64,000 nucleotides of DNA, from assembly GCF_900106675.1 (NCBI RefSeq), contig NZ_FNOB01000001.1, positions 62,001 through 126,000 on the forward strand. The letters run 5' to 3'. The stretch comes from Allgaiera indica (GTDB lineage Bacteria > Pseudomonadota > Alphaproteobacteria > Rhodobacterales > Rhodobacteraceae). This document shows positions 1 through 64,000 of this stretch, in pieces (position 1 is the first letter of the stretch; every line of letters starts with the position of its first letter). The translations under genes were made by a program, and so were the position numbers. The notes under the pieces were generated by a model, which was given only the letters and a program-made list of their open reading frames with translations, was not told where the DNA came from and did not search any database.

Positions 1-264
1 TCAACGGGGGCCTCCGCGGCTGGGCGCGGCCGGGGTGGGCCGCGCTTTCGGTGTAGCACGGTGCGCGCGGCGCGGGAAACGGGATGCGACCGGCCGGGCA
101 GCCACAACGCGGGAACGGCCTTTCCCGGCGGTGGCGGGGCTGGGGGCGGCGCGGGTGGAGGGCGGGCGGGGACACCACGATTTTTTGTGCGCTGGGGCAA
201 CATTCCTGGCCCCCGCGGGGCCTGCCGTCTTGTCGCGCGGGTTGGCCCGGCTTACATCGGGACG
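1..264. other. Left-edge non-coding stretch, no gene seen
   Basis: This GC-rich stretch precedes the S49 peptidase gene. Open frames run through it on both strands, but their translations are dominated by Arg, Pro, Gly and Ala and show no recognisable motif, as expected of chance frames in such DNA. It probably holds the promoter of the downstream gene. No convincing promoter elements could be picked out. Confidence 0.4.
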
Positions 265-1068
265 ATGGCATTCACCTTTCTTCCAGGACGCTCCAAACCG
301 ACCGTGGCCGTACTGCGCCTTCAAGGCATGATCATGGCCGGCGGCCGCCTTGACGGCGGCATGAACGATGCCGCCCTCGCGCCGCTGATCGAGCGCGCCT
401 TTTCCAAGGGCAGGCCAAAGGCGGTGGCGCTGCAAATCAATTCGCCCGGCGGGTCGCCCGCGCAATCAAGCCTGATCGCCGCCCGCATCCGCCGCCTGGC
501 CGAAGAAAAGCGGATCCCCGTTCATGCCTTCGTCGAGGACGTGGCGGCCTCGGGCGGCTATTGGCTGGCCACCGCGGCCGATCACATCTGGGCGGATGAG
601 ACATCGATCCTCGGTTCGATCGGGGTGATTTCGTCAAGCTTCGGATTCGCAGATTTCATCGCCCGCCACGGGATCGAACGGCGCGTGCATACGGCCGGGA
701 AATCGAAAAGCTTCCTTGACCCCTTCCTGCCCGAACGCCCCGAGGAAGTGGAACGCCTGAAGGCGCTGCACGGGCCGCTGCACGAGATCTTCATAGGCCA
801 GGTCCGGGCGCGGCGCGGCGCCAAGCTGGACACGGCGGAGGAACTGTTCGACGGCTCCTTCTGGCTGGGCGCGCGTTCGGTGCAACTGGGGCTGGCCGAC
901 GGCATCGCCCATTTGGTGCCGAAGATGAAGGAAACCTACGGCGAAAAGGTTCGCTTCCGCACCTACGGGCCAAGGCGCGGACTGCTGCGCCGGCTGGGGG
1001 CCGAGGCGCTGGCCGGTGCCGCGGCCGAGGCCAAGGAACGCGCCCTGATGGCGCGGTTCGGGCTTTGA
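265..1068 (+). CDS. S49 family (SohB/SppA-like) serine peptidase
   Basis: A 267-residue protein of the signal-peptide-peptidase A / SohB family, which cleaves peptides in or near the inner membrane with a Ser-Lys dyad. The start at 265 is chosen because homologous sequence begins near MAFTFLPGRSKPTVAVLRL; the upstream in-frame extension is low-complexity. Visible family features are the LQINSPGGS segment (about residues 57-64), the nucleophile region VAASGGYW with Ser96, the GSIGVI strand (117-122), and AGKSKSF, which carries the probable general-base Lys at 146 or 148. There is no obvious N-terminal membrane helix, so this is the short cytoplasmic-facing form. It is followed at a few bases by a tiny membrane protein gene and a CaCA exchanger in the same direction. 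Confidence 0.88.
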   Translation: MAFTFLPGRSKPTVAVLRLQGMIMAGGRLDGGMNDAALAPLIERAFSKGRPKAVALQINSPGGSPAQSSLIAARIRRLAEEKRIPVHAFVEDVAASGGYWLATAADHIWADETSILGSIGVISSSFGFADFIARHGIERRVHTAGKSKSFLDPFLPERPEEVERLKALHGPLHEIFIGQVRARRGAKLDTAEELFDGSFWLGARSVQLGLADGIAHLVPKMKETYGEKVRFRTYGPRRGLLRRLGAEALAGAAAEAKERALMARFGL

Positions 1069-1072
1069 CGCG

Positions 1073-1243
1073 ATGGTGAAATTCGTCAGCTTCTTCCTGA
1101 TCGCCATGCTGGTGCTGGCAATGTTCGGGCGCCTGCGGGTACCGGGCACGAAGGGGCGCAAGCTGTCGAAACCCGGCAAATGCCCACACTGCGGGCGCTA
1201 CCGCATCGGGCCGGGCAAGTGCCAGTGCGAGGACCGGCGCTGA
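1073..1243 (+). CDS. Small membrane-anchored zinc-ribbon protein (56 aa)
   Basis: This 56-residue frame starts 4 bases after the S49 peptidase stop, and its TGA shares bases with the next start codon (TGATG). It encodes one N-terminal hydrophobic helix (about residues 3-18, VKFVSFFLIAMLVLAMF), a basic stretch, then CPHCGRYRIGPGKCQC, a compact Cys4 zinc-ribbon-like module with cysteines at 37, 40, 50 and 52. The sensible membrane-plus-metal-site composition and the tight coupling on both sides argue that it is real. Function is unknown. It may be a small regulator or partner of the exchanger encoded next to it, which is inference only. Confidence 0.72.
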   Translation: MVKFVSFFLIAMLVLAMFGRLRVPGTKGRKLSKPGKCPHCGRYRIGPGKCQCEDRR

Positions 1244-2181
1244 TGGTGCATGACGTCCTTGCCGTCCTTGTCGGGCTGGTGCTGTTGGTGGTGGCGGGCG
1301 ATCTGCTGGTGCGCGGCGCGGTGAACCTGGCATTGCGGCTGGGGATCCCGTCGCTGATCGTCGGGCTGACGGTGGTGGCCTTCGGCACTTCGGCGCCCGA
1401 GCTTCTGGTGTCGGTCAAGGCGGTTCTGGATCACGCGCCCGGGATCGCGCTGGGCAATGTCGTCGGATCGAACATTGCCAATATCCTGCTGGTGCTGGGC
1501 ATTCCGGCTGTGATCTCGGTGATCCACGCGGGCGACGCACACGCCAGGCGCAGCTATCTGACGATGCTGGCCGCGACGCTTCTGTTCGTGCTGGTCGCGT
1601 TCCTGGGGCCGATCCGCTGGCCGCATGCCCTGGTGCTGCTGGCCGGGCTGGGCCTGATGCTGTGGGACAATTACCGCAAGGCCAAGGCCCACCGCGACGC
1701 CGAGGAAGAGGACCTTGAGGGCGCCGATCCGGCGTTGCCGATGTGGCGCATCGCAATCTATACCGTGCTGGGCCTGATCGGCCTGCCGCTGGCGGCGGAC
1801 CTGCTGGTTGACGGCGCGGTGGGCATCGCCCGGATCTATGACGTCTCGGAAACCGTGATCGGGCTGACGCTGGTGGCGGTGGGGACATCATTGCCGGAAC
1901 TGGCGACCTCGATCACCGCGGCGCTGCGGCGCGAGGCCGACGTTGCGATGGGCAATGTCATCGGGTCGAATGTGTTCAACCTGCTGGGGATCATCGGCAT
2001 CGCGGGTCTGCTTGGCCCGCTGCCGGTGCCCGCGTCGATGCTGGATTTCGACCTGTGGGCGATGCTGGTCGCGACATTGGCGCTGGCGCCGTTCGTGCTG
2101 GGCCGGCGCGATATCACCCGGTTCTGGGGATTCACCCTGATCGCGGGCTACGTCGCCTTTCTGGTCGCGCTGACGCATTGA
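1243..2181 (+). CDS. Calcium/sodium antiporter, CaCA family (YrbG-like)
   Basis: A 312-residue integral membrane protein of the Ca2+:cation antiporter family. The two inverted alpha-repeats that form the ion site are clear: GTSAPEL at 48-54 with GNVVGSNIAN at 73-82 in the first half, and GTSLPEL at 216-222 with GNVIGSNVFN near 237 in the second. A hydrophilic linker rich in Glu and Asp (about 147-165) separates the halves. About ten hydrophobic helices are visible. The start at 1243 overlaps the stop of the preceding 56-aa gene (TGATG), which suggests translational coupling. Its role is probably cation extrusion at the inner membrane; the ion preference cannot be read from sequence. Confidence 0.92.
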   Translation: MVHDVLAVLVGLVLLVVAGDLLVRGAVNLALRLGIPSLIVGLTVVAFGTSAPELLVSVKAVLDHAPGIALGNVVGSNIANILLVLGIPAVISVIHAGDAHARRSYLTMLAATLLFVLVAFLGPIRWPHALVLLAGLGLMLWDNYRKAKAHRDAEEEDLEGADPALPMWRIAIYTVLGLIGLPLAADLLVDGAVGIARIYDVSETVIGLTLVAVGTSLPELATSITAALRREADVAMGNVIGSNVFNLLGIIGIAGLLGPLPVPASMLDFDLWAMLVATLALAPFVLGRRDITRFWGFTLIAGYVAFLVALTH

Positions 2182-2192
2182 GAGGAGCCGGG

Positions 2193-2981
2193 ATGGAGCC
2201 GGGTCGGGCATTGGTAACGGGGGCGGCGAAACGCCTGGGCCGGGCGATGGCGCTTTACCTTGGCGCGCGCGGCTTCGATGTGGCGGTCCATTATGCGACC
2301 TCGGCCGAGGCCGCGGCCGACACGGTGGCCGAGTTGCGCGCCATGGGTCGCCGGGCCGAGGCGCTGCGGGCGGACCTGCTGGACGAAGACGCGACCGAGG
2401 CGCTGGTGGGCCGCGCGGCCGAGGCACTGGGTGGGCCGCTGAGCGTGTTGATCAACAACGCGTCGATCTTCGATCACGACAACATCCGAAGCATGACCCG
2501 CGATAGCTGGGACCGCGCGCTGGGGTCGAACCTGCGCGCACCGGCGCAGCTGACCCAGGCCTTCGCGGCGCAGGCTCCGGCGGCGGCGAAGGATGCGCGG
2601 GGCGAACCGGTGGCCCGGGCGGTGGTGGTGAACATGATCGACCAGCGCGTGCTGAAGCCGACCCCCGAATTCCTGTCCTACACGATCGCCAAGATGGGGC
2701 TTTGGGCCTTCACCCGCGTCGCGGCGCAGGGGTTGGCACCCGACATCCGCGTCAATGCGATCGGCCCGGGCCCGACGCTGCGGGGCGCGCGCCAGACCGA
2801 AGACCAGTTTGCCCGCCAGCGCGCCGCAACCGTACTTGGCCGCGGCGCGGCCACCGGGGACGTCATCGCCGCACTGGGCTATTTCCTCGATGCCGACGGC
2901 GTGACCGGACAGCTTCTGTGCCCTGATGGCGGCCAGCACCTGGCCTGGCAAACCCCAGACAACCTGGGCGTCGAACCCTGA
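2193..2981 (+). CDS. SDR oxidoreductase, pteridine reductase-like (FolM/PTR1 type)
   Basis: A 262-residue short-chain dehydrogenase. The N-terminal dinucleotide motif is TGAAKRLGRAM (9-19), with NNASIF (88-93) in place of the classical NNAG. Instead of the usual catalytic Ser, the sequence has NMIDQ with Asp150, followed by Tyr163 and Lys167. This Asp-Tyr-Lys spacing (13 and 4 residues) is that of pteridine reductase PTR1, so reduction of dihydro- or tetrahydropterins is the best guess. The start at 2193 has an AGGAG motif a few bases upstream. The gene follows the exchanger by 11 bases and may share its transcript. A generic SDR with another carbonyl substrate cannot be excluded. Confidence 0.82.
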   Translation: MEPGRALVTGAAKRLGRAMALYLGARGFDVAVHYATSAEAAADTVAELRAMGRRAEALRADLLDEDATEALVGRAAEALGGPLSVLINNASIFDHDNIRSMTRDSWDRALGSNLRAPAQLTQAFAAQAPAAAKDARGEPVARAVVVNMIDQRVLKPTPEFLSYTIAKMGLWAFTRVAAQGLAPDIRVNAIGPGPTLRGARQTEDQFARQRAATVLGRGAATGDVIAALGYFLDADGVTGQLLCPDGGQHLAWQTPDNLGVEP

Positions 2982-3286
2982 TCCTGCGGCAACATGAACC
3001 CGCTTCGCTCTTGACTTGTCCACGTCAGGGCGAACTGTCACAGAATCGTCAGGAATCTGTCAGGAATATCAGGCGCTTGCTTTCATCTTGAAATTTTATG
3101 CTGCAAATACAGTATCTTGAATTAATGCACAAAAATTAATCAAAGCAAAGAAATTTCCTAAAACGAAGGGAAAATCCGGTCTGACCCAAAGTTTCCACCA
3201 GACTTATCCACAGAAACCGTGGACAGCTTTTCACTTGTCATCGGCGCTCATAGAGTGCAGCTCCACCAGGAATCAATGCCATCGCC
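2982..3286. other. AT-rich intergenic, candidate replication origin / uvrC promoter region
   Basis: A 305-bp gap that is unusually AT-rich for this genome, above all at about 3083-3175. It holds a perfect DnaA-box consensus TTATCCACA at 3204-3212, a near match TTGTCCACG at 3016-3024, a degraded inverted match near 3218-3226, and three GANTC (CcrM-type) sites at 3043, 3053 and 3270. A DnaA-box cluster, an AT-rich tract and CcrM sites are the ingredients of alphaproteobacterial origins. The same DNA must also carry the uvrC promoter. Against an origin, genes on both sides run in the same direction and only one box is perfect. Confidence 0.4.
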
Positions 3287-5185
3287 ATGACTGAAACGCC
3301 CGCCACAAGAAACAACCCCGAAGCCACAACCGAGACGGAAGCGACCGCCACCGGGCATGCGGTGATCCAGTCCTACCTGCGCCTTCTAGACAGCTCTCCC
3401 GGTGTCTACCGGATGCTGAACGCGAAATCCGAGGTCCTTTATGTTGGCAAGGCGCGCAATCTGCGCGCCCGGGTGTCGAACTATGCCCGCCCCACCGGCC
3501 ATTCGCAGCGCATCGCGCGGATGATATCGGAAACCGCGTCGATGATGTTTCTCACCACGCGGACCGAGACCGAGGCGCTGCTGCTGGAACAGAACCTGAT
3601 CAAGCAGCTCAAGCCGCGCTACAATGTGCTGCTGCGCGACGACAAGAGCTTTCCCAATATCCTGATCAGCCGCACCCACGCGTTTCCGCAAATCAAGAAG
3701 CACCGGGGGCGGCGCTCGGAAAAGGGCAGCTATTTCGGCCCCTTCGCCTCGGCCGCGGCGGTGAACCGGACGTTGAACCAGTTGCAGCGGGTCTTCCTTT
3801 TGCGCAATTGCACCGACACGATGTTCGAAAGCCGCACGCGGCCATGCCTGCTGTATCAGATCAAACGCTGCTGCGCGCCCTGCGTCGGCATGGTCGGCAA
3901 AGAGGAATATGAGGGCCTGATCGCCGATGCCGAGGCCTTCCTGAAGGGCAAGACCACGACGATCCAGGCCAGCCTGGCGGCCGAGATGCAGGCGGCCTCG
4001 GACGCGATGGAATTCGAGCGCGCGGCCGCCTTGCGCGATCGGATCAAGGCGCTGACCCAGGTGCAATCGGCCCAGGGCATCAATCCGCGCACCGTGCCAG
4101 AGGCCGATGTGATCGCCGTCCATGCCGAGGGCGGCCAGGCCTGCGTGCAGGTGTTCTTCATCCGCGGCCATCAAAGCTGGGGCAACCATGATTTCTACCC
4201 CCGCACCGGCGCCGGCGCCGAAGAAGGAGAGATCCTCGAGGCGTTCCTGGCGCAGTTCTACGAACACAAGCCCCCGCCCCGGCTGATCCTGCTTTCGCAT
4301 GAGATCGAGGACCGCGACCTGACGCATGAGCTTTTGTCGGCCCGCGCCGGACGCAATGTCGAACTGGCCGTGCCGCAGCGCGGTGAAAAGGCAGAGCTGG
4401 TCGAGAACGCCGCCCGCAACGCGCGCGAAAGCCTGGCGCGGAAACTGGCGGAAAGCGCCAGCCAGACGCGGCTGCTGAAAGGGCTGGCCGAGGCTTTCGA
4501 TCTGCCCGCGCCGCCGAAGCGGATCGAGGTGTATGACAACTCGCACATTCAAGGCACCAATGCGGTCGGGGGCATGATCGTCGCGGGGCCCGAGGGCTTT
4601 GTCAAAAGCCAGTACCGCAAGTTCAAGATCAAGGGGACCGAGATCACCCCGGGCGACGATTTCGGCATGATGAAAGAGGTGCTGACCCGCCGTTTCACCC
4701 GCCTCTTGAAGGAAGACCCGGACCGTCAGGGCGGCTCCTGGCCCGACCTTCTGCTGATCGACGGCGGCGCGGGGCAGGTTTCGGCCGTGGCGGGGATCAT
4801 GCAGGAGATGGGGGTCGAGGATATCCCCATGGTCGGCGTCGCCAAGGGCATCGACCGCGACGCCGGCAAGGAGGAATTCCACCGCCCCGGGCAGCGCCCC
4901 TTCGCGCTGCGCCACAACGATCCGGTGCTTTATTTCATCCAGCGCCTGCGCGACGAGGCGCACAGCTTCGCGATCGGCACCCACCGCGCCGCCCGCGCCA
5001 AATCCATGAGCGCCAATCCCCTGGACGACGTGCCCGGCATCGGCGCCGCGCGCAAACGCGCACTGCTGGCGCATTTCGGCAGCGCGAAGGCGGTCAGCCG
5101 CGCCGGGTTGTCGGATCTGCAGGCGGTGGAAGGGATCTCGGACAAGGTCGCGCAGACGATCTATGATTTCTTCCACCACGGCTGA
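3287..5185 (+). CDS. uvrC: Excinuclease ABC subunit C
   Basis: UvrC makes both incisions around a lesion in UvrABC nucleotide-excision repair. The 632-residue length is normal for the family. Domains in order are a short variable N-terminus; a GIY-YIG nuclease domain from about residue 35 (SPGVYRM, then [14 protein letters not shown]); a UvrB-binding UVR motif around 225-260 ([14 protein letters not shown]); an RNase-H-like C-terminal nuclease domain ([29 protein letters not shown]); and a terminal helix-hairpin-helix pair ([30 protein letters not shown]). The ATG at 3287 is the first plausible start. It opens a block uvrC-pgsA-moaD-moaE, all on this strand. Confidence 0.97.
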
Positions 5186-5311
5186 CCATTCGCCGCCCCT
5201 GCCCGTCCGCACCAACTGGGCGCGCTTCAACGGCCACATTGTCGCGAACTCTTCATGCGCCCCGTCGCGGAAGCACTTTCCAGCCGCCTCGCAAGCCTCT
5301 ACTTAGACCTC

Positions 5312-5917
5312 ATGAGATGGTGGATTCCCAATGCCCTGACCGTGCTGCGCCTGTTCGCGGCCCCCGGAGTGCCGGTGATGTTTCTGTACTTCGCCCGCCC
5401 CGCCGCCGACTGGCTGGCCCTTGGCCTATTCGTTCTGGCGTCGATGACCGATTGGATCGACGGCTACCTTGCGCGGCGCTGGGGTCAGGAATCGAAGTTC
5501 GGCGCGATGCTGGATCCGATCGCCGACAAGGCGATGGTGGTGATCGCCCTGGTGGTCATCACCGGCTATTCGGGCATGAACCCCTGGCTGATCCTGCCCG
5601 CCACGGTGATCTTGTTCCGCGAGGTCTTCGTGTCGGGCCTGCGCGAATATCTGGGCGACACGGCGGGTCTGCTGAAGGTCACGAAGCTTGCCAAGTGGAA
5701 GACCACCTTCCAGATGCTGGCAATCGCCGTGCTGTTCCTGGGCACCGGCCTTGGCTATGTGGAGAACACGCAAGAGCGGGTGCTGCGCTGGACCTCTTCC
5801 GAGGCGACGGTCGCCGGTCTGGTCCTGATATGGATCGCGGCGGCGCTGACATTTGTCACCGGGCTCGACTATTTCCTGAAGGCGCTGCCCCATCTGAAAG
5901 GGGGCAAACATGATTGA
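5312..5917 (+). CDS. pgsA: CDP-diacylglycerol-glycerol-3-phosphate 3-phosphatidyltransferase
   Basis: This enzyme makes phosphatidylglycerol phosphate, the committed step to phosphatidylglycerol and cardiolipin, in the inner membrane. The CDP-alcohol phosphatidyltransferase signature (DGx2ARx8Gx3Dx3D) is complete: DGYLARRWGQES followed by GAMLDPIADK. The 201-residue product from 5312 begins MRWWIPNALTVLRL, the usual beginning of the family. An in-frame ATG at 5255 would add 19 residues and is less likely. Several membrane helices follow. Its last 8 bases overlap the moaD start, and uvrC lies just upstream, the widespread uvrC-pgsA neighbourhood. Confidence 0.94.
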   Translation: MRWWIPNALTVLRLFAAPGVPVMFLYFARPAADWLALGLFVLASMTDWIDGYLARRWGQESKFGAMLDPIADKAMVVIALVVITGYSGMNPWLILPATVILFREVFVSGLREYLGDTAGLLKVTKLAKWKTTFQMLAIAVLFLGTGLGYVENTQERVLRWTSSEATVAGLVLIWIAAALTFVTGLDYFLKALPHLKGGKHD

Positions 5918-6158
5918 AGTGCTCTATTTCGCCTGGCTGCGCGAACGCATCGGCCTGCCCAAGGAGCAGGTCGAAACCGGGGCCGCCACGGTGCGCGAAC
6001 TGGTCGCCGAGCTTTGCGCGCGCGAGCCGCGCTATGCCGCGGCTTTCGAGAACCCCGCCGCGATCCGCGTGGCGCTGGATCAGGAGCTTGCCGATTTCGA
6101 TGCCCCGCTGATGGGCGTGCGAGAGGTCGCCTTCTTCCCGCCGATGACCGGGGGCTGA
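5910..6158 (+). CDS. moaD: Molybdopterin synthase sulfur-carrier subunit MoaD
   Basis: An 82-residue ubiquitin-fold protein that ends in the diagnostic Gly-Gly (81-82). Its C-terminus is adenylated by MoeB and thiocarboxylated, and it then donates sulfur to cyclic pyranopterin in the MoaD2-MoaE2 synthase. The beta-grasp pattern (IEVLYFAWLRERIGL at the N-terminus, VREVAFFPPMTGG at the end) fits. It overlaps pgsA by 8 bases and precedes moaE by one base, so pgsA-moaD-moaE is probably co-transcribed. A MoeB-like gene lies elsewhere in the window (24661-25746). Confidence 0.95.
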   Translation: MIEVLYFAWLRERIGLPKEQVETGAATVRELVAELCAREPRYAAAFENPAAIRVALDQELADFDAPLMGVREVAFFPPMTGG

Positions 6159-6159
6159 C

Positions 6160-6600
6160 ATGACGGTTCGCGTCCAGAAAGCAGCCTTCGATATCGGCGC
6201 GGAACTGGCGAGCTTTGGTCAGGGCGCGGGGGTCGGCGGGATCGCCACCTTCTCGGGCATCGTGCGTGACCTGCCCGGCGGCGGCCTGAAGGCGATGGAA
6301 ATCGAGCACTACCCCGGCATGACCGAGCGCGCGATCGCCCAGATCGTCGCCAAGGCCACGGCGCGCTGGGAACTTCTCGATTGCCTGGTGATCCACCGCT
6401 TCGGGCGGCTGGCACCCGGCGCGCCGATCATGATGGTCGCCACCGCCGCCGCCCACCGCGCCGAGGCCTTCGCGGCGGCCGAATTCCTGATGGATTACCT
6501 GAAATCGCGTGCGCCCTTCTGGAAGAAGGAAATCACCGAGGCGGGGACCGAATGGGTCGCCGCGAAGGACGAGGACGAAGCGGCGTTGGACCGCTGGTGA
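6160..6600 (+). CDS. moaE: Molybdopterin synthase catalytic subunit MoaE
   Basis: The 146-residue large subunit of molybdopterin synthase inserts two sulfurs into precursor Z using thiocarboxylated MoaD. Family landmarks are GGIATFSGIVRD (about 25-36), the MEIEHYPGM segment, and the C-terminal active-site stretch LKSRAPFWKKE, whose lysines are the conserved catalytic pair. The length is typical. It starts one base after moaD and ends 32 bases before the convergent Hint-domain gene. Confidence 0.95.
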   Translation: MTVRVQKAAFDIGAELASFGQGAGVGGIATFSGIVRDLPGGGLKAMEIEHYPGMTERAIAQIVAKATARWELLDCLVIHRFGRLAPGAPIMMVATAAAHRAEAFAAAEFLMDYLKSRAPFWKKEITEAGTEWVAAKDEDEAALDRW

Positions 6601-6632
6601 ACCGTCCCGGCGCGATCGCGATCATCGGGGCC

Positions 6633-7721
6633 TCAGGCCCGGGCTCGTGCGCCCTCTTCGGTCCAGGCGCACGACAGATCGTCGGTATCGTCCTTGACCT
6701 GCGGCGGCGTCAGCAAGGCAACCTCCCAGCGGCGCAGGCAGGGATAGGCGGTCACTTCGTGGCCCAGCCCCGCCGCGTCAGCCCGACGCCGCAGCGCAGT
6801 GCGTTCGGCGGCAGGCACGATCTCTTCCATCTGATCGCCGAGAAACAGCGATTCCGTCCATTGCCCGTCTGACAGTACCGCCGCATGGTGCGGCAGAAGC
6901 AGGTGATAATAGATCGCCGGACCACGCCGATGAGGGCGGCTGACCCCCGGCCAGCCGGTCAGGAAATCGGCGGCGCAGAACATCGCTTCATGGCCGAAGC
7001 ACAATTGCATCTGAGGATGTTGCAACAGCAACCGATGTTGGGGCGACACCCGCAATTTGGTCGCAGGCTGCCCAGCCCCCAGCGCCCCGGCCTCAATTTC
7101 AACCGGTCGGGATTCGGCTGGCAGCGCCTCACCCGTCTGCCCCAGTTCGAAGCGGCCCACCCAGAGCAGAGGCTGAAAACCACGGTCGCGCGTCAACAAG
7201 CGATCCCCGGGGCGCAGCCAGTCCACCGGCACCATCCCCTGCTCGGTCATCACACTGGTTCCGGCCAAGAAACAGGGGACATCCGCAATCTGCGTATAGC
7301 TAAGGCGATTGTCTTCGGAATGCTCCTCCTCTCCCCCTGGTTCATAGACGTTTTCCGTCTCATACATCGAATAGGTGACACCAGGTTCCAGCAGATCGGT
7401 GGTGACATAGCCGACATGCTGTCCGCCGATTTCCAGCCGATCAATTCGGAAATGGGTCGAGTCCGGGCGCACAACCTCATAGGCTTCCTCGTCATAGACG
7501 AGGCCCGAGGAGATCAGGTTTCCTTCCCAGTCCCGCACCTCGGCGGTCTGGTTCGCATCAGCGCCGACCTCATCTTTTGAATTGTCACCGGAAAGCTTGC
7601 CGTCGTCGTCCGAAAAGGTGATTTCGACCCGGTGCAGCTTTGGGTCGTAATCCGGTCGCAGCGACCAGGCGTTCGCGGCCGAGTCGTAGAAAAGCGCGTC
7701 GGGGGAGTAGATAAAGGGCAT
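6633..7721 (-). CDS. Hint-domain protein with acidic N-terminal region
   Basis: A 362-residue protein. Residues 1-148 are acidic, rich in Asp and Glu, and unrelated to anything I recognise. A Hedgehog/intein (Hint) domain starts at Cys150 in the motif CFLAGTSVMTEQG, continues with VDWLRPGDRLLTRD, and includes the later RVSPQHRLLL block typical of the Rhodobacterales Hint family. Such proteins are common and often multicopy in this family; they are thought to be secreted, perhaps through type I secretion, with autoprocessing proposed but not generally shown. There is no N-terminal signal peptide. The gene is convergent with moaE and divergent from nth. Confidence 0.85.
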   Translation of the reverse strand: MPFIYSPDALFYDSAANAWSLRPDYDPKLHRVEITFSDDDGKLSGDNSKDEVGADANQTAEVRDWEGNLISSGLVYDEEAYEVVRPDSTHFRIDRLEIGGQHVGYVTTDLLEPGVTYSMYETENVYEPGGEEEHSEDNRLSYTQIADVPCFLAGTSVMTEQGMVPVDWLRPGDRLLTRDRGFQPLLWVGRFELGQTGEALPAESRPVEIEAGALGAGQPATKLRVSPQHRLLLQHPQMQLCFGHEAMFCAADFLTGWPGVSRPHRRGPAIYYHLLLPHHAAVLSDGQWTESLFLGDQMEEIVPAAERTALRRRADAAGLGHEVTAYPCLRRWEVALLTPPQVKDDTDDLSCAWTEEGARARA

Positions 7722-7870
7722 CGGACCGCCTGCATGGTTTCGTCCGATCTTCGTCGATCACGTTGAAGACCGCGTTAACGCCCCCCAAGCGCGCGCCGGC
7801 GGCCCGAGCCTACCCTCGCGCCTGCCCTGTGCCCTTGCCCTGCGGGACCCGGCATTGCATACCTCTGCGG

Positions 7871-8515
7871 ATGGCGAAGCAGCTTGATTATCACTTGATC
7901 CACGAGATCTTCACGCGTTTCCGCGCGGCCGAGCCCGAACCCAAGGGCGAGCTGGAGCATATCAACGCCTATACCCTGTTGGTCGCGGTTGCGCTGTCGG
8001 CCCAGGCGACGGATGCGGGGGTGAACCGTGCCACGCGCGCCCTGTTCCAGATCGTCGACACGCCCGAAAAGATGCTGGCGCTGGGCGAGGATGGCCTGAC
8101 CGAACATATCAAGACGATCGGCCTTTACCGCCAGAAGGCGAAGAACGTGATGAAGCTGTCGCGCATCCTGGTGGACCTTTACGGCGGCCAGGTGCCGTCG
8201 TCGCGCGCTGCGCTTCAGGCACTGCCCGGCGTCGGCCGCAAGACAGCGAACGTGGTGTTGAACATGTGGTTCCGCCAGCCGGCCCAGGCGGTCGACACCC
8301 ATATTTTCCGCATCGGCAACCGCACCGGTATCGCCCCCGGGCGCGACGTGGTCGCCGTGGAACGCGCGATCGAGGACAACATCCCCGCCGAATTCCAGCA
8401 ACACGCGCATCACTGGCTGATCCTGCACGGCCGCTACATCTGCACAGCCCGCAAGCCGCGCTGCCCCGATTGCCTGATCCGCGATCTCTGCCCCTTCGAG
8501 GAGAAGACTCTGTGA
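7871..8515 (+). CDS. nth: Endonuclease III
   Basis: A base-excision-repair glycosylase/AP lyase that removes oxidised pyrimidines. The 214-residue product from 7871 matches the usual length; an in-frame extension from 7763 is rejected as low-complexity. The helix-hairpin-helix LPGVGRKTANVV carries the catalytic Lys124, and VDTHIFRIGNR carries Asp142. The [4Fe-4S] loop cysteines are at 191, 198, 201 and 207 (Cx6Cx2Cx5C). Its stop shares bases with the GTG start of the next kinase gene (GTGA), so the two are likely coupled. Confidence 0.97.
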   Translation: MAKQLDYHLIHEIFTRFRAAEPEPKGELEHINAYTLLVAVALSAQATDAGVNRATRALFQIVDTPEKMLALGEDGLTEHIKTIGLYRQKAKNVMKLSRILVDLYGGQVPSSRAALQALPGVGRKTANVVLNMWFRQPAQAVDTHIFRIGNRTGIAPGRDVVAVERAIEDNIPAEFQQHAHHWLILHGRYICTARKPRCPDCLIRDLCPFEEKTL

Positions 8516-9498
8516 CCAAGACCTACAAGGTTGTCGGAATCGGCAACGCCATCGTCGACGTGCTGACCCAAAGCGACGACAGCTTCCTTGATCTCATGGG
8601 GATCGAGAAGGGCATCATGCAGCTGGTCGAGCGCGAGCGCGGCGAAATGCTGTACGGCGCGATGAAGGACCGCACACAGGCGCCCGGCGGCTCTGTCGCG
8701 AACACGCTGGCCGGGATCGGCAATCTGGGCCTGTCCACCGCCTTCATCGGCCGGGTACGCGACGATGCGCTGGGGCGCTTCTACGCCGACGAGATGGCCA
8801 GGGGCGGCACCGATTTCGTCAACCCGCCCGTCGCGGGGGGCGAATTGCCCACCTCGCGTTCGATGATTTTCGTCTCGCCCGATGGCGAGCGCTCGATGAA
8901 CACCTATCTGGGGATTTCGGCAGAGCTGGGCCCCGAGGACGTGGCCGATGACGTGGCCGGCCAGGCCGAGATCCTGTTCCTCGAAGGCTACCTTTACGAC
9001 AAGCCAAAGGGCAAGCAGGCGTTCGAGCGCGCCGTGCAGGTCTGCCACGCGAATGGCGGCAAGGCCGGCATCGCGCTGTCCGATCCGTTCTGTGTCGACC
9101 GCCACCGCGAGGATTTCCGCGGCCTGGTGCGAGAGCTCGACTATGTCATCGGCAACCAGCATGAATGGGAGGCGCTCTACCAGACCGATCTGAGCGCCGC
9201 GCTGGAACAGGCGGCGCGCGACAGTGGTCTGATCGTCTGCACCCGCTCGGGCCAGGATGTCGTGCTGGTGCGCGGAGACGAGGAAGCGACCGTCCCTGTC
9301 ACCCGCGTCGTGCCGGTGGATGCCACGGGCGCGGGCGACCAGTTCGCCGCGGGTTTTCTCTACGGTCTGGCAATGGGGCACCCGCTGGAGCTGTGCGGCC
9401 GCATGGGCGTGGTCGCGGCGGCCGAGGTCATCAGCCATTTCGGGGCGCGTCCCGAGGCAGACCTGAAGGCGCTGTTCGCGGAAGCGGGGCTGATCTAG
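8512..9498 (+). CDS. PfkB-family sugar/nucleoside kinase (adenosine kinase-like)
   Basis: A 328-residue ribokinase-superfamily enzyme. The GTG start at 8512 overlaps the nth stop by four bases. The N-terminal GIGNAIVDV strand, the substrate-binding PGGSVANTLAGIGNLG loop, and the C-terminal PfkB signature DATGAGDQFAAGFLYGL, with the catalytic Asp in GAGD, are all present. Related Rhodobacteraceae proteins are usually annotated as adenosine kinases, which would recycle adenosine to AMP. The sequence alone does not exclude another nucleoside or sugar. Confidence 0.85.
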   Translation: MTKTYKVVGIGNAIVDVLTQSDDSFLDLMGIEKGIMQLVERERGEMLYGAMKDRTQAPGGSVANTLAGIGNLGLSTAFIGRVRDDALGRFYADEMARGGTDFVNPPVAGGELPTSRSMIFVSPDGERSMNTYLGISAELGPEDVADDVAGQAEILFLEGYLYDKPKGKQAFERAVQVCHANGGKAGIALSDPFCVDRHREDFRGLVRELDYVIGNQHEWEALYQTDLSAALEQAARDSGLIVCTRSGQDVVLVRGDEEATVPVTRVVPVDATGAGDQFAAGFLYGLAMGHPLELCGRMGVVAAAEVISHFGARPEADLKALFAEAGLI

Positions 9499-9544
9499 GG
9501 CCTTCAGCACCGCATCGACACGAGAAAGGGACGGCGCACCCGGG

Positions 9545-9560
9545 TCCGGGACTTCCCGGA
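9545..9560. terminator. Weak hairpin between two convergent genes
   Basis: TCCGGGA and TCCCGGA form a perfect 7-bp stem with a 2-base spacer in the 79-bp gap between the kinase gene (plus) and the glycosyltransferase gene (minus). There is no U-tract on either side, so it may only assist termination. Confidence 0.3.
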
Positions 9561-9577
9561 ACGGGCGCTTGCCTGCC

Positions 9578-10657
9578 CTAGTTCGACCCGACGCCCCCAA
9601 GCCGCCGCCGAACCCGCGCCCGGGCCACGGCCAGGCCATAGGCGCCGCGGTAGAGCAGAACGTTGAGCAAGGTCACGGCAAGCACTTCAGCCGTGCTGTC
9701 GCGCGCCACCACCACCGCCATCACCGACGAGATCAGCGGCAGCAGCCAAAGCACAGCGGCGCTGGTCGAATTGCGATGGGTCTTGTTCTCGATCACGCCG
9801 TTCAGCGCGCGGAAGACGATGCTGTGCAGATGCTGCCGGTCGGGCCGGCCAACCGCGCCATTGCCCCGCCCCATGCGGCGCAGGATCGAAAACACCGTCT
9901 CGCTGACAGGGTAGATCAACACCAAGAGACCGATGATAGGAGAGATCTCAGGGTTGCGGGCGGGCAGCGCCACGGCAAGCGCAGCCAGCAGGAAGCCGAT
10001 CGAATAGGCCCCGGCATCGCCCAGGAAGATCCGCCCACTGGGGAAGTTGAGTGCGAAGAACCCGCCAACAGCACAGAGCGTCGTCAGGCTGACCGACATT
10101 AAGGCAATATCGCCCGCCTGCCAGGCAATCAGCCCGAACGCGCCGAGCAGGATCATCCCCGCCCCCGACGCCAGACCGTTGCAGCCATCGATGATATTCA
10201 GCGCGTTGGCCACCCCGCCGATCGCGAATCCGGTAAAGAACAATGCGACCAGCGGCACCGCCAGGATCGAATCGACGCCCGGAATATCCAGATGGTGCAA
10301 CGCGTAGCCGGTCGCGTTGGAGAATATCATTCCTGCCATGATCGTCGCCAGCAACCGGGTCATGACGCTGACCCGCTTGGTCAGATCCTCCCAGAATCCG
10401 GCGATGAAGACGGGAACGGCGCAGACCGCGAAGAGCCACCACTGATTGACGCCGGCCAAGCTCATCCAAAGCCCGCCCGCCAGCAGGCCGACGCCAACCG
10501 CCAGCCCACCGATTCGCGGCACCTCGCCGCGGTGAATCTTCTGGGCTCCGATCGTTCCGTCGACCGTGAACTGGCCGTGCAGGTGACGGGTTCGAAGGAT
10601 CACCCCCCCGATGGCGAGGGATGTCAAAAAGGCAACCAGCAGCGGAACGAAAAGCAT
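9578..10657 (-). CDS. MraY/WecA-family undecaprenyl-phosphate sugar-1-phosphate transferase
   Basis: A 359-residue polytopic membrane protein of the polyprenyl-phosphate N-acetylhexosamine-1-phosphate transferase family. Motifs in order are the early KIHRGEVPRIGG segment, the Asp-rich NIIDGCNGLASG motif that binds Mg and nucleotide, FLGDAGAYSIGF, and the cytoplasmic RPDRQHLHS loop with its conserved histidines. About ten hydrophobic helices are visible. These enzymes start lipopolysaccharide O-antigen, capsule or related glycan synthesis by loading a sugar phosphate on undecaprenyl phosphate. It stands alone here, without glycosyltransferase neighbours, so the glycan cannot be named. MraY itself is unlikely because no mur/fts cluster surrounds it. 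Confidence 0.88.
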   Translation of the reverse strand: MLFVPLLVAFLTSLAIGGVILRTRHLHGQFTVDGTIGAQKIHRGEVPRIGGLAVGVGLLAGGLWMSLAGVNQWWLFAVCAVPVFIAGFWEDLTKRVSVMTRLLATIMAGMIFSNATGYALHHLDIPGVDSILAVPLVALFFTGFAIGGVANALNIIDGCNGLASGAGMILLGAFGLIAWQAGDIALMSVSLTTLCAVGGFFALNFPSGRIFLGDAGAYSIGFLLAALAVALPARNPEISPIIGLLVLIYPVSETVFSILRRMGRGNGAVGRPDRQHLHSIVFRALNGVIENKTHRNSTSAAVLWLLPLISSVMAVVVARDSTAEVLAVTLLNVLLYRGAYGLAVARARVRRRLGGVGSN

Positions 10658-11099
10658 GTCAGTCCCTGATTTTGATCCGGTCTAGCCTTGCGCCGCCGGA
10701 AGGTCTTGATGAGTGGCGCCCCTACATCCCAAGAATGTCAGACGCGTGAAAACCTGCAATCCGCACCGCCATCAATTCGCGGGGCTGGAACTACCGTCCG
10801 CAACGATGCGACGCCTGTCATCGGAAGATGCGGCACAAACGACGGCTCGTCACGCATACAACCCTGCATCGCCCTTGAAATTCAAACGACCTAGAGAAAA
10901 CTATAGCGAGCCCAACGTTGTTTCGCGATCGCATTCATGCACCCCCTCCAATATTTCTCGTTTTTTTGCATCCCTGTCTACACTTAGACAAGGATCACTA
11001 TCGAAAACTGAGAATATTCGCCCTGTGATTGCTTTCTGCTTACAGGTTAATCGGTAAACATTTTATTACCCGCATATAAACCGGCGCCCGTCGACCGGT
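10658..11099. other. AT-rich intergenic with two small inverted repeats
   Basis: No coding frame here looks real. The DNA from about 10860 to 11085 is far more AT-rich than the surroundings and lies upstream of the minus-strand transferase gene, whose promoter it probably contains. Two short dyads stand out: TGTCTA-CACT-TAGACA at 10975-10990 and GGTAA-N8-TTACC at 11053-11070. Either could be a regulator site or a weak hairpin. Confidence 0.4.
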
Positions 11100-11606
11100 C
11101 TAGGCCTCAAGGCTGCGCGGCACGATGAAATCGACCATGCTGGCCTGGGCGAACTCGGCCTCTTGCCACTGCGATATCTCGAATTCGGCGACCAAGGTCG
11201 CGCCGGTCGGGAAGCGGCGGAACTCGGGGTGCGGCGGCGGTCGGATCAGCACGCGCTGCGCGAATTCCGCCAGCCCGGGGTTGTGACCGATGATCATCAC
11301 CTCGCGGCCGGTAGCGTGGCGCAGCACTGCCATGATTACCTCGACCGAGGCATTGTAGAGCGTGGGCGTCAGTTTCGCCTCGGGTGCGTCCTCCAACGCC
11401 GGCGACAGCCGCGCCCAGGTTTCGGTGGTGCGCGCGGCATGCGAGCACAGCACCTCGTCGGGCAGGTGCCCGCGCGAGTTCAGCCAGGTCCCGATCGCGG
11501 CGGCGGCACGCCGGCCGCGCGGATTGAGGGGACGGGCAAGATCCGGCGTCATCGGGTCGTCCCAACTGGATTTCGCGTGCCGGATCAGGATCAGACGCTT
11601 GGTCAT
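11100..11606 (-). CDS. sixA: SixA-type phosphohistidine phosphatase
   Basis: A 168-residue member of the histidine phosphatase (phosphoglycerate mutase-like) superfamily. The start [15 protein letters not shown] carries the RHxKSSW signature of SixA, with the catalytic His10; the second conserved His lies in MIIGHNPGLAEF. SixA removes phosphate from phosphohistidine proteins such as histidine-phosphotransfer domains and nitrogen-PTS components. The start at 11606 overlaps the stop of the upstream ferredoxin-like gene by four bases (ATGA), and that gene overlaps argB in the same way, so argB-ferredoxin-sixA is one operon. Confidence 0.9.
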   Translation of the reverse strand: MTKRLILIRHAKSSWDDPMTPDLARPLNPRGRRAAAAIGTWLNSRGHLPDEVLCSHAARTTETWARLSPALEDAPEAKLTPTLYNASVEVIMAVLRHATGREVMIIGHNPGLAEFAQRVLIRPPPHPEFRRFPTGATLVAEFEISQWQEAEFAQASMVDFIVPRSLEA

Positions 11607-12238
11607 CGGTGGAACTGCTCCATGTGATAGGCCGACTGCGCCTCCAGCCTGCCATAGATCGCCGAGACCGGACAGGCCCGGCGCACCAGGCACCCGCCGG
11701 TCCGGCAGACAGCGCCCTCTGGCCGATCAAGAAAGGCATGACAGGCGGCAACATCATAGCCGTCCGCGCCCAGCGCCCCGGCCGGGCAAGCCCCGAGGCA
11801 GGGCCGGGCGGCGCAGGTCGCGCAAGGGGCCGCCGTCGGCACCGGGGGCAAGTCGAGCCGCTCCGGCACCAGCAGCGCCCCGCGAAAGGAAACCATCAGC
11901 CCGGCACTGTCATGGACCAGCAGCGCCACTGGCGAGGCCCAGGCGCGGCCCGAGGCCAGCGCCCAGGTATAGAATGGATGATAGGGCGGGCCGCCGAAGG
12001 GAAAGCGGGCCTCGGCGCCGAAATCCGCCGCGAGCGCGCCGATCACCCTTGCCGACCAGCGGTCCATCGGATGGGGGGCGCCATCACGCCATTCGGGTTG
12101 CGCGGTCAAATGCGGCCAGAAGCCGGGTTCCGCCGGTCCCAGCAACACCAGCGTGCCGCCCGTTTCGGGATGGAAAGCGCCCAGAACAGCCAGACGATCG
12201 CGGGCCGCGGCATCGGCGATGGCGCGCAGCCGGCTCAC
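11603..12238 (-). CDS. Ferredoxin-like protein with eight C-terminal cysteines
   Basis: A 211-residue protein. The N-terminal 130 residues carry no motif I can name. The C-terminal third has cysteines at 139, 142, 147, 151, 166, 178, 183 and 189, including [14 protein letters not shown] and [13 protein letters not shown], which suggests two iron-sulfur clusters. The arrangement recalls the C-terminal ferredoxin part of epoxyqueuosine reductase QueG, but the N-terminal half is much shorter and different. It overlaps argB and sixA by four bases on either side. Function is unknown; a redox partner role is inference. Confidence 0.78.
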
Positions 12239-13125
12239 CTGATGCGCGGCCTCACGCTTGGCTCGGTCGAGCGGATGATGCTGCCAGCCCCGTGTTCGGT
12301 GTACAATTCCAGGAGGCAGGCGTTGGGCACGGTGCCGTCGATGATGGTCACGGCGCGCACCCCGTCCTCCAGCGCCTTCAACGCGGTCTCGGTCTTCGGG
12401 ATCATGCCGCCGGCGATGGTTCCGTTGGCGATCATCTCGCGCACCTCTTCGGGCGACAGCTGGGTCACGACATTGCCCTGCGCGTCCTTCACGCCAGCCA
12501 CATCGGTCAACAGCAGCAGACGATCGGCCTTCAGCGCGCCCGCGATCGCGCCTGCCGCGGTATCGCCGTTGACGTTGAAGGTCTCGTTGTCCTCCATCCC
12601 GGTCGCGACCGGGGCGATCACCGGGATCATGCCGGCGCGATAGAGGTCGCGGATGATCTCGACGTTCATCTCGACCGGCTTGCCGACGAAGCCCAGTTCC
12701 GGATCATCGGCAACGCAGACCATCAGGTCGTCATCCTTGCCGGAGATCCCCACGGCGCGCCCGCCCTCGTCATTGATCGCCTGGACGATACGCTTGTTGA
12801 CAAGGCCCGACAGCACCATCTCGACCACCTCGACCGTGGCCTTGTCGGTCACCCGCTTGCCGCGCACGAATTCGGATTTGATCCCAAGCTGGCCCAGCAG
12901 CTTGTTGATCATCGGCCCGCCGCCATGCACGACCACCGGATTCACCCCGACCTGTCGCAGCAACACCACGTCGCGGGCGAATTCGGCCATGGCCTCATCG
13001 TCGCCCATGGCGTTGCCGCCGAACTTGATGACGACCACGGCGCCGCTATAGCGCTGCAGGTAGGGGAGTGCCTCGGAGAGGGTCCGGGCGGTGGCGATCG
13101 GGTCACGCATGATCTGCTTCTTCAT
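12235..13125 (-). CDS. argB: Acetylglutamate kinase
   Basis: ArgB phosphorylates N-acetylglutamate in arginine biosynthesis. The 296-residue product has the amino-acid-kinase fold motifs: [14 protein letters not shown] near residue 31, [12 protein letters not shown], the substrate-binding [34 protein letters not shown] and [15 protein letters not shown]. An N-terminal extension of the type that mediates hexamer formation and arginine inhibition is present (residues 1-30). It is the first gene of a minus-strand run and overlaps the following ferredoxin-like gene by four bases. Confidence 0.97.
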
Positions 13126-13299
13126 GGGGCATGTCCTGGGGCTCGGAAAGAAGTGGTAGAACAGACGAAGCCCCCTGCCAAGGCCCGAGGTCCAGCTGAC
13201 AGCCGCGGTTCCGCCCAGATCGCGCCGCGTTCGCTGCTGCGGACCATTGCACTTCCGGCTGGCGCGGTTAGGCTTTCCCGGGCGTCAGGAGAAAGCAGA

Positions 13300-14034
13300 A
13301 TGGCGGAACGGCAGAAGACATTGGTTCTGACGGGGGCCAGCCGCGGCATCGGTCACGCCACGGTCAAGCGCTTCTCGGCCGAGGGCTGGCGGGTGCTGAC
13401 CTGTTCGCGCCAGCCCTTCGATCCGCGCTGCCCCTGGCCCGGCGGCGCGGAAAACCATATCGAGATCGACCTGGCCGAACCGAACCGCACCATCGCCGCG
13501 ATCGAGGTGATCCGCGAAAAGCTGGATGGCCGGCTCGACGCGCTGGTGAACAACGCGGGGATTTCCCCCAAGGGAGCGGGCGGGGCGCGGCTAAGCACGC
13601 TTGACACCGATCTCAAGACCTGGGGCCAGGTCTTTCATGTGAATTTCTTCGCCCCCGTGATCTTGGCGCGCGGCCTGAAGGACGAATTGGCCGCGGCACG
13701 GGGCAGCGTGGTGAACGTGACCTCGATCGCCGGTAGCCGGGTGCACCCTTTCGCCGGGGCGGCCTATGCGACATCGAAGGCCGCGCTGGCTGCGCTGACG
13801 CGCGAGATGGCGCATGATTTCGGCCCCCTTGGCGTGCGCGTCAACGCCATCGCGCCGGGCGAGGTGGAAACCGCGATCCTAAGCCCTGGCACCGAGAAAA
13901 TCGTGGCCGAGTTGCCGATGCGCCGCCTCGGCCAGCCCGCCGAGGTGGCCAGCGTCATCTGGTTCCTCTGCGCCCAGGAATCGAGCTATGTCTCGGGTAC
14001 CGAGATCGAAGTAAACGGCGCCCAGCACGTCTGA
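13300..14034 (+). CDS. Short-chain dehydrogenase/reductase
   Basis: A classical SDR of 244 residues with TGASRGIG (11-18), NNAG (84-87), and the catalytic Ser142, Tyr156 and Lys160 (AAYATSKAAL). The start at 13300 has a GTCAGGAGA ribosome-binding sequence just upstream; the long upstream in-frame extension is antisense to argB and sixA and is rejected. The substrate cannot be named. It is divergent from argB and is followed by a decayed nuclease gene. Confidence 0.9.
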   Translation: MAERQKTLVLTGASRGIGHATVKRFSAEGWRVLTCSRQPFDPRCPWPGGAENHIEIDLAEPNRTIAAIEVIREKLDGRLDALVNNAGISPKGAGGARLSTLDTDLKTWGQVFHVNFFAPVILARGLKDELAAARGSVVNVTSIAGSRVHPFAGAAYATSKAALAALTREMAHDFGPLGVRVNAIAPGEVETAILSPGTEKIVAELPMRRLGQPAEVASVIWFLCAQESSYVSGTEIEVNGAQHV

Positions 14035-14061
14035 GGTCCCGCGCGGTGGCGGAGCGGCGGC

Positions 14062-14744
14062 AGGAAGATCATCTGCCTGAGCGGTTGGGGCGACAGGCTG
14101 CATCGGCAGCTTGCCCCCTATATCGCGGCAGAACGGCCGGACGTTCTGTGCCTGCAGGAGGTCGTGCATAGCCCCCGGGCCGGGCAGGACTGGCTGACAT
14201 ATCGAGACGGCAACCATGTGCTGCCGCAGCCCTGCCCGCGCATTGCGCCATCTTCTGCCCCGCCGCGCAGGGGGACCTGTGGGACGGCGACCGGGCCGTC
14301 GCGTCGCAATGGGGGCTTGCCACCTTCGTGCATCAGTCGCTGCCGGTGAGCGCGCAGGCCCAGGGCTTCGTGCTCAAGGGCTTCGCCGCCGATGGTTTCG
14401 GCGATCATCCAAGGTCGCGCAGCGCCCATGCGATCCGGGTCTACAACGGCGCGCGGCAAAGGCCGGTCAGCATCACGCACATGCATGGGCTGCGCGATCT
14501 GCGCGTCACCTGCGGCGATTTCAACGTCGAGCCAGGCAGCGAGACCCTGAACCACCTTGCAGACCACGGCTTCACCGAGTTGGTGACGACGCGCGGCTTC
14601 GCCGGCACAAGGACCGCGCATTACGAAAAACCGGGGCGGTTCGCGGATTACATGCTGGTCAATTCCGAGGACGCTGTCCGGCGCTTCGACGTGATCCGTT
14701 CCCCCGAGGTCTCTGACCACTGCCCCCTTGTGCTTGAGGTATAG
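14062..14744 (+). pseudogene. Degraded endonuclease/exonuclease/phosphatase-family gene
   Basis: Remnants of one EEP-superfamily protein lie in different frames. In the frame starting at 14062, the reading KIICLSGWGDRLHRQLAPY continues to PDVLCLQEVVH, the usual N-terminal metal-binding region, but with no start codon. The continuation from about 14243 lies in another frame (IFCPAAQGDLWDGDRAVASQ) and runs to the end through CGDFNVEPGSE, FADYMLV and SPEVSDHCPL, the C-terminal active-site blocks. Relative to the family, sequence also appears to be missing after HVLPQ and between HGLRD and LRVTCGDFN. Lost start, frameshift and deletions together make this a pseudogene. The open tail from 14328 could still be expressed as a fragment. 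Confidence 0.75.
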
Positions 14745-14773
14745 CGGCGCGCCCCAATGCTGGCCAGATCCGC

Positions 14774-15679
14774 CTAGCGCGCCGCGTGCCCGATCATGCA
14801 GGGGGCTTCGCAAGTATCGCCGGGCGCCTCGACCTGCAACGTCGCATGATGAATTCCGAACTCGCGGTTCAGCATGCGGCGCACCTCGACCTCGGCCCCC
14901 GCGTCCTCGACGACCAGATGCACCTCGATCGAGGTCTCATGCTCGTCGATCTGCCACAGATGCAGGTGATGCACGCCGCTGATGCCTTCAACGTCGCCGA
15001 TCCGAGCGATCAGCGCCTTCGCCTCGATCTCGGGCGGCGCGCCGAGCATCAGAATGCGGATCGCCGGCCCGATCTCGCGGACCGCGTGCCACAGGATCCA
15101 GCCCGAGATCGCCAGCGTCACGATCGGGTCGGCCAGCCGCCAGTCAAACAGCATGATCAGCCCGCCCGACACGATCACCGCGACCGAAGTCGCCGCGTCG
15201 GCCAGGTTGTGCAGAAAGGCCGCGCGGATGTTCATGCTGTTCTTCGACATCGCATAGGTAAGCGTGGCGGTTGCCAAATCGACGATCAGCGCCAGCCCGG
15301 CCAGCACGACAACAATCCCGCCCTCGACCTGCGGCGGATGGAACAGGCGCAGCATGGCCTCGCCCGCCAGCCAGATCGAGATCAGGATCAGCGATGTGTA
15401 GTTGACCATCGCGGCCACCACCTCGGCCCGGCCATAGCCGAAGGTCATCGTCGCATCCGCCGGGCGCCTGGCGATACGGCGCGCGGCATAGGCGATCACC
15501 AGCGTCAGCGCGTCCGAAAAATTGTGGATCGCATCCGCGATCAGCGCGACCGAGCCCGAGAAGATCCCGCCCGCGATCTGCGCCACCGTCAGGATCAAGT
15601 TCACGGCGACGGCCAGCGCGACACGTCCGTCGCCCGCCTCGGGATCGACGTGATGGTGATGGTGGTGATCATGCGGCAT
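14774..15679 (-). CDS. Cation diffusion facilitator (Zn/Co/Cd exporter)
   Basis: A 301-residue CDF transporter that uses proton antiport to export divalent metals. It begins with a His-rich tail (HDHHHHHH, residues 3-10). The transmembrane metal site is formed by ALIADAIHNFSDA in helix II and FLHNLADAATS in helix V (HxxxD). The last 90 residues form the cytoplasmic ferredoxin-like dimerisation domain (VHHLHLWQIDEHETS). The His/Asp site composition favours zinc. It stands next to the crotonase gene on the same strand with a 20-bp gap. Confidence 0.93.
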   Translation of the reverse strand: MPHDHHHHHHVDPEAGDGRVALAVAVNLILTVAQIAGGIFSGSVALIADAIHNFSDALTLVIAYAARRIARRPADATMTFGYGRAEVVAAMVNYTSLILISIWLAGEAMLRLFHPPQVEGGIVVVLAGLALIVDLATATLTYAMSKNSMNIRAAFLHNLADAATSVAVIVSGGLIMLFDWRLADPIVTLAISGWILWHAVREIGPAIRILMLGAPPEIEAKALIARIGDVEGISGVHHLHLWQIDEHETSIEVHLVVEDAGAEVEVRRMLNREFGIHHATLQVEAPGDTCEAPCMIGHAAR

Positions 15680-15699
15680 GGTGCTACCCGGGTGCGGTC

Positions 15700-16500
15700 C
15701 TAGCGGAATTTTGGCGGACGGTTTTGCAGGTTGGCCATCACCATCTCCAACTGGTTCGTCGCGCCGATGATATCAGCCTGCAGCCGTGCCTCTAGGCCAA
15801 GCCCGGCACCCGGCGGCAGGGTCCAGGCCTGTTCGACCAGCGCCTTCGAGGCCGCAAGCGCATCGGGCGAGCGGGTGGCAAGCGCAGCCGCCATGTCGCG
15901 TGCCGCCGCCAGCGGATCGGAAGAGATGCGGGTGATCAGACCCAGGCTCAGCGCCTCTTCCGCTTCCAGAACGCGCCCGGTCATGATCAGTTCCTTGGCC
16001 AGATCGGCGCGGATCAGCTTTGGCAGGCTCTGGCTGATGCCCATATCCGGAATTATGCCCCATTTCGCCTCCATGATCGACAGGCGCGCGCCGGGGCTTG
16101 CGATCCGGAAATCCGCCCCAAGCGCAAGCTGCATCCCGGCCCCGAAGGCCACGCCGTCGATCGCCGCGATCACCGGCACCGGCAGATCGGCCCAGGCCGT
16201 CACCGGCGCCTGGAAACGGTTCGCCGCCTGGCCATCGGGCGGCGTCAGCATCTGGGCGCGAATCGCATCGAAATCGGCGGCAAAGCCTTGCAGCACGCTC
16301 AGGTCGATACCGGCCGAAAAACACCCCCCGGCGCCGCGCAAGATCACCGCGCGCAGGCCCTTGCGGGCGCGCAAATCGGCCGCCGCCGCGGCCAGCCCGT
16401 CGAAGACCGCCATCGTCCAGGCATTCTTCTTCCGGGGGCGGTTCAGAACCACCTCGGCCACCCCGGCCGTGTCGACCTCGATCAGAACCTCGTCAGCCAT
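15700..16500 (-). CDS. Crotonase-family protein (enoyl-CoA hydratase/isomerase-like)
   Basis: A 266-residue crotonase-fold protein. The CoA-binding and oxyanion-hole segments are visible: KKNAWTM, CFSAGIDLSVL, and GVAFGAGMQLALGADFRIA. The two catalytic glutamates of true enoyl-CoA hydratases are not both present. The first position reads Gln in GAGMQLAL, and the second region reads KWGIIPDMG with Asp. An isomerase-like or other CoA-ester reaction is therefore more likely than simple hydration. The substrate is unknown. Confidence 0.86.
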   Translation of the reverse strand: MADEVLIEVDTAGVAEVVLNRPRKKNAWTMAVFDGLAAAAADLRARKGLRAVILRGAGGCFSAGIDLSVLQGFAADFDAIRAQMLTPPDGQAANRFQAPVTAWADLPVPVIAAIDGVAFGAGMQLALGADFRIASPGARLSIMEAKWGIIPDMGISQSLPKLIRADLAKELIMTGRVLEAEEALSLGLITRISSDPLAAARDMAAALATRSPDALAASKALVEQAWTLPPGAGLGLEARLQADIIGATNQLEMVMANLQNRPPKFR

Positions 16501-16682
16501 GGTGCCCTCTCCGCTTTTGCGCCGCCACTATGGCCCGGCCCGCGCCCAGGTGAAAGCCCGGCGCCGCACCGCCCGCCGGATCAGGGCGCCAGGGCGTCCG
16601 TGGGGCGCCCGCGCGTCCGGGGAACGGCCTTTGACAAGCCGCGCCGCGCGGTCCAGCCTGCGCCAAACCCCGGGAGATACGC

Positions 16683-17381
16683 ATGACCAGACCCTTGACC
16701 CTGATCGTCGGTGCGGGCGCCGGCCTGTCCGCTGCGCTGGCCCGCGCCTTCGCCGCACGCGGCGATGCCGTGGCACTGGCCGCCCGCGATACCGACAAGC
16801 TGGCCGACATCGCCGACGATACCGGCGCAAGCCGCCATTCCTGCGACGCCGCCGACCCAGCCCAGGTGGCGGCGCTGTTCGCCGCCTTGGGAACCGCGCC
16901 GCGCACCGTTGTCTACAACCCCTCGGCCCGGGTGCGCGGCCCGATCACCGAGGTCGATGCCGAAGAGGTCCGCCACGCGCTGGAGGTCACCGCCTTCGGC
17001 GCCTTCCTCGTGGGGCAGGCCGCGGCGCGGGCGATGCTGGCCGCCCCGGCACGGGACGGCATTCACGGCACGATCCTGTTCACCGGCGCGTCGGCCGGGG
17101 TGAAGGGCTTCCCGCAATCGGCCAGCTTCGCGATGGGCAAGTTCGCGCAGCGCGGCCTGGCCCAATCCATGGCGCGCGAATTGCACCCCAAGGGCATCCA
17201 TGTCGCCTGGATCAACATCGACGGCCGGATCCGCAACCCCGGCCGCATCGAGGCCGCCGACGCGCCGGATTCGATGCTCGACCCCGCCGCGATCGCGCAA
17301 AGCTACCTGGCGCTGGTCGATCAGCCGCGCTCGGCCTGGTCCGAGGAACTCTCGCTGCGGCCCTGGGTCGAGACGTTCTGA
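16683..17381 (+). CDS. SDR-family protein lacking the catalytic Tyr
   Basis: A 232-residue Rossmann-fold SDR. The nucleotide loop is VGAGAGLSAAL (9-19) and the Ser region is FTGASAGVKG (Ser137). At the catalytic-Tyr position it reads SASFAMGKFA, with Phe149 four residues before Lys153, and the NNAG motif is replaced by YNPSA. Either the family uses another acid/base or it is a binding rather than catalytic protein. The start at 16683 follows a GGGAGATACGC ribosome-binding region. It is divergent from the crotonase gene. Confidence 0.82.
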   Translation: MTRPLTLIVGAGAGLSAALARAFAARGDAVALAARDTDKLADIADDTGASRHSCDAADPAQVAALFAALGTAPRTVVYNPSARVRGPITEVDAEEVRHALEVTAFGAFLVGQAAARAMLAAPARDGIHGTILFTGASAGVKGFPQSASFAMGKFAQRGLAQSMARELHPKGIHVAWINIDGRIRNPGRIEAADAPDSMLDPAAIAQSYLALVDQPRSAWSEELSLRPWVETF

Positions 17382-17720
17382 ACGCGGCGCGGTCCTCGGG
17401 CATCTGCAGGCGACCCAAGACGCGCGGCATCGCACCGGCGCGGATCAATGGCGGCGCGGGGCCGCCCGGCGATCTTGGCGTGACGTTGCCCCAGACGGGT
17501 GGTGGTTTCACCGCGCATCGGAAACCCGCACCGCCAGTCACATATCTTCTCGGCCGGCCGCCGGCAGTTCTCAGGCCCGCCAGCGGCGCCCGGATCCACG
17601 CCACGCAAGGCCGGCTGCCCGACAGACTGGTCATACCCGGCACCGCCGGGGCCGACATCAACGACGGCGCCCCCTGCACGCTTCAGCCTTCCGGCGTGAG
17701 TACTGTCGCCACCTTCGCTG
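17382..17720. other. Intergenic DNA without a recognised gene
   Basis: This stretch lies between the SDR gene and the 3'-end element of polA. Open frames on both strands read through it, but their translations show no motif and have the Arg/Pro/Gly bias of chance frames. No hairpin or repeat stands out apart from the element at its right end. Confidence 0.4.
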
Positions 17721-17768
17721 TTCACCTTGGCGAAAATACTCCGGGGGGGATGGGGGGCCGCGCCCCCC
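17721..17768 (-). repeat. 3'-end element copy 1 (downstream of polA)
   Basis: Read on the minus strand, in the sense of polA, this is a GGGGGGC-CGC-GCCCCCC-type hairpin (17752-17768) followed by a C-run and the core GGAGTATTTTCGCCAAGGTG (ending at 17721-17723). It starts about 45 bases past the polA stop. It matches four other copies in this window at gene 3' ends, and the hairpin could act as a terminator or RNA 3' end. Confidence 0.75.
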
Positions 17769-17812
17769 TCGAACGCAAGAGGCTTGCGAAGCGCCGCTGA
17801 ACGGCGCCGCCC

Positions 17813-20635
17813 CTAGTGCGCCTCGGCCCAGTTCCGGCCCCGGCCGGCATCGACGATCAGCGGCACGTCCAGCCTCACCGCCGGCTCTGCCGCGCCCTCC
17901 ATCACCGCCTTCACCCGGGCGATGGTGGCATCGACCGCGCCTTCCTCAACCTCAAACAGCAATTCGTCATGGACCTGCAGCAGCATCTTCGCAGGCAGCC
18001 CCGCGATGGCCGCGGGCATCCGCACCATGGCGCGCCGGATCACGTCGGCCGCCGCGCCCTGGATCGGCGCGTTGATCGCCGCGCGACGGGCAAATCCGGC
18101 CTTGGGCCCCTTCGCGGCGATCTCGGGGGTGTGGATCTTGCGGCCGAACAGCGTCTGGACATAGCCGTGCTCCTTCGCGAAGGCGACGGTCGCGTCCATA
18201 TAGGCCTTGATGCCGGGGAAGCGTTCGAAATAGCGGTCGATGAAACCCTGCGCCTCGGCACGCGGAATGCGCAGGTTGCGCGCCAGGCCAAAGCCGGAAA
18301 TCCCGTAGATCACGCCGAAATTGATCGCCTTGGCCTGGCGGCGGACACCCGGGTCCATGCCCTCGATCGGCACGTTGAACATCTCGGACGCCGTCATCGC
18401 GTGGATATCGAGCCCGTCACGGAACGCCTGCTTCATCTCTGCCAGATCCGCGACATGGGCGAGAATGCGCAACTCGATCTGGGAATAGTCGAGGCTGACC
18501 AGAAGCTTGCCTTCCGGCGCGACGAAGGCCTCGCGGATACGCCGGCCCTCTTCGGTCCGCACGGGAATGTTCTGCAGGTTCGGATCAGTCGACGCCAGCC
18601 GCCCGGTGTTCGCCCCGGTCTGGACATAGGACGTGTGCACCCGCCCGGTGTCGGGGTTGATATGGGTCTGCAGGGCGTCGGTGTAGGTCGATTTCAGTTT
18701 CGACAGCTGGCGCCAATCGAGTACCCTGGCCGGCAGGTCGTGGCCCTCGGCGGCCAGATCCTCTAGCACGTCGGCCCCGGTCGCATAGGCGCCGGTCTTG
18801 CCCTTTTGGCCGCCGGGCAGCGACATCTTGTCGAACAGGATCTCGCCCAGTTGCTTGGGGGAGCCCACGTTGAAATCCTCGCCCGCGAGTTCCCGGATCT
18901 CGGCCTCGAGGCCGGCCATCTTCTGCGCGAAGGCGTTCGACATCCGGCTAAGGACATCGCGGTCGACCACGACGCCGGTCATCTCCATCTCGGCCAGGAC
19001 GGGCACAAGCGGACGCTCGAGCGTCTCGTAGACCGTCGTCACCCGGGCGCGGTGCAATCGCGGCTTGAAAGCCTGCCACAGGCGCAGGGTGATATCGGCA
19101 TCCTCGGCGGCATATTTCACCGCTTCCGCGATCGGCACCCGATCGAAGGTGATCTGCGACTTGCCCGAGCCCAGCAGCGATTTGATCGGAATCGGGCGGT
19201 GGCCAAGATATTCCTCGGACAAAGTATCCATGCCGTGGCCATGCAGCCCGGAATGCAGCGCATAGGACATCAGCATCGTGTCGTCGATCGGCGCTGCGTG
19301 CACGCCATACCGGGCGAAGATCTTGGTGTCGTACTTGGCATTCTGGAAGATCTTGAGGATCGCGTCATCCTCGAGCACGGGCTTGAGCAGCGCCAGCGCG
19401 CGGTCCAGCGGCATCTGGCCCTCTGCCAGCGCGTCCGAGCCAAAGAGATCGTCGCCCGCGTCGCCCGGCGGACGGTGGCCCAGGGGGATATAGCAGGCGC
19501 GCCCCGGTTCCACCGACAGGCAGATGCCCACCAGATCGGCCTGCATCTCGTCAAGGCTGGTGGTCTCGGTGTCGACAGCGACATAGCCGCGTTCACGGAT
19601 CGCCGCAATCCAGGGGGCCAGCGCGTCCGCGTCGCGGACACATTCATAGGCGTCCGGGTCGATCGCGGGCTGTTCCGGCCGGGGCGCGGCCGCGGCGCTG
19701 TCGGCCTGGGCGTGGGCGACGGCTTCGGCCACCGCGGGTGGCTCGACCCCCAGCTTTTCGGCCACCCGCTTGGTCAGGCTGCGGAACTCCATCTGCGACA
19801 GGAACCCAAGCAGATCGTCGGGCACCGGATCGCGTACCTCCAGATCGTCCAGGGTGGTCCCGCCCATCGGGGTTTCGCGGCACAGTTCCACCAGCCGGCG
19901 CGAGGTGCGGATCTGTTCGGCCATGGTCAGCAGCGTCTCGCGGCGCTTGGGCTGCCTGATCTCTTCGGCGCGGGCCAGAAGGGTTTCGAGATCGCCGAAT
20001 TCATTGATCAGAAGTGCCGCCGTCTTCACCCCGATCCCGGGCGCGCCGGGAATGTTGTCGATGCTGTCACCGGCCAAAGCCTGCACATCGACCACCCGGT
20101 CGGGCTTCACCCCGAATTTCTCGATCACCTCATCGACGCCGATCGTGCGGTTCTTCATCGCGTCGAACATCTCGATCCCGCCGCCGACCAGTTGCATCAG
20201 ATCCTTGTCGGACGAGATGATGGTGACCGATCCGCCCGCCGCGTCGGCCTGGGTGGCCAGCGTCGCGATGATGTCGTCGGCCTCGTAATCCTCGCGTTCG
20301 ATGCAGGCGATGTTGAAGGCGCGCGTGGCCTCGCGCGTCAGCGGGAACTGGGGCCGCAGATCTTCGGGCAGATCGGGGCGGTTGGCCTTGTACTGGGGGA
20401 ATATCTCGTTACGGAAGGTCTTCGAGGAATAGTCGAAGATCACCGCCGCGTGGGTGGGGGCCTCGCCGCCGTTCCAGCCCTCGACATATTTGAACAGCAT
20501 GTTGCAAAAGCCCGCGACCGCACCGACCGGCAGACCGTCGGATTTGCGGGTCAGCGGCGGCAACGCGTGATAGGCGCGGAAGATGAAGGCCGAGCCGTCG
20601 ATCAGATGCAGGTGGTGGCCCTTGCCGAACGTCAT
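17813..20635 (-). CDS. polA: DNA polymerase I
   Basis: The 940-residue enzyme has all three activities visible. The N-terminal 5'-3' exonuclease begins LHLIDGSAFIFRAYHAL and includes DYEADDIIATLA and GDSIDNIPGAPGIG. The 3'-5' proofreading domain (from about residue 335) has an intact DTETTSLDEMQ motif, so proofreading is probably active. The C-terminal polymerase has the family A motifs SLDYSQIELR, RRQAKAINFGVIYG and QVHDELLFEV. It fills gaps after excision repair and removes Okazaki primers. The stop is followed by the 3'-end element at 17721-17768. A small zinc-finger gene lies upstream on the same strand. Confidence 0.97.
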   Translation of the reverse strand: MTFGKGHHLHLIDGSAFIFRAYHALPPLTRKSDGLPVGAVAGFCNMLFKYVEGWNGGEAPTHAAVIFDYSSKTFRNEIFPQYKANRPDLPEDLRPQFPLTREATRAFNIACIEREDYEADDIIATLATQADAAGGSVTIISSDKDLMQLVGGGIEMFDAMKNRTIGVDEVIEKFGVKPDRVVDVQALAGDSIDNIPGAPGIGVKTAALLINEFGDLETLLARAEEIRQPKRRETLLTMAEQIRTSRRLVELCRETPMGGTTLDDLEVRDPVPDDLLGFLSQMEFRSLTKRVAEKLGVEPPAVAEAVAHAQADSAAAAPRPEQPAIDPDAYECVRDADALAPWIAAIRERGYVAVDTETTSLDEMQADLVGICLSVEPGRACYIPLGHRPPGDAGDDLFGSDALAEGQMPLDRALALLKPVLEDDAILKIFQNAKYDTKIFARYGVHAAPIDDTMLMSYALHSGLHGHGMDTLSEEYLGHRPIPIKSLLGSGKSQITFDRVPIAEAVKYAAEDADITLRLWQAFKPRLHRARVTTVYETLERPLVPVLAEMEMTGVVVDRDVLSRMSNAFAQKMAGLEAEIRELAGEDFNVGSPKQLGEILFDKMSLPGGQKGKTGAYATGADVLEDLAAEGHDLPARVLDWRQLSKLKSTYTDALQTHINPDTGRVHTSYVQTGANTGRLASTDPNLQNIPVRTEEGRRIREAFVAPEGKLLVSLDYSQIELRILAHVADLAEMKQAFRDGLDIHAMTASEMFNVPIEGMDPGVRRQAKAINFGVIYGISGFGLARNLRIPRAEAQGFIDRYFERFPGIKAYMDATVAFAKEHGYVQTLFGRKIHTPEIAAKGPKAGFARRAAINAPIQGAAADVIRRAMVRMPAAIAGLPAKMLLQVHDELLFEVEEGAVDATIARVKAVMEGAAEPAVRLDVPLIVDAGRGRNWAEAH

Positions 20636-20704
20636 CGCACTCTCCCTTGGGGCTCTTCGCCGCGCGCCCGCCGCCGAGCCCCGCGCGCGCCGGGGGCGAT
20701 GCCA

Positions 20705-20926
20705 TTATTCCTCGGCGGTGTCGGCGATCTTTTCCTCGAAGCTTTCGGCGACCGGGGCATTCTTGCTCTCGTGAATGTAGCGCTTGTCGCAATAGCCGCA
20801 TTCGACGAAGCCGGTATCATGCGGGATCGTCAGCCAGACGCGGGGATGACCCAGCGCGCCCTCGCCGCCGTCGCAGGCGACTTTCCAGGCAGACACGATC
20901 TCGGTCTCGGGCACTTGCGTGGTCAT
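20705..20926 (-). CDS. Small zinc-finger domain protein (NDUFS6-like)
   Basis: A 73-residue protein in the family related to the mitochondrial complex I zinc subunit. It has a conserved CDGG, then HPRVWLTIP, and a CGYC metal knuckle ([14 protein letters not shown]). The start at 20926 ([11 protein letters not shown]) is preferred because GGAGAGCGCCC lies at the right distance; a start 7 codons upstream is possible. Bacterial members are thought to bind zinc, and their role is not established. It precedes polA by 69 bp on the same strand. Confidence 0.82.
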
Positions 20927-21048
20927 CGGGCGCTCTCCGTTGGACATAGACGGGGGATAGGCGGCAGCGACCGGGCCGTCAAGACTGCCGCAAGGCGCGC
21001 GCCACGCTCAGGCTTGATCGAGGCCGGATTTCGCGCTATGGGGCAGTT

Positions 21049-21132
21049 ATGTCGCAGATGACCGCCCAGATTAAACACACCGTAAAGACCACCGCCTCGG
21101 CGGGGGTTCTGCGGGTGTGTTCAGGCGACTGA
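21049..21132 (+). CDS. Possible 27-aa leader peptide upstream of asd
   Basis: A short frame beginning MSQMTAQIKHTVKTT and ending VCSGD lies about 85 bases before asd. It is followed by a strong hairpin (21143-21170). Two ATG codons are in frame. The arrangement resembles a leader peptide with an attenuator, and the Thr/Lys content (HTVKTT) would suit a gene of the aspartate pathway. The frame is short, there is no classical codon run, and no terminator U-tract follows, so this is only a candidate. Confidence 0.3.
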   Translation: MSQMTAQIKHTVKTTASAGVLRVCSGD

Positions 21133-21142
21133 CGACCACCAC

Positions 21143-21170
21143 CAGGCCCCTCCGGGATGGAGCGGGCCTG
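21143..21170 (+). promoter_or_regulatory. Hairpin in the asd leader
   Basis: CAGGCCC (21143-21149) pairs with GGGCCTG (21164-21170), with an inner TCC/GGA stem. It lies between the putative leader peptide stop and the asd start and is followed by AAACGGAAAT rather than a T-run. It could be an attenuator-like or stability element. Its function is inferred from position only. Confidence 0.35.
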
Positions 21171-21216
21171 AAACGGAAATCAGCCCCCCTCCTCCCGCCG
21201 AACCGAGAGCGAGATC

Positions 21217-22326
21217 ATGCTGACCGAACCACATCCCGATGAAGAGGCCCTTTCCCCGGCCGTCGCCGCCCCAGGCCTGGCGCCGCCGCGCAGCCGCCCC
21301 GCGCCCCGCGTGGCCGTCGTCGGCGCGACCGGCGCGGTCGGGGCCGAATTGATCGCCTGCCTGGAAGCGCGCGCCTTCCCCCTGGCCTCGCTGCGCCTCT
21401 TCGCATCGGCCCGGTCGGCGGGGCGGCGGGTGCGCTTCCGCGGCGCCGAACTGGTGATCGAGGAGCTTACGGACGAAAGCTTCGACGGCATCGACATCGC
21501 GCTGTTCTCGGCCGGGGCGACGATTTCACGCCATTACGCGCCGCTGGCGGCCGAAGCGGGCGCGGTGGTGATCGACAATTCCTCGGCCTTCCGCATGGCA
21601 CCCGAAGTGCCGTTGGTCGTGCCCGAGGTCAACGGTGCGGTGCTGGCCGGGCATGGCGGGCTGAACGGTTCCGGCGGGATAATCGCCAACCCCAATTGCG
21701 TGGCCGCGATCATGACCGTCGCGCTGGCGCCCCTGAACCGCGTCCATCCGATCCGCCGGATCCAGGCCGCGACCTATCAGGCGGCCTCGGGCGGCGGCGC
21801 CGCGATGATGGAGGAGCTGCGCGCCGGCACCGCGGCGGCACTGGACGGCCGCGAATACACGCCCGCCATCCTGCCCCACCCTTACGCCTTCAACCTGTTC
21901 AGCCACAACGCAGAGGTCGACCCGCGCTCTGGCTACAACGGAGAGGAATTGAAGGTCATCGCCGAGACAAGGCGCATCCTGGGCGCGCCGGGCTTGCCGA
22001 TCGGGATCACCTGCATCCGGGTGCCGGTGCTGCGCGCCCATGCCATCGCCCTGACGCTCGTTTTCGACGCGCCGGTCAGCGTGTCCGAGACCCGCGCGAT
22101 GCTATCCGCGGCCCCCGGCCTGCGGATACTGGACGACCGCGAGGCAAATCATTTTCCGATGCCCTCGGAAGTGTCCGGCCAGGACGACGTCTTCGTCGGC
22201 CGCATCCGCACCGATCTGGGCGATCCGACCGGGTGCAGCCTGAGCCTCTTCGTGGTCGGGGACCAGCTGCGCAAGGGTGCCGCCCTCAACGCGGTGCAGA
22301 TCGCCGAAACCTTGGTGGGCGGCTAG
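21217..22326 (+). CDS. asd: Aspartate-semialdehyde dehydrogenase
   Basis: This enzyme reduces aspartyl phosphate to aspartate semialdehyde, at the branch to lysine, threonine and methionine. The 369-residue product has the nucleotide motif RVAVVGATGAVG (31-42), the VIDNSSAFRM segment, the catalytic Cys161 in IIANPNCVAAIM, and the substrate-binding QAASGGGAAMMEEL and RVPVLRAHAI regions. About 30 residues rich in Pro and Ala precede the Rossmann motif, longer than usual, so the true start may be downstream. The ATG at 21217 has GAGAGCGAG before it. The upstream 27-aa frame and hairpin suggest regulated expression. Confidence 0.92.
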   Translation: MLTEPHPDEEALSPAVAAPGLAPPRSRPAPRVAVVGATGAVGAELIACLEARAFPLASLRLFASARSAGRRVRFRGAELVIEELTDESFDGIDIALFSAGATISRHYAPLAAEAGAVVIDNSSAFRMAPEVPLVVPEVNGAVLAGHGGLNGSGGIIANPNCVAAIMTVALAPLNRVHPIRRIQAATYQAASGGGAAMMEELRAGTAAALDGREYTPAILPHPYAFNLFSHNAEVDPRSGYNGEELKVIAETRRILGAPGLPIGITCIRVPVLRAHAIALTLVFDAPVSVSETRAMLSAAPGLRILDDREANHFPMPSEVSGQDDVFVGRIRTDLGDPTGCSLSLFVVGDQLRKGAALNAVQIAETLVGG

Positions 22327-22551
22327 CGATGCGGACCGGTCGGACGCCGCGTGCGCAACAGGGGCGCTGGCGCCTTCGCGGGTCCCGGCGCCGCCCGTCG
22401 CCGCTGCCGCCGCAGGCCGGCAACCCGGCCCCGACGCCAGCAGCGGCGCGGCGGCGGCATCGGGCGGAATATCTGCGCCAGGAAACAGCGCCAGAAGCAT
22501 TCTGTCCTACCGGCTGGAACGTCCCGGTGGCGCAGGGAGCGACGCCCCTGC

Positions 22552-24579
22552 CTAGACCGCCGGCACCAGCCCCCGCCCGCGCAACAGCGCCTCGACCCCT
22601 GGCAGCCGGCCCCGGAAGCTCATGTAAAGCGCCTCGGCCTCTTCCGAGCCACCGGCCGACAGGATGAATGTCTCCAGTTTCTCGGCGGTCACCGGGTCGA
22701 AAGCGTCGCCCGCTTCCTCGAAGGCTTCGAATGCGTCCGCGTCCATCACCTCGGACCACATGTAGCTGTAATAGCCCGAGGAATAGCCGTCGCCCGAGAA
22801 GACATGCGCGAAATGCGGCGTCGCATGGCGCATGCGGATCGCGCGGGGCATTCCCAGTTCGGCCAGCACCTTGGCCTGTTTCGCCATCGGGTCGGCCGGC
22901 GCCGGGCCGTCGTGGAAAGCCAGATCGACCAGCGCCGAGGCCACATATTCGACCGTCGCGAAGCCCTGATCATAGGTCGCGGCATTCAGCAGGCGCTGCA
23001 ACATGTCGGCGGGCATGGCCGCGCCGGTCTGCCAGTGCTTCGCATGGGTCTTCAACACCTCGGGCACCTCCAGCCAATGCTCATATAGCTGGCTGGGCAG
23101 TTCCACGAAATCGCGCGCCACCGAGGTGCCGGAGATGAAGCCATAGGTCACGTCGGACAGCATCTGGTGCAGCGCATGGCCGAATTCATGGAAAAGCGTA
23201 CGCGCATCGTCATAGCTTAGCAGCGCCGGCTGCCCCTTGGCCGGCCTGGCGAAGTTGCACACGTTCACCACGACAGGCCGCACCTCTCCGCCCAGCTTGC
23301 GCTGCGCGCGGAAGGCCGAACACCAGGCGCCCGAGCGTTTCGAGGACCTGGCGAAATAATCGCCCAGGAACACCGCCATGTGCCGACCTTCGCGCGTCAC
23401 CTCCCAGGCGCGCACGTCCGGGTGGTAGAGCGCGGCGTCAAGTTCGCGAAACTCCAGCCCGAACAGACGATTGGCCACGTCGAAGGCGGCCGCGATCATC
23501 GCGTCGAGCGAGAGGTAGGGTTTGAGCTGCCCCTCATCGAGGTCGTGCTCGTCGCGGCGCCGCTGCTCGGAATAATAGCGCCAGTCCCAGGGCTCGAGGT
23601 CGCCGTTGATGCCGTCGCGGTGCATCAGCGCGGTCAGCACCTCGGCATCGGCATTGGCCTTGGCGCGCGCCGGGCGCCAGACCTGCATCAACAGATCGCG
23701 CACCGCCTGCGGCGTCTTGGCCATCTCGGGTTCCAGCTTGTAGGCCGCAAAATTCGGATAGCCCAGCAGATGCGCGCGCTCCTCGCGCAGCGCCAGGATC
23801 TCGCGCGCGATCTCGCGGTTGTCGTGGTCGTTGCCGTTCTCGCCGCGCGCCACCCAGGCCTTATAGGCGGTTTCACGCAGATCGCGGCGGGAAGAGAATT
23901 GCAGGAACGGCACGATCAAAGACCGGTTGAGCGTGATCGCCCAGCCATCGAGGCCGCGCTCTTCAGCCGCGGCGCGGGCCGAGGCGACAACGAAATCGGG
24001 CAAGCCGGTCAGCTGGTCCTCGGCCAGTTCCATGAACCATTCGCGTTCATCGGCCAGCAGGTTCTGGGTGAACTGGGTGCCAAGCACGGCAAGGCGGCTT
24101 TTGACCTCGGTCAGGCGCTGGGCCTTGCTTCCTTCCAGCTGGGCGCCGGCGCGCACGAACATCCGCCGGTAAAGGGTGAGCACGCGCATCTGTTCGTCGT
24201 TCAGGCCCAGGCCGTCGCGCCCCTGCCACAGCGCCTCGATCCGTTCGAACAGAGGCCGGTTCATAACCAGTTCGGACGAAAAAGCCGACAGTTTCGGCGC
24301 CAGGTCGCGCTGCAGCGCCTCACGCGCGGGGTTGCTGTCGGCACCGGCGAGGTTGAAGAACACCCCCGCCACGCGATCTAGGGTTTCCTCGGCCAGTTCC
24401 AGCGCCTCGATCGTGTTGGCGAAACTGGGCGCGGCGGGGTCTTCGGCGATCGCGGTGATCCTGGCGCGCGCCTCGGTCAGGGCGGCATCGAACGCGGGGG
24501 CGAAATCGGCATCGGCGATCGCGGCGAAGGGCGGAAGCTGGAACCGGCCGGTCCAGTCGGAAAGCAGTGGATTGGTCAT
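22552..24579 (-). CDS. M3-family oligopeptidase (oligopeptidase A/Dcp type)
   Basis: A 675-residue zinc metallopeptidase that finishes degradation of short peptides in the cytoplasm. The zinc motif TLFHEFGHALHQML (HEFGH at 464-468) is intact, and the further Glu ligand lies downstream in the C-terminal catalytic lobe. The helical N-terminal lobe begins LSDWTGRFQLPPFAAI, the usual family beginning. There is no signal peptide. Oligopeptidase A and dipeptidyl carboxypeptidase are hard to separate by sequence reading alone. It lies downstream of the MoeB-like gene on the same strand. Confidence 0.93.
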   Translation of the reverse strand: MTNPLLSDWTGRFQLPPFAAIADADFAPAFDAALTEARARITAIAEDPAAPSFANTIEALELAEETLDRVAGVFFNLAGADSNPAREALQRDLAPKLSAFSSELVMNRPLFERIEALWQGRDGLGLNDEQMRVLTLYRRMFVRAGAQLEGSKAQRLTEVKSRLAVLGTQFTQNLLADEREWFMELAEDQLTGLPDFVVASARAAAEERGLDGWAITLNRSLIVPFLQFSSRRDLRETAYKAWVARGENGNDHDNREIAREILALREERAHLLGYPNFAAYKLEPEMAKTPQAVRDLLMQVWRPARAKANADAEVLTALMHRDGINGDLEPWDWRYYSEQRRRDEHDLDEGQLKPYLSLDAMIAAAFDVANRLFGLEFRELDAALYHPDVRAWEVTREGRHMAVFLGDYFARSSKRSGAWCSAFRAQRKLGGEVRPVVVNVCNFARPAKGQPALLSYDDARTLFHEFGHALHQMLSDVTYGFISGTSVARDFVELPSQLYEHWLEVPEVLKTHAKHWQTGAAMPADMLQRLLNAATYDQGFATVEYVASALVDLAFHDGPAPADPMAKQAKVLAELGMPRAIRMRHATPHFAHVFSGDGYSSGYYSYMWSEVMDADAFEAFEEAGDAFDPVTAEKLETFILSAGGSEEAEALYMSFRGRLPGVEALLRGRGLVPAV

Positions 24580-24660
24580 GGCGGCCTCCTTTGGCCCCCA
24601 TTAGCTATGGCCCCCGGGCGGGAAGGTCCAGCGCGGCGCCCGACGATTGCCGAAAGCCGC

Positions 24661-25746
24661 CTAGCCTGCCCGCGCGCCGCAGACGGGGCAGTCGGGGCGC
24701 CGGGCCAGCTTGAACTTGCGGCTTTCGCCCCAAAGCCCGTCATATACCATCATCTCTCCGCGCAGGGTGGCGCCCGCGCCGGTGACATGCTTCACCGCCT
24801 CCAGCGCCATCATCGTCCCCAGCACGCCCGGCAGCGGCCCCACCACGCCTGCCTCGGCGCAACTTGGCACCTGGCCGGGCGCCGGGCGTTCGGGGAAGAC
24901 GCATTGGTAGCACGGCGTGCCATGGGCAGGATCGTAAAGGCTGATCTGGCCTTCCCATTGGGTGATGGCCGCGGCGATCAGCGGCTTTCCCTGACCCGCC
25001 GCCACCCGGTTCACCAGATAGCGCGTGTCGAAATTGTCCGAACCGTCTAGGATCAGGTCGTAGCGCGCGAAGATTTCATCGGCGCTCTCCTCGTCCAGCC
25101 TTGCGGGATATTCCTCGACCGTGACGAAGGGGTTCAACGCCCGCATCCGCGCCGCCGCCGACGCAACCTTGGCATTTCCCAACTGGGCCGTGTCGTGGAT
25201 CACCTGACGTTGCAGGTTGGAAAGATCGACCACGTCGTCGTCGATCACCCCGATCGTGCCGACCCCGGCCGCCGCCAGATAAAGCAGCACCGGCGCCCCC
25301 AGCCCGCCGGCGCCGACGACCAGCACACGCGCCTGTTTCAGCGCCTTCTGACCCGGCCCACCGATCTCGCGCAGCATGATGTGGCGGGCATAGCGGTCAA
25401 GCTCTCCCTCGGCATAAAGGCGGGCGGGGGATGCGGGGGGCGTTGCGGCCGGCGGCGCGGCCGCATCGGTGTCACGCGCCGAGGCCGGGGGCCGGGCCCT
25501 GGCGCGCAGCCGGTGCAGCCCCTCGCGATAGGCCAGCACGATGGCCAGAATGCCCGCCACCAGCAGCCAGTTGCGGATGTCGCCGCCGGTCGCGATGCGC
25601 AGTGGATGGCCCGGGGGCAGCATCAGCTGAATGCCCATCACCACGCCGATAAGCAGCGCCACCAGCCAGGCCCGCGCCCTGAGCGACGCGCCCAGCGCCC
25701 AGCCCAGGACCCACAGCCCAATCGCAATCAGAAGAACCAGCTTCAT
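24661..25746 (-). CDS. moeB: MoeB/HesA/ThiF-family adenylyltransferase with membrane anchor
   Basis: A 361-residue E1-like enzyme. From about residue 115 it has the MoeB core: YARHIMLREIGGPGQ, VLVVGAGGLGAPVL (ATP-binding Rossmann loop), VDLSNLQRQVIH, LDGSDNFDTRYLVN, and zinc-binding cysteine pairs CYQC and CPVC near the end. MoeB activates the MoaD C-terminus as acyl-adenylate. Unusually, residues 1-77 contain three hydrophobic helices, followed by a Pro/Ala linker, so the enzyme is probably tethered to the inner membrane. It starts 6 bases after dut. Activation of ThiS instead of, or as well as, MoaD is possible. Confidence 0.85.
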   Translation of the reverse strand: MKLVLLIAIGLWVLGWALGASLRARAWLVALLIGVVMGIQLMLPPGHPLRIATGGDIRNWLLVAGILAIVLAYREGLHRLRARARPPASARDTDAAAPPAATPPASPARLYAEGELDRYARHIMLREIGGPGQKALKQARVLVVGAGGLGAPVLLYLAAAGVGTIGVIDDDVVDLSNLQRQVIHDTAQLGNAKVASAAARMRALNPFVTVEEYPARLDEESADEIFARYDLILDGSDNFDTRYLVNRVAAGQGKPLIAAAITQWEGQISLYDPAHGTPCYQCVFPERPAPGQVPSCAEAGVVGPLPGVLGTMMALEAVKHVTGAGATLRGEMMVYDGLWGESRKFKLARRPDCPVCGARAG

Positions 25747-25752
25747 TGTGCC

Positions 25753-26223
25753 TCACCGCCTGCCGGTCGAGCCGAAGCCGCCCGCGCCGCGCGCCGTCTC
25801 GCCCAATCCGTCCACCACTTCCAGCCGCGCCTGCACCACCGGTGCGACGATCATCTGCGCGATCCGATCACCATGCCCGACCGTGAAGGCCGTGGCCCCG
25901 AGGTTGATCAACAGCACCCCCAGCGGACCACGGTAATCGCTGTCGATCGTGCCGGGCGGGTTGGCCAGGCTGATCCCGTGCTTCAGCGCCAGGCCAGAGC
26001 GGGGGCGGATCTGCATCTCGTATCCTCGCGGGATCTCGACCCGCAGGCCGGTGGGCACCAGCGCCCGTTCCAACGGCGCCAGAACCAAACCGCCGGCACG
26101 ATCCTCGGGGCGCAGATTGGCACGAATGTCGGCACCCGCCGCCCCTTCGGTCTGGTAACTTGGCAAGGCGATATCGCGGTCGGCCCAATCTTCCCACAGG
26201 ACGCGCAGGGTCGGGGGGGTCAT
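25753..26223 (-). CDS. dut: dUTP diphosphatase
   Basis: A trimeric dUTPase of 156 residues that hydrolyses dUTP to dUMP, which limits uracil in DNA and feeds thymidylate synthesis. The five family motifs are visible: [45 protein letters not shown] and [11 protein letters not shown]. It overlaps coaBC by four bases (ATGA) and is followed closely by the MoeB-like gene, the common alphaproteobacterial coaBC-dut pairing. Confidence 0.97.
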
Positions 26224-27416
26224 GCCAGAGCCTCCGCGATGCGGTCGGCCAAGCGGCGGGCGACTGCGTCCTTGGCCATGCGCGGCCAGGTCTCGGCGCC
26301 GCCGTCCGAAATCAGCGTCACGGCATTCTCGGCTCCGCCCATGATGCCCGTGCCTGCGCTTACGTCATTCGCGACAATCCAGTCGCATCCCTTGCGCGCG
26401 CGTTTGGCGGTGGCATGGGCCACCACATCGTCGGTCTCGGCCGCGAAGCCCACCACCAGTTTCGGCCGCCCGTCGCGCATCTTCGAAATCCTGGCCAGGA
26501 TATCCGGATTCTCGGTGAATTCCAGCGCCGGCGCGCGGCCCGACCCGTCCTTCTTCATCTTCCGCCCCGCCGCGTTCGCAACCCGCCAATCGGCCACCGC
26601 GGCCGCGAACACCGCCGCATCGGCGGGCAAGGCCGCCTCGACCGCCGCCATCATCTGCTGCGCGGTCTCGACCCGCAGGACCTCTACCCCCTGCGGCGGC
26701 GCCACGCTTGCCGGCCCGGTGACGAAACTTACACGCGCCCCCAGCGCCGCCAACGCCGCCGCGATCGCCGTGCCCTGCGCGCCGGACGAGCGGTTGGCGA
26801 TATAACGCACCGGGTCGATCGGCTCATGCGTCGGCCCCGAGGTCACCACCACATGGCGCCCGGCCAGCGGCCCCGCCCCCAGCGCCGCGCCGATCGCGGA
26901 CAGGATATCCTCGGGCTCGGCCATCCGGCCGGGGCCGAATTCGCCGCAAGCCATCTCGCCCGCCTCGGGTCCGACCACCAGAACCCCGTCGCCTTCCAAG
27001 ACGGCCAGATTGCGCCGGGTCGCGGGATGCTCCCACATCCGCACATTCATCGCGGGCGCGATCAGCACGCGCTTGTCGGTCGCCATCAGCAGGGTCGAGG
27101 CCAGATCGTTCGCCTGCCCGCCCGCCATCTTCGCCATCAGATCGGCGGTCGCCGGCGCCACCACCACCAGATCCGCCGCCCGCGACAGCTGGATATGGCC
27201 CATTTCGGCCTCATCCGTCAGATCGAACAGCTCGGAATAGATCCGCGCGCCCGCCAGCGCCGACAACGACAGCGGCGTCACGAACTCTGCCCCCGCGCGG
27301 GTCAGCACCGGCACCACCGAAACGCCCGCCTTGCGCAATAGCCGCACCAGTTCCAGCGCCTTGTAGGCCGCGATCCCGCCACCAACGATCAGAAGCACCC
27401 GCTTGCCCGCGATCAT
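26220..27416 (-). CDS. coaBC: Bifunctional phosphopantothenoylcysteine synthetase/decarboxylase
   Basis: A 398-residue two-domain enzyme of coenzyme A synthesis. The N-terminal flavoprotein decarboxylase domain (CoaC) has [15 protein letters not shown], His74 in [11 protein letters not shown], the APAMNVRMW motif (PAMN at 121-124), and Cys157 in [15 protein letters not shown]. The C-terminal synthetase domain (CoaB) starts near [18 protein letters not shown]. The start at 27416 is preceded by GGGAGGG; the upstream extension in the same frame is low-complexity. It is the first gene of coaBC-dut-moeB-like. Confidence 0.96.
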
Positions 27417-27540
27417 GCGCCGACCCTCCCAGAAAGGCCCCAGCGGCCCCACTCTGGTTCTAGGACGCCGCGCCGCCGCCGACAACCGGCCCGTCACCTT
27501 GGCCCCCGGCTTGGACATCGGGCACCTGCGGCTCCCTTCC

Positions 27541-27616
27541 CTTCATCTTGGGAAAAATACTCTCGGGGGGGGGCGTTCCGGACACCGTCCGGAACCGGGG
27601 GGGCAGACAGCCCCCC
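27541..27616 (-). repeat. 3'-end element copy 2 (downstream of rpoH)
   Basis: On the minus strand this starts about 14 bases past the rpoH stop. The order is hairpin GGGGGGC-TGTCT-GCCCCCC (27616 down to 27598), a second perfect hairpin GTTCCGGAC-GGT-GTCCGGAAC (27595-27575), a C-run, then the core GAGAGTATTTTTCCCAAGAT ending in GAAG at 27541. The first hairpin is identical to that of copy 4. It probably defines the rpoH transcript 3' end. Confidence 0.75.
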
Positions 27617-27629
27617 GCCGGCGGCGCTG

Positions 27630-28508
27630 TCAGGCCAGGAAATCGTGCAACTCGCGTGACTTTCCTTCCAGCGCCTTGCGCATCTTGGCAAAGGCCGCCG
27701 CCTCGATCTGACGCACGCGTTCCTTCGAAAGTTCCAACTCGGTGCCCAGTTCTTCCAGGGTCCGCGGCTGGTCACGCAGCTTGCGCTCGCGCACGATGAA
27801 CCGCTCGCGGTCTGTCAGCACCGACATTGCCTCGATCAGCCAGCCGCGCAACGCGTCGCGGTCATGAATTTCCTCGACCAGTTCGGCCGCCTGGGCATGG
27901 TCGTCCTCGATCGTGTCAATCCATTCGCGGCCGTCCTCATCCGCCGCCTGGGTCGCATTCAGCGAAAAATCGGAACCCGAAAGCCGCCCTTCCATCATCT
28001 CGACATCGGCCAGCGGCACCCCCACCTCCGAGGCGATCTTGGCGCGCAGCTGATGACCGTCCAGGGCCTCGCCCCGGGCTTCGGCCTCGCGCTCCAGCTT
28101 GGCCTGCACGCGGCGCAGGTTGAAGAACAGCGTCTTTTGGTTCGAGGTCGATCCCGTGCGCACCATCGACCAGTTGCGCATCACATAATCTTGTATCCCC
28201 GCCTTGATCCACCACACCGCATAAGTCGAAAAACGCACCCCGCGGTCGGGGTCGAACTTGTCGGCCGCCTTCATCAGGCCAAGGCCCGCCTCCTGGATCA
28301 GATCGTTCATCGGCGCGCCGTAGCGGCGATACTTCGCCGCCATGGACACCGCCAGCCGCATATAGGCGTTGATCAGGCGATGCAGCGCCGCCTCGTCACG
28401 CCGGTCGCGCCACGCATAGGCCAGCCGCAGCTCCGTCTCGGCGTCGAGGAGTTCAGCCTTCATCGCCTGACGCGGCAGGATTTGGTCCGTCGGTCCGTCG
28501 AGCGCCAT
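27630..28508 (-). CDS. rpoH: RNA polymerase sigma-32 family factor (RpoH-type, probably RpoH2)
   Basis: A 292-residue heat-shock-type sigma factor. Region 2 carries MNDLIQEAGLGLMKAADKFD and FSTYAVWWIKAGIQDYV. The RpoH box QKTLFFNLRR is at 124-133, and region 4 ends with LGTELELSKERVRQIEAAAF. Rhodobacteraceae have two RpoH proteins; the N-terminus MALDGPTDQIL and the length look more like RpoH2, which serves oxidative/singlet-oxygen stress, but this is not certain. The start at 28508 follows GAGAAGGGG. The 5' leader contains a perfect 18-bp palindrome beside the ribosome-binding site, and an ECF-type promoter can be drawn upstream. Confidence 0.93.
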   Translation of the reverse strand: MALDGPTDQILPRQAMKAELLDAETELRLAYAWRDRRDEAALHRLINAYMRLAVSMAAKYRRYGAPMNDLIQEAGLGLMKAADKFDPDRGVRFSTYAVWWIKAGIQDYVMRNWSMVRTGSTSNQKTLFFNLRRVQAKLEREAEARGEALDGHQLRAKIASEVGVPLADVEMMEGRLSGSDFSLNATQAADEDGREWIDTIEDDHAQAAELVEEIHDRDALRGWLIEAMSVLTDRERFIVRERKLRDQPRTLEELGTELELSKERVRQIEAAAFAKMRKALEGKSRELHDFLA

Positions 28509-28522
28509 CGAAACCCCCTTCT

Positions 28523-28540
28523 CCGGCCACCGGTGGCCGG
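28523..28540 (-). promoter_or_regulatory. Perfect palindrome abutting the rpoH ribosome-binding site
   Basis: CCGGCCACCGGTGGCCGG is a perfect 18-bp palindrome immediately 5' of the AGAAGGGG ribosome-binding sequence of rpoH. In RNA it would fold as a 7-bp GC stem with a CCGG tetraloop. It could affect translation initiation, or as DNA it could be an operator. Confidence 0.45.
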
Positions 28541-28553
28541 GTTTGCCAATGAG

Positions 28554-28580
28554 TATACGCATAAATGAACCGTTCGGTTC
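28554..28580 (-). promoter_or_regulatory. Candidate ECF-type promoter of rpoH
   Basis: On the minus strand, TGAACC (GAACC at 28580-28576) is followed after 16 bases by CGTATA (28559-28554). This resembles ECF sigma promoters with an AAC-containing -35 and a CGT-containing -10. RpoE control of rpoH2 is known in Rhodobacter, but its published consensus differs from this. The -35 sits inside a GAACCG-AA-CGGTTC dyad. Confidence 0.35.
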
Positions 28581-29110
28581 AAAACTTTTTTTGACGAATG
28601 CATCAAATCGGCGCGCAGAAGCCCTGTGCGAAGATGCACGGAACATTGGGGTCGGGTCGGCGGCGGCCCGCGATCGGCGTAGGAAACCGTCTGCGCAGAA
28701 CGCCGGGCTTTTGATAAAATATCATAATTACATATGCTTATACATGCCTCCCGGGACGCAATCGTTTTTCGCTCGATCGGCGGCCGTCGATAGGCCTTGC
28801 CTCGACGGCGGCGGCCCCTGGAATGTCGGCGGGCCACCGCCAGCCGCCAGCCGCAGCGGACCGACATTGCCCGCGATGGGGCGGGAACCCGCCCACGACA
28901 TGGCACGGCATCGCGCGACTCGTCCGGTCGCGTCAGATCGCGACTTGCTGCTCCGGCCCGCGGCGTCGGTCGCGTCGCCCGGCCCGGGCGCCGCCCCGCG
29001 ATGCCCGACACTGCGCGGCATCGACCCCGCTGCCCTTGGCCACGTTTACACTTCGCTAACCAATCCGGGCCTAACCTTGAGCGCGGTGTTGCGGGGCAAG
29101 GGGGCGGAAC
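28581..29110. other. Divergent intergenic between rpoH and comM
   Basis: No gene is seen. An AT-rich patch at about 28708-28750 contains the dyad TGATA-AAA-TATCA (28712-28724), a possible regulator site or promoter for the plus-strand gene. The rest is GC-rich and unremarkable, with chance open frames on both strands. Confidence 0.4.
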
Positions 29111-30616
29111 GTGGCTAGGGCCCATACGGTGGCGTTTGAAGGGGTCGAGGCACGCGCAGTCGAGGTGCAATGCGCCGTCACCCCCGGCCTGCCGGGTTTC
29201 GCGATCGTGGGTCTGCCCGACAAGGCGGTCAGCGAGGCGCGTGAAAGGGTGCGGGCGGCGCTCAGCGCGCTGTCGATCGCGCTGCCGGCCAAGCGGATCA
29301 CGGTGAACCTCTCTCCGGCGGATCTGCCGAAGGAAGGTTCGCATTTCGATCTGGCTGTGGCGATGGCGCTGCTCGCGGCGCTCGAAATCCTGCCACATGA
29401 CGCGGTCGACACCAGCCTTGCCCTGGGCGAGCTGTCGCTTGACGGCTCGTTGGTGCCGGTCGCGGGTGCCCTGCCCGCCGCGATGGCCGCCGCCGAGGCC
29501 GACCGCGCCCTTGTCTGCCCGCGCGGCTGCGGAGCCGAGGCCGCCTGGGTTGGCGCCGCGCAAGTGCTGGCGGCGGGGTCGCTGGCCGATGTGGTGCGCC
29601 ATTTCACCGGGCAGCAGCCGCTTTCCCCATCAGAGGCCGGCGAAGTGACCCCCGATGTCGCGGCGCGCGACCTGCGCGACGTCAAGGGGCAGGAACGCGG
29701 CAAGCGCGCCCTGGAAATCGCCGCCGCCGGACGTCATCACCTGTTGATGACCGGGCCGCCAGGTGCTGGAAAATCGATGTTGGCCGCCCGTCTGCCCGGT
29801 CTTCTGCCACCGCTTTCCGCGGCCGAGGCGCTGGAGACTTCGATGGTCCATTCCCTGGCGGGACTGATCGATTCGGGGGGGATATCGCGCGTCCGACCGT
29901 ACCGCGAACCGCATCACACCGCCTCGATGGCGGCGATCGTCGGCGGCGGCCGCCGCGCCCGGCCGGGCGAAATCAGCCTGGCCCACAACGGGGTGCTGTT
30001 TCTCGACGAACTCCCGGAATTCCCGCGCCAGGTTCTGGAAACCTTGCGCCAGCCGATCGAGACCGGCGAAGTTACCGTCGCGCGCGCCAACGCCCATGTC
30101 CGCTATCCGGCGCGGTTCCTTCTGGTGGCGGCGGCCAACCCCTGCCGTTGTGGCTTTCTGTCCGACCCCGGTCGCGCCTGCGCCCGGGCGCCCCAATGCG
30201 GCGCCGATTACCTAGGCCGGATATCGGGGCCGCTGATGGACCGCTTCGATCTGCGGATCGAGGTGCCGCCGGTCGCCTATACCGATCTCGACCTGCCGCC
30301 ATCGGGTGAGTCCTCGTCCGATGTCGCGACGCGCGTCGCGGCGGCGCGGGCGCGTCAGGCCGCGCGGCTCGATGGCACCACAGCGCGGGTCAACGCCGAT
30401 GTCGAAGGCCGCCTGCTAGAGGAAATCGCCGCGCCGGACGATGAAGGGCGCGCCCTGCTTGCCCGGGTGGCCGAGCGTTTCGGCCTGTCGGCGCGGGGCT
30501 ATCACCGGGTGCTTCGGGTGGCGCGCACCATCGCCGATCTGGAGGCCTCGGACCGCGTCCGGCGCCACCATGTGGCCGAGGCCGTCAGCTTCCGCCTGAC
30601 CGGGGTGCCGGGCTGA
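29111..30616 (+). CDS. comM: YifB/ComM-family Mg-chelatase-like AAA+ ATPase
   Basis: A 501-residue ComM-type helicase. The N-terminal Lon-protease-like domain reads FAIVGLPDKAVSEARERV and NLSPADLPKEG. The AAA+ module has Walker A GPPGAGKS at 215-222, Walker B GVLFLDELPEF, and a Cys-containing insert AANPCRCGF with SDPGRACARAPQC. The C-terminal Mg-chelatase domain ends FRLTGVPG. ComM drives branch migration of incoming DNA during natural transformation; in non-transforming species it may serve recombination in general. It starts with GTG, and its 3' end overlaps the convergent esterase gene by 32 bases. Confidence 0.93.
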   Translation: MARAHTVAFEGVEARAVEVQCAVTPGLPGFAIVGLPDKAVSEARERVRAALSALSIALPAKRITVNLSPADLPKEGSHFDLAVAMALLAALEILPHDAVDTSLALGELSLDGSLVPVAGALPAAMAAAEADRALVCPRGCGAEAAWVGAAQVLAAGSLADVVRHFTGQQPLSPSEAGEVTPDVAARDLRDVKGQERGKRALEIAAAGRHHLLMTGPPGAGKSMLAARLPGLLPPLSAAEALETSMVHSLAGLIDSGGISRVRPYREPHHTASMAAIVGGGRRARPGEISLAHNGVLFLDELPEFPRQVLETLRQPIETGEVTVARANAHVRYPARFLLVAAANPCRCGFLSDPGRACARAPQCGADYLGRISGPLMDRFDLRIEVPPVAYTDLDLPPSGESSSDVATRVAAARARQAARLDGTTARVNADVEGRLLEEIAAPDDEGRALLARVAERFGLSARGYHRVLRVARTIADLEASDRVRRHHVAEAVSFRLTGVPG

Positions 30617-31526
30617 AACTGTCGCGAATCGCCTGTCCCGCGGACAGCAACGCGGCGCGCGCCTCGGGGATCCAGCCGTCGAAGATCTGAAAGACATGCG
30701 GGGCACGCGGCCAACGCTGGACGGTCACCCGGGCGCCGAAATCCTCAAGCCGGCGGGCCAGGCGCAGGCTGTCGTCGCGCAGGATCTCATCGTCCGAGAC
30801 CTGCAGCAGCACCGGCGGCGCCCCGGGAAAATCGGCGAACAGGGGCGAAACCCGCGGATCGTCGCGCGGAATCAGACCGGCATACATCTTCGCCAGTTCG
30901 TTGAAACGGCGGGCCGGCAGCAGCGCATCGCGCCCCGCATTGGCGGCAAGCGAAGCACCACGCCCCGTCAGATCGACCCAGGGCGCAAAGCCCAGGACCA
31001 TGCGAGGCGGCGTCCCGCGGGCGCAAAGCGCGGCCAGCAGCGCGAAGGCAAGGCCGCCGCCGGCGCTGTCGCCGGCCAGGACGATGCGGTCCGGATCGTA
31101 GCCCAGCGCGAACAACCCGTTCCAGGCGGCGATCGCGTCGTCAAGCGCGGCCGGCGCGGGATTTTCGGGCGCCAGCCGATAGGCCGGCAGGAAAGCGCGC
31201 AGGCCGGCGATCTTCGACAGCCGCGCGACCATCGCGGCATGGGTCTGGGGGCTGCCGGTCACATAGCCGCCGCCATGCAGGTAAAGCAGCACCCGACGCT
31301 GATGGACCGGTCCGCAAGAGACCCAAAGACCTGGGATTTCACGCGCAGAGTGGGCCTCGCCCCTTACCGAACCGGGCAACATAACGGAATAGGGGGGTGC
31401 CCGGAACAGGCCGCGCGCGGTGCGGGCAAAATCGGCACGCGCTTGGATCGGATCGGTGACCCGTGCCAGGCGCGGACGTGCGACATGGCGCAGTAGGAAG
31501 GAAAGCAGGGCGAGCCGGCGGCTCAC
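30585..31526 (-). CDS. Alpha/beta hydrolase fold-3 (hormone-sensitive-lipase type) esterase
   Basis: A 313-residue esterase of the HSL family. The oxyanion motif HGGGYVTG is at 84-91, the nucleophile elbow GDSAGGG has Ser154, and the C-terminal His lies in APHVFQIF. The acid residue is probably in QVSDDEIL. The GTG start at 31526 overlaps the gshB stop (GTGA), so it is translationally coupled to gshB. Longer upstream frames are antisense noise. It likely acts on short-chain acyl esters; the substrate is unknown. Confidence 0.88.
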
Positions 31527-32470
31527 CCCTCGGCCCTCCGCGCCTCGATCACCTCCCAGATCCGCGCGGCGACATTGGTGCCGTCGAAACGTTCCAGTTC
31601 CTGGATACCTGTAGGCGAGGTCACGTTGATTTCCGTCAGCCAATCGCCAATCACGTCGATGCCGACGAAGATCTGGCCATGTTCGCGCAAGGTGGGACCA
31701 ATGGCGGCACAGATTTCACGGTCGCGTTCGGTCAAGCCGACCTTTTCGGGCCGTCCGCCAACATGCATGTTGGAACGCACCTCCCCCGCGGCGGGGACCC
31801 GGTTGATCGCGCCGACCGGTTCGCCATCGACAAGGATGATACGCTTGTCGCCTTTGGTAACGGCTGGCAGATACTTCTGTACGATCAGTGGCTCGCGATT
31901 GATCGAGGCGAACAATTCATGCAGCGAGGCCAGGTTGCGATCTCCCTCGCCCAACCGGAAGACGCCGGCCCCGCCGTTGCCGTAAAGCGGCTTGAGGATG
32001 ATTTCGCCGTGGCGCTCCTTGAAGGCCCGCAGGGTGGCCAGATCCCGCGCGATCGTCGTGGGGGGGGTGAGATCGGGGAAGCGCAGGACCAGCAGCTTTT
32101 CGGGGAAGTTGCGCACCCAGAACGGATCGTTCACCACCATTGTGCCCGGATGGATCATGTCCAGCAGATGGGTCGTGGTGATATAGCCCATGTCGAAAGG
32201 CGGGTCCTGCCGTAACCAGACGACATCGAAATCTGCCAGATCAACCTCGGTCTCATCGCCGTAGCTGACGTGATCGTCGCGCACGCGCCGAACCGTCACC
32301 GGCCGGCCCCGCGCCGTCACCCGCCCTTCTTGAAAGGCAATCCGGTCGGGCGTGTAGTAGAACAGTTCATGCCCGCGCGCCTGCGCCTCCTCGGCGATGC
32401 GGAACGTGCTGTCAGCGTCGATGTTGACCTCGCCGATCGGGTCCATCTGCAGTGCTATCTTCAATCCCAT
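31523..32470 (-). CDS. gshB: Glutathione synthetase
   Basis: An ATP-grasp enzyme of 315 residues that joins glycine to gamma-glutamylcysteine. The N-terminus [20 protein letters not shown] is the standard beginning of bacterial GshB. ATP-grasp landmarks include [35 protein letters not shown] and the C-terminal [17 protein letters not shown]. In related bacteria gshB normally follows yraN directly; here about 1 kb of foreign-looking DNA separates them. The esterase gene overlaps its stop. Confidence 0.96.
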
Positions 32471-32791
32471 GCGCGCCTCCGGGTTTCAGCCCCTAGATGG
32501 CGCAAGTCCCGCGCAGTTGCAATTCCCGCTCTGGGGCGAAGACCCGTTGCCCGGCGCGCCGCCACCTCGACAGGAGGCGCCACCTTCCCCAACTGACACG
32601 GCAAAAGAAGCAGCCCTTGCCGGCCGGTTGACGCGCATCTGGCGCGGTCAGCCCATTCCTTGCGAAAAGGCTGGAACGTCGGCAACCGCGATTGTTCGGT
32701 CTTCGGTCGGCGTCGGGCAAGGTGGTGGAATTTACTTCTTGCCCACCAAACGGCTTCATAATCGAGACCTCTTCTTCATGGAGCGACTGAT
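32471..32791. other. Intergenic DNA, left part of a probable insertion
   Basis: No gene was recognised. The sequence is less GC-rich than its surroundings, especially from about 32600. Together with the next 730 bases it separates gshB from yraN. No terminal repeats or transposase remnants were seen. Confidence 0.35.
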
Positions 32792-33094
32792 ATGCCCGCC
32801 CCTCAAGCCTTTCGCGATTTCACGTTGCAACTCCACCAGGACCTCTACCTGGTATATCCGGGGTGGTTGTCGGAAGCTTCCGGCGCTCGCCACGAACTTT
32901 ACCAAGGCTTTCGGCTTAGGTTTGGAGATCAAGCGGTGAAAGAACTCGCTGCCTACTTGAGGTACTTGCTCAACGACGCCGAGGCCGATCTCGCGGCCCA
33001 TTGGATGGAGAACTCCAAAGCGGATTGGTTGTTCGATGAAGCAGGGCTTCGCTGGCTGTACGCGGATTTTGCAAGGTGGGCTTCGATTTCCTGA
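32792..33094 (+). CDS. Hypothetical protein, 100 aa
   Basis: A 100-residue frame with balanced, aromatic-rich composition (for example LHQDLYLVYPGWLSEASG and DEAGLRWLYADFARW). The ATG at 32792 has GGAG seven bases upstream. No motif, signal peptide or membrane helix is visible, so no function is offered. It runs against the direction of the flanking gshB and yraN genes and lies in locally lower-GC DNA, which suggests acquisition by transfer. A longer minus-strand frame overlaps it but reads like a shadow. Confidence 0.5.
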   Translation: MPAPQAFRDFTLQLHQDLYLVYPGWLSEASGARHELYQGFRLRFGDQAVKELAAYLRYLLNDAEADLAAHWMENSKADWLFDEAGLRWLYADFARWASIS

Positions 33095-33521
33095 AGCTCG
33101 GCCCGCTTCCCGTTTCGTCGCGATCAGCCCGGGCCATTCGACGGGCGCCAGTTCAGCGTCGACGAGCATATCAGCACGCCCGAGCGACTTGTACCTTGCA
33201 GCGAACAGGCAGACCGGCGCTGCGAACAGCTGTTCCGAGAAATATTGCCGCATAGCAGCGGCCGCCCATCGGTCAAAGGGTTCGCTAATTGTTGCCCTAT
33301 GCACGAACGGCTTCCGCCAAGGCGCCTTCCCGGCCTCGAAACGCCGACAGGCCCGCAGAGCAACGCCCACAGACTCCGCCCTGCGACTCGTTCGCCAGAC
33401 TTAACCAGCACTCAGTCCGCTTCACTCGGCTCGCACTATGCGGCCCCGCCTGCGTTTGCATGCAAAGCCAAACCTACGTGTCCGCCCCTTGGCTCGGCCA
33501 CCCAACGCTCGAAACGGAGGA
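33095..33521. other. Intergenic DNA, right part of a probable insertion
   Basis: No convincing gene was found. Open frames exist on both strands without recognisable motifs. On the minus strand, a frame around 33130-33370 has a protein-like stretch (FDRWAAAAMRQYFSEQLF), which might be an eroded gene fragment, but it lacks a clear start signal. Confidence 0.35.
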
Positions 33522-33887
33522 TCAGGCGGCGTAGGCGTTTTCTAGAATGTCGATCCGACCGGCCCCATCCACCAGCGCCACGTCGAAACGCGAAGGCGTA
33601 TCCATCCCACCCGGCTCTCCGACCAGGAATTCGGAGGCCGCGGTGTAGACACGTTCCATCTGTCGCCGCGTCACGTGCTCGGCGGCGCGGGCGAAGTTAC
33701 TGCTCTGTTTGACTTCGACGAAGATCAACTCTGTCCCCTTACGCAAGATCAGGTCGATCTCTCCCGCCGTTCCGCGCCAGCGCCGCGCCGCCACCCGATG
33801 ACCGGATGCCCCATAACGGCGGGCCACGCTTTCCTCGGCAGCGAGGCCGGCCAGATACGATACCTTCCCGCGCAATCTTCGGTTCAT
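33522..33887 (-). CDS. yraN: YraN family protein (UPF0102, nuclease-like fold)
   Basis: A 121-residue protein of the YraN family with a restriction-endonuclease-like fold. Conserved blocks are LAGLAAEESVARRY at the N-terminus and the putative catalytic RGTAGEIDLILR and LIFVEVKQSSNF segments (Glu-x-Asp and Glu-x-Lys). The biological role is not established. It overlaps rsmI by four bases (ATGA), the usual pairing, and matches the rsmI-lpoA-yraN neighbourhood known in other proteobacteria. Confidence 0.92.
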   Translation of the reverse strand: MNRRLRGKVSYLAGLAAEESVARRYGASGHRVAARRWRGTAGEIDLILRKGTELIFVEVKQSSNFARAAEHVTRRQMERVYTAASEFLVGEPGGMDTPSRFDVALVDGAGRIDILENAYAA

Positions 33888-34828
33888 CGCTCGCCCGCCA
33901 ACTTCAGCGCCGCCTGATATACTTCACGCCGAGGCACGCCCAGTGCCGCCGCTACCTCTGCCACCGCGTCCTTCAGCGAAACCCGCGCAAGCGCCGCGCG
34001 CAAGGCCTCCTCCAGATCCTCGACCCCCGCGGGGGCCGCATCGGGCCGGTCGACCACCACCACGATCTCTCCCTTGACCGGTTTCCCGGCGAACGCCTCC
34101 GCCAATTCCGCCAGCGTGCCACGGGTCACGGTTTCGAAACGTTTGGTCAATTCCCTGCAGACGGCCGCCTGCCGTCCGTTCCCCAAATGTTTCATCGATT
34201 CGGTTAAGAGTTTATGAACGCGCTTGGGCGATTCATACAGCACCAGCGTCGCCTGCACCGGCGCCAATTCAGCCAGCCAACGGGCACGGGCGGCGCCGGA
34301 GGCGGGCGGAAAGCCCGCGAACAGGAACCTGTCGGTGGGCAAACCCGATACCGCGAGCGCGGCGAGCACCGCTGATGGGCCCGGCGCGGCATGGACAGGG
34401 TGGCCTTCCGCAAGCGCCGCGCGAACCAATTGATAGCCGGGATCGGCCACCAGCGGCGTACCCGCCTCCGAGGCGTAGACGACAGAGCGGCCCTCGGCCA
34501 ACGCCCGCATCAGCCCCGGCCGAGCCCGGGCGCCGTTATGATCGTGATAGGCGATCAGCGGACGCGCCCCGGGGCTAAGGCCATGGATTTCCATCAGCTT
34601 GCGCAGGGTGCGGGTATCCTCGGCAGCCAGGACATCTGCCCCCGCCAGCAGGTCCAGCGCATGCAGGGTAATGTCTCGTGCCGCCCCGATCGGGGTTGCG
34701 ATCAGATGCAACCCCGCCGGCACCGGGCGTGCGCCGGGCCGGGCTCCCGGGCCGGGGGTGGATTGCACCTCCGGAGGCGTCATATCTTCCGCCGCGGGCC
34801 GGCTATCGCCGATCATCATCGCCTCCAT
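33884..34828 (-). CDS. rsmI: 16S rRNA (cytidine-2'-O)-methyltransferase
   Basis: RsmI methylates the ribose of C1402 in 16S rRNA using SAM. The 314-residue product shows the tetrapyrrole-methylase fold signatures LHLIATPIGAARDITLHAL, LAAEDTRTLRKLM, YASEAGTPLVADPG, GPSAVLAALAVSGLPTD and LYESPKRV. About 38 residues rich in Pro and Gly precede the core, so the true start may be one of several downstream codons. It is divergent from the LpoA-like lipoprotein gene by 80 bp. Confidence 0.95.
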   Translation of the reverse strand: MEAMMIGDSRPAAEDMTPPEVQSTPGPGARPGARPVPAGLHLIATPIGAARDITLHALDLLAGADVLAAEDTRTLRKLMEIHGLSPGARPLIAYHDHNGARARPGLMRALAEGRSVVYASEAGTPLVADPGYQLVRAALAEGHPVHAAPGPSAVLAALAVSGLPTDRFLFAGFPPASGAARARWLAELAPVQATLVLYESPKRVHKLLTESMKHLGNGRQAAVCRELTKRFETVTRGTLAELAEAFAGKPVKGEIVVVVDRPDAAPAGVEDLEEALRAALARVSLKDAVAEVAAALGVPRREVYQAALKLAGER

Positions 34829-34908
34829 TCTCAGACACGTTTACTTCACCGGGCCATCAGCTTAGGCTTGCACCGAGCCAGCGCCCCGTGACAGCCTCAG
34901 GAACACAG

Positions 34909-36078
34909 ATGTTTGCCTTTTTGAAGCGTGCCCGCAAGTCGTTGATCCGCCTTGGCTTCGGTCTGGCAGCGCTGGGCCTTGCCGCATGTGAGCCGATGAC
35001 CGGCGGAGGCCCGCTGATCAACACCGGCGGCACCGTCCAGGTGGCCCTTCTGGTGCCCGCCGGATCGACCCAGCAAAGCGACAACCTGCTGGCGAAAAGC
35101 CTTGAAAACGCAGCGCGGCTTGCAATTGCGGACCTCAACGGCGTCAAGATCGACCTGCGCGTTTACCCGACCGCAGGCAATCCCCAGCAGGCGACCCAGG
35201 CCGCCACGCAAGCGATCAACGATGGGGCAAAGATCATCCTCGGCCCGGTCTATGCCCAGGCCGCGAATGCCGCGGGCGTGGTCGCCGCCGCACGTGGGAT
35301 CAACGTGCTGGCGTTCTCGAACAACCCTTCGATCGCGGGTGGCAATGTCTTCATCCTGGGGCAGACCTTCTCGGACACGGCGAGCCGGCTGATGCAATAC
35401 GCGGTCAGCCAGGGCAAGACCAAGATCGCCGTGGTGCATGACACCACCACCGCCGGGCAGATGGCCGACAGCGCGATCACAAATGCGATCGCCAGCGCCG
35501 GCGCCACCAAGGTTGCCGACGACACCTATCAATATTCGCAAAACGGCGTGGTGCAGGCCGCCCCGACGATCGCCAATGACATCAAGAACGCCAATACGGA
35601 CGCGGTCTTCCTGGCCGCGAACACCGCCGGCGCCCTGCCCCTGCTGACCCAGCTGCTCAGTGAGAATGGCGTCGATTCGAAGACCGAGCAGTTCATCGGC
35701 CTGACCCGTTGGGACATCCCGCAGTCGACGCTGTCGCTGCCCGGCGTCCAGGGCGCCTGGTTCGCCCTGCCCGACCCGTCGATGAGCCAGCAATTCGCCG
35801 CACGCTACGCCCAGGCCTATGGCAACCCGCCGCTGCCGATCACCGGCCTCGCCTATGACGGGATCGCCGCGATCGGGGCGCTGATCAAGGCCGGAAAATC
35901 CAACGCGTTGACCGCCCAGGCGCTGACCCAGCCCTCGGGCTTCGTCGGCGTCAACGGCATCTTCCGGCTGCTGCCCAATGGCACCAACCAGCGCGGGCTT
36001 GCCGTCGCTCAGATCGTCAACAACCAGGTGCAAGTGATTGACCCTGCCCCAAGAAGCTTTGGCGGCGCCGGGCTCTGA
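34909..36078 (+). CDS. Penicillin-binding protein activator (LpoA-like lipoprotein)
   Basis: A 389-residue lipoprotein. The signal sequence ends in the lipobox LGLAAC with Cys27 as the lipidated residue. The mature part is a periplasmic-binding-protein fold (VQVALLVPAGSTQQSDNL, GAKIILGPVYAQAAN, KIAVVHDTTTAGQ) as in the C-terminal domain of LpoA, the outer-membrane activator of PBP1A. The neighbourhood with rsmI and yraN supports this. It lacks the long N-terminal TPR domain of enterobacterial LpoA, as is usual in alphaproteobacteria. The start at 34909 has AGGAAC before it. Its last 41 bases overlap the proposed glnD start. Confidence 0.86.
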   Translation: MFAFLKRARKSLIRLGFGLAALGLAACEPMTGGGPLINTGGTVQVALLVPAGSTQQSDNLLAKSLENAARLAIADLNGVKIDLRVYPTAGNPQQATQAATQAINDGAKIILGPVYAQAANAAGVVAAARGINVLAFSNNPSIAGGNVFILGQTFSDTASRLMQYAVSQGKTKIAVVHDTTTAGQMADSAITNAIASAGATKVADDTYQYSQNGVVQAAPTIANDIKNANTDAVFLAANTAGALPLLTQLLSENGVDSKTEQFIGLTRWDIPQSTLSLPGVQGAWFALPDPSMSQQFAARYAQAYGNPPLPITGLAYDGIAAIGALIKAGKSNALTAQALTQPSGFVGVNGIFRLLPNGTNQRGLAVAQIVNNQVQVIDPAPRSFGGAGL

Positions 36079-38860
36079 CCCCGGCCTCCACCCGATCCAC
36101 AAACCGACGCCGGGCGCCCTGATCTGCCCGGCGTCGGGCATTTTCGACACGCCCGCCGTGATCGCCGAACTGGACAAGGCCGTTAGCGCCGTCCCCGCCG
36201 AAGACCCCAAGGCCCGCCGTGCCGCCGCCGTGAAGGTGCTGTCCGAGGCCAGGCGCCGCGGCAACGCCGCACTGGAAGAGGCGTTCCATGCCCACCCCCT
36301 GGCCGCGCGCGAGTTGATCACCAGCCAGGCCTACCTGACCGACGGGCTGGTGACGGCGGCGCTGCATGTCGCGCGCATCCATCTGCATCCACTACCCAAC
36401 CCGACCAAGGCCCAGCGCATCGCACTGATGGCCGTAGGCGGCTACGGCCGGACCGAGATGGCCCCGCATTCCGACATCGACCTGCTGTTCCTGATCCCGT
36501 GGAAGCTGACCAGCTGGGCCGAAAGCCTGATCGAATCGATGCTCTACATGCTGTGGGATCTGCGGCTGAAGGTGGGCCATTCCACCCGCACCGTGGCCGA
36601 GTGCATTCGCCAGGGCAAGGGTGACATCACGATCCGCACCGCGCTGCTGGAACACCGTTTCCTGGACGGCGACGCCGAGCTTGCCGCGCGGCTGAAGGAC
36701 AGGCTGTGGTCCGATCTCTTTGCCTCGACGGGGTCGGAATTCATCGAGGCCAAGCTGTCAGAGCGGGCCGAACGGCACAAGCGCCAGGGCGGCCAGCGCT
36801 ATATGCTGGAGCCAAACGTCAAGGAGGCCAAGGGGGGGCTGCGCGATCTGCAGACGCTCTATTGGATCGCGAAGTACCTGCATCGGGTGGATCGCGCGGC
36901 GGAACTGGTCGATCTGGGCGTCTTCCGCCCCGAGGAATACGCGGCCTTCGCGCAGGCTGAAAACTTCCTGTGGGGGGTGCGCTGCCATCTGCATTACCTT
37001 ACCGGGCGGGCGATGGATCAACTGACCTTCGACCTGCAGGTCGAGGTGGCGGAACGCATGGGCTATCAGGATGCCGCCGGGCGCCGGGCGGTGGAAGTCT
37101 TCATGCAGGATTACTTTCGCGAGGCGACCAAGGTGGGGGAACTTACCCGCATCTTCCTGACCCAGCTGGAAGCCCAGCATGTGAAGACCGAGCCGATGCT
37201 GGCCGGCCTGTTCCGCCGCCGCCGCAAGCTGCGCGGCGGGCTGGCGCTGCGCCAGAACCGCATCGACATCGCCGATCCCGAACGCTTCCTGGCCGACAAG
37301 CTGAACCTGTTGCGCATCTTCGAGGAAGGGCTGCGCACCGGCCATCTGCTGCATCCCGACGCGATGCGGCTGGTCTCGGCCAATCTTGATCTGATCGACG
37401 ACGAGATGCGCGAAAGCCGAGAGGCGAACCGGATCTTCCTGGACATGCTGCTCAAGCACGGCAATCCCGAACGCGCGCTGCGCCGGATGAACGAGCTGGG
37501 CGCGCTTGGCGCCTTCATCCCCGAATTCGAGCGCATCATCGCGATGATGCAGTTCAACGTCTATCACCACTACACCGTGGACGAGCACACGATCCAGACG
37601 ATCTCGGTCCTGACCCAGATCGAGCATGCCGAGCTGGTCGAGGAACTGCCGATCGCCAGCCGCATCCTGACGGAGGGTGTGAACCGCAAGGTTCTGGTGG
37701 TGGCACTGCTGTTGCACGACATCGGCAAGGGCCGGCCCGAGGATCATGCGATCCTGGGCGCCCAGATCGCCCGGCGTGTGGCGCCGCGGCTAAAGCTGAA
37801 CGCCGAGGATTGCGAAACCGTGGAATGGCTGGTGCGCTATCACCTGCTGATGTCGGACATGGCGCAGAAACGCGACATATCCGATCCGCGCACCGTGCGC
37901 GATTTCGCCAAGCTGGTGAAGACCCGCAAGCGGCTGGATCTGCTGACGGTGCTGACGGTCTGCGACATTCGCGGCGTCGGGCCCAACACCTGGAACAACT
38001 GGAAGGCCATGCTGTTGCGCAGGCTTTACGCCGAGACGGCGGAAGCGCTGGAGACCGGCCTTGAGGCGCTGAACCGCGACAAGCGCGAAACCGAGGCCAA
38101 GCGTCTGCTGCGCGAGGCGCTGCCAGGCTGGGACCGCAAGGCGTTGCGCGCCGAAACCGGGCGCCATTACGGCCCCTATTGGCAGGGCCTGCCGACCGAG
38201 GCGCATGTGGTCTTTGCCGGCCTGCTGAAGGGCCTGGCCGATGACGAGGTGCGCATCGACCTGCACCCGGATCGCGACCATGATGCGACACGGGCCTGTT
38301 TCGCGCTGGCCGACCATCCGGGCATCTTCTCGCGGCTGGCGGGGGCGCTGGCGCTGGTCGGGGCGAACGTGGTGGATGCGCGCACCTATACGTCGAAGGA
38401 CGGCTTCGCCACCGCCGTCTTCTGGGTGCAGGACGCCGAGGGCCACCCCTATGAAGAGGCCCGCCTGCCACGCCTGAAGCAGATGATCGGCAAGACCCTG
38501 AAGGGCGAGGTGGTGGCGCGCGACGCGCTGAAGGACCGCGACAAGCTGAAGAAGCGCGAACGTCAATTCCGCTTCCCGACCTCGATCACATTCGATAACG
38601 AGGGCTCCGAGATCTACACGATCATCGAGGTCGACACCCGCGACCGGCCCGGCCTGCTTTACGACCTGACCCGGACGCTGGCGAACAGCAACATCTACAT
38701 CGCAAGTGCGGTGATCGCGACATTCGGGGCCCAGGTGGTGGACAGCTTCTACGTCAAGGACATGTTCGGGCTGAAACTGCATTCCCGGTCGAAGCAGGAA
38801 GCGCTGGAGCGCAAGCTGCGCATGGCGATCATCGACGGCGCCGAGAGGGCGATCCAGTAA
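36038..38860 (+). CDS. glnD: [Protein-PII] uridylyltransferase/uridylyl-removing enzyme
   Basis: GlnD senses glutamine and modifies PII proteins to control nitrogen assimilation. The 940 residues show the nucleotidyltransferase motif VGGYGRTEMAPHSDIDLLF (Asp146 and Asp148), the PII-uridylyltransferase central region, an HD domain (DEHTIQTI; LLLHDIGKGRPEDHAILG), and two C-terminal ACT domains (HPGIFSRLAGALALVGANV; DRPGLLYDLTRTLANSNI). The frame opens with TTG at 36038, inside the preceding gene; no good ATG precedes the catalytic motif, so the start is uncertain. It ends in TAATG with murJ. Confidence 0.94.
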   Translation: MTLPQEALAAPGSDPGLHPIHKPTPGALICPASGIFDTPAVIAELDKAVSAVPAEDPKARRAAAVKVLSEARRRGNAALEEAFHAHPLAARELITSQAYLTDGLVTAALHVARIHLHPLPNPTKAQRIALMAVGGYGRTEMAPHSDIDLLFLIPWKLTSWAESLIESMLYMLWDLRLKVGHSTRTVAECIRQGKGDITIRTALLEHRFLDGDAELAARLKDRLWSDLFASTGSEFIEAKLSERAERHKRQGGQRYMLEPNVKEAKGGLRDLQTLYWIAKYLHRVDRAAELVDLGVFRPEEYAAFAQAENFLWGVRCHLHYLTGRAMDQLTFDLQVEVAERMGYQDAAGRRAVEVFMQDYFREATKVGELTRIFLTQLEAQHVKTEPMLAGLFRRRRKLRGGLALRQNRIDIADPERFLADKLNLLRIFEEGLRTGHLLHPDAMRLVSANLDLIDDEMRESREANRIFLDMLLKHGNPERALRRMNELGALGAFIPEFERIIAMMQFNVYHHYTVDEHTIQTISVLTQIEHAELVEELPIASRILTEGVNRKVLVVALLLHDIGKGRPEDHAILGAQIARRVAPRLKLNAEDCETVEWLVRYHLLMSDMAQKRDISDPRTVRDFAKLVKTRKRLDLLTVLTVCDIRGVGPNTWNNWKAMLLRRLYAETAEALETGLEALNRDKRETEAKRLLREALPGWDRKALRAETGRHYGPYWQGLPTEAHVVFAGLLKGLADDEVRIDLHPDRDHDATRACFALADHPGIFSRLAGALALVGANVVDARTYTSKDGFATAVFWVQDAEGHPYEEARLPRLKQMIGKTLKGEVVARDALKDRDKLKKRERQFRFPTSITFDNEGSEIYTIIEVDTRDRPGLLYDLTRTLANSNIYIASAVIATFGAQVVDSFYVKDMFGLKLHSRSKQEALERKLRMAIIDGAERAIQ

Positions 38861-40401
38861 TGCAACCGATCCGACTGGTGCGCGGCTTCGTCACCGTGGG
38901 GGGCTGGACCATGGCCAGCCGCCTTCTGGGTTTTGCCCGCGACATCATGATCGCCGCCTTCCTGGGCGCGGGCCCCACCGCGCAGGCTTTCATCGTGGCC
39001 TTCGCCCTGCCCAACATGTTCCGCCGCTTCTTTGCCGAGGGCGCCTTCAACATGGCCTTCGTGCCGATGTTCTCGAAGCGCCACGAGGCCGGCGAGGCCG
39101 CCGGCGAATTCGCGCGCGACGCGTTCTCGGGACTGGCCTCGATCCTGATCCTCTTTACCCTGCTCGGCCAGCTGGCGATGCCCTGGCTGGTGCTTGCCAT
39201 GGCCTCGGGCTTTGCCGACGACCAGCGCTTTGACCTGGCCGTCACCTTCGGGCGCATCGCGTTTCCCTATATCCTGATGATCTCGCTCGCGGCGCTGTGC
39301 TCGGGGGTGTTGAACGCTGTGGGGCGCTTCACCGCCGCCGCCGCCGCGCCGGTGTTGCTGAACCTGCTGTTCATCGCCGCCATGCTGGGGGCCGATGTGC
39401 TGCACTGGAACGTCGGGATGGCGCTGGCCTGGACGGTGCCGCTGGCGGGCGTGGCGCAACTGGCTCTGGTCTGGATCGCGGCGCGGCGCGCGGGGATCGC
39501 GCTTTATCCCCGCTGGCCGCGGCTTACCCCCGACATGCGGCGCCTCGCCAGGATCGCCGCGCCCGCGGTGCTGGCCGGCGGGGTGGTGCAGATCAACCTG
39601 CTGGTCGGGCGCCAGGTGGCAAGCTATTACGAGGGCGCGGTGGCCTGGCTTTACAATGCCGACCGCCTGTATCAGTTGCCGCTGGGGGTGGTGGCGATCG
39701 CGATCGGCGTGGTGCTGCTGCCGGATCTGTCGCGAAGACTGAAGGCAAGCGACGTGGCGGGCAGCCGGGCGTCCTATTCGCGCGCCGCCGAATTCGCCCT
39801 GGCGATGACCTTGCCTGCGGCGGTCGCCCTTGTGGTGATCCCGATGCCGCTGATCCAGGTGCTGTTCGAACGCGGCCGCTTCACCGCCGCCGATGTCCCG
39901 CCCACAGCGCTGGCCGTCGCGGTTTACGGTGCGGGCCTGCCGGCCTTCGTGCTGCAAAAGGTGCTTCAGCCGCTGTTCTTCGCGCGCGAGGACACGCGGC
40001 GGCCGTTCTACTACGCACTGGCCGCCATGGTGGTGAATGCCGCGATCGCGCTGGGTCTGGCGCCGGCGGTGGGGTTCATCGCGGCGGCGCTGGGCACCAC
40101 GCTGGCGGGCTGGGTGATGGTCTGGCTGTTGCTGGCCGGCGCCCGCGCGATGGGCCCGGCGGCAAGCTTCGATGACCGCTTCCGCCGCCGGCTGCCGCGC
40201 ATCTTGCTGGCTTCGGCGGGGATGGGGATGTGTCTGTTCCTGGCCGAAATGCTGCTTGAGCCGCTGTGGGGGATGGCGGGGATCAAGTATCTGGCGCTCT
40301 TGTCGCTGATCGGCGCGGGGGCGGTAAGCTATTTTGCGTTGGGCGTCCTGCTCGGCGCCTTTCGGGTCAGCGACTTCCGCGCGGCACTTCGGCGCGGCTA
40401 G
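38860..40401 (+). CDS. murJ: Lipid II flippase MurJ
   Basis: A 513-residue MOP-superfamily protein with about 14 membrane helices that moves lipid II across the inner membrane for peptidoglycan synthesis. The N-terminus MQPIRLVRGFVTVGGWTMAS, followed by LLGFARDIMIAAFLGAG, is the standard MurJ/MviN beginning, and FRRFFAEGAFNMAFVPMFSK is the family signature loop with the conserved Arg residues. It starts in the glnD stop (TAATG), the common alphaproteobacterial glnD-murJ-trpS neighbourhood. Confidence 0.96.
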   Translation: MQPIRLVRGFVTVGGWTMASRLLGFARDIMIAAFLGAGPTAQAFIVAFALPNMFRRFFAEGAFNMAFVPMFSKRHEAGEAAGEFARDAFSGLASILILFTLLGQLAMPWLVLAMASGFADDQRFDLAVTFGRIAFPYILMISLAALCSGVLNAVGRFTAAAAAPVLLNLLFIAAMLGADVLHWNVGMALAWTVPLAGVAQLALVWIAARRAGIALYPRWPRLTPDMRRLARIAAPAVLAGGVVQINLLVGRQVASYYEGAVAWLYNADRLYQLPLGVVAIAIGVVLLPDLSRRLKASDVAGSRASYSRAAEFALAMTLPAAVALVVIPMPLIQVLFERGRFTAADVPPTALAVAVYGAGLPAFVLQKVLQPLFFAREDTRRPFYYALAAMVVNAAIALGLAPAVGFIAAALGTTLAGWVMVWLLLAGARAMGPAASFDDRFRRRLPRILLASAGMGMCLFLAEMLLEPLWGMAGIKYLALLSLIGAGAVSYFALGVLLGAFRVSDFRAALRRG

Positions 40402-40405
40402 GGCG

Positions 40406-41092
40406 CTAGCGCCGGCGGATCCGCGACAGCGCCCGCTGCCAGCCCCCGGGCGCCACCACGAAGGATAGCCCGAAGCCCGCGGCAAAACCCGCGAGATCTG
40501 CGATCCAGTCTCGCCCGGCACCGAAGAACAGCCCAAAGATCAGCTGGATCCCCAACAGCATCCCGATCAGCGAGAACGCCCCCCACTGGCTTTGCCCCTG
40601 TTCACCCAGCCGGGTCCACAGGATGAAGGTGAAGGCGCCGATCAGCCCGTAATCCGCGGGATATCCGCCCAGCAGCGGGATCGGCGAGTTGGCGAAGAGG
40701 CCATAGGCCACCGCGCCGGTGATCGCGGCGCCGAAAAAGATCACCAGCACGGCGATGGGCCGGAACACCTCGCCCACGAACTTGCCCAGCGCCAGCAGGA
40801 AGACGGCGACGAAGATCGCATGCATCGGGCTGGCATGGACGAAGGGATAGGTCACCAGCCGCATCACCGCGTCGGGCGGGAACTGGCCATTCTGGAACAT
40901 CCACTGGAACAGCGGCGCCGAGAAGGCGAAATCCTGGATCGACTCGATCCGCCAGCCGATGCCGCCGGGCCCACCCGCCAGCCCGCTGGCCCCCAGGTCC
41001 ACGACCACCTCCATCGCGACGATCGGCAAAAGCAAAAGCCACACGACCCACGGGATCGGATTGAGCGGCGGGGCGTTATGGTCGTGCTGCAT
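40406..41092 (-). CDS. Rhomboid-family membrane protein lacking catalytic residues
   Basis: A 228-residue, six-helix rhomboid-fold protein. The loop and helix with [19 protein letters not shown] (82-100) match the rhomboid L1/TM2 region. At the catalytic Ser motif (normally GxSG) it reads [11 protein letters not shown] (145-154), and at the catalytic His helix it reads ADLAGFAAG, with Asp in place of His. Both dyad residues are thus absent, as in iRhom pseudoproteases. The start at 41092 is chosen to begin [12 protein letters not shown]. It lies between murJ and trpS on the opposite strand. A role in membrane-protein handling is inference. Confidence 0.85.
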
Positions 41093-41192
41093 GATCTGTC
41101 CTGCTCGCGCCCCGGTCGGGCCAGGGTTGTTGACGCCTGATCGCCCCGCAGATATGCGAAAGCGGCGCAGATTTCCAGACGGAGTAGCACGA

Positions 41193-42242
41193 ATGACGGA
41201 TGCGGTCCAAACGCCTCGCGTCGAAAGCCGGTTCACGCCTCGGGTATTCTCCGGCATCCAGCCCTCGGGCGGATTGACGCTGGGCAATTACCTTGGTGCG
41301 CTCAAGCGCTTCGCCGAGAAACAGGACGAAGGGATCGAGACGATCTATTGTCTTGTCGATCTGCATGCGATCACCGTCTGGCAGGATCCCGAGAAGCTGC
41401 GCCACCAGACGCGAGAGGCCGCCGCGGCCTTCATCGCGTCGGGCGTCGATCCGGCGCGCTCGATCCTGTTCAACCAGTCCCAGGTTTCGGGCCATGCGGA
41501 ACTGGCGTGGCTGTTCAACTGCGTCGCGCGGCTTGGCTGGATGAACCGCATGACCCAGTTCAAGGACAAGACCGCGGGCAAGAACGCCGAGAACTCTTCG
41601 CTCGGGCTTTACGCCTATCCGTCGCTGATGGCCGCGGACATCCTGCTTTATCATGCGACGCAGGTGCCGGTGGGCGAGGATCAGAAGCAGCATGTCGAAC
41701 TGACCCGCGACATCGCGGCCAAGTTCAACCACGACTACAAGACCGATTTCTTCCCGATCCCCGAGCCGGCGATCGAAGGCTCCGCGACAAGGGTGATGAG
41801 CCTGCGCGACGGCACCAGGAAGATGTCGAAATCCGACCCGTCGGACATGAGCCGGATCAACCTGACGGACGACGCCGACACGATCGCGCAGAAGTTCCGC
41901 AAGGCCCGCACCGACCCCGAGCCGCTGCCGTCCGAGGCCGAGGGCCTTAAGGATCGCGCCGAGGCCCGCAACCTGGTGAACATCTACGCAGCACTTTCGG
42001 GCGAAAGCGTGGACCAGGTGCTGCGCAGCCACGGAGGCCAGGGCTTCGGCGCCTTCAAGCCGGCGCTGGCGGACCTGGCGGTCTCGAAACTGGCACCGAT
42101 CTCGGCCGAGATGGCCCGGCTAATGGCCGACCCGGCCGAAATTGACCGCATCCTGGGCCAGGGCGCCGAACGAGCCGATGCGATCGCCGCGCCGATCCTG
42201 GCGCAAACGCTCGATATCATGGGGATGATCCGGTCGCGCTGA
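41193..42242 (+). CDS. trpS: Tryptophanyl-tRNA synthetase
   Basis: A class I aminoacyl-tRNA synthetase of 349 residues. The HIGH-equivalent region is [14 protein letters not shown] (24-37) and KMSKS is at 210-214 ([10 protein letters not shown]). The mid-region [10 protein letters not shown] and the tryptophan-pocket [16 protein letters not shown] are as expected. The ATG at 41193 has GGAG nine bases upstream; a longer upstream frame is noise. The stop is followed by a copy of the 3'-end element. Confidence 0.97.
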
Positions 42243-42257
42243 CGCGCGAGCCTGCGG

Positions 42258-42282
42258 CGCGAGTATTTGGGCCAAGATGAAG
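42258..42282 (+). repeat. 3'-end element copy 3 (downstream of trpS)
   Basis: GAGTATTTGGGCCAAGATG followed by AAG lies 16 bases past the trpS stop, in the sense of trpS. A CGCGC/GCGCG stem (42243-42247 with 42257-42261) precedes it. It lacks the long C-run seen in the other copies. With copy 4 it forms an inverted pair. Confidence 0.7.
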
Positions 42283-42296
42283 TAGAGCCGGCTTCC

Positions 42297-42349
42297 CTTC
42301 ATCTTGGCCACAATACTCTCGGGGGGCGCAGGGGGGCAGACAGCCCCCC
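42297..42349 (-). repeat. 3'-end element copy 4 (downstream of the YcaQ-family gene)
   Basis: Read on the minus strand, GGGGGGC-TGTCT-GCCCCCC (42349-42331) comes first, then a GC spacer, CCCCCC, and the core GAGAGTATTGTGGCCAAGAT ending in GAAG at 42297. It begins about 10 bases past the stop of the minus-strand gene. The hairpin is identical to that downstream of rpoH. Confidence 0.75.
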
Positions 42350-42358
42350 GCGTGCGGC

Positions 42359-43567
42359 CTAACCACCGCGCGCCCAGCCGGAGGCGAAGTCCACCCGTTC
42401 GCAGCCCGCGAACCGCGCCATGCGGTTAAGTTCCGCCTCCAGCCGCGCGCACCGGCCCTTGCCCATGTCGACGCCCGCCTCGGGCCAGAAGGCACGGACG
42501 CGCAGCACGCCCGCGTCGCGCCAGGCCTTCATGTCGATGCGGCCGATCAGGCGATCACCTTCTAGCACCGGGAAGACGTAATAGCCGTAGCGGCGCTTTG
42601 CCTCCGGAACGAAGACCTCGATGCGGTAAGAAAAACCGAACAGCCGCTCGGCCCGGGCTCGGTCGCGCAGGGCAGGATCGAAAGGGCTGAGGATTCGGAC
42701 GCGTCCCGGGGGCACAGGGGCGGCGGAGGCAGCCTGAAGCACATCGGGGCGGGAGAACGCGCGACGAGGGCTGCCGTCGGCGCCTTCCACCAAGACTTCG
42801 ACCAGATCGCCTTGCGCCAGCGCGGCGGCGCACCAGTCGCGCGCCTCGGCCGGCGTGACGGTGGCGAAGAAAGCCGCGATCTCTCCCGCGGTGGCGAACC
42901 CCAGCCGGTCGAGTGCCGCGTCGCAGGCCCAGTCGATCGTCGCGGCCTGCGGCGGGACCAGGGTGCAATGGCGCGGATGCAGCACCCGTTCGGTCAGATC
43001 GTAGAACTTGCGAAACCCCTCGCGCCGGGTGACCGAGAGCCTGCCCACCCGCCAGAGATACTCGAGCGCGGTTTTCGACGGGTGCCAGTCCCACCAGCCG
43101 CCCGACCCGCGGGCCTCGCCGGCACCGACCTCGGCCGAGGAGACCGGCCCATGCCGGGCGACGTGGTCAAGGATCTCTTCGAACTTCCCCTCGAACCCCG
43201 GACCTTGCCAGCGCCGCCAGCGCTCGGCCAGGCGGGCGCGGTCGCGATTGAACCGGATCTGCCAATGGGGGTAAAATCGAGCCGGGATAACCGAGGCATC
43301 ATGGGTCCAGTGTTCGAACAGCGTCCGGTCGCGTTCCAGCAACTGCTTCAGCGCCGCAGGCCGGTAGGCCGGGCGGCGCGAGAACAGGATCAGGTCATGT
43401 GCCCGTGCCACCGTGTTGATGCTGTCGACCTGAACGAAGCCGAGCCTTTCGATCAGCGCCAGCAAATCGGCGCCACGCGCGGGCCCCGACGGCGACTCGG
43501 CCAGGCCGTGACGCTGCAGGAAAAGCCGCCGCGCAACTGGGTTCGGCAAGGCGATGGTCGCGGTCAT
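42359..43567 (-). CDS. YcaQ/AlkZ-family winged-helix DNA glycosylase
   Basis: A 402-residue HTH_42-type protein of the family that unhooks interstrand crosslinks and removes bulky alkyl adducts. The family QxD/QxQ-like active motif appears as FVQVDSINTVARAHDLILF near residue 50, with the FEHWTHDASVIP block after it. Winged-helix repeats occupy the middle and C-terminal parts (FSYRIEVFVPEAKRRYGYYV, RIDMKAWR). The length fits YcaQ. It is convergent with trpS, and the two 3'-end elements face each other between them. Confidence 0.87.
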   Translation of the reverse strand: MTATIALPNPVARRLFLQRHGLAESPSGPARGADLLALIERLGFVQVDSINTVARAHDLILFSRRPAYRPAALKQLLERDRTLFEHWTHDASVIPARFYPHWQIRFNRDRARLAERWRRWQGPGFEGKFEEILDHVARHGPVSSAEVGAGEARGSGGWWDWHPSKTALEYLWRVGRLSVTRREGFRKFYDLTERVLHPRHCTLVPPQAATIDWACDAALDRLGFATAGEIAAFFATVTPAEARDWCAAALAQGDLVEVLVEGADGSPRRAFSRPDVLQAASAAPVPPGRVRILSPFDPALRDRARAERLFGFSYRIEVFVPEAKRRYGYYVFPVLEGDRLIGRIDMKAWRDAGVLRVRAFWPEAGVDMGKGRCARLEAELNRMARFAGCERVDFASGWARGG

Positions 43568-43949
43568 GAACCCGGATTAGCAAGAGCTTGGAATTATTGC
43601 CATGGAAAGGCGCAAGACCTGCCCGAGAAAGGTCACGATCTGCTGGTGAAACGCCTGCACGACAACCTTATCTAGAGCGACCCTTCCATGCCTTTCGCAA
43701 ATACTTACTATGCGCCCTGGCCGTCTCCACCGCCGCGTCCGCGCCGCCCACGCCCCAGGTTCCGCCCCGCGCTGCCGCCGCAGGGCATGCATCCGGTTAT
43801 CTGGCTATATTGCCGCAATGCCCCGGCCCCGGTGCGACACTGACACGGCGCGGTGCGCGCTTTCCTGACAGACACAGCCGGGGCGGGATCACGTCCTGCC
43901 CCGATTTCTCACGCCCATATGCGCCAGGATGTGAAAGGTGGGAGGCAGT
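43568..43949. other. Intergenic DNA without a recognised gene
   Basis: No gene is supported. A short plus-strand frame ending at 43675 reads like a protein C-terminus (LPEKGHDLLVKRLHDNLI), but everything upstream in that frame is antisense to the glycosylase gene, so at most it is a fragment. The rest shows no repeat or strong hairpin. Confidence 0.35.
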
Positions 43950-45149
43950 TCAGAGGCCAGCTTCGGCGGCGATCTGCGCGCGTGATTTCCGCGCCCGTTC
44001 CGTCGCCGATTTCAGCTGTCCGCAAGCGGCCATGATGTCCTCGCCGCGCGGCGTGCGAATCGGCGAGGCATAGCCTGCCTTGTGGACGATATCGGCGAAG
44101 GTCTCGATCCGCTCCCAATCCGAGCGCCGATAGGGCGCGCCGGGCCATTCGTTGAACGGGATCAGGTTGATCTTTGCCGGAATGCCGGCAATCAGCCTCA
44201 CCAGGCGACGGGCGTCCTCGTCGCTGTCGTTCACGTCCTTGAGCATCACATATTCGAAGGTGATGCGTTCGGAATTCGACAGGCGGGGATAGTCGCGCAG
44301 CGCCCCCAGCAGGGTCTCGATGTTCCAGCGCTTGTTGATCGGCACCAGCCGATCGCGCACCGCGTCGGTGGTGGCGTGGAAGCTGACTGCCAGAAGGCAG
44401 CCGATCTCTTCCGCCGCGCGGGCGATCTCGGGCACCACGCCCGAGGTCGAGAGCGTGATGCGGCGGCGCGAAAGGCTGAGGCCCTCGTTGTCCATCACCA
44501 CCTTCATCGCGTCGCGCACGGCGTCGAAATTGTAAAGCGGCTCTCCCATGCCCATCAATACGACGTTCGATACCAGCCGCGTTTCGTCCTTGGGCTGGCC
44601 GGGCTGGGGCCATTCGCCCAGATCGTCGCGCGCCAGCATCACCTGGCCCGCGATCTCTCCGGCCGTCAGGTTGCGCACCAGCTTTTGCGTGCCGGTGTGG
44701 CAGAACGAGCAGGTCAGCGTACAGCCCACCTGCGACGAGATGCAGAGCGTGCCGCGCCCTTCCTCGGGGATATAAACGGTTTCCACCTCGTGCCCGCCGG
44801 CGATGCGGACCAGATATTTGCGGGTGCCGTCCTCGCTGATCTGGCGGCTGATCAGTTCCGGGATCTCGATGCTGAAATGCGCGTCCAGAAGTACGCGGTA
44901 ATCCTTTGCGAGATTGGTCATCCCGGCAAAGTCGCGCAGGCCCCAGTGGTAGATCCACTGCCAGATCTGACCCACCCGCATCTTCGCCTGGCGCTCGGGC
45001 GTGCCGGCGGCGATCAATGCGTCGCGCATCTGGTCGCGGGTCAGACCGACAAGATTGATCCGCCCGCCCTCGGGCAGCTTGCGGGGCAAGGTGACGACAT
45101 CCTGGGTGATCGGCGCAAGCGGCGTCTTGCGGGGCGTCTCGGCGGTCAT
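43950..45149 (-). CDS. rlmN: Dual-specificity 23S rRNA/tRNA adenine-C2 methyltransferase
   Basis: A radical-SAM methyltransferase of 399 residues that methylates A2503 of 23S rRNA and A37 of some tRNAs. The CxxxCxxC cluster motif is CTLTCSFC (143-150). Conserved [13 protein letters not shown] and [10 protein letters not shown] are present, and the C-terminal methyl-carrier Cys lies in MAACGQL. The N-terminal HhH-like accessory domain spans about 30-95. A start 15 codons upstream is possible but has no better signal. Confidence 0.96.
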
Positions 45150-45216
45150 GGCACGGGTCCGGGCGTTGGAAAGTGGCTCATATAGGGCATGCACGGCGGC
45201 ATTGGAACAGGGAAGA

Positions 45217-45254
45217 TGAAAGACGCCGCGCCCCAGGGCCTTGGGGCGCGGCGT
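45217..45254 (-). terminator. Rho-independent terminator of the IalB-family gene
   Basis: Perfect 12-bp arms ACGCCGCGCCCC (45223-45234) and GGGGCGCGGCGT (45243-45254) enclose an 8-base loop. On the minus strand the stem is followed by CTTTCATCTTCCC, a T-rich tail. It lies about 45 bases past the stop of the IalB-family gene. Confidence 0.8.
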
Positions 45255-45296
45255 GTTCGTACATCTCCCGCGGGCCGGCAGCCCAGCGTCCGCGCC

Positions 45297-45833
45297 CTAT
45301 TTGCAGCGGGTCGCGGCATCCTCGGCGGCGGCGGTGAAACCCGACAGCGAGAAGGTATCCTGCGTTTGTTTCCCGCGTGCGCTGTGGGCCGTAAGCACCG
45401 CATCGGCGCCCTGCTTCATCGCCGCGATCACCTTCGGGTCATCGTCGGGCGACTTGGGCCAGGCCCATTCGCCATCGGTGATCATGGTGAAGCTGTCATT
45501 GCCGATCTTTATCTCGGCGGTGGAATCCTTGGCGAAGGGATAGCCTCCGGTGAACGAGACCTCGCCCTTGCCATCATGGCCGGGGCGGTAGGTGACGAAC
45601 AGAAGAATATCGCCGCGCTGCGCCTTCACCGGCTTGCCGTTTTCGGTGATGCGAGAGGATTTCGGGCTGGAAACGCCCCAGCATTCCTTCGGGTTGCCTT
45701 CGGTGAACACGCTCCAGTCGGTCTTCACGGCGACGCGGTTGTTGGAGGCCTGGGCGAAAGCCCCGGTTGCCGGCGCGAACATCGCCACTGCCGCGAGCGC
45801 GCCAATCAGGACGCGCGCTTTGGTGAGTGTCAT
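45297..45833 (-). CDS. Invasion-associated locus B (IalB) family protein, exported
   Basis: A 178-residue exported protein. The N-terminus MTLTKARVLIGALAAVAMF is a signal peptide with likely cleavage after GAFA (about 27). The mature part matches the IalB pattern: VKTDWSVFTEGNPKECWGVS, ILLFVTYRPGHDGKGEVSF and the Ser/Thr-rich C-terminal part ending AAEDAATRCK. In Bartonella, IalB aids erythrocyte invasion, but the family is widespread in free-living alphaproteobacteria with unknown function. Two cysteines may form a disulfide. It ends at a clear terminator. Confidence 0.87.
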   Translation of the reverse strand: MTLTKARVLIGALAAVAMFAPATGAFAQASNNRVAVKTDWSVFTEGNPKECWGVSSPKSSRITENGKPVKAQRGDILLFVTYRPGHDGKGEVSFTGGYPFAKDSTAEIKIGNDSFTMITDGEWAWPKSPDDDPKVIAAMKQGADAVLTAHSARGKQTQDTFSLSGFTAAAEDAATRCK

Positions 45834-46002
45834 CTCGGTCCCTGTCCCTATTCTATCCATGCCTCGCCCCGCCGCCGGTACGTGGATCGTACCTTTTCCA
45901 GTGGCGGGGGCCAACTCAACTCGATATCCCCGTGTTAGCTTGAAACGCGCGCGCTTTCAAAGGCCAATGGCAAGAAATCGCGCATGATTGAGGGGAAGCC
46001 GA

Positions 46003-46992
46003 ATGGAACCTGCACCGATGATCGAATTGTGGCGTGGGGACCGGTGCGAAAGCGCTCATCTGGGCCATGCGGTGATCTGCGACGCCGGCGGCGATATCGT
46101 CGAGGCCTGGGGCGATCCGGATGCGCTGATCTATCCGCGCTCGTCGTGCAAGATGCTGCAGGCTCTGCCGCTGGTGGAAAGCGGCGCCGCCGATGCCGTG
46201 GGTCTGGATGCGCGGCGTCTTGCCCTGGCCTGCGCCAGCCATTCGGGCGCGGCGATCCACACCGACACGGTGCGCGGCTGGCTGGACGGGCTGGGCTTGG
46301 CCGAGGCCGATCTACGCTGCGGATCGCACATGCCGAGCGACAAAGAGGCGATGAAGGGGTTGATGTGCTCGGACACAAGCCCCTGCCAGATCCACAACAA
46401 TTGCTCGGGCAAGCACGCGGGGTTCCTTACGCTGACCAAGCACCTGGGCGCGGGGCCCGAATATGTCGACCTCGCCCATCCGGTGCAGCAGGCGGTGCGC
46501 GCGGCCTTTGAGGAGGTCACCGGCGAGGCCAGCCCTGGCAACGGGATTGACGGCTGCTCGGCGCCGAATTTCGCTACTTCGATTGCCGGGTTGGGCCGGG
46601 CAATGGCCTATTTCGCCGGTGCCGACGGCAAGGCCGGCGCGCGGGCGGCGGCGGCGGCGCGGCTGCGCGACGCGATGCGCGCGCATCCCGAGATGGTCGC
46701 GGGCGAGGGCCGCGCCTGCACCGAATTGATGCGCGCGATGGGCGGCCGCGTGGCGATCAAGACCGGGGCCGAGGCGGTCTTTGTCGCGATCCTGCCCGAA
46801 CAGCGGCTGGGCATCGCGTTGAAGATCGTGGACGGCGGCACCCGCGCCGCCGAGGCCGCGATCACCGCGCTTCTGATCCGGCTGGGCGTTCTGGATGCGG
46901 CCCATCCGGCGGCCCTGAAACGGCTGGGACCGGAACGCAACTGGCGCGGGATCGAAACCGGCGGGCTGCGGACCGCTCCGGGCTTCGCCTAA
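46003..46992 (+). CDS. Asparaginase, Rhizobium-type (asparaginase II family)
   Basis: A 329-residue protein of the thermolabile Rhizobium-type L-asparaginase family, unrelated to E. coli AnsA/B. Family blocks are RSSCKMLQALPLVESGAA, CASHSGAAIHTDTV, CSDTSPCQIHNNCSGKHAGF, NGIDGCSAPNFA and VAIKTGAEAVF. The Ser-Lys and Cys residues in these blocks are the likely active-site set. The start at 46003 follows GGGGAAG; ATG codons at 45988 and 46018 are alternatives. It would hydrolyse asparagine to aspartate in the cytoplasm. Confidence 0.9.
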   Translation: MEPAPMIELWRGDRCESAHLGHAVICDAGGDIVEAWGDPDALIYPRSSCKMLQALPLVESGAADAVGLDARRLALACASHSGAAIHTDTVRGWLDGLGLAEADLRCGSHMPSDKEAMKGLMCSDTSPCQIHNNCSGKHAGFLTLTKHLGAGPEYVDLAHPVQQAVRAAFEEVTGEASPGNGIDGCSAPNFATSIAGLGRAMAYFAGADGKAGARAAAAARLRDAMRAHPEMVAGEGRACTELMRAMGGRVAIKTGAEAVFVAILPEQRLGIALKIVDGGTRAAEAAITALLIRLGVLDAAHPAALKRLGPERNWRGIETGGLRTAPGFA

Positions 46993-47082
46993 GGTATCTT
47001 TGCCTTCAAGTACTCGAAATTATGAACCCAGGATGTTACGAATCTAGGGCATCTGATTTAGCCCCCTGGGAAAGGTCGTTCA

Positions 47083-47817
47083 GTGGTCAAATTCCTTCAG
47101 GGCGTCGAACGCGCCGTCAAGCGGAAGCTGCCGCCGGGGCTGCGCCGCCGCCTGCGCAGTTCGAAGTTCGAACTGATCGCGATGCGCGCGCGGCCGGTCG
47201 ACCTGGTGGTCCATGTCGGCGCTCATCACGCCGAGGATCGCGCGCTTTACGAAAGCTTCGGTGCCCGAACGGTGCTGTGGATCGAAGCCGACCCCGACAC
47301 CCATACCACCTTGCAACAGGTGCTTGACGCTCACCGGGGCCCGGGCCGCCATATCGCGCATCTGGGCCTTGTGTCGTCGACGCCGGGGGCCAAGATGGAA
47401 TTTCATCGCTTCAACGGCGATGGCGCATCATCCTCTGTCTATCGCGCGTCCGAGCGGTTCAGGCAACGTTTCACGCAGGTCGAGGAAACCGGCGAAGTGG
47501 TGCAATTGCATAGCCAGACCCTGCCAGAGATCATGGCAGATCACGGCATCGCCCCGGGCGCGGCCGGCAAGGCCTTGCTGGTGGTCGACGTGCAGGGTCA
47601 CGAACTGGCGGTGCTGCGCGGCCTGGGCGAATCCCTGCGGGACTTCGCCTTCTGCAAATGCGAAATCTCGCGCGAGCCCTTCTATGAGGGCGGGGCGCGT
47701 TTTGACGATGTCGACACCCACTTCCGCGATCAGGGCTTCGCGCTTGTGTCGCACCCCTATCGACGGGTGCCGCGTCATGGCGACGTGCTGTATTCGGCCG
47801 GCGGACGCCAGCGCTAG
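47083..47817 (+). CDS. FkbM-family methyltransferase
   Basis: A 244-residue SAM-dependent methyltransferase of FkbM type. The GTG start at 47083 follows GGGAAAGG. Motifs are the SAM loop VDLVVHVGAHHAEDRAL, VLWIEADPDTH, and the C-terminal LLVVDVQGHELAVLRG with KCEIS, the typical FkbM LKIDVEG-like block. Such enzymes O-methylate sugars or lipids. It has no glycan cluster around it, so the acceptor is unknown. It is convergent with serB by 6 bases. Confidence 0.86.
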   Translation: MVKFLQGVERAVKRKLPPGLRRRLRSSKFELIAMRARPVDLVVHVGAHHAEDRALYESFGARTVLWIEADPDTHTTLQQVLDAHRGPGRHIAHLGLVSSTPGAKMEFHRFNGDGASSSVYRASERFRQRFTQVEETGEVVQLHSQTLPEIMADHGIAPGAAGKALLVVDVQGHELAVLRGLGESLRDFAFCKCEISREPFYEGGARFDDVDTHFRDQGFALVSHPYRRVPRHGDVLYSAGGRQR

Positions 47818-47823
47818 CCAGCT

Positions 47824-48705
47824 TTACGGGGCGGCGACGATCTCGTCCCGGCCGTAGCCCTGAAGGTACAATAACGCGGTCAGGTCGCCGTGGTTGACCC
47901 GGACCTCGCATTGCGCGGCGACGGTGGGCTTGGCGTGCAGCGCCACGCCGCAGCCGGCCCTGTGCAGCATGTCCAGATCGTTGGCCCCGTCGCCCACCGC
48001 GATCACCTGATCCTCGGCCACGCCCAGCCGCGCGCAGGTGGCCTCTAGGGCGGCAACCTTGGCCGCGCGCCCCAGGATCGGCTCGGCCACCTTGCCCGAC
48101 AGCTTGCCATCCTCGACAAGCAGCACGTTGGCGCGGTTCTCGTCGAACCCCAGGTAGGTCGCCACCGCCTCGGAAAACGCGGTGAACCCGCCCGAGACAA
48201 GCACGGTATAGCCACCCTGGGTCTTCATCGTACCGATCAGCTTGCGTCCGCCGGGGGTGAAGGTGATGCGCTCGGCCAGCACCTTGTGGATCACTTCGGC
48301 GGGCAGCCCTGCCAGCAGCGCGACCCGCTCGCGCAGGGCACCCTCGAAATCCAGTTCGCCGTTCATCGCGCGGGCGGTGATCTCGGCCACCCGGGGGCCG
48401 ACGCCGGCCTCGGCGGCCAGTTCGTCGACGCATTCCTGGCCGATCATGGTCGAATCCATATCCGCCAGCAGCACTTTCTTGCGCCGCCCCTCGGCGGGCA
48501 GGATGTTCAGATCGAAGCCCTGATCCTGCAACTCCTGCCAGCGCGCGCGGAAATCAGAAGGCACGGATTCCAGCGGGAATTCCACCGCGATCCCGGGGTC
48601 GAGCCACCGCACCTCGCCCCCGCCCCAGGCGCGGCGCAGCGTGTCGACCCCCGTGCGCGACAGATTGGCGCGATCGGGATTGGCGAGGAGGGTAACGATC
48701 TGCAT
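47824..48705 (-). CDS. serB: Phosphoserine phosphatase
   Basis: A HAD-superfamily phosphatase of 293 residues that performs the last step of serine synthesis. The catalytic motif is LLADMDSTMI with nucleophile Asp82 and acid Asp84. Motif II is LVSGGFTAF, and motif III is VGDGANDLDML. The N-terminal 75 residues form the usual accessory domain. The start at 48705 (MQIVTLLANPD) follows GGAGCCCCC. It is divergent from serC-serA, so the whole phosphorylated serine pathway lies together. Confidence 0.96.
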   Translation of the reverse strand: MQIVTLLANPDRANLSRTGVDTLRRAWGGGEVRWLDPGIAVEFPLESVPSDFRARWQELQDQGFDLNILPAEGRRKKVLLADMDSTMIGQECVDELAAEAGVGPRVAEITARAMNGELDFEGALRERVALLAGLPAEVIHKVLAERITFTPGGRKLIGTMKTQGGYTVLVSGGFTAFSEAVATYLGFDENRANVLLVEDGKLSGKVAEPILGRAAKVAALEATCARLGVAEDQVIAVGDGANDLDMLHRAGCGVALHAKPTVAAQCEVRVNHGDLTALLYLQGYGRDEIVAAP

Positions 48706-48842
48706 GGGGGCTCCGGTCGGGGATGGGGATGGCAATGAGGCGGAACAACAAAGGCGGGCGGCAAGGTCGCATACGGGCGATCAAGCGGCGCAATAGCGCA
48801 ATAATTTCGCTTGCGCCAGTACCGGGCGGGGCGTATGAGCGG

Positions 48843-48894
48843 CGGTGGGACACCCCTCCCCAACGAGGGGCGCATATCTGTAAGGATACCACCG
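48843..48894 (+). promoter_or_regulatory. Structured serC leader (serC-motif-like RNA)
   Basis: CGGTGG (48843-48848) can pair with CCACCG (48889-48894), which lies directly before the serC start codon. Inside this, CCCCTC (48853-48858) pairs with GAGGGG (48865-48870), and the ribosome-binding sequence AAGGA is at 48882-48886 in the enclosed loop. A conserved 'serC motif' RNA upstream of serC has been described in Alphaproteobacteria; position and two-stem layout agree, but no covariance model was run. The fold would bury the ribosome-binding region, which implies translational control. Confidence 0.55.
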
Positions 48895-50049
<1,155 letters not shown>

Positions 50050-50063
50050 ACAACCTTCCGGCC

Positions 50064-50099
50064 GCGCGCGTCCGCCCCCGATGCGGAGGGCCGCGCGCG
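50064..50099 (+). other. GC-rich hairpin between serC and serA
   Basis: TCCGC (50071-50075) and GCGGA (50083-50087) form a stem, with flanking CGCGCG runs able to extend it. It lies in the 84-bp gap between serC and serA and could modulate the serC:serA ratio. There is no T-run, so full termination is unlikely. Confidence 0.35.
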
Positions 50100-50133
50100 T
50101 CGCCCCCACATTTCATGCGAAAAGGAGCCTGAC

Positions 50134-51729
50134 ATGGCCCCCAAGGTACTCGTTTCCGACAAGCTTTCCGAAACCGCCGTGCAGATCTTCCGCGACCGCG
50201 GGATCGAGGTGGATTTCGAACCCTCCCTTGGCAAGGACAAGGACAAGCTGGCCCAGGTGATCGGACAGTATGACGGCCTTGCCATCCGGTCGGCCACCAA
50301 GGTGACCGAGAAGATCCTGGCCCAGGCCACCAATCTGAAGGTGATCGGCCGGGCTGGCATCGGGGTCGACAACGTCGACATCCCGGCGGCGTCGAAGAAG
50401 GGCGTGATCGTGATGAACACGCCCTTCGGCAACTCGATCACCACCGCCGAGCACGCCATCGCGATGATGTTCGCGGTGGCGCGGCAGATCCCGGAAGCGA
50501 ACGCCTCGACCCAGGCCGGCAAGTGGGAAAAGTCGCGCTTCATGGGGGTCGAGCTGTTCAACAAGACCTTGGGCGTGATCGGCGCGGGCAACATCGGCTC
50601 GATCGTCTGCGACCGGGCGCTGGGACTGCACATGAAGGTGGTGGCCTACGACCCCTTCCTGTCGGAAGAGCGCGCCAAGCAGATCGGCGTGACCAAGGTG
50701 GAACTGGACGAGTTGCTGGCGCGGGCGGATTTCATCACCCTGCATGTGCCGCTGACCGACAAGACCCGCAACATCCTGTCGGCCGAAAACATCGCCAAGA
50801 CCAGGAAGGGCGTGCGCATCGTCAACTGCGCCCGTGGCGGGCTGATCGACGAGACAGCGCTGGCCGAGGCGCTGAAATCGGGCCATGTGGCGGGCGCGGC
50901 GCTGGATGTCTTCGCGGAGGAGCCGGCGACCGAGAACGTGCTGTTTGGCCTGCCCAATGTCGTCTGCACGCCGCATCTGGGGGCGGCGACCACCGAGGCA
51001 CAGGAAAACGTGGCGATCCAGGTGGCCGAGCAGATGTCGGACTACCTGCTGACCGGCGCGGTGCAGAACGCGCTGAACATGCCCTCGGTCACGGCCGAAG
51101 AGGCCGCGATCATGGGGCCATGGCTGAAGCTGGCCGAGCATCTGGGCACCTTCACCGGCCAGATGACCGACGAGCCGATCAAGGCGGTGAACGTGCTTTA
51201 TGACGGCGCGGTGGCCGAGATGAACCTTGCGGCGCTGAACTGCGCGGTGATCGCGGGGATCATGAAGGCGACCAACCCCGATGTGAACATGGTCTCGGCA
51301 CCGATCGTCGCCAAGGAACGCGGGATGAAGATCTCGACCACCAACCAGGCGAAGTCGGGGGTGTTCGATGCCTATATCAAGGTGACCGTGGTGACCGAGA
51401 AGCGCGAGCGCTCGATCGCGGGCACCTGTTTTTCGGACGGCAAGCCTCGGTTCATCCAGATCAAGGGCATCAATATAGACGCCGAGGTGGGGACGCATAT
51501 GCTCTACACCACCAACAACGACGTGCCCGGCATCATCGGCACGCTGGGCCGCACGATGGGCGAGGCCGGAGTGAATATCGCGAACTTCACCCTGGGTCGT
51601 TCGTCCGTGGGCAAGGATGCGATCGCGCTGCTCTACCTGGATGCGCCGCCGCCGCAATCCGTGCTGAAGGCGCTGACCGATACCGGCCTGTTCAACCAGG
51701 TGCGGCCGCTGGTCTTCGACGCGGCCTGA
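50134..51729 (+). CDS. serA: D-3-phosphoglycerate dehydrogenase
   Basis: The first enzyme of serine synthesis, long form with 531 residues. The nucleotide-binding domain has LKVIGRAGIGVDNVDI and LGVIGAGNIGSIV; the catalytic region includes NCARGGLIDE and VVCTPHLGAAT. After residue about 320 come the allosteric substrate-binding domain and a C-terminal ACT domain (NNDVPGIIGTLGRTMGEAGV), which suggests feedback control by serine. AAGGAG lies eight bases before the ATG. The stop is followed by copy 5 of the 3'-end element. Confidence 0.97.
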   Translation: MAPKVLVSDKLSETAVQIFRDRGIEVDFEPSLGKDKDKLAQVIGQYDGLAIRSATKVTEKILAQATNLKVIGRAGIGVDNVDIPAASKKGVIVMNTPFGNSITTAEHAIAMMFAVARQIPEANASTQAGKWEKSRFMGVELFNKTLGVIGAGNIGSIVCDRALGLHMKVVAYDPFLSEERAKQIGVTKVELDELLARADFITLHVPLTDKTRNILSAENIAKTRKGVRIVNCARGGLIDETALAEALKSGHVAGAALDVFAEEPATENVLFGLPNVVCTPHLGAATTEAQENVAIQVAEQMSDYLLTGAVQNALNMPSVTAEEAAIMGPWLKLAEHLGTFTGQMTDEPIKAVNVLYDGAVAEMNLAALNCAVIAGIMKATNPDVNMVSAPIVAKERGMKISTTNQAKSGVFDAYIKVTVVTEKRERSIAGTCFSDGKPRFIQIKGINIDAEVGTHMLYTTNNDVPGIIGTLGRTMGEAGVNIANFTLGRSSVGKDAIALLYLDAPPPQSVLKALTDTGLFNQVRPLVFDAA

Positions 51730-51736
51730 CGGGGGC

Positions 51737-51817
51737 GGGGGCGCTGCCCCCGTGGCTGGCGCCCCGCCCGTTCGGGCCGCCGGATGTGGCCCCCGGAGTA
51801 TTTTCGCCAAGATGAAG
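51737..51817 (+). repeat. 3'-end element copy 5 (downstream of serA)
   Basis: The hairpin GGGGGC-GCT-GCCCCC (51737-51751) begins 8 bases past the serA stop. A second stem GCCCG-TT-CGGGC (51766-51777) follows. Then come CCCCC and the core GGAGTATTTTCGCCAAGATG with AAG (51790-51817). The order and orientation match copies 1, 2 and 4, with the element in the sense of the upstream gene. Confidence 0.75.
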
Positions 51818-51907
51818 GGGCGGCGCGACGCGGGCGGGCCGCCCCTGTTCCTTGGGCGCCTGGCACGCTAGCCTGCGGCCGGACACTGAAAGTCGGAGAC
51901 CCGCCAG

Positions 51908-52645
51908 ATGCGCAGCTATGCGATTGGAGACATCCACGGCCAGATCGATCTTCTGCGCGGCGCACATGCGCGGATCGAACGCGATCGGGCCGAAACCGGT
52001 GACGCGGAGGCGCCGGTGGTGCATGTCGGCGATCTGGTCGATCGCGGCCCCGACAGCGCCGGGGTGATCGCATTTCTGTCAGAGGGGATCGCTGCGGGCG
52101 CGCCCTGGGTGGTGCTAAAGGGCAATCATGACCGCATGTTCGCGGGTTTCCTGGAGCGCGCCGATTTCCAGGATCCGATGCTGCGGCCCGACTACACCTG
52201 GCTTCACCCCCGCGTCGGCGGGCTTGAGACGCTGGCCTCCTATGGCATCGCCAACCCCGGGCGCCGCCCGGTCGCCGAGCTTCACGCCGAGGCGCGTGAC
52301 AAAGTGCCCGCCGCCCACCATGCCTTTCTGGCCGGTCTTCCCACCCATCTGCATCGCGGCGAGGTCTTCTTCGTTCATGCCGGCATCCGCCCCGGCCTGC
52401 CGCTGACGGCACAGACCGAGGACGACATGACCTGGATCCGTCGCGCCTTCCTGGATGATCTGCGCGATCACGGTGCGCTTATCGTCCATGGCCATACCCC
52501 GGTCGAGCGCGCCACCCATTACGGCAACCGGCTGAACATCGACAGCGGCGCAGCCTATGGCGGGCCACTAAGCGTGGTCGTGATCGAGGACCGCGACGTC
52601 TGGGAACTGACCGAGCGCGGCCGCCAGCCTCTGCCGCCCTACTGA
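51908..52645 (+). CDS. PPP-family metallophosphatase (ApaH/PrpE-like)
   Basis: A 245-residue calcineurin-like phosphoesterase. The PPP signatures are intact: GDIHG (residues 7-11), GDLVDRG, GNHD, and the later VHAGIRPG and HGHTPV blocks. These ligate two metal ions. It could act on phosphoproteins or on diadenosine tetraphosphate; the length and blocks fit the bacterial 'serine/threonine protein phosphatase' group. Its last 7 bases overlap the convergent GNAT gene. Confidence 0.9.
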   Translation: MRSYAIGDIHGQIDLLRGAHARIERDRAETGDAEAPVVHVGDLVDRGPDSAGVIAFLSEGIAAGAPWVVLKGNHDRMFAGFLERADFQDPMLRPDYTWLHPRVGGLETLASYGIANPGRRPVAELHAEARDKVPAAHHAFLAGLPTHLHRGEVFFVHAGIRPGLPLTAQTEDDMTWIRRAFLDDLRDHGALIVHGHTPVERATHYGNRLNIDSGAAYGGPLSVVVIEDRDVWELTERGRQPLPPY

Positions 52646-53106
52646 AGCAGCTTGCGAAACGTCAGAGAGGTCGGACGGTCGAAGCCCGGATGCGCCGTCT
52701 CGCCGGTCAGTTCGAACCCCATCGAGGCGAAGGCTGCGTGGTTTTCCACCAGTTCGATCCGCGACTGCAGTTCCAGCAGCTGCAGGCCCAGCGCCTCGGC
52801 CCGGGTCTGCGCCATCTCGACCAAGCGCCGCGCCAGGCCGCGGCCGCGATGGCTGGTCGCGACCGTCAGCTTGCCGATGTACAGCGCGCCCTCGCGCGGG
52901 GTCAGGAAGACGCAGGCGACCGGGTGATGATCATCCTCGATCACCCAGATCTCGCCTTCTTCGGCCTTGCGCGCGATCGCCCCCGCGGTCAGCCGATGCA
53001 TCGACGAGGGTGGGTCGATCCGCCCTTCCATATAGGCAAAGTTCGTCTGGATCAGCCGCAACAGCGCCTGCCAATCATACGGGGGGATGGCGCGGATCGG
53101 GGTCAT
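52639..53106 (-). CDS. GNAT-family N-acetyltransferase
   Basis: A 155-residue GNAT protein. The acetyl-CoA pyrophosphate loop is SHRGRGLARRL (motif A) after LYIGKLTVA, and the C-terminal NHAAFASMGFELTGE block completes the fold. The start at 53106 overlaps the GFA gene stop by four bases (ATGA), so the two are coupled. The acceptor (small molecule or protein N-terminus) is unknown. Confidence 0.87.
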   Translation of the reverse strand: MTPIRAIPPYDWQALLRLIQTNFAYMEGRIDPPSSMHRLTAGAIARKAEEGEIWVIEDDHHPVACVFLTPREGALYIGKLTVATSHRGRGLARRLVEMAQTRAEALGLQLLELQSRIELVENHAAFASMGFELTGETAHPGFDRPTSLTFRKLLQ

Positions 53107-53480
53107 CGTCGCGGCAGAGTGTCGGATATGGAAAGCCATGGAAGGTGTTCGTCCCAATGGACATGTTCTTGAGGGCTGTAGGCGGCCGGATCGTCCAGCG
53201 TCGCCGCGTAGAAATGGGTCTCGTCGGGGTAGCGATCGGCGCGGTAGGCCATCGGCGTACCGCAGGTCCCGCAAAACATCCGCTCGACCCCAGGAGAGGA
53301 GACATAAACACTTGGGGCGGCGCCAGTCCAGCGCCAGCTGCCGTCGGAGACCCCGAAAAACGAGGTGAACGGCGCGGCGCAGTTGCGCCGGCAGCTTTCG
53401 CAATGGCAATGGGCCTGCCAAAGAGGTGCGCCGTCGAACTCGAAGCGCACGGCAGTGCAAAGGCAGCGCCCGCCACTCAT
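53103..53480 (-). CDS. GFA-family zinc protein (glutathione-dependent formaldehyde-activating-like)
   Basis: A 125-residue GFA/CENP-V fold protein. Zinc ligands appear as GRCLCTAVRF, HCHCESCRR and FCGTCGTPM. The ATG at 53480 is preferred; a TTG five codons upstream is the alternative. The name comes from the enzyme once thought to join formaldehyde with glutathione, an activity doubtful for many members. It is coupled to the GNAT gene. Confidence 0.88.
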   Translation of the reverse strand: MSGGRCLCTAVRFEFDGAPLWQAHCHCESCRRNCAAPFTSFFGVSDGSWRWTGAAPSVYVSSPGVERMFCGTCGTPMAYRADRYPDETHFYAATLDDPAAYSPQEHVHWDEHLPWLSISDTLPRR

Positions 53481-53743
53481 CGCCAGGCCCGCCAAGAGGC
53501 CCGGCAGCCATCCTGGCCCGGACCGCGCCGCAGATAGGCGTCAGACATCCCCGTCTCCACTTGTGTGCCGGACATTAGGCGCCGCTGCCGCGCAAGGGTC
53601 AAGTCCGGCGTTACCAAATTGTTACAACGCCCAACATCTTGTGAATACCTTGCGGATCCCCGCCAGATGATGGGGTTCCCTGTTGACTCGCGCCGCCGTG
53701 ATCTTGAGCATGAGACGGATACGGGAATCATTGAAAGGCCCCT

Positions 53744-56700
53744 GTGTTGCGCTTTACCCGGCTGCGTCTGAACGGCTTCAAAAGCTTCGTCGATCCGACG
53801 GATCTGATCATCCATGATGGTTTGACCGGGGTGGTCGGGCCGAACGGGTGCGGCAAGTCGAACCTGTTGGAGGCGCTGCGCTGGGTGATGGGCGAAAGCC
53901 GCCCCACGGCGATGCGCGGCGGCGGGATGGAGGATGTGATCTTCGCCGGCGCCGCCAGCCGCCCGGCGCGCAACTTCGCCGAGGTGACGCTGACGATCGA
54001 CAACCAGGAACGCCTGGCGCCCTCGGGTTTCAACGATCAGGACCAGATAGAGATCATCCGCCGGATCACCCGCGACGCGGGTTCGGCTTACCGCGCCAAC
54101 ACCAAGGAGGTGCGGGCGCGCGACGTGCAGATGCTGTTCGCCGATGCCTCGACGGGCGCGCATTCGCCGGCGCTGGTGCGCCAGGGGCAGATTTCCGAGT
54201 TGATCAACGCCAAGCCCAAGAACCGCCGCCGGATCCTGGAAGAAGCCGCGGGGATCTCGGGCCTCTACCAGCGCCGGCACGAGGCCGAATTGCGACTGTC
54301 GGCGACCGAGACCAACCTTGCGCGGGTCGAGGATGTGGTCGAACAGCTGGCCGGGCAGATCGCCACGCTGGCCCGGCAGGCGCGCCAGGCCGCGCGCTAC
54401 CGCGAAATCGGGGAAGAGCTGCGCCGGGCCGAGGGGACGCTGCTGTATCGGCGGTGGAAGGAGGCCGACGAGGCCCGCCTGGCCGCCGATCAGGCGCTGA
54501 CCGAACGCACCAAGGCCGCCGCCCAGGCCGAAGCCGCGGCGCGCGCGGCCACCGCGGCGCGGACCAAGGCCGAGGACGGCCTGCCGCCGAAGCGCGAGGA
54601 AGAGGCGATCGCGGCGGCCGTCCTGCAGCGCCTGAACGTCCAGCGCGACGCCCTGAACGACGAAGAAGCCCGCGCCCGCCGGCTGATCGAGACCCTGACC
54701 GCCCGCATCGACCAGCTCGGCCGCGACATGGAGCGCGAGACCGGCCTCAATCACGACGCGGGCGAGACGATCACCCGGCTGGAATGGGAACAGGCGCAGA
54801 TCGCAAAGGCCCATGCGGGTCATGACGACCGCCTGGCCGAAGCCGCCGAGGCGGCGCGCGAGGCGGCTTCCGTTCTGTCGGAGCGCGAGGAGATACTGGC
54901 CGAACGCACCGAGGATGTGGCCCGCCTTGCCGCGCGGCACCAATCGGCGCTGCGGATGCTGTCGGAAGTGCGCACCACGGTCGAGAAGAACGAGGCCGAA
55001 GCCACCAGGGCCCGCGAGGCGGTGGCCGCGGCAAAGGCGGCGCTTGACCGCGCGGCCGAGGATTTCGCGGGCGCCGAGGAGGCATCTGCCGCTGCGGCCG
55101 AAGCCGCCGAGGCCGCGGAAGCGCATCTGGCCGAGACCGAGGCCGCGCGGGCCGAGGTTCAGGGCCGCGAGGCCGACGCCCGCGCCCTGCGATCAGAGGC
55201 CGAGGGCGAGGCCAGCGCGCTGCGCGCCGAGGTCTCGGCGCTGTCCAAGCTGGTCGAACGCGAATCCCATGCCGGCAGCCAATTGCTGGATCGGGTGCGC
55301 GTGACCCCTGGTTATGAGGCCGCCCTGGGCGCCGCCCTGGCCGATGATCTGCGTGCCCCCGAACTGGACGGCGACGAGGGCTCGGGCTGGGCCGGTCTGC
55401 CCGATTACGACGAGACCCAGCCGCTGCCTCCGGGCGTCGCGCCGCTGTCGGCCCAGGTCGAGGTGCCCGAGGTGCTGCGCCGCCGGATCGCGCAGATCGG
55501 GCTGGTCGAACGCGCCGACGGCCCGCATCTGCAACCGATGTTGCAGCCCGGCCAGCGGCTGGTCAGCCGCGAGGGCGACCTGTGGCGCTGGGACGGCTTC
55601 CGTGCCGGCGCCGAGGATGCGCCCTCGGCCGCGGCGCTGCGGCTCCAGCAGTTGAACCGCCTTGTGGCGCTGAAGCGCGATCTTGAAGATGTGTCGGCCC
55701 GCGCGGCCGGGGCGCAGCAGGCGCATGAGCATCTGCAGCAGCAGCTTGCCGATCTGGCCCGTGCCGATCAGGCCGCCCGCGATGCCCGCCGCCGCGCCGA
55801 TCAGGCGGTGACCGAGGCCAACCGGGCGCTGGCCCGGGCCGAGGCCGAAAGCTCGATCGCGCAGGGCAAGCTGGAGGCCGCCGATCTGGCCGTGAAGCGC
55901 CACGAGGAAGAGGCGATGGCGGCACGCGGACGGCTGAAGGAGGCCGAGCGCGGGCTGGAAACCCTGCCCGATCTGGACGCCGCGCGCGCCGGGATCGAGG
56001 ACGTCAAGATGACGGTCGAGGCGGCGCGGATGACGATGATGACCCGCCGGTCGGGCCACGATGAGTTGCGCCGCGAGGGCGAGGCGCGGGTGCGTCGCGG
56101 GCAGGAGATCGTGAAGGAGATCTCGGGCTGGAAGCTGCGGCTGGAGACGGCCGAGAAACGCTCGGCCGAACTGGCAGAACGCCGCGCCGAGAGCGAGGCG
56201 GAACTGGAAACCGCCGCCGCCGCGCCCGAAGAGATCGCCGAGAAGCGTGCCGAGCTGTCCGAAGCGATCGAGGCCGCCGAGGCGCGGCGCCGCAAGGCCG
56301 CCGACGCGCTGGCCGAGGCCGAGACCGCCCTGCGCGAGGCCCAGATCGCCGAACGCGAGACCGAGCGTCTGGCCGGCGAGGCCCGCGAGGCCCGCGCCCG
56401 TGCCGAGGCCCGCACCGAAGCCGCGCGCGAGACCGTGACCCACGCCGCCGAGCGCATCCATGAAGAGACCGAGATGACCCCCGGCGCGCTGCTTGCCTCG
56501 CTGGCGACCGACCCCGAGGCGATGCCCGCCGCCGAGGCGCTGGAAATCGAGGTCGGCCGTCTGCGGCGTCAGCGCGACGCGCTGGGCGCGGTGAACCTGC
56601 GCGCCGAGGAGGACGCCAAGGAGGTGACCGCCGAGCATGACAATCTGGTCAGCGAAAAGGCGGATCTGGAAGAGGCGATCAAGAAGCTGCGCTCTGGCAT

Positions 56701-57202
56701 CGCCGGGCTGAACCGCGAGGGACGCGAACGGCTGCTGACCGCCTTCGAGCAGGTGAACGGCAATTTCTCGATGCTTTTCACCCATCTGTTCGGCGGCGGC
56801 GAGGCCCGGCTGGTGCTGGTCGAAAGCGACGATCCGCTGGAGGCGGGGCTGGAGATCATGTGCCAGCCGCCGGGCAAGAAGCTGTCCACGCTGTCGCTTT
56901 TGTCGGGGGGCGAGCAGACGCTGACGGCGATGGCGCTGATCTTTGCGGTGTTCCTGGCGAACCCGGCGCCGATCTGCGTGCTCGACGAGGTCGACGCGCC
57001 CCTCGACGACGCCAACGTCACCCGGTTTTGCGACATGCTGGACGAGATGACCCGCCAGACCGACACGCGGTTCCTGATCATCACCCACCACGCGGTGACG
57101 ATGAGCCGGATGGACCGCCTGTTCGGTGTGACGATGCAGGAACAGGGCGTCAGCCAGCTTGTTTCGGTCGACCTCAAGCGGGCCGAACAGATGGTGGCCT
57201 GA
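53744..57202 (+). CDS. smc: Chromosome segregation protein SMC
   Basis: An 1152-residue SMC ATPase that, with ScpA/ScpB, organises and separates chromosomes. The N-terminal head has Walker A GPNGCGKSN (32-40). Long Glu/Ala/Arg-rich coiled coils run from about 160 to 500 and 665 to 990 on either side of a hinge near 500-650 (ESHAGSQLLDRVRVTPGYEA). The C-terminal head carries the signature LSLLSGGEQTLTAMAL and Walker B ICVLDEVDAPLDDAN. It starts with GTG at 53744, with GAAAGG upstream. The frame is complete. Confidence 0.96.
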   Translation: MLRFTRLRLNGFKSFVDPTDLIIHDGLTGVVGPNGCGKSNLLEALRWVMGESRPTAMRGGGMEDVIFAGAASRPARNFAEVTLTIDNQERLAPSGFNDQDQIEIIRRITRDAGSAYRANTKEVRARDVQMLFADASTGAHSPALVRQGQISELINAKPKNRRRILEEAAGISGLYQRRHEAELRLSATETNLARVEDVVEQLAGQIATLARQARQAARYREIGEELRRAEGTLLYRRWKEADEARLAADQALTERTKAAAQAEAAARAATAARTKAEDGLPPKREEEAIAAAVLQRLNVQRDALNDEEARARRLIETLTARIDQLGRDMERETGLNHDAGETITRLEWEQAQIAKAHAGHDDRLAEAAEAAREAASVLSEREEILAERTEDVARLAARHQSALRMLSEVRTTVEKNEAEATRAREAVAAAKAALDRAAEDFAGAEEASAAAAEAAEAAEAHLAETEAARAEVQGREADARALRSEAEGEASALRAEVSALSKLVERESHAGSQLLDRVRVTPGYEAALGAALADDLRAPELDGDEGSGWAGLPDYDETQPLPPGVAPLSAQVEVPEVLRRRIAQIGLVERADGPHLQPMLQPGQRLVSREGDLWRWDGFRAGAEDAPSAAALRLQQLNRLVALKRDLEDVSARAAGAQQAHEHLQQQLADLARADQAARDARRRADQAVTEANRALARAEAESSIAQGKLEAADLAVKRHEEEAMAARGRLKEAERGLETLPDLDAARAGIEDVKMTVEAARMTMMTRRSGHDELRREGEARVRRGQEIVKEISGWKLRLETAEKRSAELAERRAESEAELETAAAAPEEIAEKRAELSEAIEAAEARRRKAADALAEAETALREAQIAERETERLAGEAREARARAEARTEAARETVTHAAERIHEETEMTPGALLASLATDPEAMPAAEALEIEVGRLRRQRDALGAVNLRAEEDAKEVTAEHDNLVSEKADLEEAIKKLRSGIAGLNREGRERLLTAFEQVNGNFSMLFTHLFGGGEARLVLVESDDPLEAGLEIMCQPPGKKLSTLSLLSGGEQTLTAMALIFAVFLANPAPICVLDEVDAPLDDANVTRFCDMLDEMTRQTDTRFLIITHHAVTMSRMDRLFGVTMQEQGVSQLVSVDLKRAEQMVA

Positions 57203-57219
57203 GGCCCGCGCCCGAGGGT

Positions 57220-58413
57220 TCAAAGCCGTTTCAGCAGGCCAAGCGTGGGCCAGGCATCGGCGGGCAGGTTCAAGCGCTTCTGTTCCTTCTGCACGGCGGT
57301 GCGGGTCTTGCGGCCAAGGATTCCGTCGACCTTGCCCACGTCATAGCCACGCGCTTGCAGCTTGCGTTGCAGGGCCTTCATCTGCGCCAGGTCAAGCTGT
57401 GGGTCGGGATGTCCCGGATCCAGACGCGGCGCGCCCTCCATCAGATCGGCGAAATAGGCCACGGTGGTGACGTAGACGAAGCTCTTGTTCCAGTGGAACA
57501 GCACGTCGAAATTGGGAAACACCATGAAGGCCGGGCCCTTGCGCCCCTGGGGCAGCAGGATCGAGGCCGGCAGGTCGCCCCCCGGTAGCTGCCCCTGCCG
57601 CGCCCGCACCCCCATCGCCGCCCATTGCCGTGCCGGCAGCCGGGTGTTCAGCCCGGTCCTGGCCCAGTCCAGATCCTTCGGCACCCGGACCTCGACCATC
57701 CAGGGCTGGTTCGCGCGCCAGCCCAGCATCTGCAACGTGTGGGCCGCCGACAGCAGCGCGTCGGGCACCGATGTCTTCAGCGTCACCTTGCCGTCGCCGT
57801 CGCCATCCACCCCGCGCTCCAGGATGTCCCGGGGCAGCATCTGCACCTGCCCGATCTCTCCCGCCCAGGCGCCGGTGGTGGTTTGGGGATTGAATTCGCC
57901 CTTCTCGTAAAGCGTGATCGCGGCCATCAACTGGGGCTGGAACACCTGCGGCCTGCGGCAATCATGGGCCAGCGTCAGCAGCGCGTCGCGGGTGTTGAAA
58001 TTGCCCTGGACGGCGCCGAAATCGGTCTCGAACGCCCAGAAGGCCAGCAAGATGCCCTTGGGCACGCCATAATCGCGCTTGGCCCGGGCGAAGATAGCGG
58101 CGTAGCGGCGGGCGTTGCGTTCGCCGCCGACCACGCGGCTGCGGCTGATCAGGGCGCTGGAGAATTGCAGGAAAGTCTTGCGAAACACCCCCTGGGCGCC
58201 GTCGGCGGCCAGCACTTTCGGATCGATCCGGGCGCCGCGAAAGAAGGCGCGCACCGCGGCGGCGTCGTGGCCCTGGGCGACTGCGCGCGCCTCGAAGGCC
58301 TTCAGGAAGGCCGGCAGCGGACCGCCGCAGGGGACGGGCGCGGCGGCTTCGGCCAGGGCGGGGCCGGCAGAAAGCAGGACGGCGGCAAGAAGCGAGAAGG
58401 CGGCGCGGCGCAT
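57220..58413 (-). CDS. Lytic murein transglycosylase (MltB family) with peptidoglycan-binding domain
   Basis: A 397-residue periplasmic enzyme that cleaves peptidoglycan glycan strands to anhydro ends. Residues 1-21 form a signal peptide (MRRAAFSLLAAVLLSAGPALA). The MltB catalytic domain has the general acid Glu129 in LLAFWAFETDFGAVQGNF, and TTGAWAGEIGQVQMLP follows. A PG_binding_1 repeat at the C-terminus (QRKLQARGYDVGKVDGILG) anchors it to the wall. The start at 58413 is chosen for the signal peptide. It is convergent with smc. Confidence 0.93.
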   Translation of the reverse strand: MRRAAFSLLAAVLLSAGPALAEAAAPVPCGGPLPAFLKAFEARAVAQGHDAAAVRAFFRGARIDPKVLAADGAQGVFRKTFLQFSSALISRSRVVGGERNARRYAAIFARAKRDYGVPKGILLAFWAFETDFGAVQGNFNTRDALLTLAHDCRRPQVFQPQLMAAITLYEKGEFNPQTTTGAWAGEIGQVQMLPRDILERGVDGDGDGKVTLKTSVPDALLSAAHTLQMLGWRANQPWMVEVRVPKDLDWARTGLNTRLPARQWAAMGVRARQGQLPGGDLPASILLPQGRKGPAFMVFPNFDVLFHWNKSFVYVTTVAYFADLMEGAPRLDPGHPDPQLDLAQMKALQRKLQARGYDVGKVDGILGRKTRTAVQKEQKRLNLPADAWPTLGLLKRL

Positions 58414-58496
58414 TGCGATCTCCGGGGCTGGGAAGGTTGGCCGGACCAGCCTAACAGGGCACGGGGCAAAGGCAAACCGGGCCTTTGCCGCGCGGG

Positions 58497-58655
58497 TCAG
58501 GGTTTGGGGTGCTCGTCCCATTCGTCCGACAGGATGCGCTGCGCGTCACCATCGGGATCCTCATACTGTCGGTGGCGCAGGGTCCAGAAGAACCCGGCCA
58601 GGCCGATGGCGCCGAGGAACAGCGAAATCGGGATTAGATAGGCAAGCACATCCAT
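58497..58655 (-). CDS. ccoS: cbb3-type cytochrome oxidase assembly protein CcoS
   Basis: A 52-residue single-helix membrane protein beginning MDVLAYLIPISLFLGAIG and containing FFWTLRHRQYEDPDGD, the CcoS pattern of a membrane helix followed by a Tyr/Glu/Asp-rich segment. CcoS is needed to incorporate haem b and copper into cbb3 oxidase. The start at 58655 has AGGGG six bases upstream; an ATG two codons earlier is too close to that sequence. It lies 9 bases after ccoI and ends the ccoGHIS run. Confidence 0.9.
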   Translation of the reverse strand: MDVLAYLIPISLFLGAIGLAGFFWTLRHRQYEDPDGDAQRILSDEWDEHPKP

Positions 58656-58664
58656 GACCATCCC

Positions 58665-60866
58665 CTAGCGCAGGCGCAAGGCGTTCAAAGACACGGTAAT
58701 CGAGGAGGCCGACATCGCCAAGGCCGCCGCCAGCGGCGTCGCCAACCCCATCAGCGCGATCGGCACCGCGATCAGGTTATAGGCCGCCGAGATCGCGAAA
58801 TTCTCCTTGATCCGGCGCACGGCGCGGCGCGACAGATGCGCGGCCTCGGCCAGCGGCGCCAGATCGGTGCCCAAAAGCACGATGTCCGACGCCACCCGCG
58901 CCGCATCCAGCGCCGAGGCCGGCGAGACCGAGACATGCGCCGCCGCCAGCGCCGCGGTGTCGTTCAGCCCATCACCGACCATCAGCACCTTGTGGCCCTC
59001 GGCGGCCATCTCGGCCAGCCGCGCGGCCTTGTCTGCGGGCAGCGCCCCGGCCTGCCAGCGGGCGATGCCCAGCCGTTCGGCCATCGCCCGCACCGCCGCC
59101 GGGCTGTCGCCCGAGATCAGATGCACGGCCTTGCCCTGGGCGGCAAGGCCGCGCACCGCCGCCTCGGCGCCGGGGCGCAGGCGGTCGGTGAAGGTGAAGG
59201 CGCGGGGGGTGCCCGCGCCGGTATCCAGGTAGGTGGCGGTGGCGGCCTCGGGCGAGGCCTGCAGCCATTCGGCGCGGCCCAGGCGCACGCGGCGCCCCTG
59301 CCAGCGGCCCTCGACGCCATAGCCCGGCACCTCGCGCAGATCGGTCACGGCGACCGGGGTCAGGCCGCGCGCCGCGACCCTCTGTGCCAGCGCCCGGGCC
59401 AGCGGATGCGACGAGCCCTGCGCCAGCGCCGCGGCCAGTTGCAGATCCGCCGTGGGGTGATCGCCCAGGTTCATCGGCTCGGGCGTGCCCAGCGTCAGCG
59501 TGCCGGTCTTGTCGAAGACCACCGCGTCGACCTCGGCCAGACGTTCCAGCGCGGTGCCGTCCTTGATCAGCAGCCCCTTGCGAAACAACCGCCCCGAGGC
59601 CGCCGTCACCACCGCCGGCACCGCCAGACCCAGGGCGCAGGGGCAGGTGATGATCAGCACGGCCACGGCGATGTTCACCGCCAGCCGCAGATCGCCCGAG
59701 ATCCACAGCCAGCCCAGAAAGGCCACCAGGCTGAGCAGATGCACGCCCGGCGCATAGATCCGCGCCGCCCGGTCGGCAAGCGAGGTGTACTTGTTCTTCG
59801 CACTTTCCGCGACGGCCACCAGATCGGCCATCCGGTACAGTGCGCTGTCGCGCCCCGCCGCCGTGACCCGCAGGATCAGCGGCCCGGTCAGGTTTACCTC
59901 GCCCGCGCTGACATGTGTGCCCGGCGCGGCCTGTGATGGAAGGCTCTCTCCGGTCAACAGCGAGCGATCCAGTTCCGACGCGCCCTCGGTCACCACCCCG
60001 TCCGCCGGTGCCCGCCCGCCGGGGCGCAGGCGGATCAGATCGCCCACGCGAAGCTCGGCGATCGGCACTTCGGCTTCCTGCCCGTCGCGCAGACGCAGGG
60101 CGCGCGGCACCTCCAGCGCGGCCAGTTCCTGCGCGGCCGAACGCGCGACGGCGCGGGTGCGGTGATCCAGGTAGCGCCCGGCCAGCAGGAAGAAAGTCAG
60201 CGACACGGCGGCATCGAAATAGGCGTGACGCCCGCCCTCGATGGTCTCGAAAAGCGACAGCCCCGCGGCCAACAGGATCGCCAGCGAGATCGGCACATCC
60301 ATGCCCAGCCGCCGGGCCTTCAGCGCCGCCAGCGCGCTGCGAAAGAAGGGCTGACCCGCGAAGGCCACCGTCGGCAGCGCGATCAGCGCCGAGATCCAGT
60401 GGAACAGGTCGCGGGTTTCGGCCTCGGCCCCCGACCAGACCGCGACCGACAACAGCATGACGTTCATCATCGCGAAGCCGGCGACGCCCAGCCGCATCAG
60501 CAGATCGCGGCCCTGCCGGTCGGCCTCGGTGGCGCTCAGGACGCCGGGGTCCAGCTCATGCGCCTCATAGCCCAGGCCGGCCAGCACCTCGATCAGCTGG
60601 GCGGCATCGACGCCGGGCGCGGCTTCGACCGCGACACGTTTCAGGGTCAGGTTCACCCGGGCATCGCGGACGCCAGGAACGGCGCGCAGACCGCGTTCCA
60701 CCGTGCTCATGCAGGTCGCGCAATGGGCGGTGGGCAGCGACAACATCAGCCGCCCAGCCGCCCCGGCCGCCGCGGTCTGTTCGGCGCGCTGCGCCAGATC
60801 CTCTGCCGCCGGGGCGACGGCACAGGCGGGGCAGGCCGAAAAGCCGGGGGTCGAGACGCCGGGCAT
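58665..60866 (-). CDS. ccoI: Copper-transporting P1B-type ATPase CcoI (FixI)
   Basis: A 733-residue heavy-metal P-type ATPase that supplies copper for cbb3 oxidase assembly. The N-terminus has CPAC (12-15) and a metal-binding HMA domain with HCATC (48-52). The transmembrane CPC motif is at 408-410 (IITCPCALGLA), and the phosphorylated Asp is Asp452 in FDKTGTLTLG. TGES, HPLA and GDGLNDTAAL motifs are present. It sits between ccoH and ccoS, the classical fixGHIS/rdxBHIS order. Confidence 0.97.
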   Translation of the reverse strand: MPGVSTPGFSACPACAVAPAAEDLAQRAEQTAAAGAAGRLMLSLPTAHCATCMSTVERGLRAVPGVRDARVNLTLKRVAVEAAPGVDAAQLIEVLAGLGYEAHELDPGVLSATEADRQGRDLLMRLGVAGFAMMNVMLLSVAVWSGAEAETRDLFHWISALIALPTVAFAGQPFFRSALAALKARRLGMDVPISLAILLAAGLSLFETIEGGRHAYFDAAVSLTFFLLAGRYLDHRTRAVARSAAQELAALEVPRALRLRDGQEAEVPIAELRVGDLIRLRPGGRAPADGVVTEGASELDRSLLTGESLPSQAAPGTHVSAGEVNLTGPLILRVTAAGRDSALYRMADLVAVAESAKNKYTSLADRAARIYAPGVHLLSLVAFLGWLWISGDLRLAVNIAVAVLIITCPCALGLAVPAVVTAASGRLFRKGLLIKDGTALERLAEVDAVVFDKTGTLTLGTPEPMNLGDHPTADLQLAAALAQGSSHPLARALAQRVAARGLTPVAVTDLREVPGYGVEGRWQGRRVRLGRAEWLQASPEAATATYLDTGAGTPRAFTFTDRLRPGAEAAVRGLAAQGKAVHLISGDSPAAVRAMAERLGIARWQAGALPADKAARLAEMAAEGHKVLMVGDGLNDTAALAAAHVSVSPASALDAARVASDIVLLGTDLAPLAEAAHLSRRAVRRIKENFAISAAYNLIAVPIALMGLATPLAAALAMSASSITVSLNALRLR

Positions 60867-60869
60867 GGG

Positions 60870-61322
60870 CTAGCCCGGAACCACCAGCGACAGGCGCTGC
60901 TTGAAATGGGTGCCGTTCGTGGCCTGGGCGCTGATCACCACCATCCACTTGCCGCGCCGCAATTCCACGGGGGCCGAGAACCGGTCACCCCTGCGGGTGA
61001 AACTTGGGCGCTTGTCCTCCTTCGCCTCGGTCGGGCGGCCGACCAGCACGCCCAGGCTGGCCACGTCGGCGGGCGATCCGGGCGCGCGGTCGACATCGAC
61101 GGTCAACACCCCGGACTCGTAGCCCAGCTGTACCGTCCAACCCAGCGCCTTCTGGGCCTTCATGTCGCGATTGAAGCTTTGGCTCGCGACATAGCCGTTC
61201 TCGACCTCGAGCCCGGGAAAGCTGTGCACCGCCTGGTAGGCGAGCAGCAGATTGACCCCGATGATCACCGAGAAGGCGGCCACGAAGATCGCCAGGACCT
61301 TGCGTCCGGTCAGTGGTGCCAT
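60870..61322 (-). CDS. ccoH: cbb3 oxidase accessory protein CcoH (FixH)
   Basis: A 150-residue single-pass membrane protein. The N-terminal helix LAIFVAAFSVIIGVNLLLAY (about 10-30) is followed by the FixH periplasmic domain with SFPGLEVENGYVASQSFNRD and LRRGKWMVVISAQATNGTHF. CcoH helps the oxidase subunits assemble. It starts one base after the ccoG stop; a longer start 16 codons upstream would lie inside ccoG. Confidence 0.94.
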   Translation of the reverse strand: MAPLTGRKVLAIFVAAFSVIIGVNLLLAYQAVHSFPGLEVENGYVASQSFNRDMKAQKALGWTVQLGYESGVLTVDVDRAPGSPADVASLGVLVGRPTEAKEDKRPSFTRRGDRFSAPVELRRGKWMVVISAQATNGTHFKQRLSLVVPG

Positions 61323-61323
61323 G

Positions 61324-62874
61324 TCATTTCTCCTTGCCGAAGAACACGGTCTTTTCCTGCACCTTGTCAAAGCCGGTCATATCCTGCGCCCAAAGCCGCA
61401 CCGCGGTGCGATCGGCCTTGGCCGGGGCGCTGCCCGGCGCGGCGACGATGTAGACACGCTGCAGGCGCGTCTCATCCGCGGGAACCTTGACCACATAGCC
61501 CGAGGTACCTTCCAGGCTGAGGCTCAGCCCCGGTATCGGATCCATGGTGATCGCGAAGGGGCGGGCCTCGTGCTGCTTGTTGCGCAGCCGCACGTCATAG
61601 GTGTTGCGGATCGACCCGTCCGACAGGGTGACGTACAGCGGATTGCGCACCGGGGCGACGGTCAGGCCGATCGGCGCGCGCAGGAAAAGCGCGGCAAGCA
61701 ACCCCAGGCCCACCGCCGACCACAGCACGGTATAGACGATGGTGCGGGGGCGGAAGACGTGCTTCCAGATCCGGCGCGGCGCGCGGCCGACGCGTTCCGC
61801 GGTCTCGTCGGTCAGCGCCATGTAGCCGATCAGCCCGCGCGGCTTGCCGATCTTGTCCATCACCTCGTCGCAGGCGTCGATGCAAAGCGCACAGGTGATG
61901 CAGGCCATCTGCTGGCCGTCGCGGATGTCGATCCCCATCGGGCAGACGTTGACGCAGGCGTTGCAATCGATGCAATCGCCCAGCGAATCCTTGGGCGGGA
62001 TGGCGCCGCCCACGCCCAAAGGCATCCCCGGCATCGGGATGTAGGGAGACCCGCCGGCCTTGGGCCCCACGGCGCGCAGTTCGGCCTCGGCCTGGGCGGT
62101 CTTTTGCTGCATCTCGGCGCGGCGGCGGTGCTTGCCACGCGGCTCTCCGCGCCATTCGCGATAGGCGACGGTGATCGTGTCCTCGTCCATCATCGCGGCC
62201 TGAATACGCGGCCAGGGGCAGGCATAGATGCAGATCTGTTCCCGCGCGAAGCCGCCGAAGGCAAAGGTGGTGCCGGTCAGCACCGCGACGGTCATATAGG
62301 CGACGGGATGGGCCTGACCCGTCAGCAGATTGACCAGCAGCGTCGGCGCATCGGCGAAATAGAACACCCAGGCGCCGCCGGTGGCCAGGCCGATCAGCAT
62401 CCAGGCGATCCATTTTATTACCCGCAGGCGCAGTTTGCGCGCGCTCCAATCCTCTCGATAGAGCCGCAGGCGCGCGTTGCGGTCGCCCTCGATCCAGCGC
62501 TCGACCAGAAGGAAGAGATCGGTCCAGACGGTCTGCGGGCAGGTATAGCCGCACCAGACCCGGCCCAACGCCGAGGTAAACAGAAAAAGCCCCAGCCCGG
62601 CCATGATCAGAAGCCCCGCGACGAAATAGAACTCGTGCGGCCAGATCTCGATCCAGAAGAAAAAGAAACGCCGGTTGGCCAGATCCACCAGCACGGCCTG
62701 ATCGGGCAGGTTTGGTCCGCGATCCCAGCGGATCCAGGGGGTGACGTAGTAGATCCCCAGTGTCACCGCCATGATCACCCACTTGAGGCTGCGAAAGCGG
62801 CCGCGCACCCGGCGCGGGAAGATCGGCGCCCGCGCGGTATAAAGTGGCTCGGGGCTGGTGTCTTGCGAACTCAA
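61324..62874 (-). CDS. ccoG: cbb3 oxidase accessory iron-sulfur protein CcoG (RdxB/FixG)
   Basis: A 516-residue polytopic membrane protein with two ferredoxin-type cluster motifs, CIDCNACVNVCPMG and CITCALCIDACDEV, and further cysteine motifs CGYTCPQ and CIYACPW. Five or so membrane helices surround these, and a C-terminal periplasmic Ig-like domain follows (about 400-516). CcoG reduces copper during cbb3 oxidase maturation. It is the first gene of ccoGHIS. An FnrL-type box lies 67 bp before its start. The structural genes ccoNOQP, usually directly upstream, are not there. Confidence 0.97.
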   Translation of the reverse strand: MSSQDTSPEPLYTARAPIFPRRVRGRFRSLKWVIMAVTLGIYYVTPWIRWDRGPNLPDQAVLVDLANRRFFFFWIEIWPHEFYFVAGLLIMAGLGLFLFTSALGRVWCGYTCPQTVWTDLFLLVERWIEGDRNARLRLYREDWSARKLRLRVIKWIAWMLIGLATGGAWVFYFADAPTLLVNLLTGQAHPVAYMTVAVLTGTTFAFGGFAREQICIYACPWPRIQAAMMDEDTITVAYREWRGEPRGKHRRRAEMQQKTAQAEAELRAVGPKAGGSPYIPMPGMPLGVGGAIPPKDSLGDCIDCNACVNVCPMGIDIRDGQQMACITCALCIDACDEVMDKIGKPRGLIGYMALTDETAERVGRAPRRIWKHVFRPRTIVYTVLWSAVGLGLLAALFLRAPIGLTVAPVRNPLYVTLSDGSIRNTYDVRLRNKQHEARPFAITMDPIPGLSLSLEGTSGYVVKVPADETRLQRVYIVAAPGSAPAKADRTAVRLWAQDMTGFDKVQEKTVFFGKEK

Positions 62875-62940
62875 CTGCGGCCTCCGCTGAAATCACGAAC
62901 TCGTGTGATCGAGATATCGGACAACCGCAAGGGCCGTGCC

Positions 62941-62954
62941 TTGACCTGCGTCAA
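62941..62954. promoter_or_regulatory. FnrL/FNR-type box upstream of ccoG
   Basis: TTGACCTGCGTCAA is a palindromic match to the FNR-family consensus TTGAT-N4-ATCAA, with TTGAC/GTCAA arms. Its inner edge is 67 bp upstream of the ccoG start. FnrL control of the rdxBHIS (ccoGHIS) genes is established in Rhodobacter sphaeroides, so activation under low oxygen is likely. Confidence 0.7.
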
Positions 62955-63124
62955 TAACACGCCATGGCTTGAAAGAACGATAACGGGCGCCGCCTTTGCC
63001 CTTCTGCGACGCCCGGAAAGATAGACACCGGTGCCCCCAGGAAACGCGCGAACAGGACGGGGCACCGGTGCTGGCCCCGTTGCCAGGGCTCGGATCAATC
63101 TGGAACGTTCCGGGGGGATTCGCC

Positions 63125-63138
63125 TTGACCTGTATCAA
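63125..63138. promoter_or_regulatory. Second FnrL/FNR-type box
   Basis: TTGACCTGTATCAA matches the consensus TTGAT-N4-ATCAA at 9 of 10 arm positions. It lies 250 bp upstream of ccoG and 464 bp upstream of the plus-strand transporter gene, so its target is unclear. Confidence 0.6.
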
Positions 63139-63178
63139 ATGGCGCGCCGCTTTGTGGTCGCGCCTTGCACGGCGTCAA

Positions 63179-63303
63179 GGCCGCGGTCGGGCGGGGGCGC
63201 CGCTCCGGCCTCCGCGTACGGACCAGCCGTAGCGTTTTTCCGGCCGCGGGCGGGGCAGCTGCCGCGCGCTGCAGCCGAACGGCACCCCCGCCCGACCGCG
63301 GCC
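63179..63303. repeat. Perfect 19-bp inverted repeat enclosing 87 bp
   Basis: GGCCGCGGTCGGGCGGGGG (63179-63197) is the exact reverse complement of 63285-63303. The enclosed 87 bases are GC-rich and contain no gene. It may be a structured RNA, a miniature element or a cruciform; nothing further can be read from the sequence. Confidence 0.6.
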
Positions 63304-63465
63304 GGAATATGTACCGCAGCCCCGCCCCCCCCCCGGCGCGGAAGGGCACTTCGCGGCGGCAGCGCAATCACGGCGCGATCACCTTGCGGTCAGAGTTCGC
63401 GAGCAGATTGTCACGATCCCGCGCGGCAATACAGACATGGATGACATGTGGTTTCGGCGGAGCTA

Positions 63466-63517
63466 GCTCTGCCTGTCATCGGTGGATTTCCACCTGTGGG
63501 TGCGCTCAGAGCAGAGC
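63466..63517 (+). promoter_or_regulatory. Nested hairpins in the leader of the acetate-transporter-family gene
   Basis: GCTCTGC (63466-63472) pairs with GCAGAGC (63511-63517), and inside lies GGTGG-ATTT-CCACC (63481-63494). The structure ends about 85 bases before the start codon. It could be a leader RNA element; this is inferred from position only. Confidence 0.3.
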
Positions 63518-63602
63518 CACGCGCAAGACGCGGACGGGGCCGGGCCCGGACCCCGCCTGAGCCGCCGATGCCATCTATCGGGCCCGAAGAGGAGGAGACT
63601 CG

Positions 63603-64000
63603 ATGAAGTTTGCCAATCCCGCCCCCTTGGGGCTTGCCGGTTTCGCCTTCACCACCTGGATGCTCAGCATGCATAACGCAGGCTGGTTCGGAGGTGCCGA
63701 CGTCGACCTTGTGCTGGCGCTCGCGTTCGCCTACGGCGGCTCGGCCCAATTGCTGGCCGGGCTTCTGGAATACCCGCGCGGCAACACCTTTGGCTTGGTC
63801 GCCTTCGTCAGCTATGGCGCCTTCTGGTGGTCCTGGGCGCTGTTCACGATGATGTTCCACGGCAAGGCACCTGGCATTTTCATCGGCTGGTACCTGTTCG
63901 TGTGGGGGGTCTTCACCTTCTACATGTGGCTGGCCACCTTCCGCGCCAACAAGGCGCTGCAGCTGGTGTTCCTGGCGCTGTGGCTGACCTTCGTGCTGCT
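63603..64000 (+). CDS. SatP/GPR1/FUN34/YaaH-family transporter, cut by window end
   Basis: The first 132 residues of a polytopic membrane protein. The family signature NPAPLGLAGFA lies at residues 5-15, and several hydrophobic helices follow (FAYGGSAQLLAGLLEYPRG, FVSYGAFWWSWALFTMMF, GWYLFVWGVFTFYMWLATF). Family members carry acetate, succinate or ammonium-related solutes. The ATG at 63603 has GAGGAGGAG upstream. The C-terminal part lies outside the window, so the frame is incomplete only because of the edge. Confidence 0.9.
   Translation, partial: MKFANPAPLGLAGFAFTTWMLSMHNAGWFGGADVDLVLALAFAYGGSAQLLAGLLEYPRGNTFGLVAFVSYGAFWWSWALFTMMFHGKAPGIFIGWYLFVWGVFTFYMWLATFRANKALQLVFLALWLTFVL

What the first reader, a model, noticed from the sequence alone, without database searches (positions are those of the whole stretch)
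2982..3286. Candidate chromosomal origin: DnaA boxes, AT-rich tract and three GANTC sites
The gap before uvrC holds a perfect TTATCCACA, a near-perfect TTGTCCACG, a weaker inverted match, a tract of roughly 90 AT-rich bases and three GANTC sites within 305 bp. In alphaproteobacteria, DnaA boxes, an unwinding tract and CcrM methylation sites mark oriC. It may instead be a DnaA/CcrM-regulated promoter or a DnaA titration site.
Basis: partly seen in the sequence, partly recalled or inferred. Interest (0 to 1): 0.55.

Follow-up and report, generated by a model that had tools for sequence, protein, structure and literature searches.

The report
DARS-like DnaA control site before uvrC
The DNA in front of the repair gene uvrC is very probably not where the chromosome starts to replicate; it is a widely conserved binding site for the replication initiator DnaA, built like the sites that recharge DnaA in E. 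coli, and may show how a large class of bacteria resets its replication clock.

Summary
The motifs are real, but this is not oriC: the likely origin is on another contig, beside parS, parAB and hemJ, and in a complete relative GC skew turns at parS, not here. The site is strongly conserved: 79 of 79 relatives with enough upstream DNA have a DnaA box before uvrC. Across much of Alphaproteobacteria the element keeps order and spacing: an IHF-type site, a palindrome GCCTA-(A/T)-TAGGC that fits the Fis consensus, then three DnaA boxes with the spacing and orientation of the E. coli DARS core (box I facing II and III; offsets 14 and 12). A profile built only from alphaproteobacterial copies scores E. 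coli DARS1, datA and DARS2 (in chosen fragments) above 400 shuffle sets. Of 64 class genomes with a strong hit, 56 have it just before uvrC and 8 only elsewhere, so it is not simply a uvrC promoter. Best reading: a DnaA-reactivating-type (DARS-like) locus that also lies in the uvrC promoter region. Architecture shown; the ADP-to-ATP exchange is inferred. Against: in this window boxes I and III and the IHF position are weak, 30 of 106 class genomes show no match, and the palindrome's protein is unknown.

The parts
3204..3212 (+). DnaA box II, perfect TTATCCACA
   Evidence: pairwise identity 0.97 in 79 rows
3218..3226 (-). DnaA box I, inverted, offset 14 from box II (CTGTCCACG, 6 of 9)
   Evidence: pairwise identity 0.73
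3192..3200 (+). DnaA box III position, offset 12 from box II; weak in the window (TTTCCACCA, 5 of 9), better in relatives
3127..3141 (.). 15-mer GCACAAAAATTAATC that fits GnnYAnnnnnTRnnC (Fis consensus); GCCTA-(A/T)-TAGGC palindrome in relatives
   Evidence: exact in 59 of 79 family rows and 13 of 18 class loci at -77 to -79
3107..3119 (+). IHF-type site position; three mismatches in the window, near-consensus in most relatives
   Evidence: <=2 mismatches at -97 in 68 of 79 family rows; 17 of 18 class loci at -96 to -100
3016..3024 (+). distal DnaA-type box TTGTCCACG (family block TTGTGCAC)
3037..3056 (+). degenerate pair of GTnACAAAA repeats, period 11
3054..3203 (.). AT-rich tract
   Evidence: 0.65-0.69 A+T in 100-base windows
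3234..3260 (+). family promoter-side blocks CTTG (3234-3237) and GTGCAG (3255-3260; TTGCAG in relatives); CTTG displaced and TTGCAG and GANTC absent in G040, whose uvrC has moved away
3270..3274 (+). conserved GANTC
   Evidence: 77 of 79 rows within 60-72 bp of box II
3014..3273 (+). whole family element (model R1 match); class model R2 matches 3105-3226
3287..5185 (+). uvrC
   Evidence: UvrC RNase H domain, GIY-YIG
2055..2981 (+). ORF of the SDR-family gene upstream (NCBIfam PRK09134.1); true start not settled

Best explanation
The gap before uvrC carries a DnaA-regulatory locus of the DARS type (DnaA-reactivating sequence), found once in this genome. Shown: three DnaA boxes, read on the minus strand as I-II-III with box I facing II and III, at the offsets of the E. 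coli DARS core; a palindrome that fits the Fis consensus and an IHF-type site at fixed distances; conservation over much of Alphaproteobacteria; mostly before uvrC but also kept at other places. Inferred: ADP-DnaA assembles head-to-head on boxes I and II, helped by box III and by DNA bending at the IHF site and the palindrome, loses ADP and leaves as apo-DnaA to be recharged with ATP, so the locus helps set how fast competence to initiate returns. DnaA bound there probably also tunes uvrC transcription, as E. coli DARS1 lies in the uvrB promoter. In this genome boxes I and III and the IHF position are weak, so activity may be lower than in relatives.
For: Geometry, tested on 18 loci of other families chosen only for a <=1-mismatch box upstream of uvrC: mean match to TTATCCACA 6.89 of 9 at -12 (same strand) and 6.50 at +14 (opposite strand), next best 4.0; 300 shuffles never exceed 3.78. 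E. coli DARS1 and DARS2 have the same offsets, 14 and 12. Model R2, built from 36 alphaproteobacterial copies, ranks DARS1 (26.9 bits), datA (19.8) and DARS2 (19.3) first in 6.7 kb of chosen E. coli DNA; an HMM of the same alignment gives 24.9, 19.7 and 16.6 bits against at most 12.2 in 400 shuffle sets. IHF-type site <=2 mismatches in 17 of 18 and Fis consensus exact in 13 of 18 at fixed distance. Class: R2 in 76 of 106 genomes; at E<=1e-6, 56 of 64 genomes have it before uvrC and 8 only elsewhere. Family: one match each in 76 of 80 genomes, 75 of them 35-321 bp before the aligned part of uvrC; in G040 the element stays behind the same SDR gene (65% identity) while uvrC lies elsewhere without a box.
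Against: In the window box III is 5 of 9, box I 6 of 9, and the IHF position has 3 mismatches. 30 of 106 class genomes and 17 of 26 alphaproteobacteria of the phylum sample have no match. The II-III pair (3-bp gap) is the general DnaA double box in E. coli (PMC11317965, passages), so only box I is DARS-specific. Fis is reported only from gamma relatives of E. coli (PMC4245941, passage), so the palindrome's protein is unknown; the block order (core, palindrome, IHF) differs from DARS2 (core, IHF, Fis). Overall identity of the element (0.56) is no higher than that of uvrC third codon positions (0.55). No biochemical test.
Confidence: 0.6

Rival explanations
1. Only a uvrC promoter: DnaA, IHF and a Fis-type protein bind here to couple uvrC transcription to replication, with no effect on DnaA's nucleotide state.
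For: 75 of 76 family matches and 56 of 64 class genomes have it right before uvrC; CTTG, TTGCAG and GANTC blocks look promoter-linked and are displaced or gone where uvrC has moved away. In E. coli DnaA regulates uvrB (PMC6015884, abstract in listing).
Against: 8 of 64 class genomes and family genome G040 keep the element away from uvrC; of six of the 8 whose uvrC upstream was read, five have no <=1-mismatch box. The fixed inverted box I and its spacing are DARS features.
Confidence: 0.2
2. A datA-type site: DnaA with IHF stimulates ATP hydrolysis or titrates DnaA away from oriC.
For: A distal box, an IHF-type site and the main boxes in that order; R2 scores datA second in the E. coli fragments.
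Against: The datA alignment ends before box I, which here is kept at 97-99% in four of its five core positions, GTGGA; the distal box was not tested outside the family.
Confidence: 0.13
3. The chromosomal origin.
For: DnaA boxes, AT-rich tract and an IHF-type position in 305 bp, deeply conserved.
Against: No skew minimum at the site, no polarity flip; parS, parAB, hemJ and another DnaA-box/AT-rich region on contig C41; in CP051232.1 skew turns at parS (1.80 Mb), not here (1.10 Mb); R2 gives 65.5 bits here and at most 13.8 in the parS regions of 11 relatives, and no hit at E<=10 at the C41 region.
Confidence: 0.02

Closest known systems
DARS1 of E. coli (bioD-uvrB gap, uvrB promoter region)
   Same: Boxes I, II, III in the same orientation and at the same offsets, 14 and 12; promoter region of a nucleotide-excision-repair gene; best hit of the alphaproteobacterial model in the E. 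coli fragments
   Different: uvrC not uvrB; IHF-type site and palindrome added; boxes I and III weak in the window
DARS2 of E. coli (mutH promoter region)
   Same: Same core spacing; core plus IHF and Fis-type sites; intergenic, away from oriC
   Different: Order of the accessory sites; a single palindrome in a class reported to lack Fis; no tested requirement for either protein
datA of E. coli
   Same: Consensus box with a weak same-strand box 12 bp before it, an IHF site, distal boxes
   Different: No box I at +14 in datA
parS-side oriC of Rhodobacteraceae (C41 here)
   Same: AT-rich DNA with DnaA boxes
   Different: Other place; no R2 match above 13.8 bits in 11 relatives and none at E<=10 in C41

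Membership tests
DARS | Three DnaA boxes, I opposite to II and III, with the spacing shared by DARS1 and DARS2 | tested here: met
   for the class and family; in the window itself boxes I and III match only 6 and 5 of 9
DARS | Intergenic, away from oriC | tested here: met
   169-1041 kb from parS on 11 main contigs of 3.2-4.7 Mb, two of them measured on an assumed circle
DARS2 | IHF-binding site at fixed distance from the core | tested here: inconclusive
   Consensus-level in most relatives; 3 mismatches in the window; binding not tested
DARS2 | Fis-binding site needed for activity | tested here: inconclusive
   Sequence fits the Fis consensus, but Fis is reported only from gamma relatives (PMC4245941); the protein is unknown
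DARS | Stimulates ADP release from ADP-DnaA | not testable with these tools
   Needs biochemistry
datA | DnaA boxes flanking one IHF site; stimulates hydrolysis of DnaA-bound ATP | tested here: inconclusive
   Distal box and main boxes flank the IHF position in the family; activity not testable
oriC | At the GC-skew minimum, near parS/parAB | tested here: not met
uvrC promoter only | Element always goes with uvrC | tested here: not met
   8 of 64 class genomes and G040 have it only elsewhere

The most novel reading that the evidence does not exclude
The element is the ancestral form of DARS: a Fis-type palindrome about 78 bp from a I-II-III DnaA core, kept as one main copy (with an IHF site, mostly before uvrC) in Alphaproteobacteria and multiplied in other Proteobacteria, where the alpha-built model finds up to 9 matches per genome in one family. 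E. coli DARS1 and DARS2 would be derived forms, and DNA-driven DnaA reactivation pan-proteobacterial, with a Fis-type factor still to be found in Alphaproteobacteria.
Probability: 0.4. Interest if true: 0.87.

Novelty: new variant of a known kind. Interest (0 to 1): 0.72.

Why it matters
How alphaproteobacteria regenerate ATP-DnaA is, to my knowledge, open: a term search of the Caulobacter DnaA-activity paper PMC3193534 found neither 'DARS' nor 'nucleotide exchange', and the passages seen place DARS conservation in beta and gamma relatives of E. coli (PMC5742627; PMC4245941), while one review says 'many proteobacterial species' without naming them in the passage (PMC10380432). A well-bounded locus with conserved parts makes the question directly testable, points to an unnamed palindrome-binding protein, and could mislead origin finders that look for perfect DnaA boxes in AT-rich gaps (inference).

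Tried and rejected
oriC: rejected. RNA gene: Rfam gave one chance-level match, E 1.4, 18.8 bits against a gathering score of 60. Sigma-70, sigma-54 and RpoH readings of CTTG...TTGCAG were weighed by eye; none fitted, left open. KOPS-like octamers are too few to place the origin alone. Class-level conservation of GANTC failed (3 of 18). Bulk identity of the element is not above uvrC third codon positions (0.562 against 0.551 in the same 79 rows; composition shuffles 0.259 and 0.359); the signal is in blocks (box II 0.97, box I 0.73, palindrome 0.64, spacer 0.46). A search of the whole E. coli genome was not possible, so the E. coli comparison rests on three fragments (6.7 kb) chosen because they hold DARS1, DARS2 and datA; my first guess for datA was the wrong place. 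Rows dropped: L023 and L050 from the family register; L209 and L054 from the R2 alignment; of 28 class loci, 8 without a <=1-mismatch box and 2 that could not be oriented were left out of the offset scan. Only hits at E<=1e-6 (67 rows) went into the class join.

Full report
The window is positions 62001-126000 of contig C48 (356,135 bases) in a 77-contig, 4.28-Mb draft genome; its nearest relatives by UvrC are Rhodobacteraceae and Paracoccaceae. TTATCCACA occurs 7 times in the genome, its reversed control 19 times, and once on C48. One box in 64 kb is not remarkable; three GANTC in 305 bp is about twelve times the window's density.

NOT THE ORIGIN. On C48 cumulative GC skew has no minimum at the site; with small reversals it falls on to about 165-170 kb. 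GGGNAGGG/CCCTNCCC polarity does not flip there. The genome's only two exact parS-type palindromes lie on contig C41 at 122-124 kb, 3.4 kb from TTATCCACC, TTATGCACA and TTATCCACA in AT-rich DNA. The genes that follow are hemJ, mnmE, mnmG, rsmG, parA and parB by NCBIfam (hemJ a little under its cut-off, parA by family resemblance; the gene between hemJ and mnmE was not searched). C41's cumulative skew is lowest at about 85-105 kb and rises after that. dnaA is at C41:8.7 kb. In the complete chromosome CP051232.1, sampled in 22 pieces of about 20 kb between 0.1 and 2.72 Mb (the rest not sampled), skew is negative up to 1.78 Mb except two slightly positive pieces (0.85 and 1.70 Mb), and positive in all seven pieces from 1.79 Mb on; parS is at 1.797 Mb, the uvrC element at 1.10 Mb. 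On 11 main contigs of 3.2-4.7 Mb the element lies 169-1041 kb from parS, two measured on an assumed circle. The Rhodobacteraceae chromosome paper (PMC6699656, passages) also chose origins by skew and parAB.

CONSERVATION IN THE FAMILY. Of 80 uvrC loci, the 79 with enough upstream DNA all have a <=1-mismatch box in about 400 bp upstream, perfect in 68. In 78 relatives plus the window (79 rows) about 260 bp align with few gaps in distinct blocks: TTGTGCAC; GTcACAaAa..GTtACaAAA; TTTCAG; an A-rich run; AAATCAAnnnnTTA, an IHF consensus; GCCTA-(A/T)-TAGGC; an A-rich block; TTnTCCnCAGAGTTATCCACAG; GTGGA; CTTG; TTGCAGC; and GANTC, within 60-72 bp of the box in 77 of 79. Model R1 has exactly one match in each of 76 of 80 genomes, one genome per genus; UvrC is found in 79 of 80. 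75 of the 76 matches lie 35-321 bp before the aligned part of uvrC. The exception, G040 (a 120-contig draft), has the element behind the same SDR gene as here (65% identity), with GTGGA and an exact IHF consensus, but with CTTG displaced and TTGCAG and GANTC absent, while its uvrC is on another contig with no <=1-mismatch box in the 500 bp read.

THE GEOMETRY. E. coli DARS1, read from MG1655, has boxes at relative positions 0 (+), 14 (-) and 26 (-); DARS2 the same. PMC5742627 (passages) defines the core by this shared spacing and by box I facing II and III; [quoted passage not shown] Read on the minus strand the uvrC element has I at +14, II at 0 and III at -12. Test: of 28 uvrC loci from other families of the class, 18 have a <=1-mismatch box upstream of uvrC, 8 do not and 2 could not be oriented. 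In the 18, chosen without regard to neighbours, the best secondary positions are -12 same strand (6.89 of 9) and +14 opposite strand (6.50); the next is 4.0, and 300 shuffles do not exceed 3.78 at any offset. The same 18 carry an IHF-type site at -96 to -100 (17 with <=2 mismatches, 12 with <=1) and, in 13, an exact Fis consensus GnnYAnnnnnTRnnC (as given in PMC8682772, passage) at -77 to -79.

CROSS-CHECK ON E. COLI. A sequence-only model of 126 positions from 36 alphaproteobacterial copies (R2) ranks DARS1 first (26.9 bits), datA second (19.8) and the DARS2 core third (19.3) in 6.7 kb of E. coli DNA chosen to hold them; the DARS1 and DARS2 alignments run through III, II and I, the datA one ends before I. 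An HMM of the same alignment gives 24.9, 19.7 and 16.6 bits against at most 12.2 in 400 shuffle sets. In contigs C48 and C41 and the parS regions of 11 relatives (0.79 Mb) R2 gives 65.5 bits at this site and three other hits at E<=10, all in relatives' parS regions, the best 13.8 bits.

INDEPENDENCE FROM uvrC. Of 106 genomes of the class, 76 have an R2 match at E<=0.01 and 102 have UvrC at E<=1e-50. At E<=1e-6 there are 67 hits in 64 genomes: 56 have one 41-612 bp before the aligned part of uvrC on its strand; 8 have it only elsewhere. In G172 and G150 the element lies near the SDR gene (in G150 with folB between). The uvrC upstream region was read in six of the eight: no <=1-mismatch box in G185, G172, G150, G110 and G114; one (TTATCCAGA) in G128. 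G096, with uvrC in pieces, was not read; in G179 no UvrC was found. Several of these are fragmented drafts. The link to uvrC is common, not required.

WHAT SPEAKS AGAINST. In the window box III is 5 of 9, box I 6 of 9 and the IHF position has three mismatches. 30 of 106 class genomes and 17 of 26 alphaproteobacteria of the phylum sample, several from the same few families, have no match. The II-III pair is the usual DnaA double box in E. coli, found at 15 of 16 bound regions (PMC11317965, passages). The palindrome's protein is unknown, since Fis is reported only from gamma relatives (PMC4245941, passages). Block order differs from DARS2. Overall identity of the element equals that of uvrC third codon positions, so the case rests on blocks and spacings.

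PRIOR WORK. Ten paper searches showed no DARS in Alphaproteobacteria in the listings and passages I saw; most subscription papers, and the original DARS paper, are not held. PMC6090056 (passage) mentions DARS-like sequences in Vibrio cholerae; PMC10380432 (passage) says such sequences occur in many proteobacterial species. I therefore call it a new variant of a known kind.

VERDICT. A DARS-like DnaA-regulatory locus before uvrC; architecture shown, reactivation inferred (0.6). Not the chromosomal origin.

Noticed in passing
L270-L291 (non-alphaproteobacterial loci of the phylum sample): The alpha-built model R2 finds 1-9 matches per genome in one family (f115) and single or few matches in others; in 20 of 22 loci read the Fis-consensus palindrome sits 77-78 bp before box II (selected by the model, so not independent). 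Neighbours include priA (L278) and pyrD (L279).
   Followed up: partly
window 1-64000: GANTC is about five-fold rarer than dinucleotide shuffles predict (52 against 272).
   Followed up: no
L004 (G000:C37:108881): Another perfect TTATCCACA of this genome lies just before a gene that reads like nrdR (translation read by eye).
   Followed up: no
L171 (G024:C1:1607438-1609263): uvrC is split in two matches with three TGA inside the first, while the element before it is intact; it may be an assembly error or a broken gene.
   Followed up: no
L257 (G141:C1:1428659-1428782): A second strong R2 match (E 3.1e-15) 480 kb from the uvrC copy in a 6.5-Mb genome.
   Followed up: no
window 3234-3260: CTTG and TTGCAG blocks, 21 bp apart, near-invariant in the family, fit none of the promoter types I considered by eye.
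   Followed up: no
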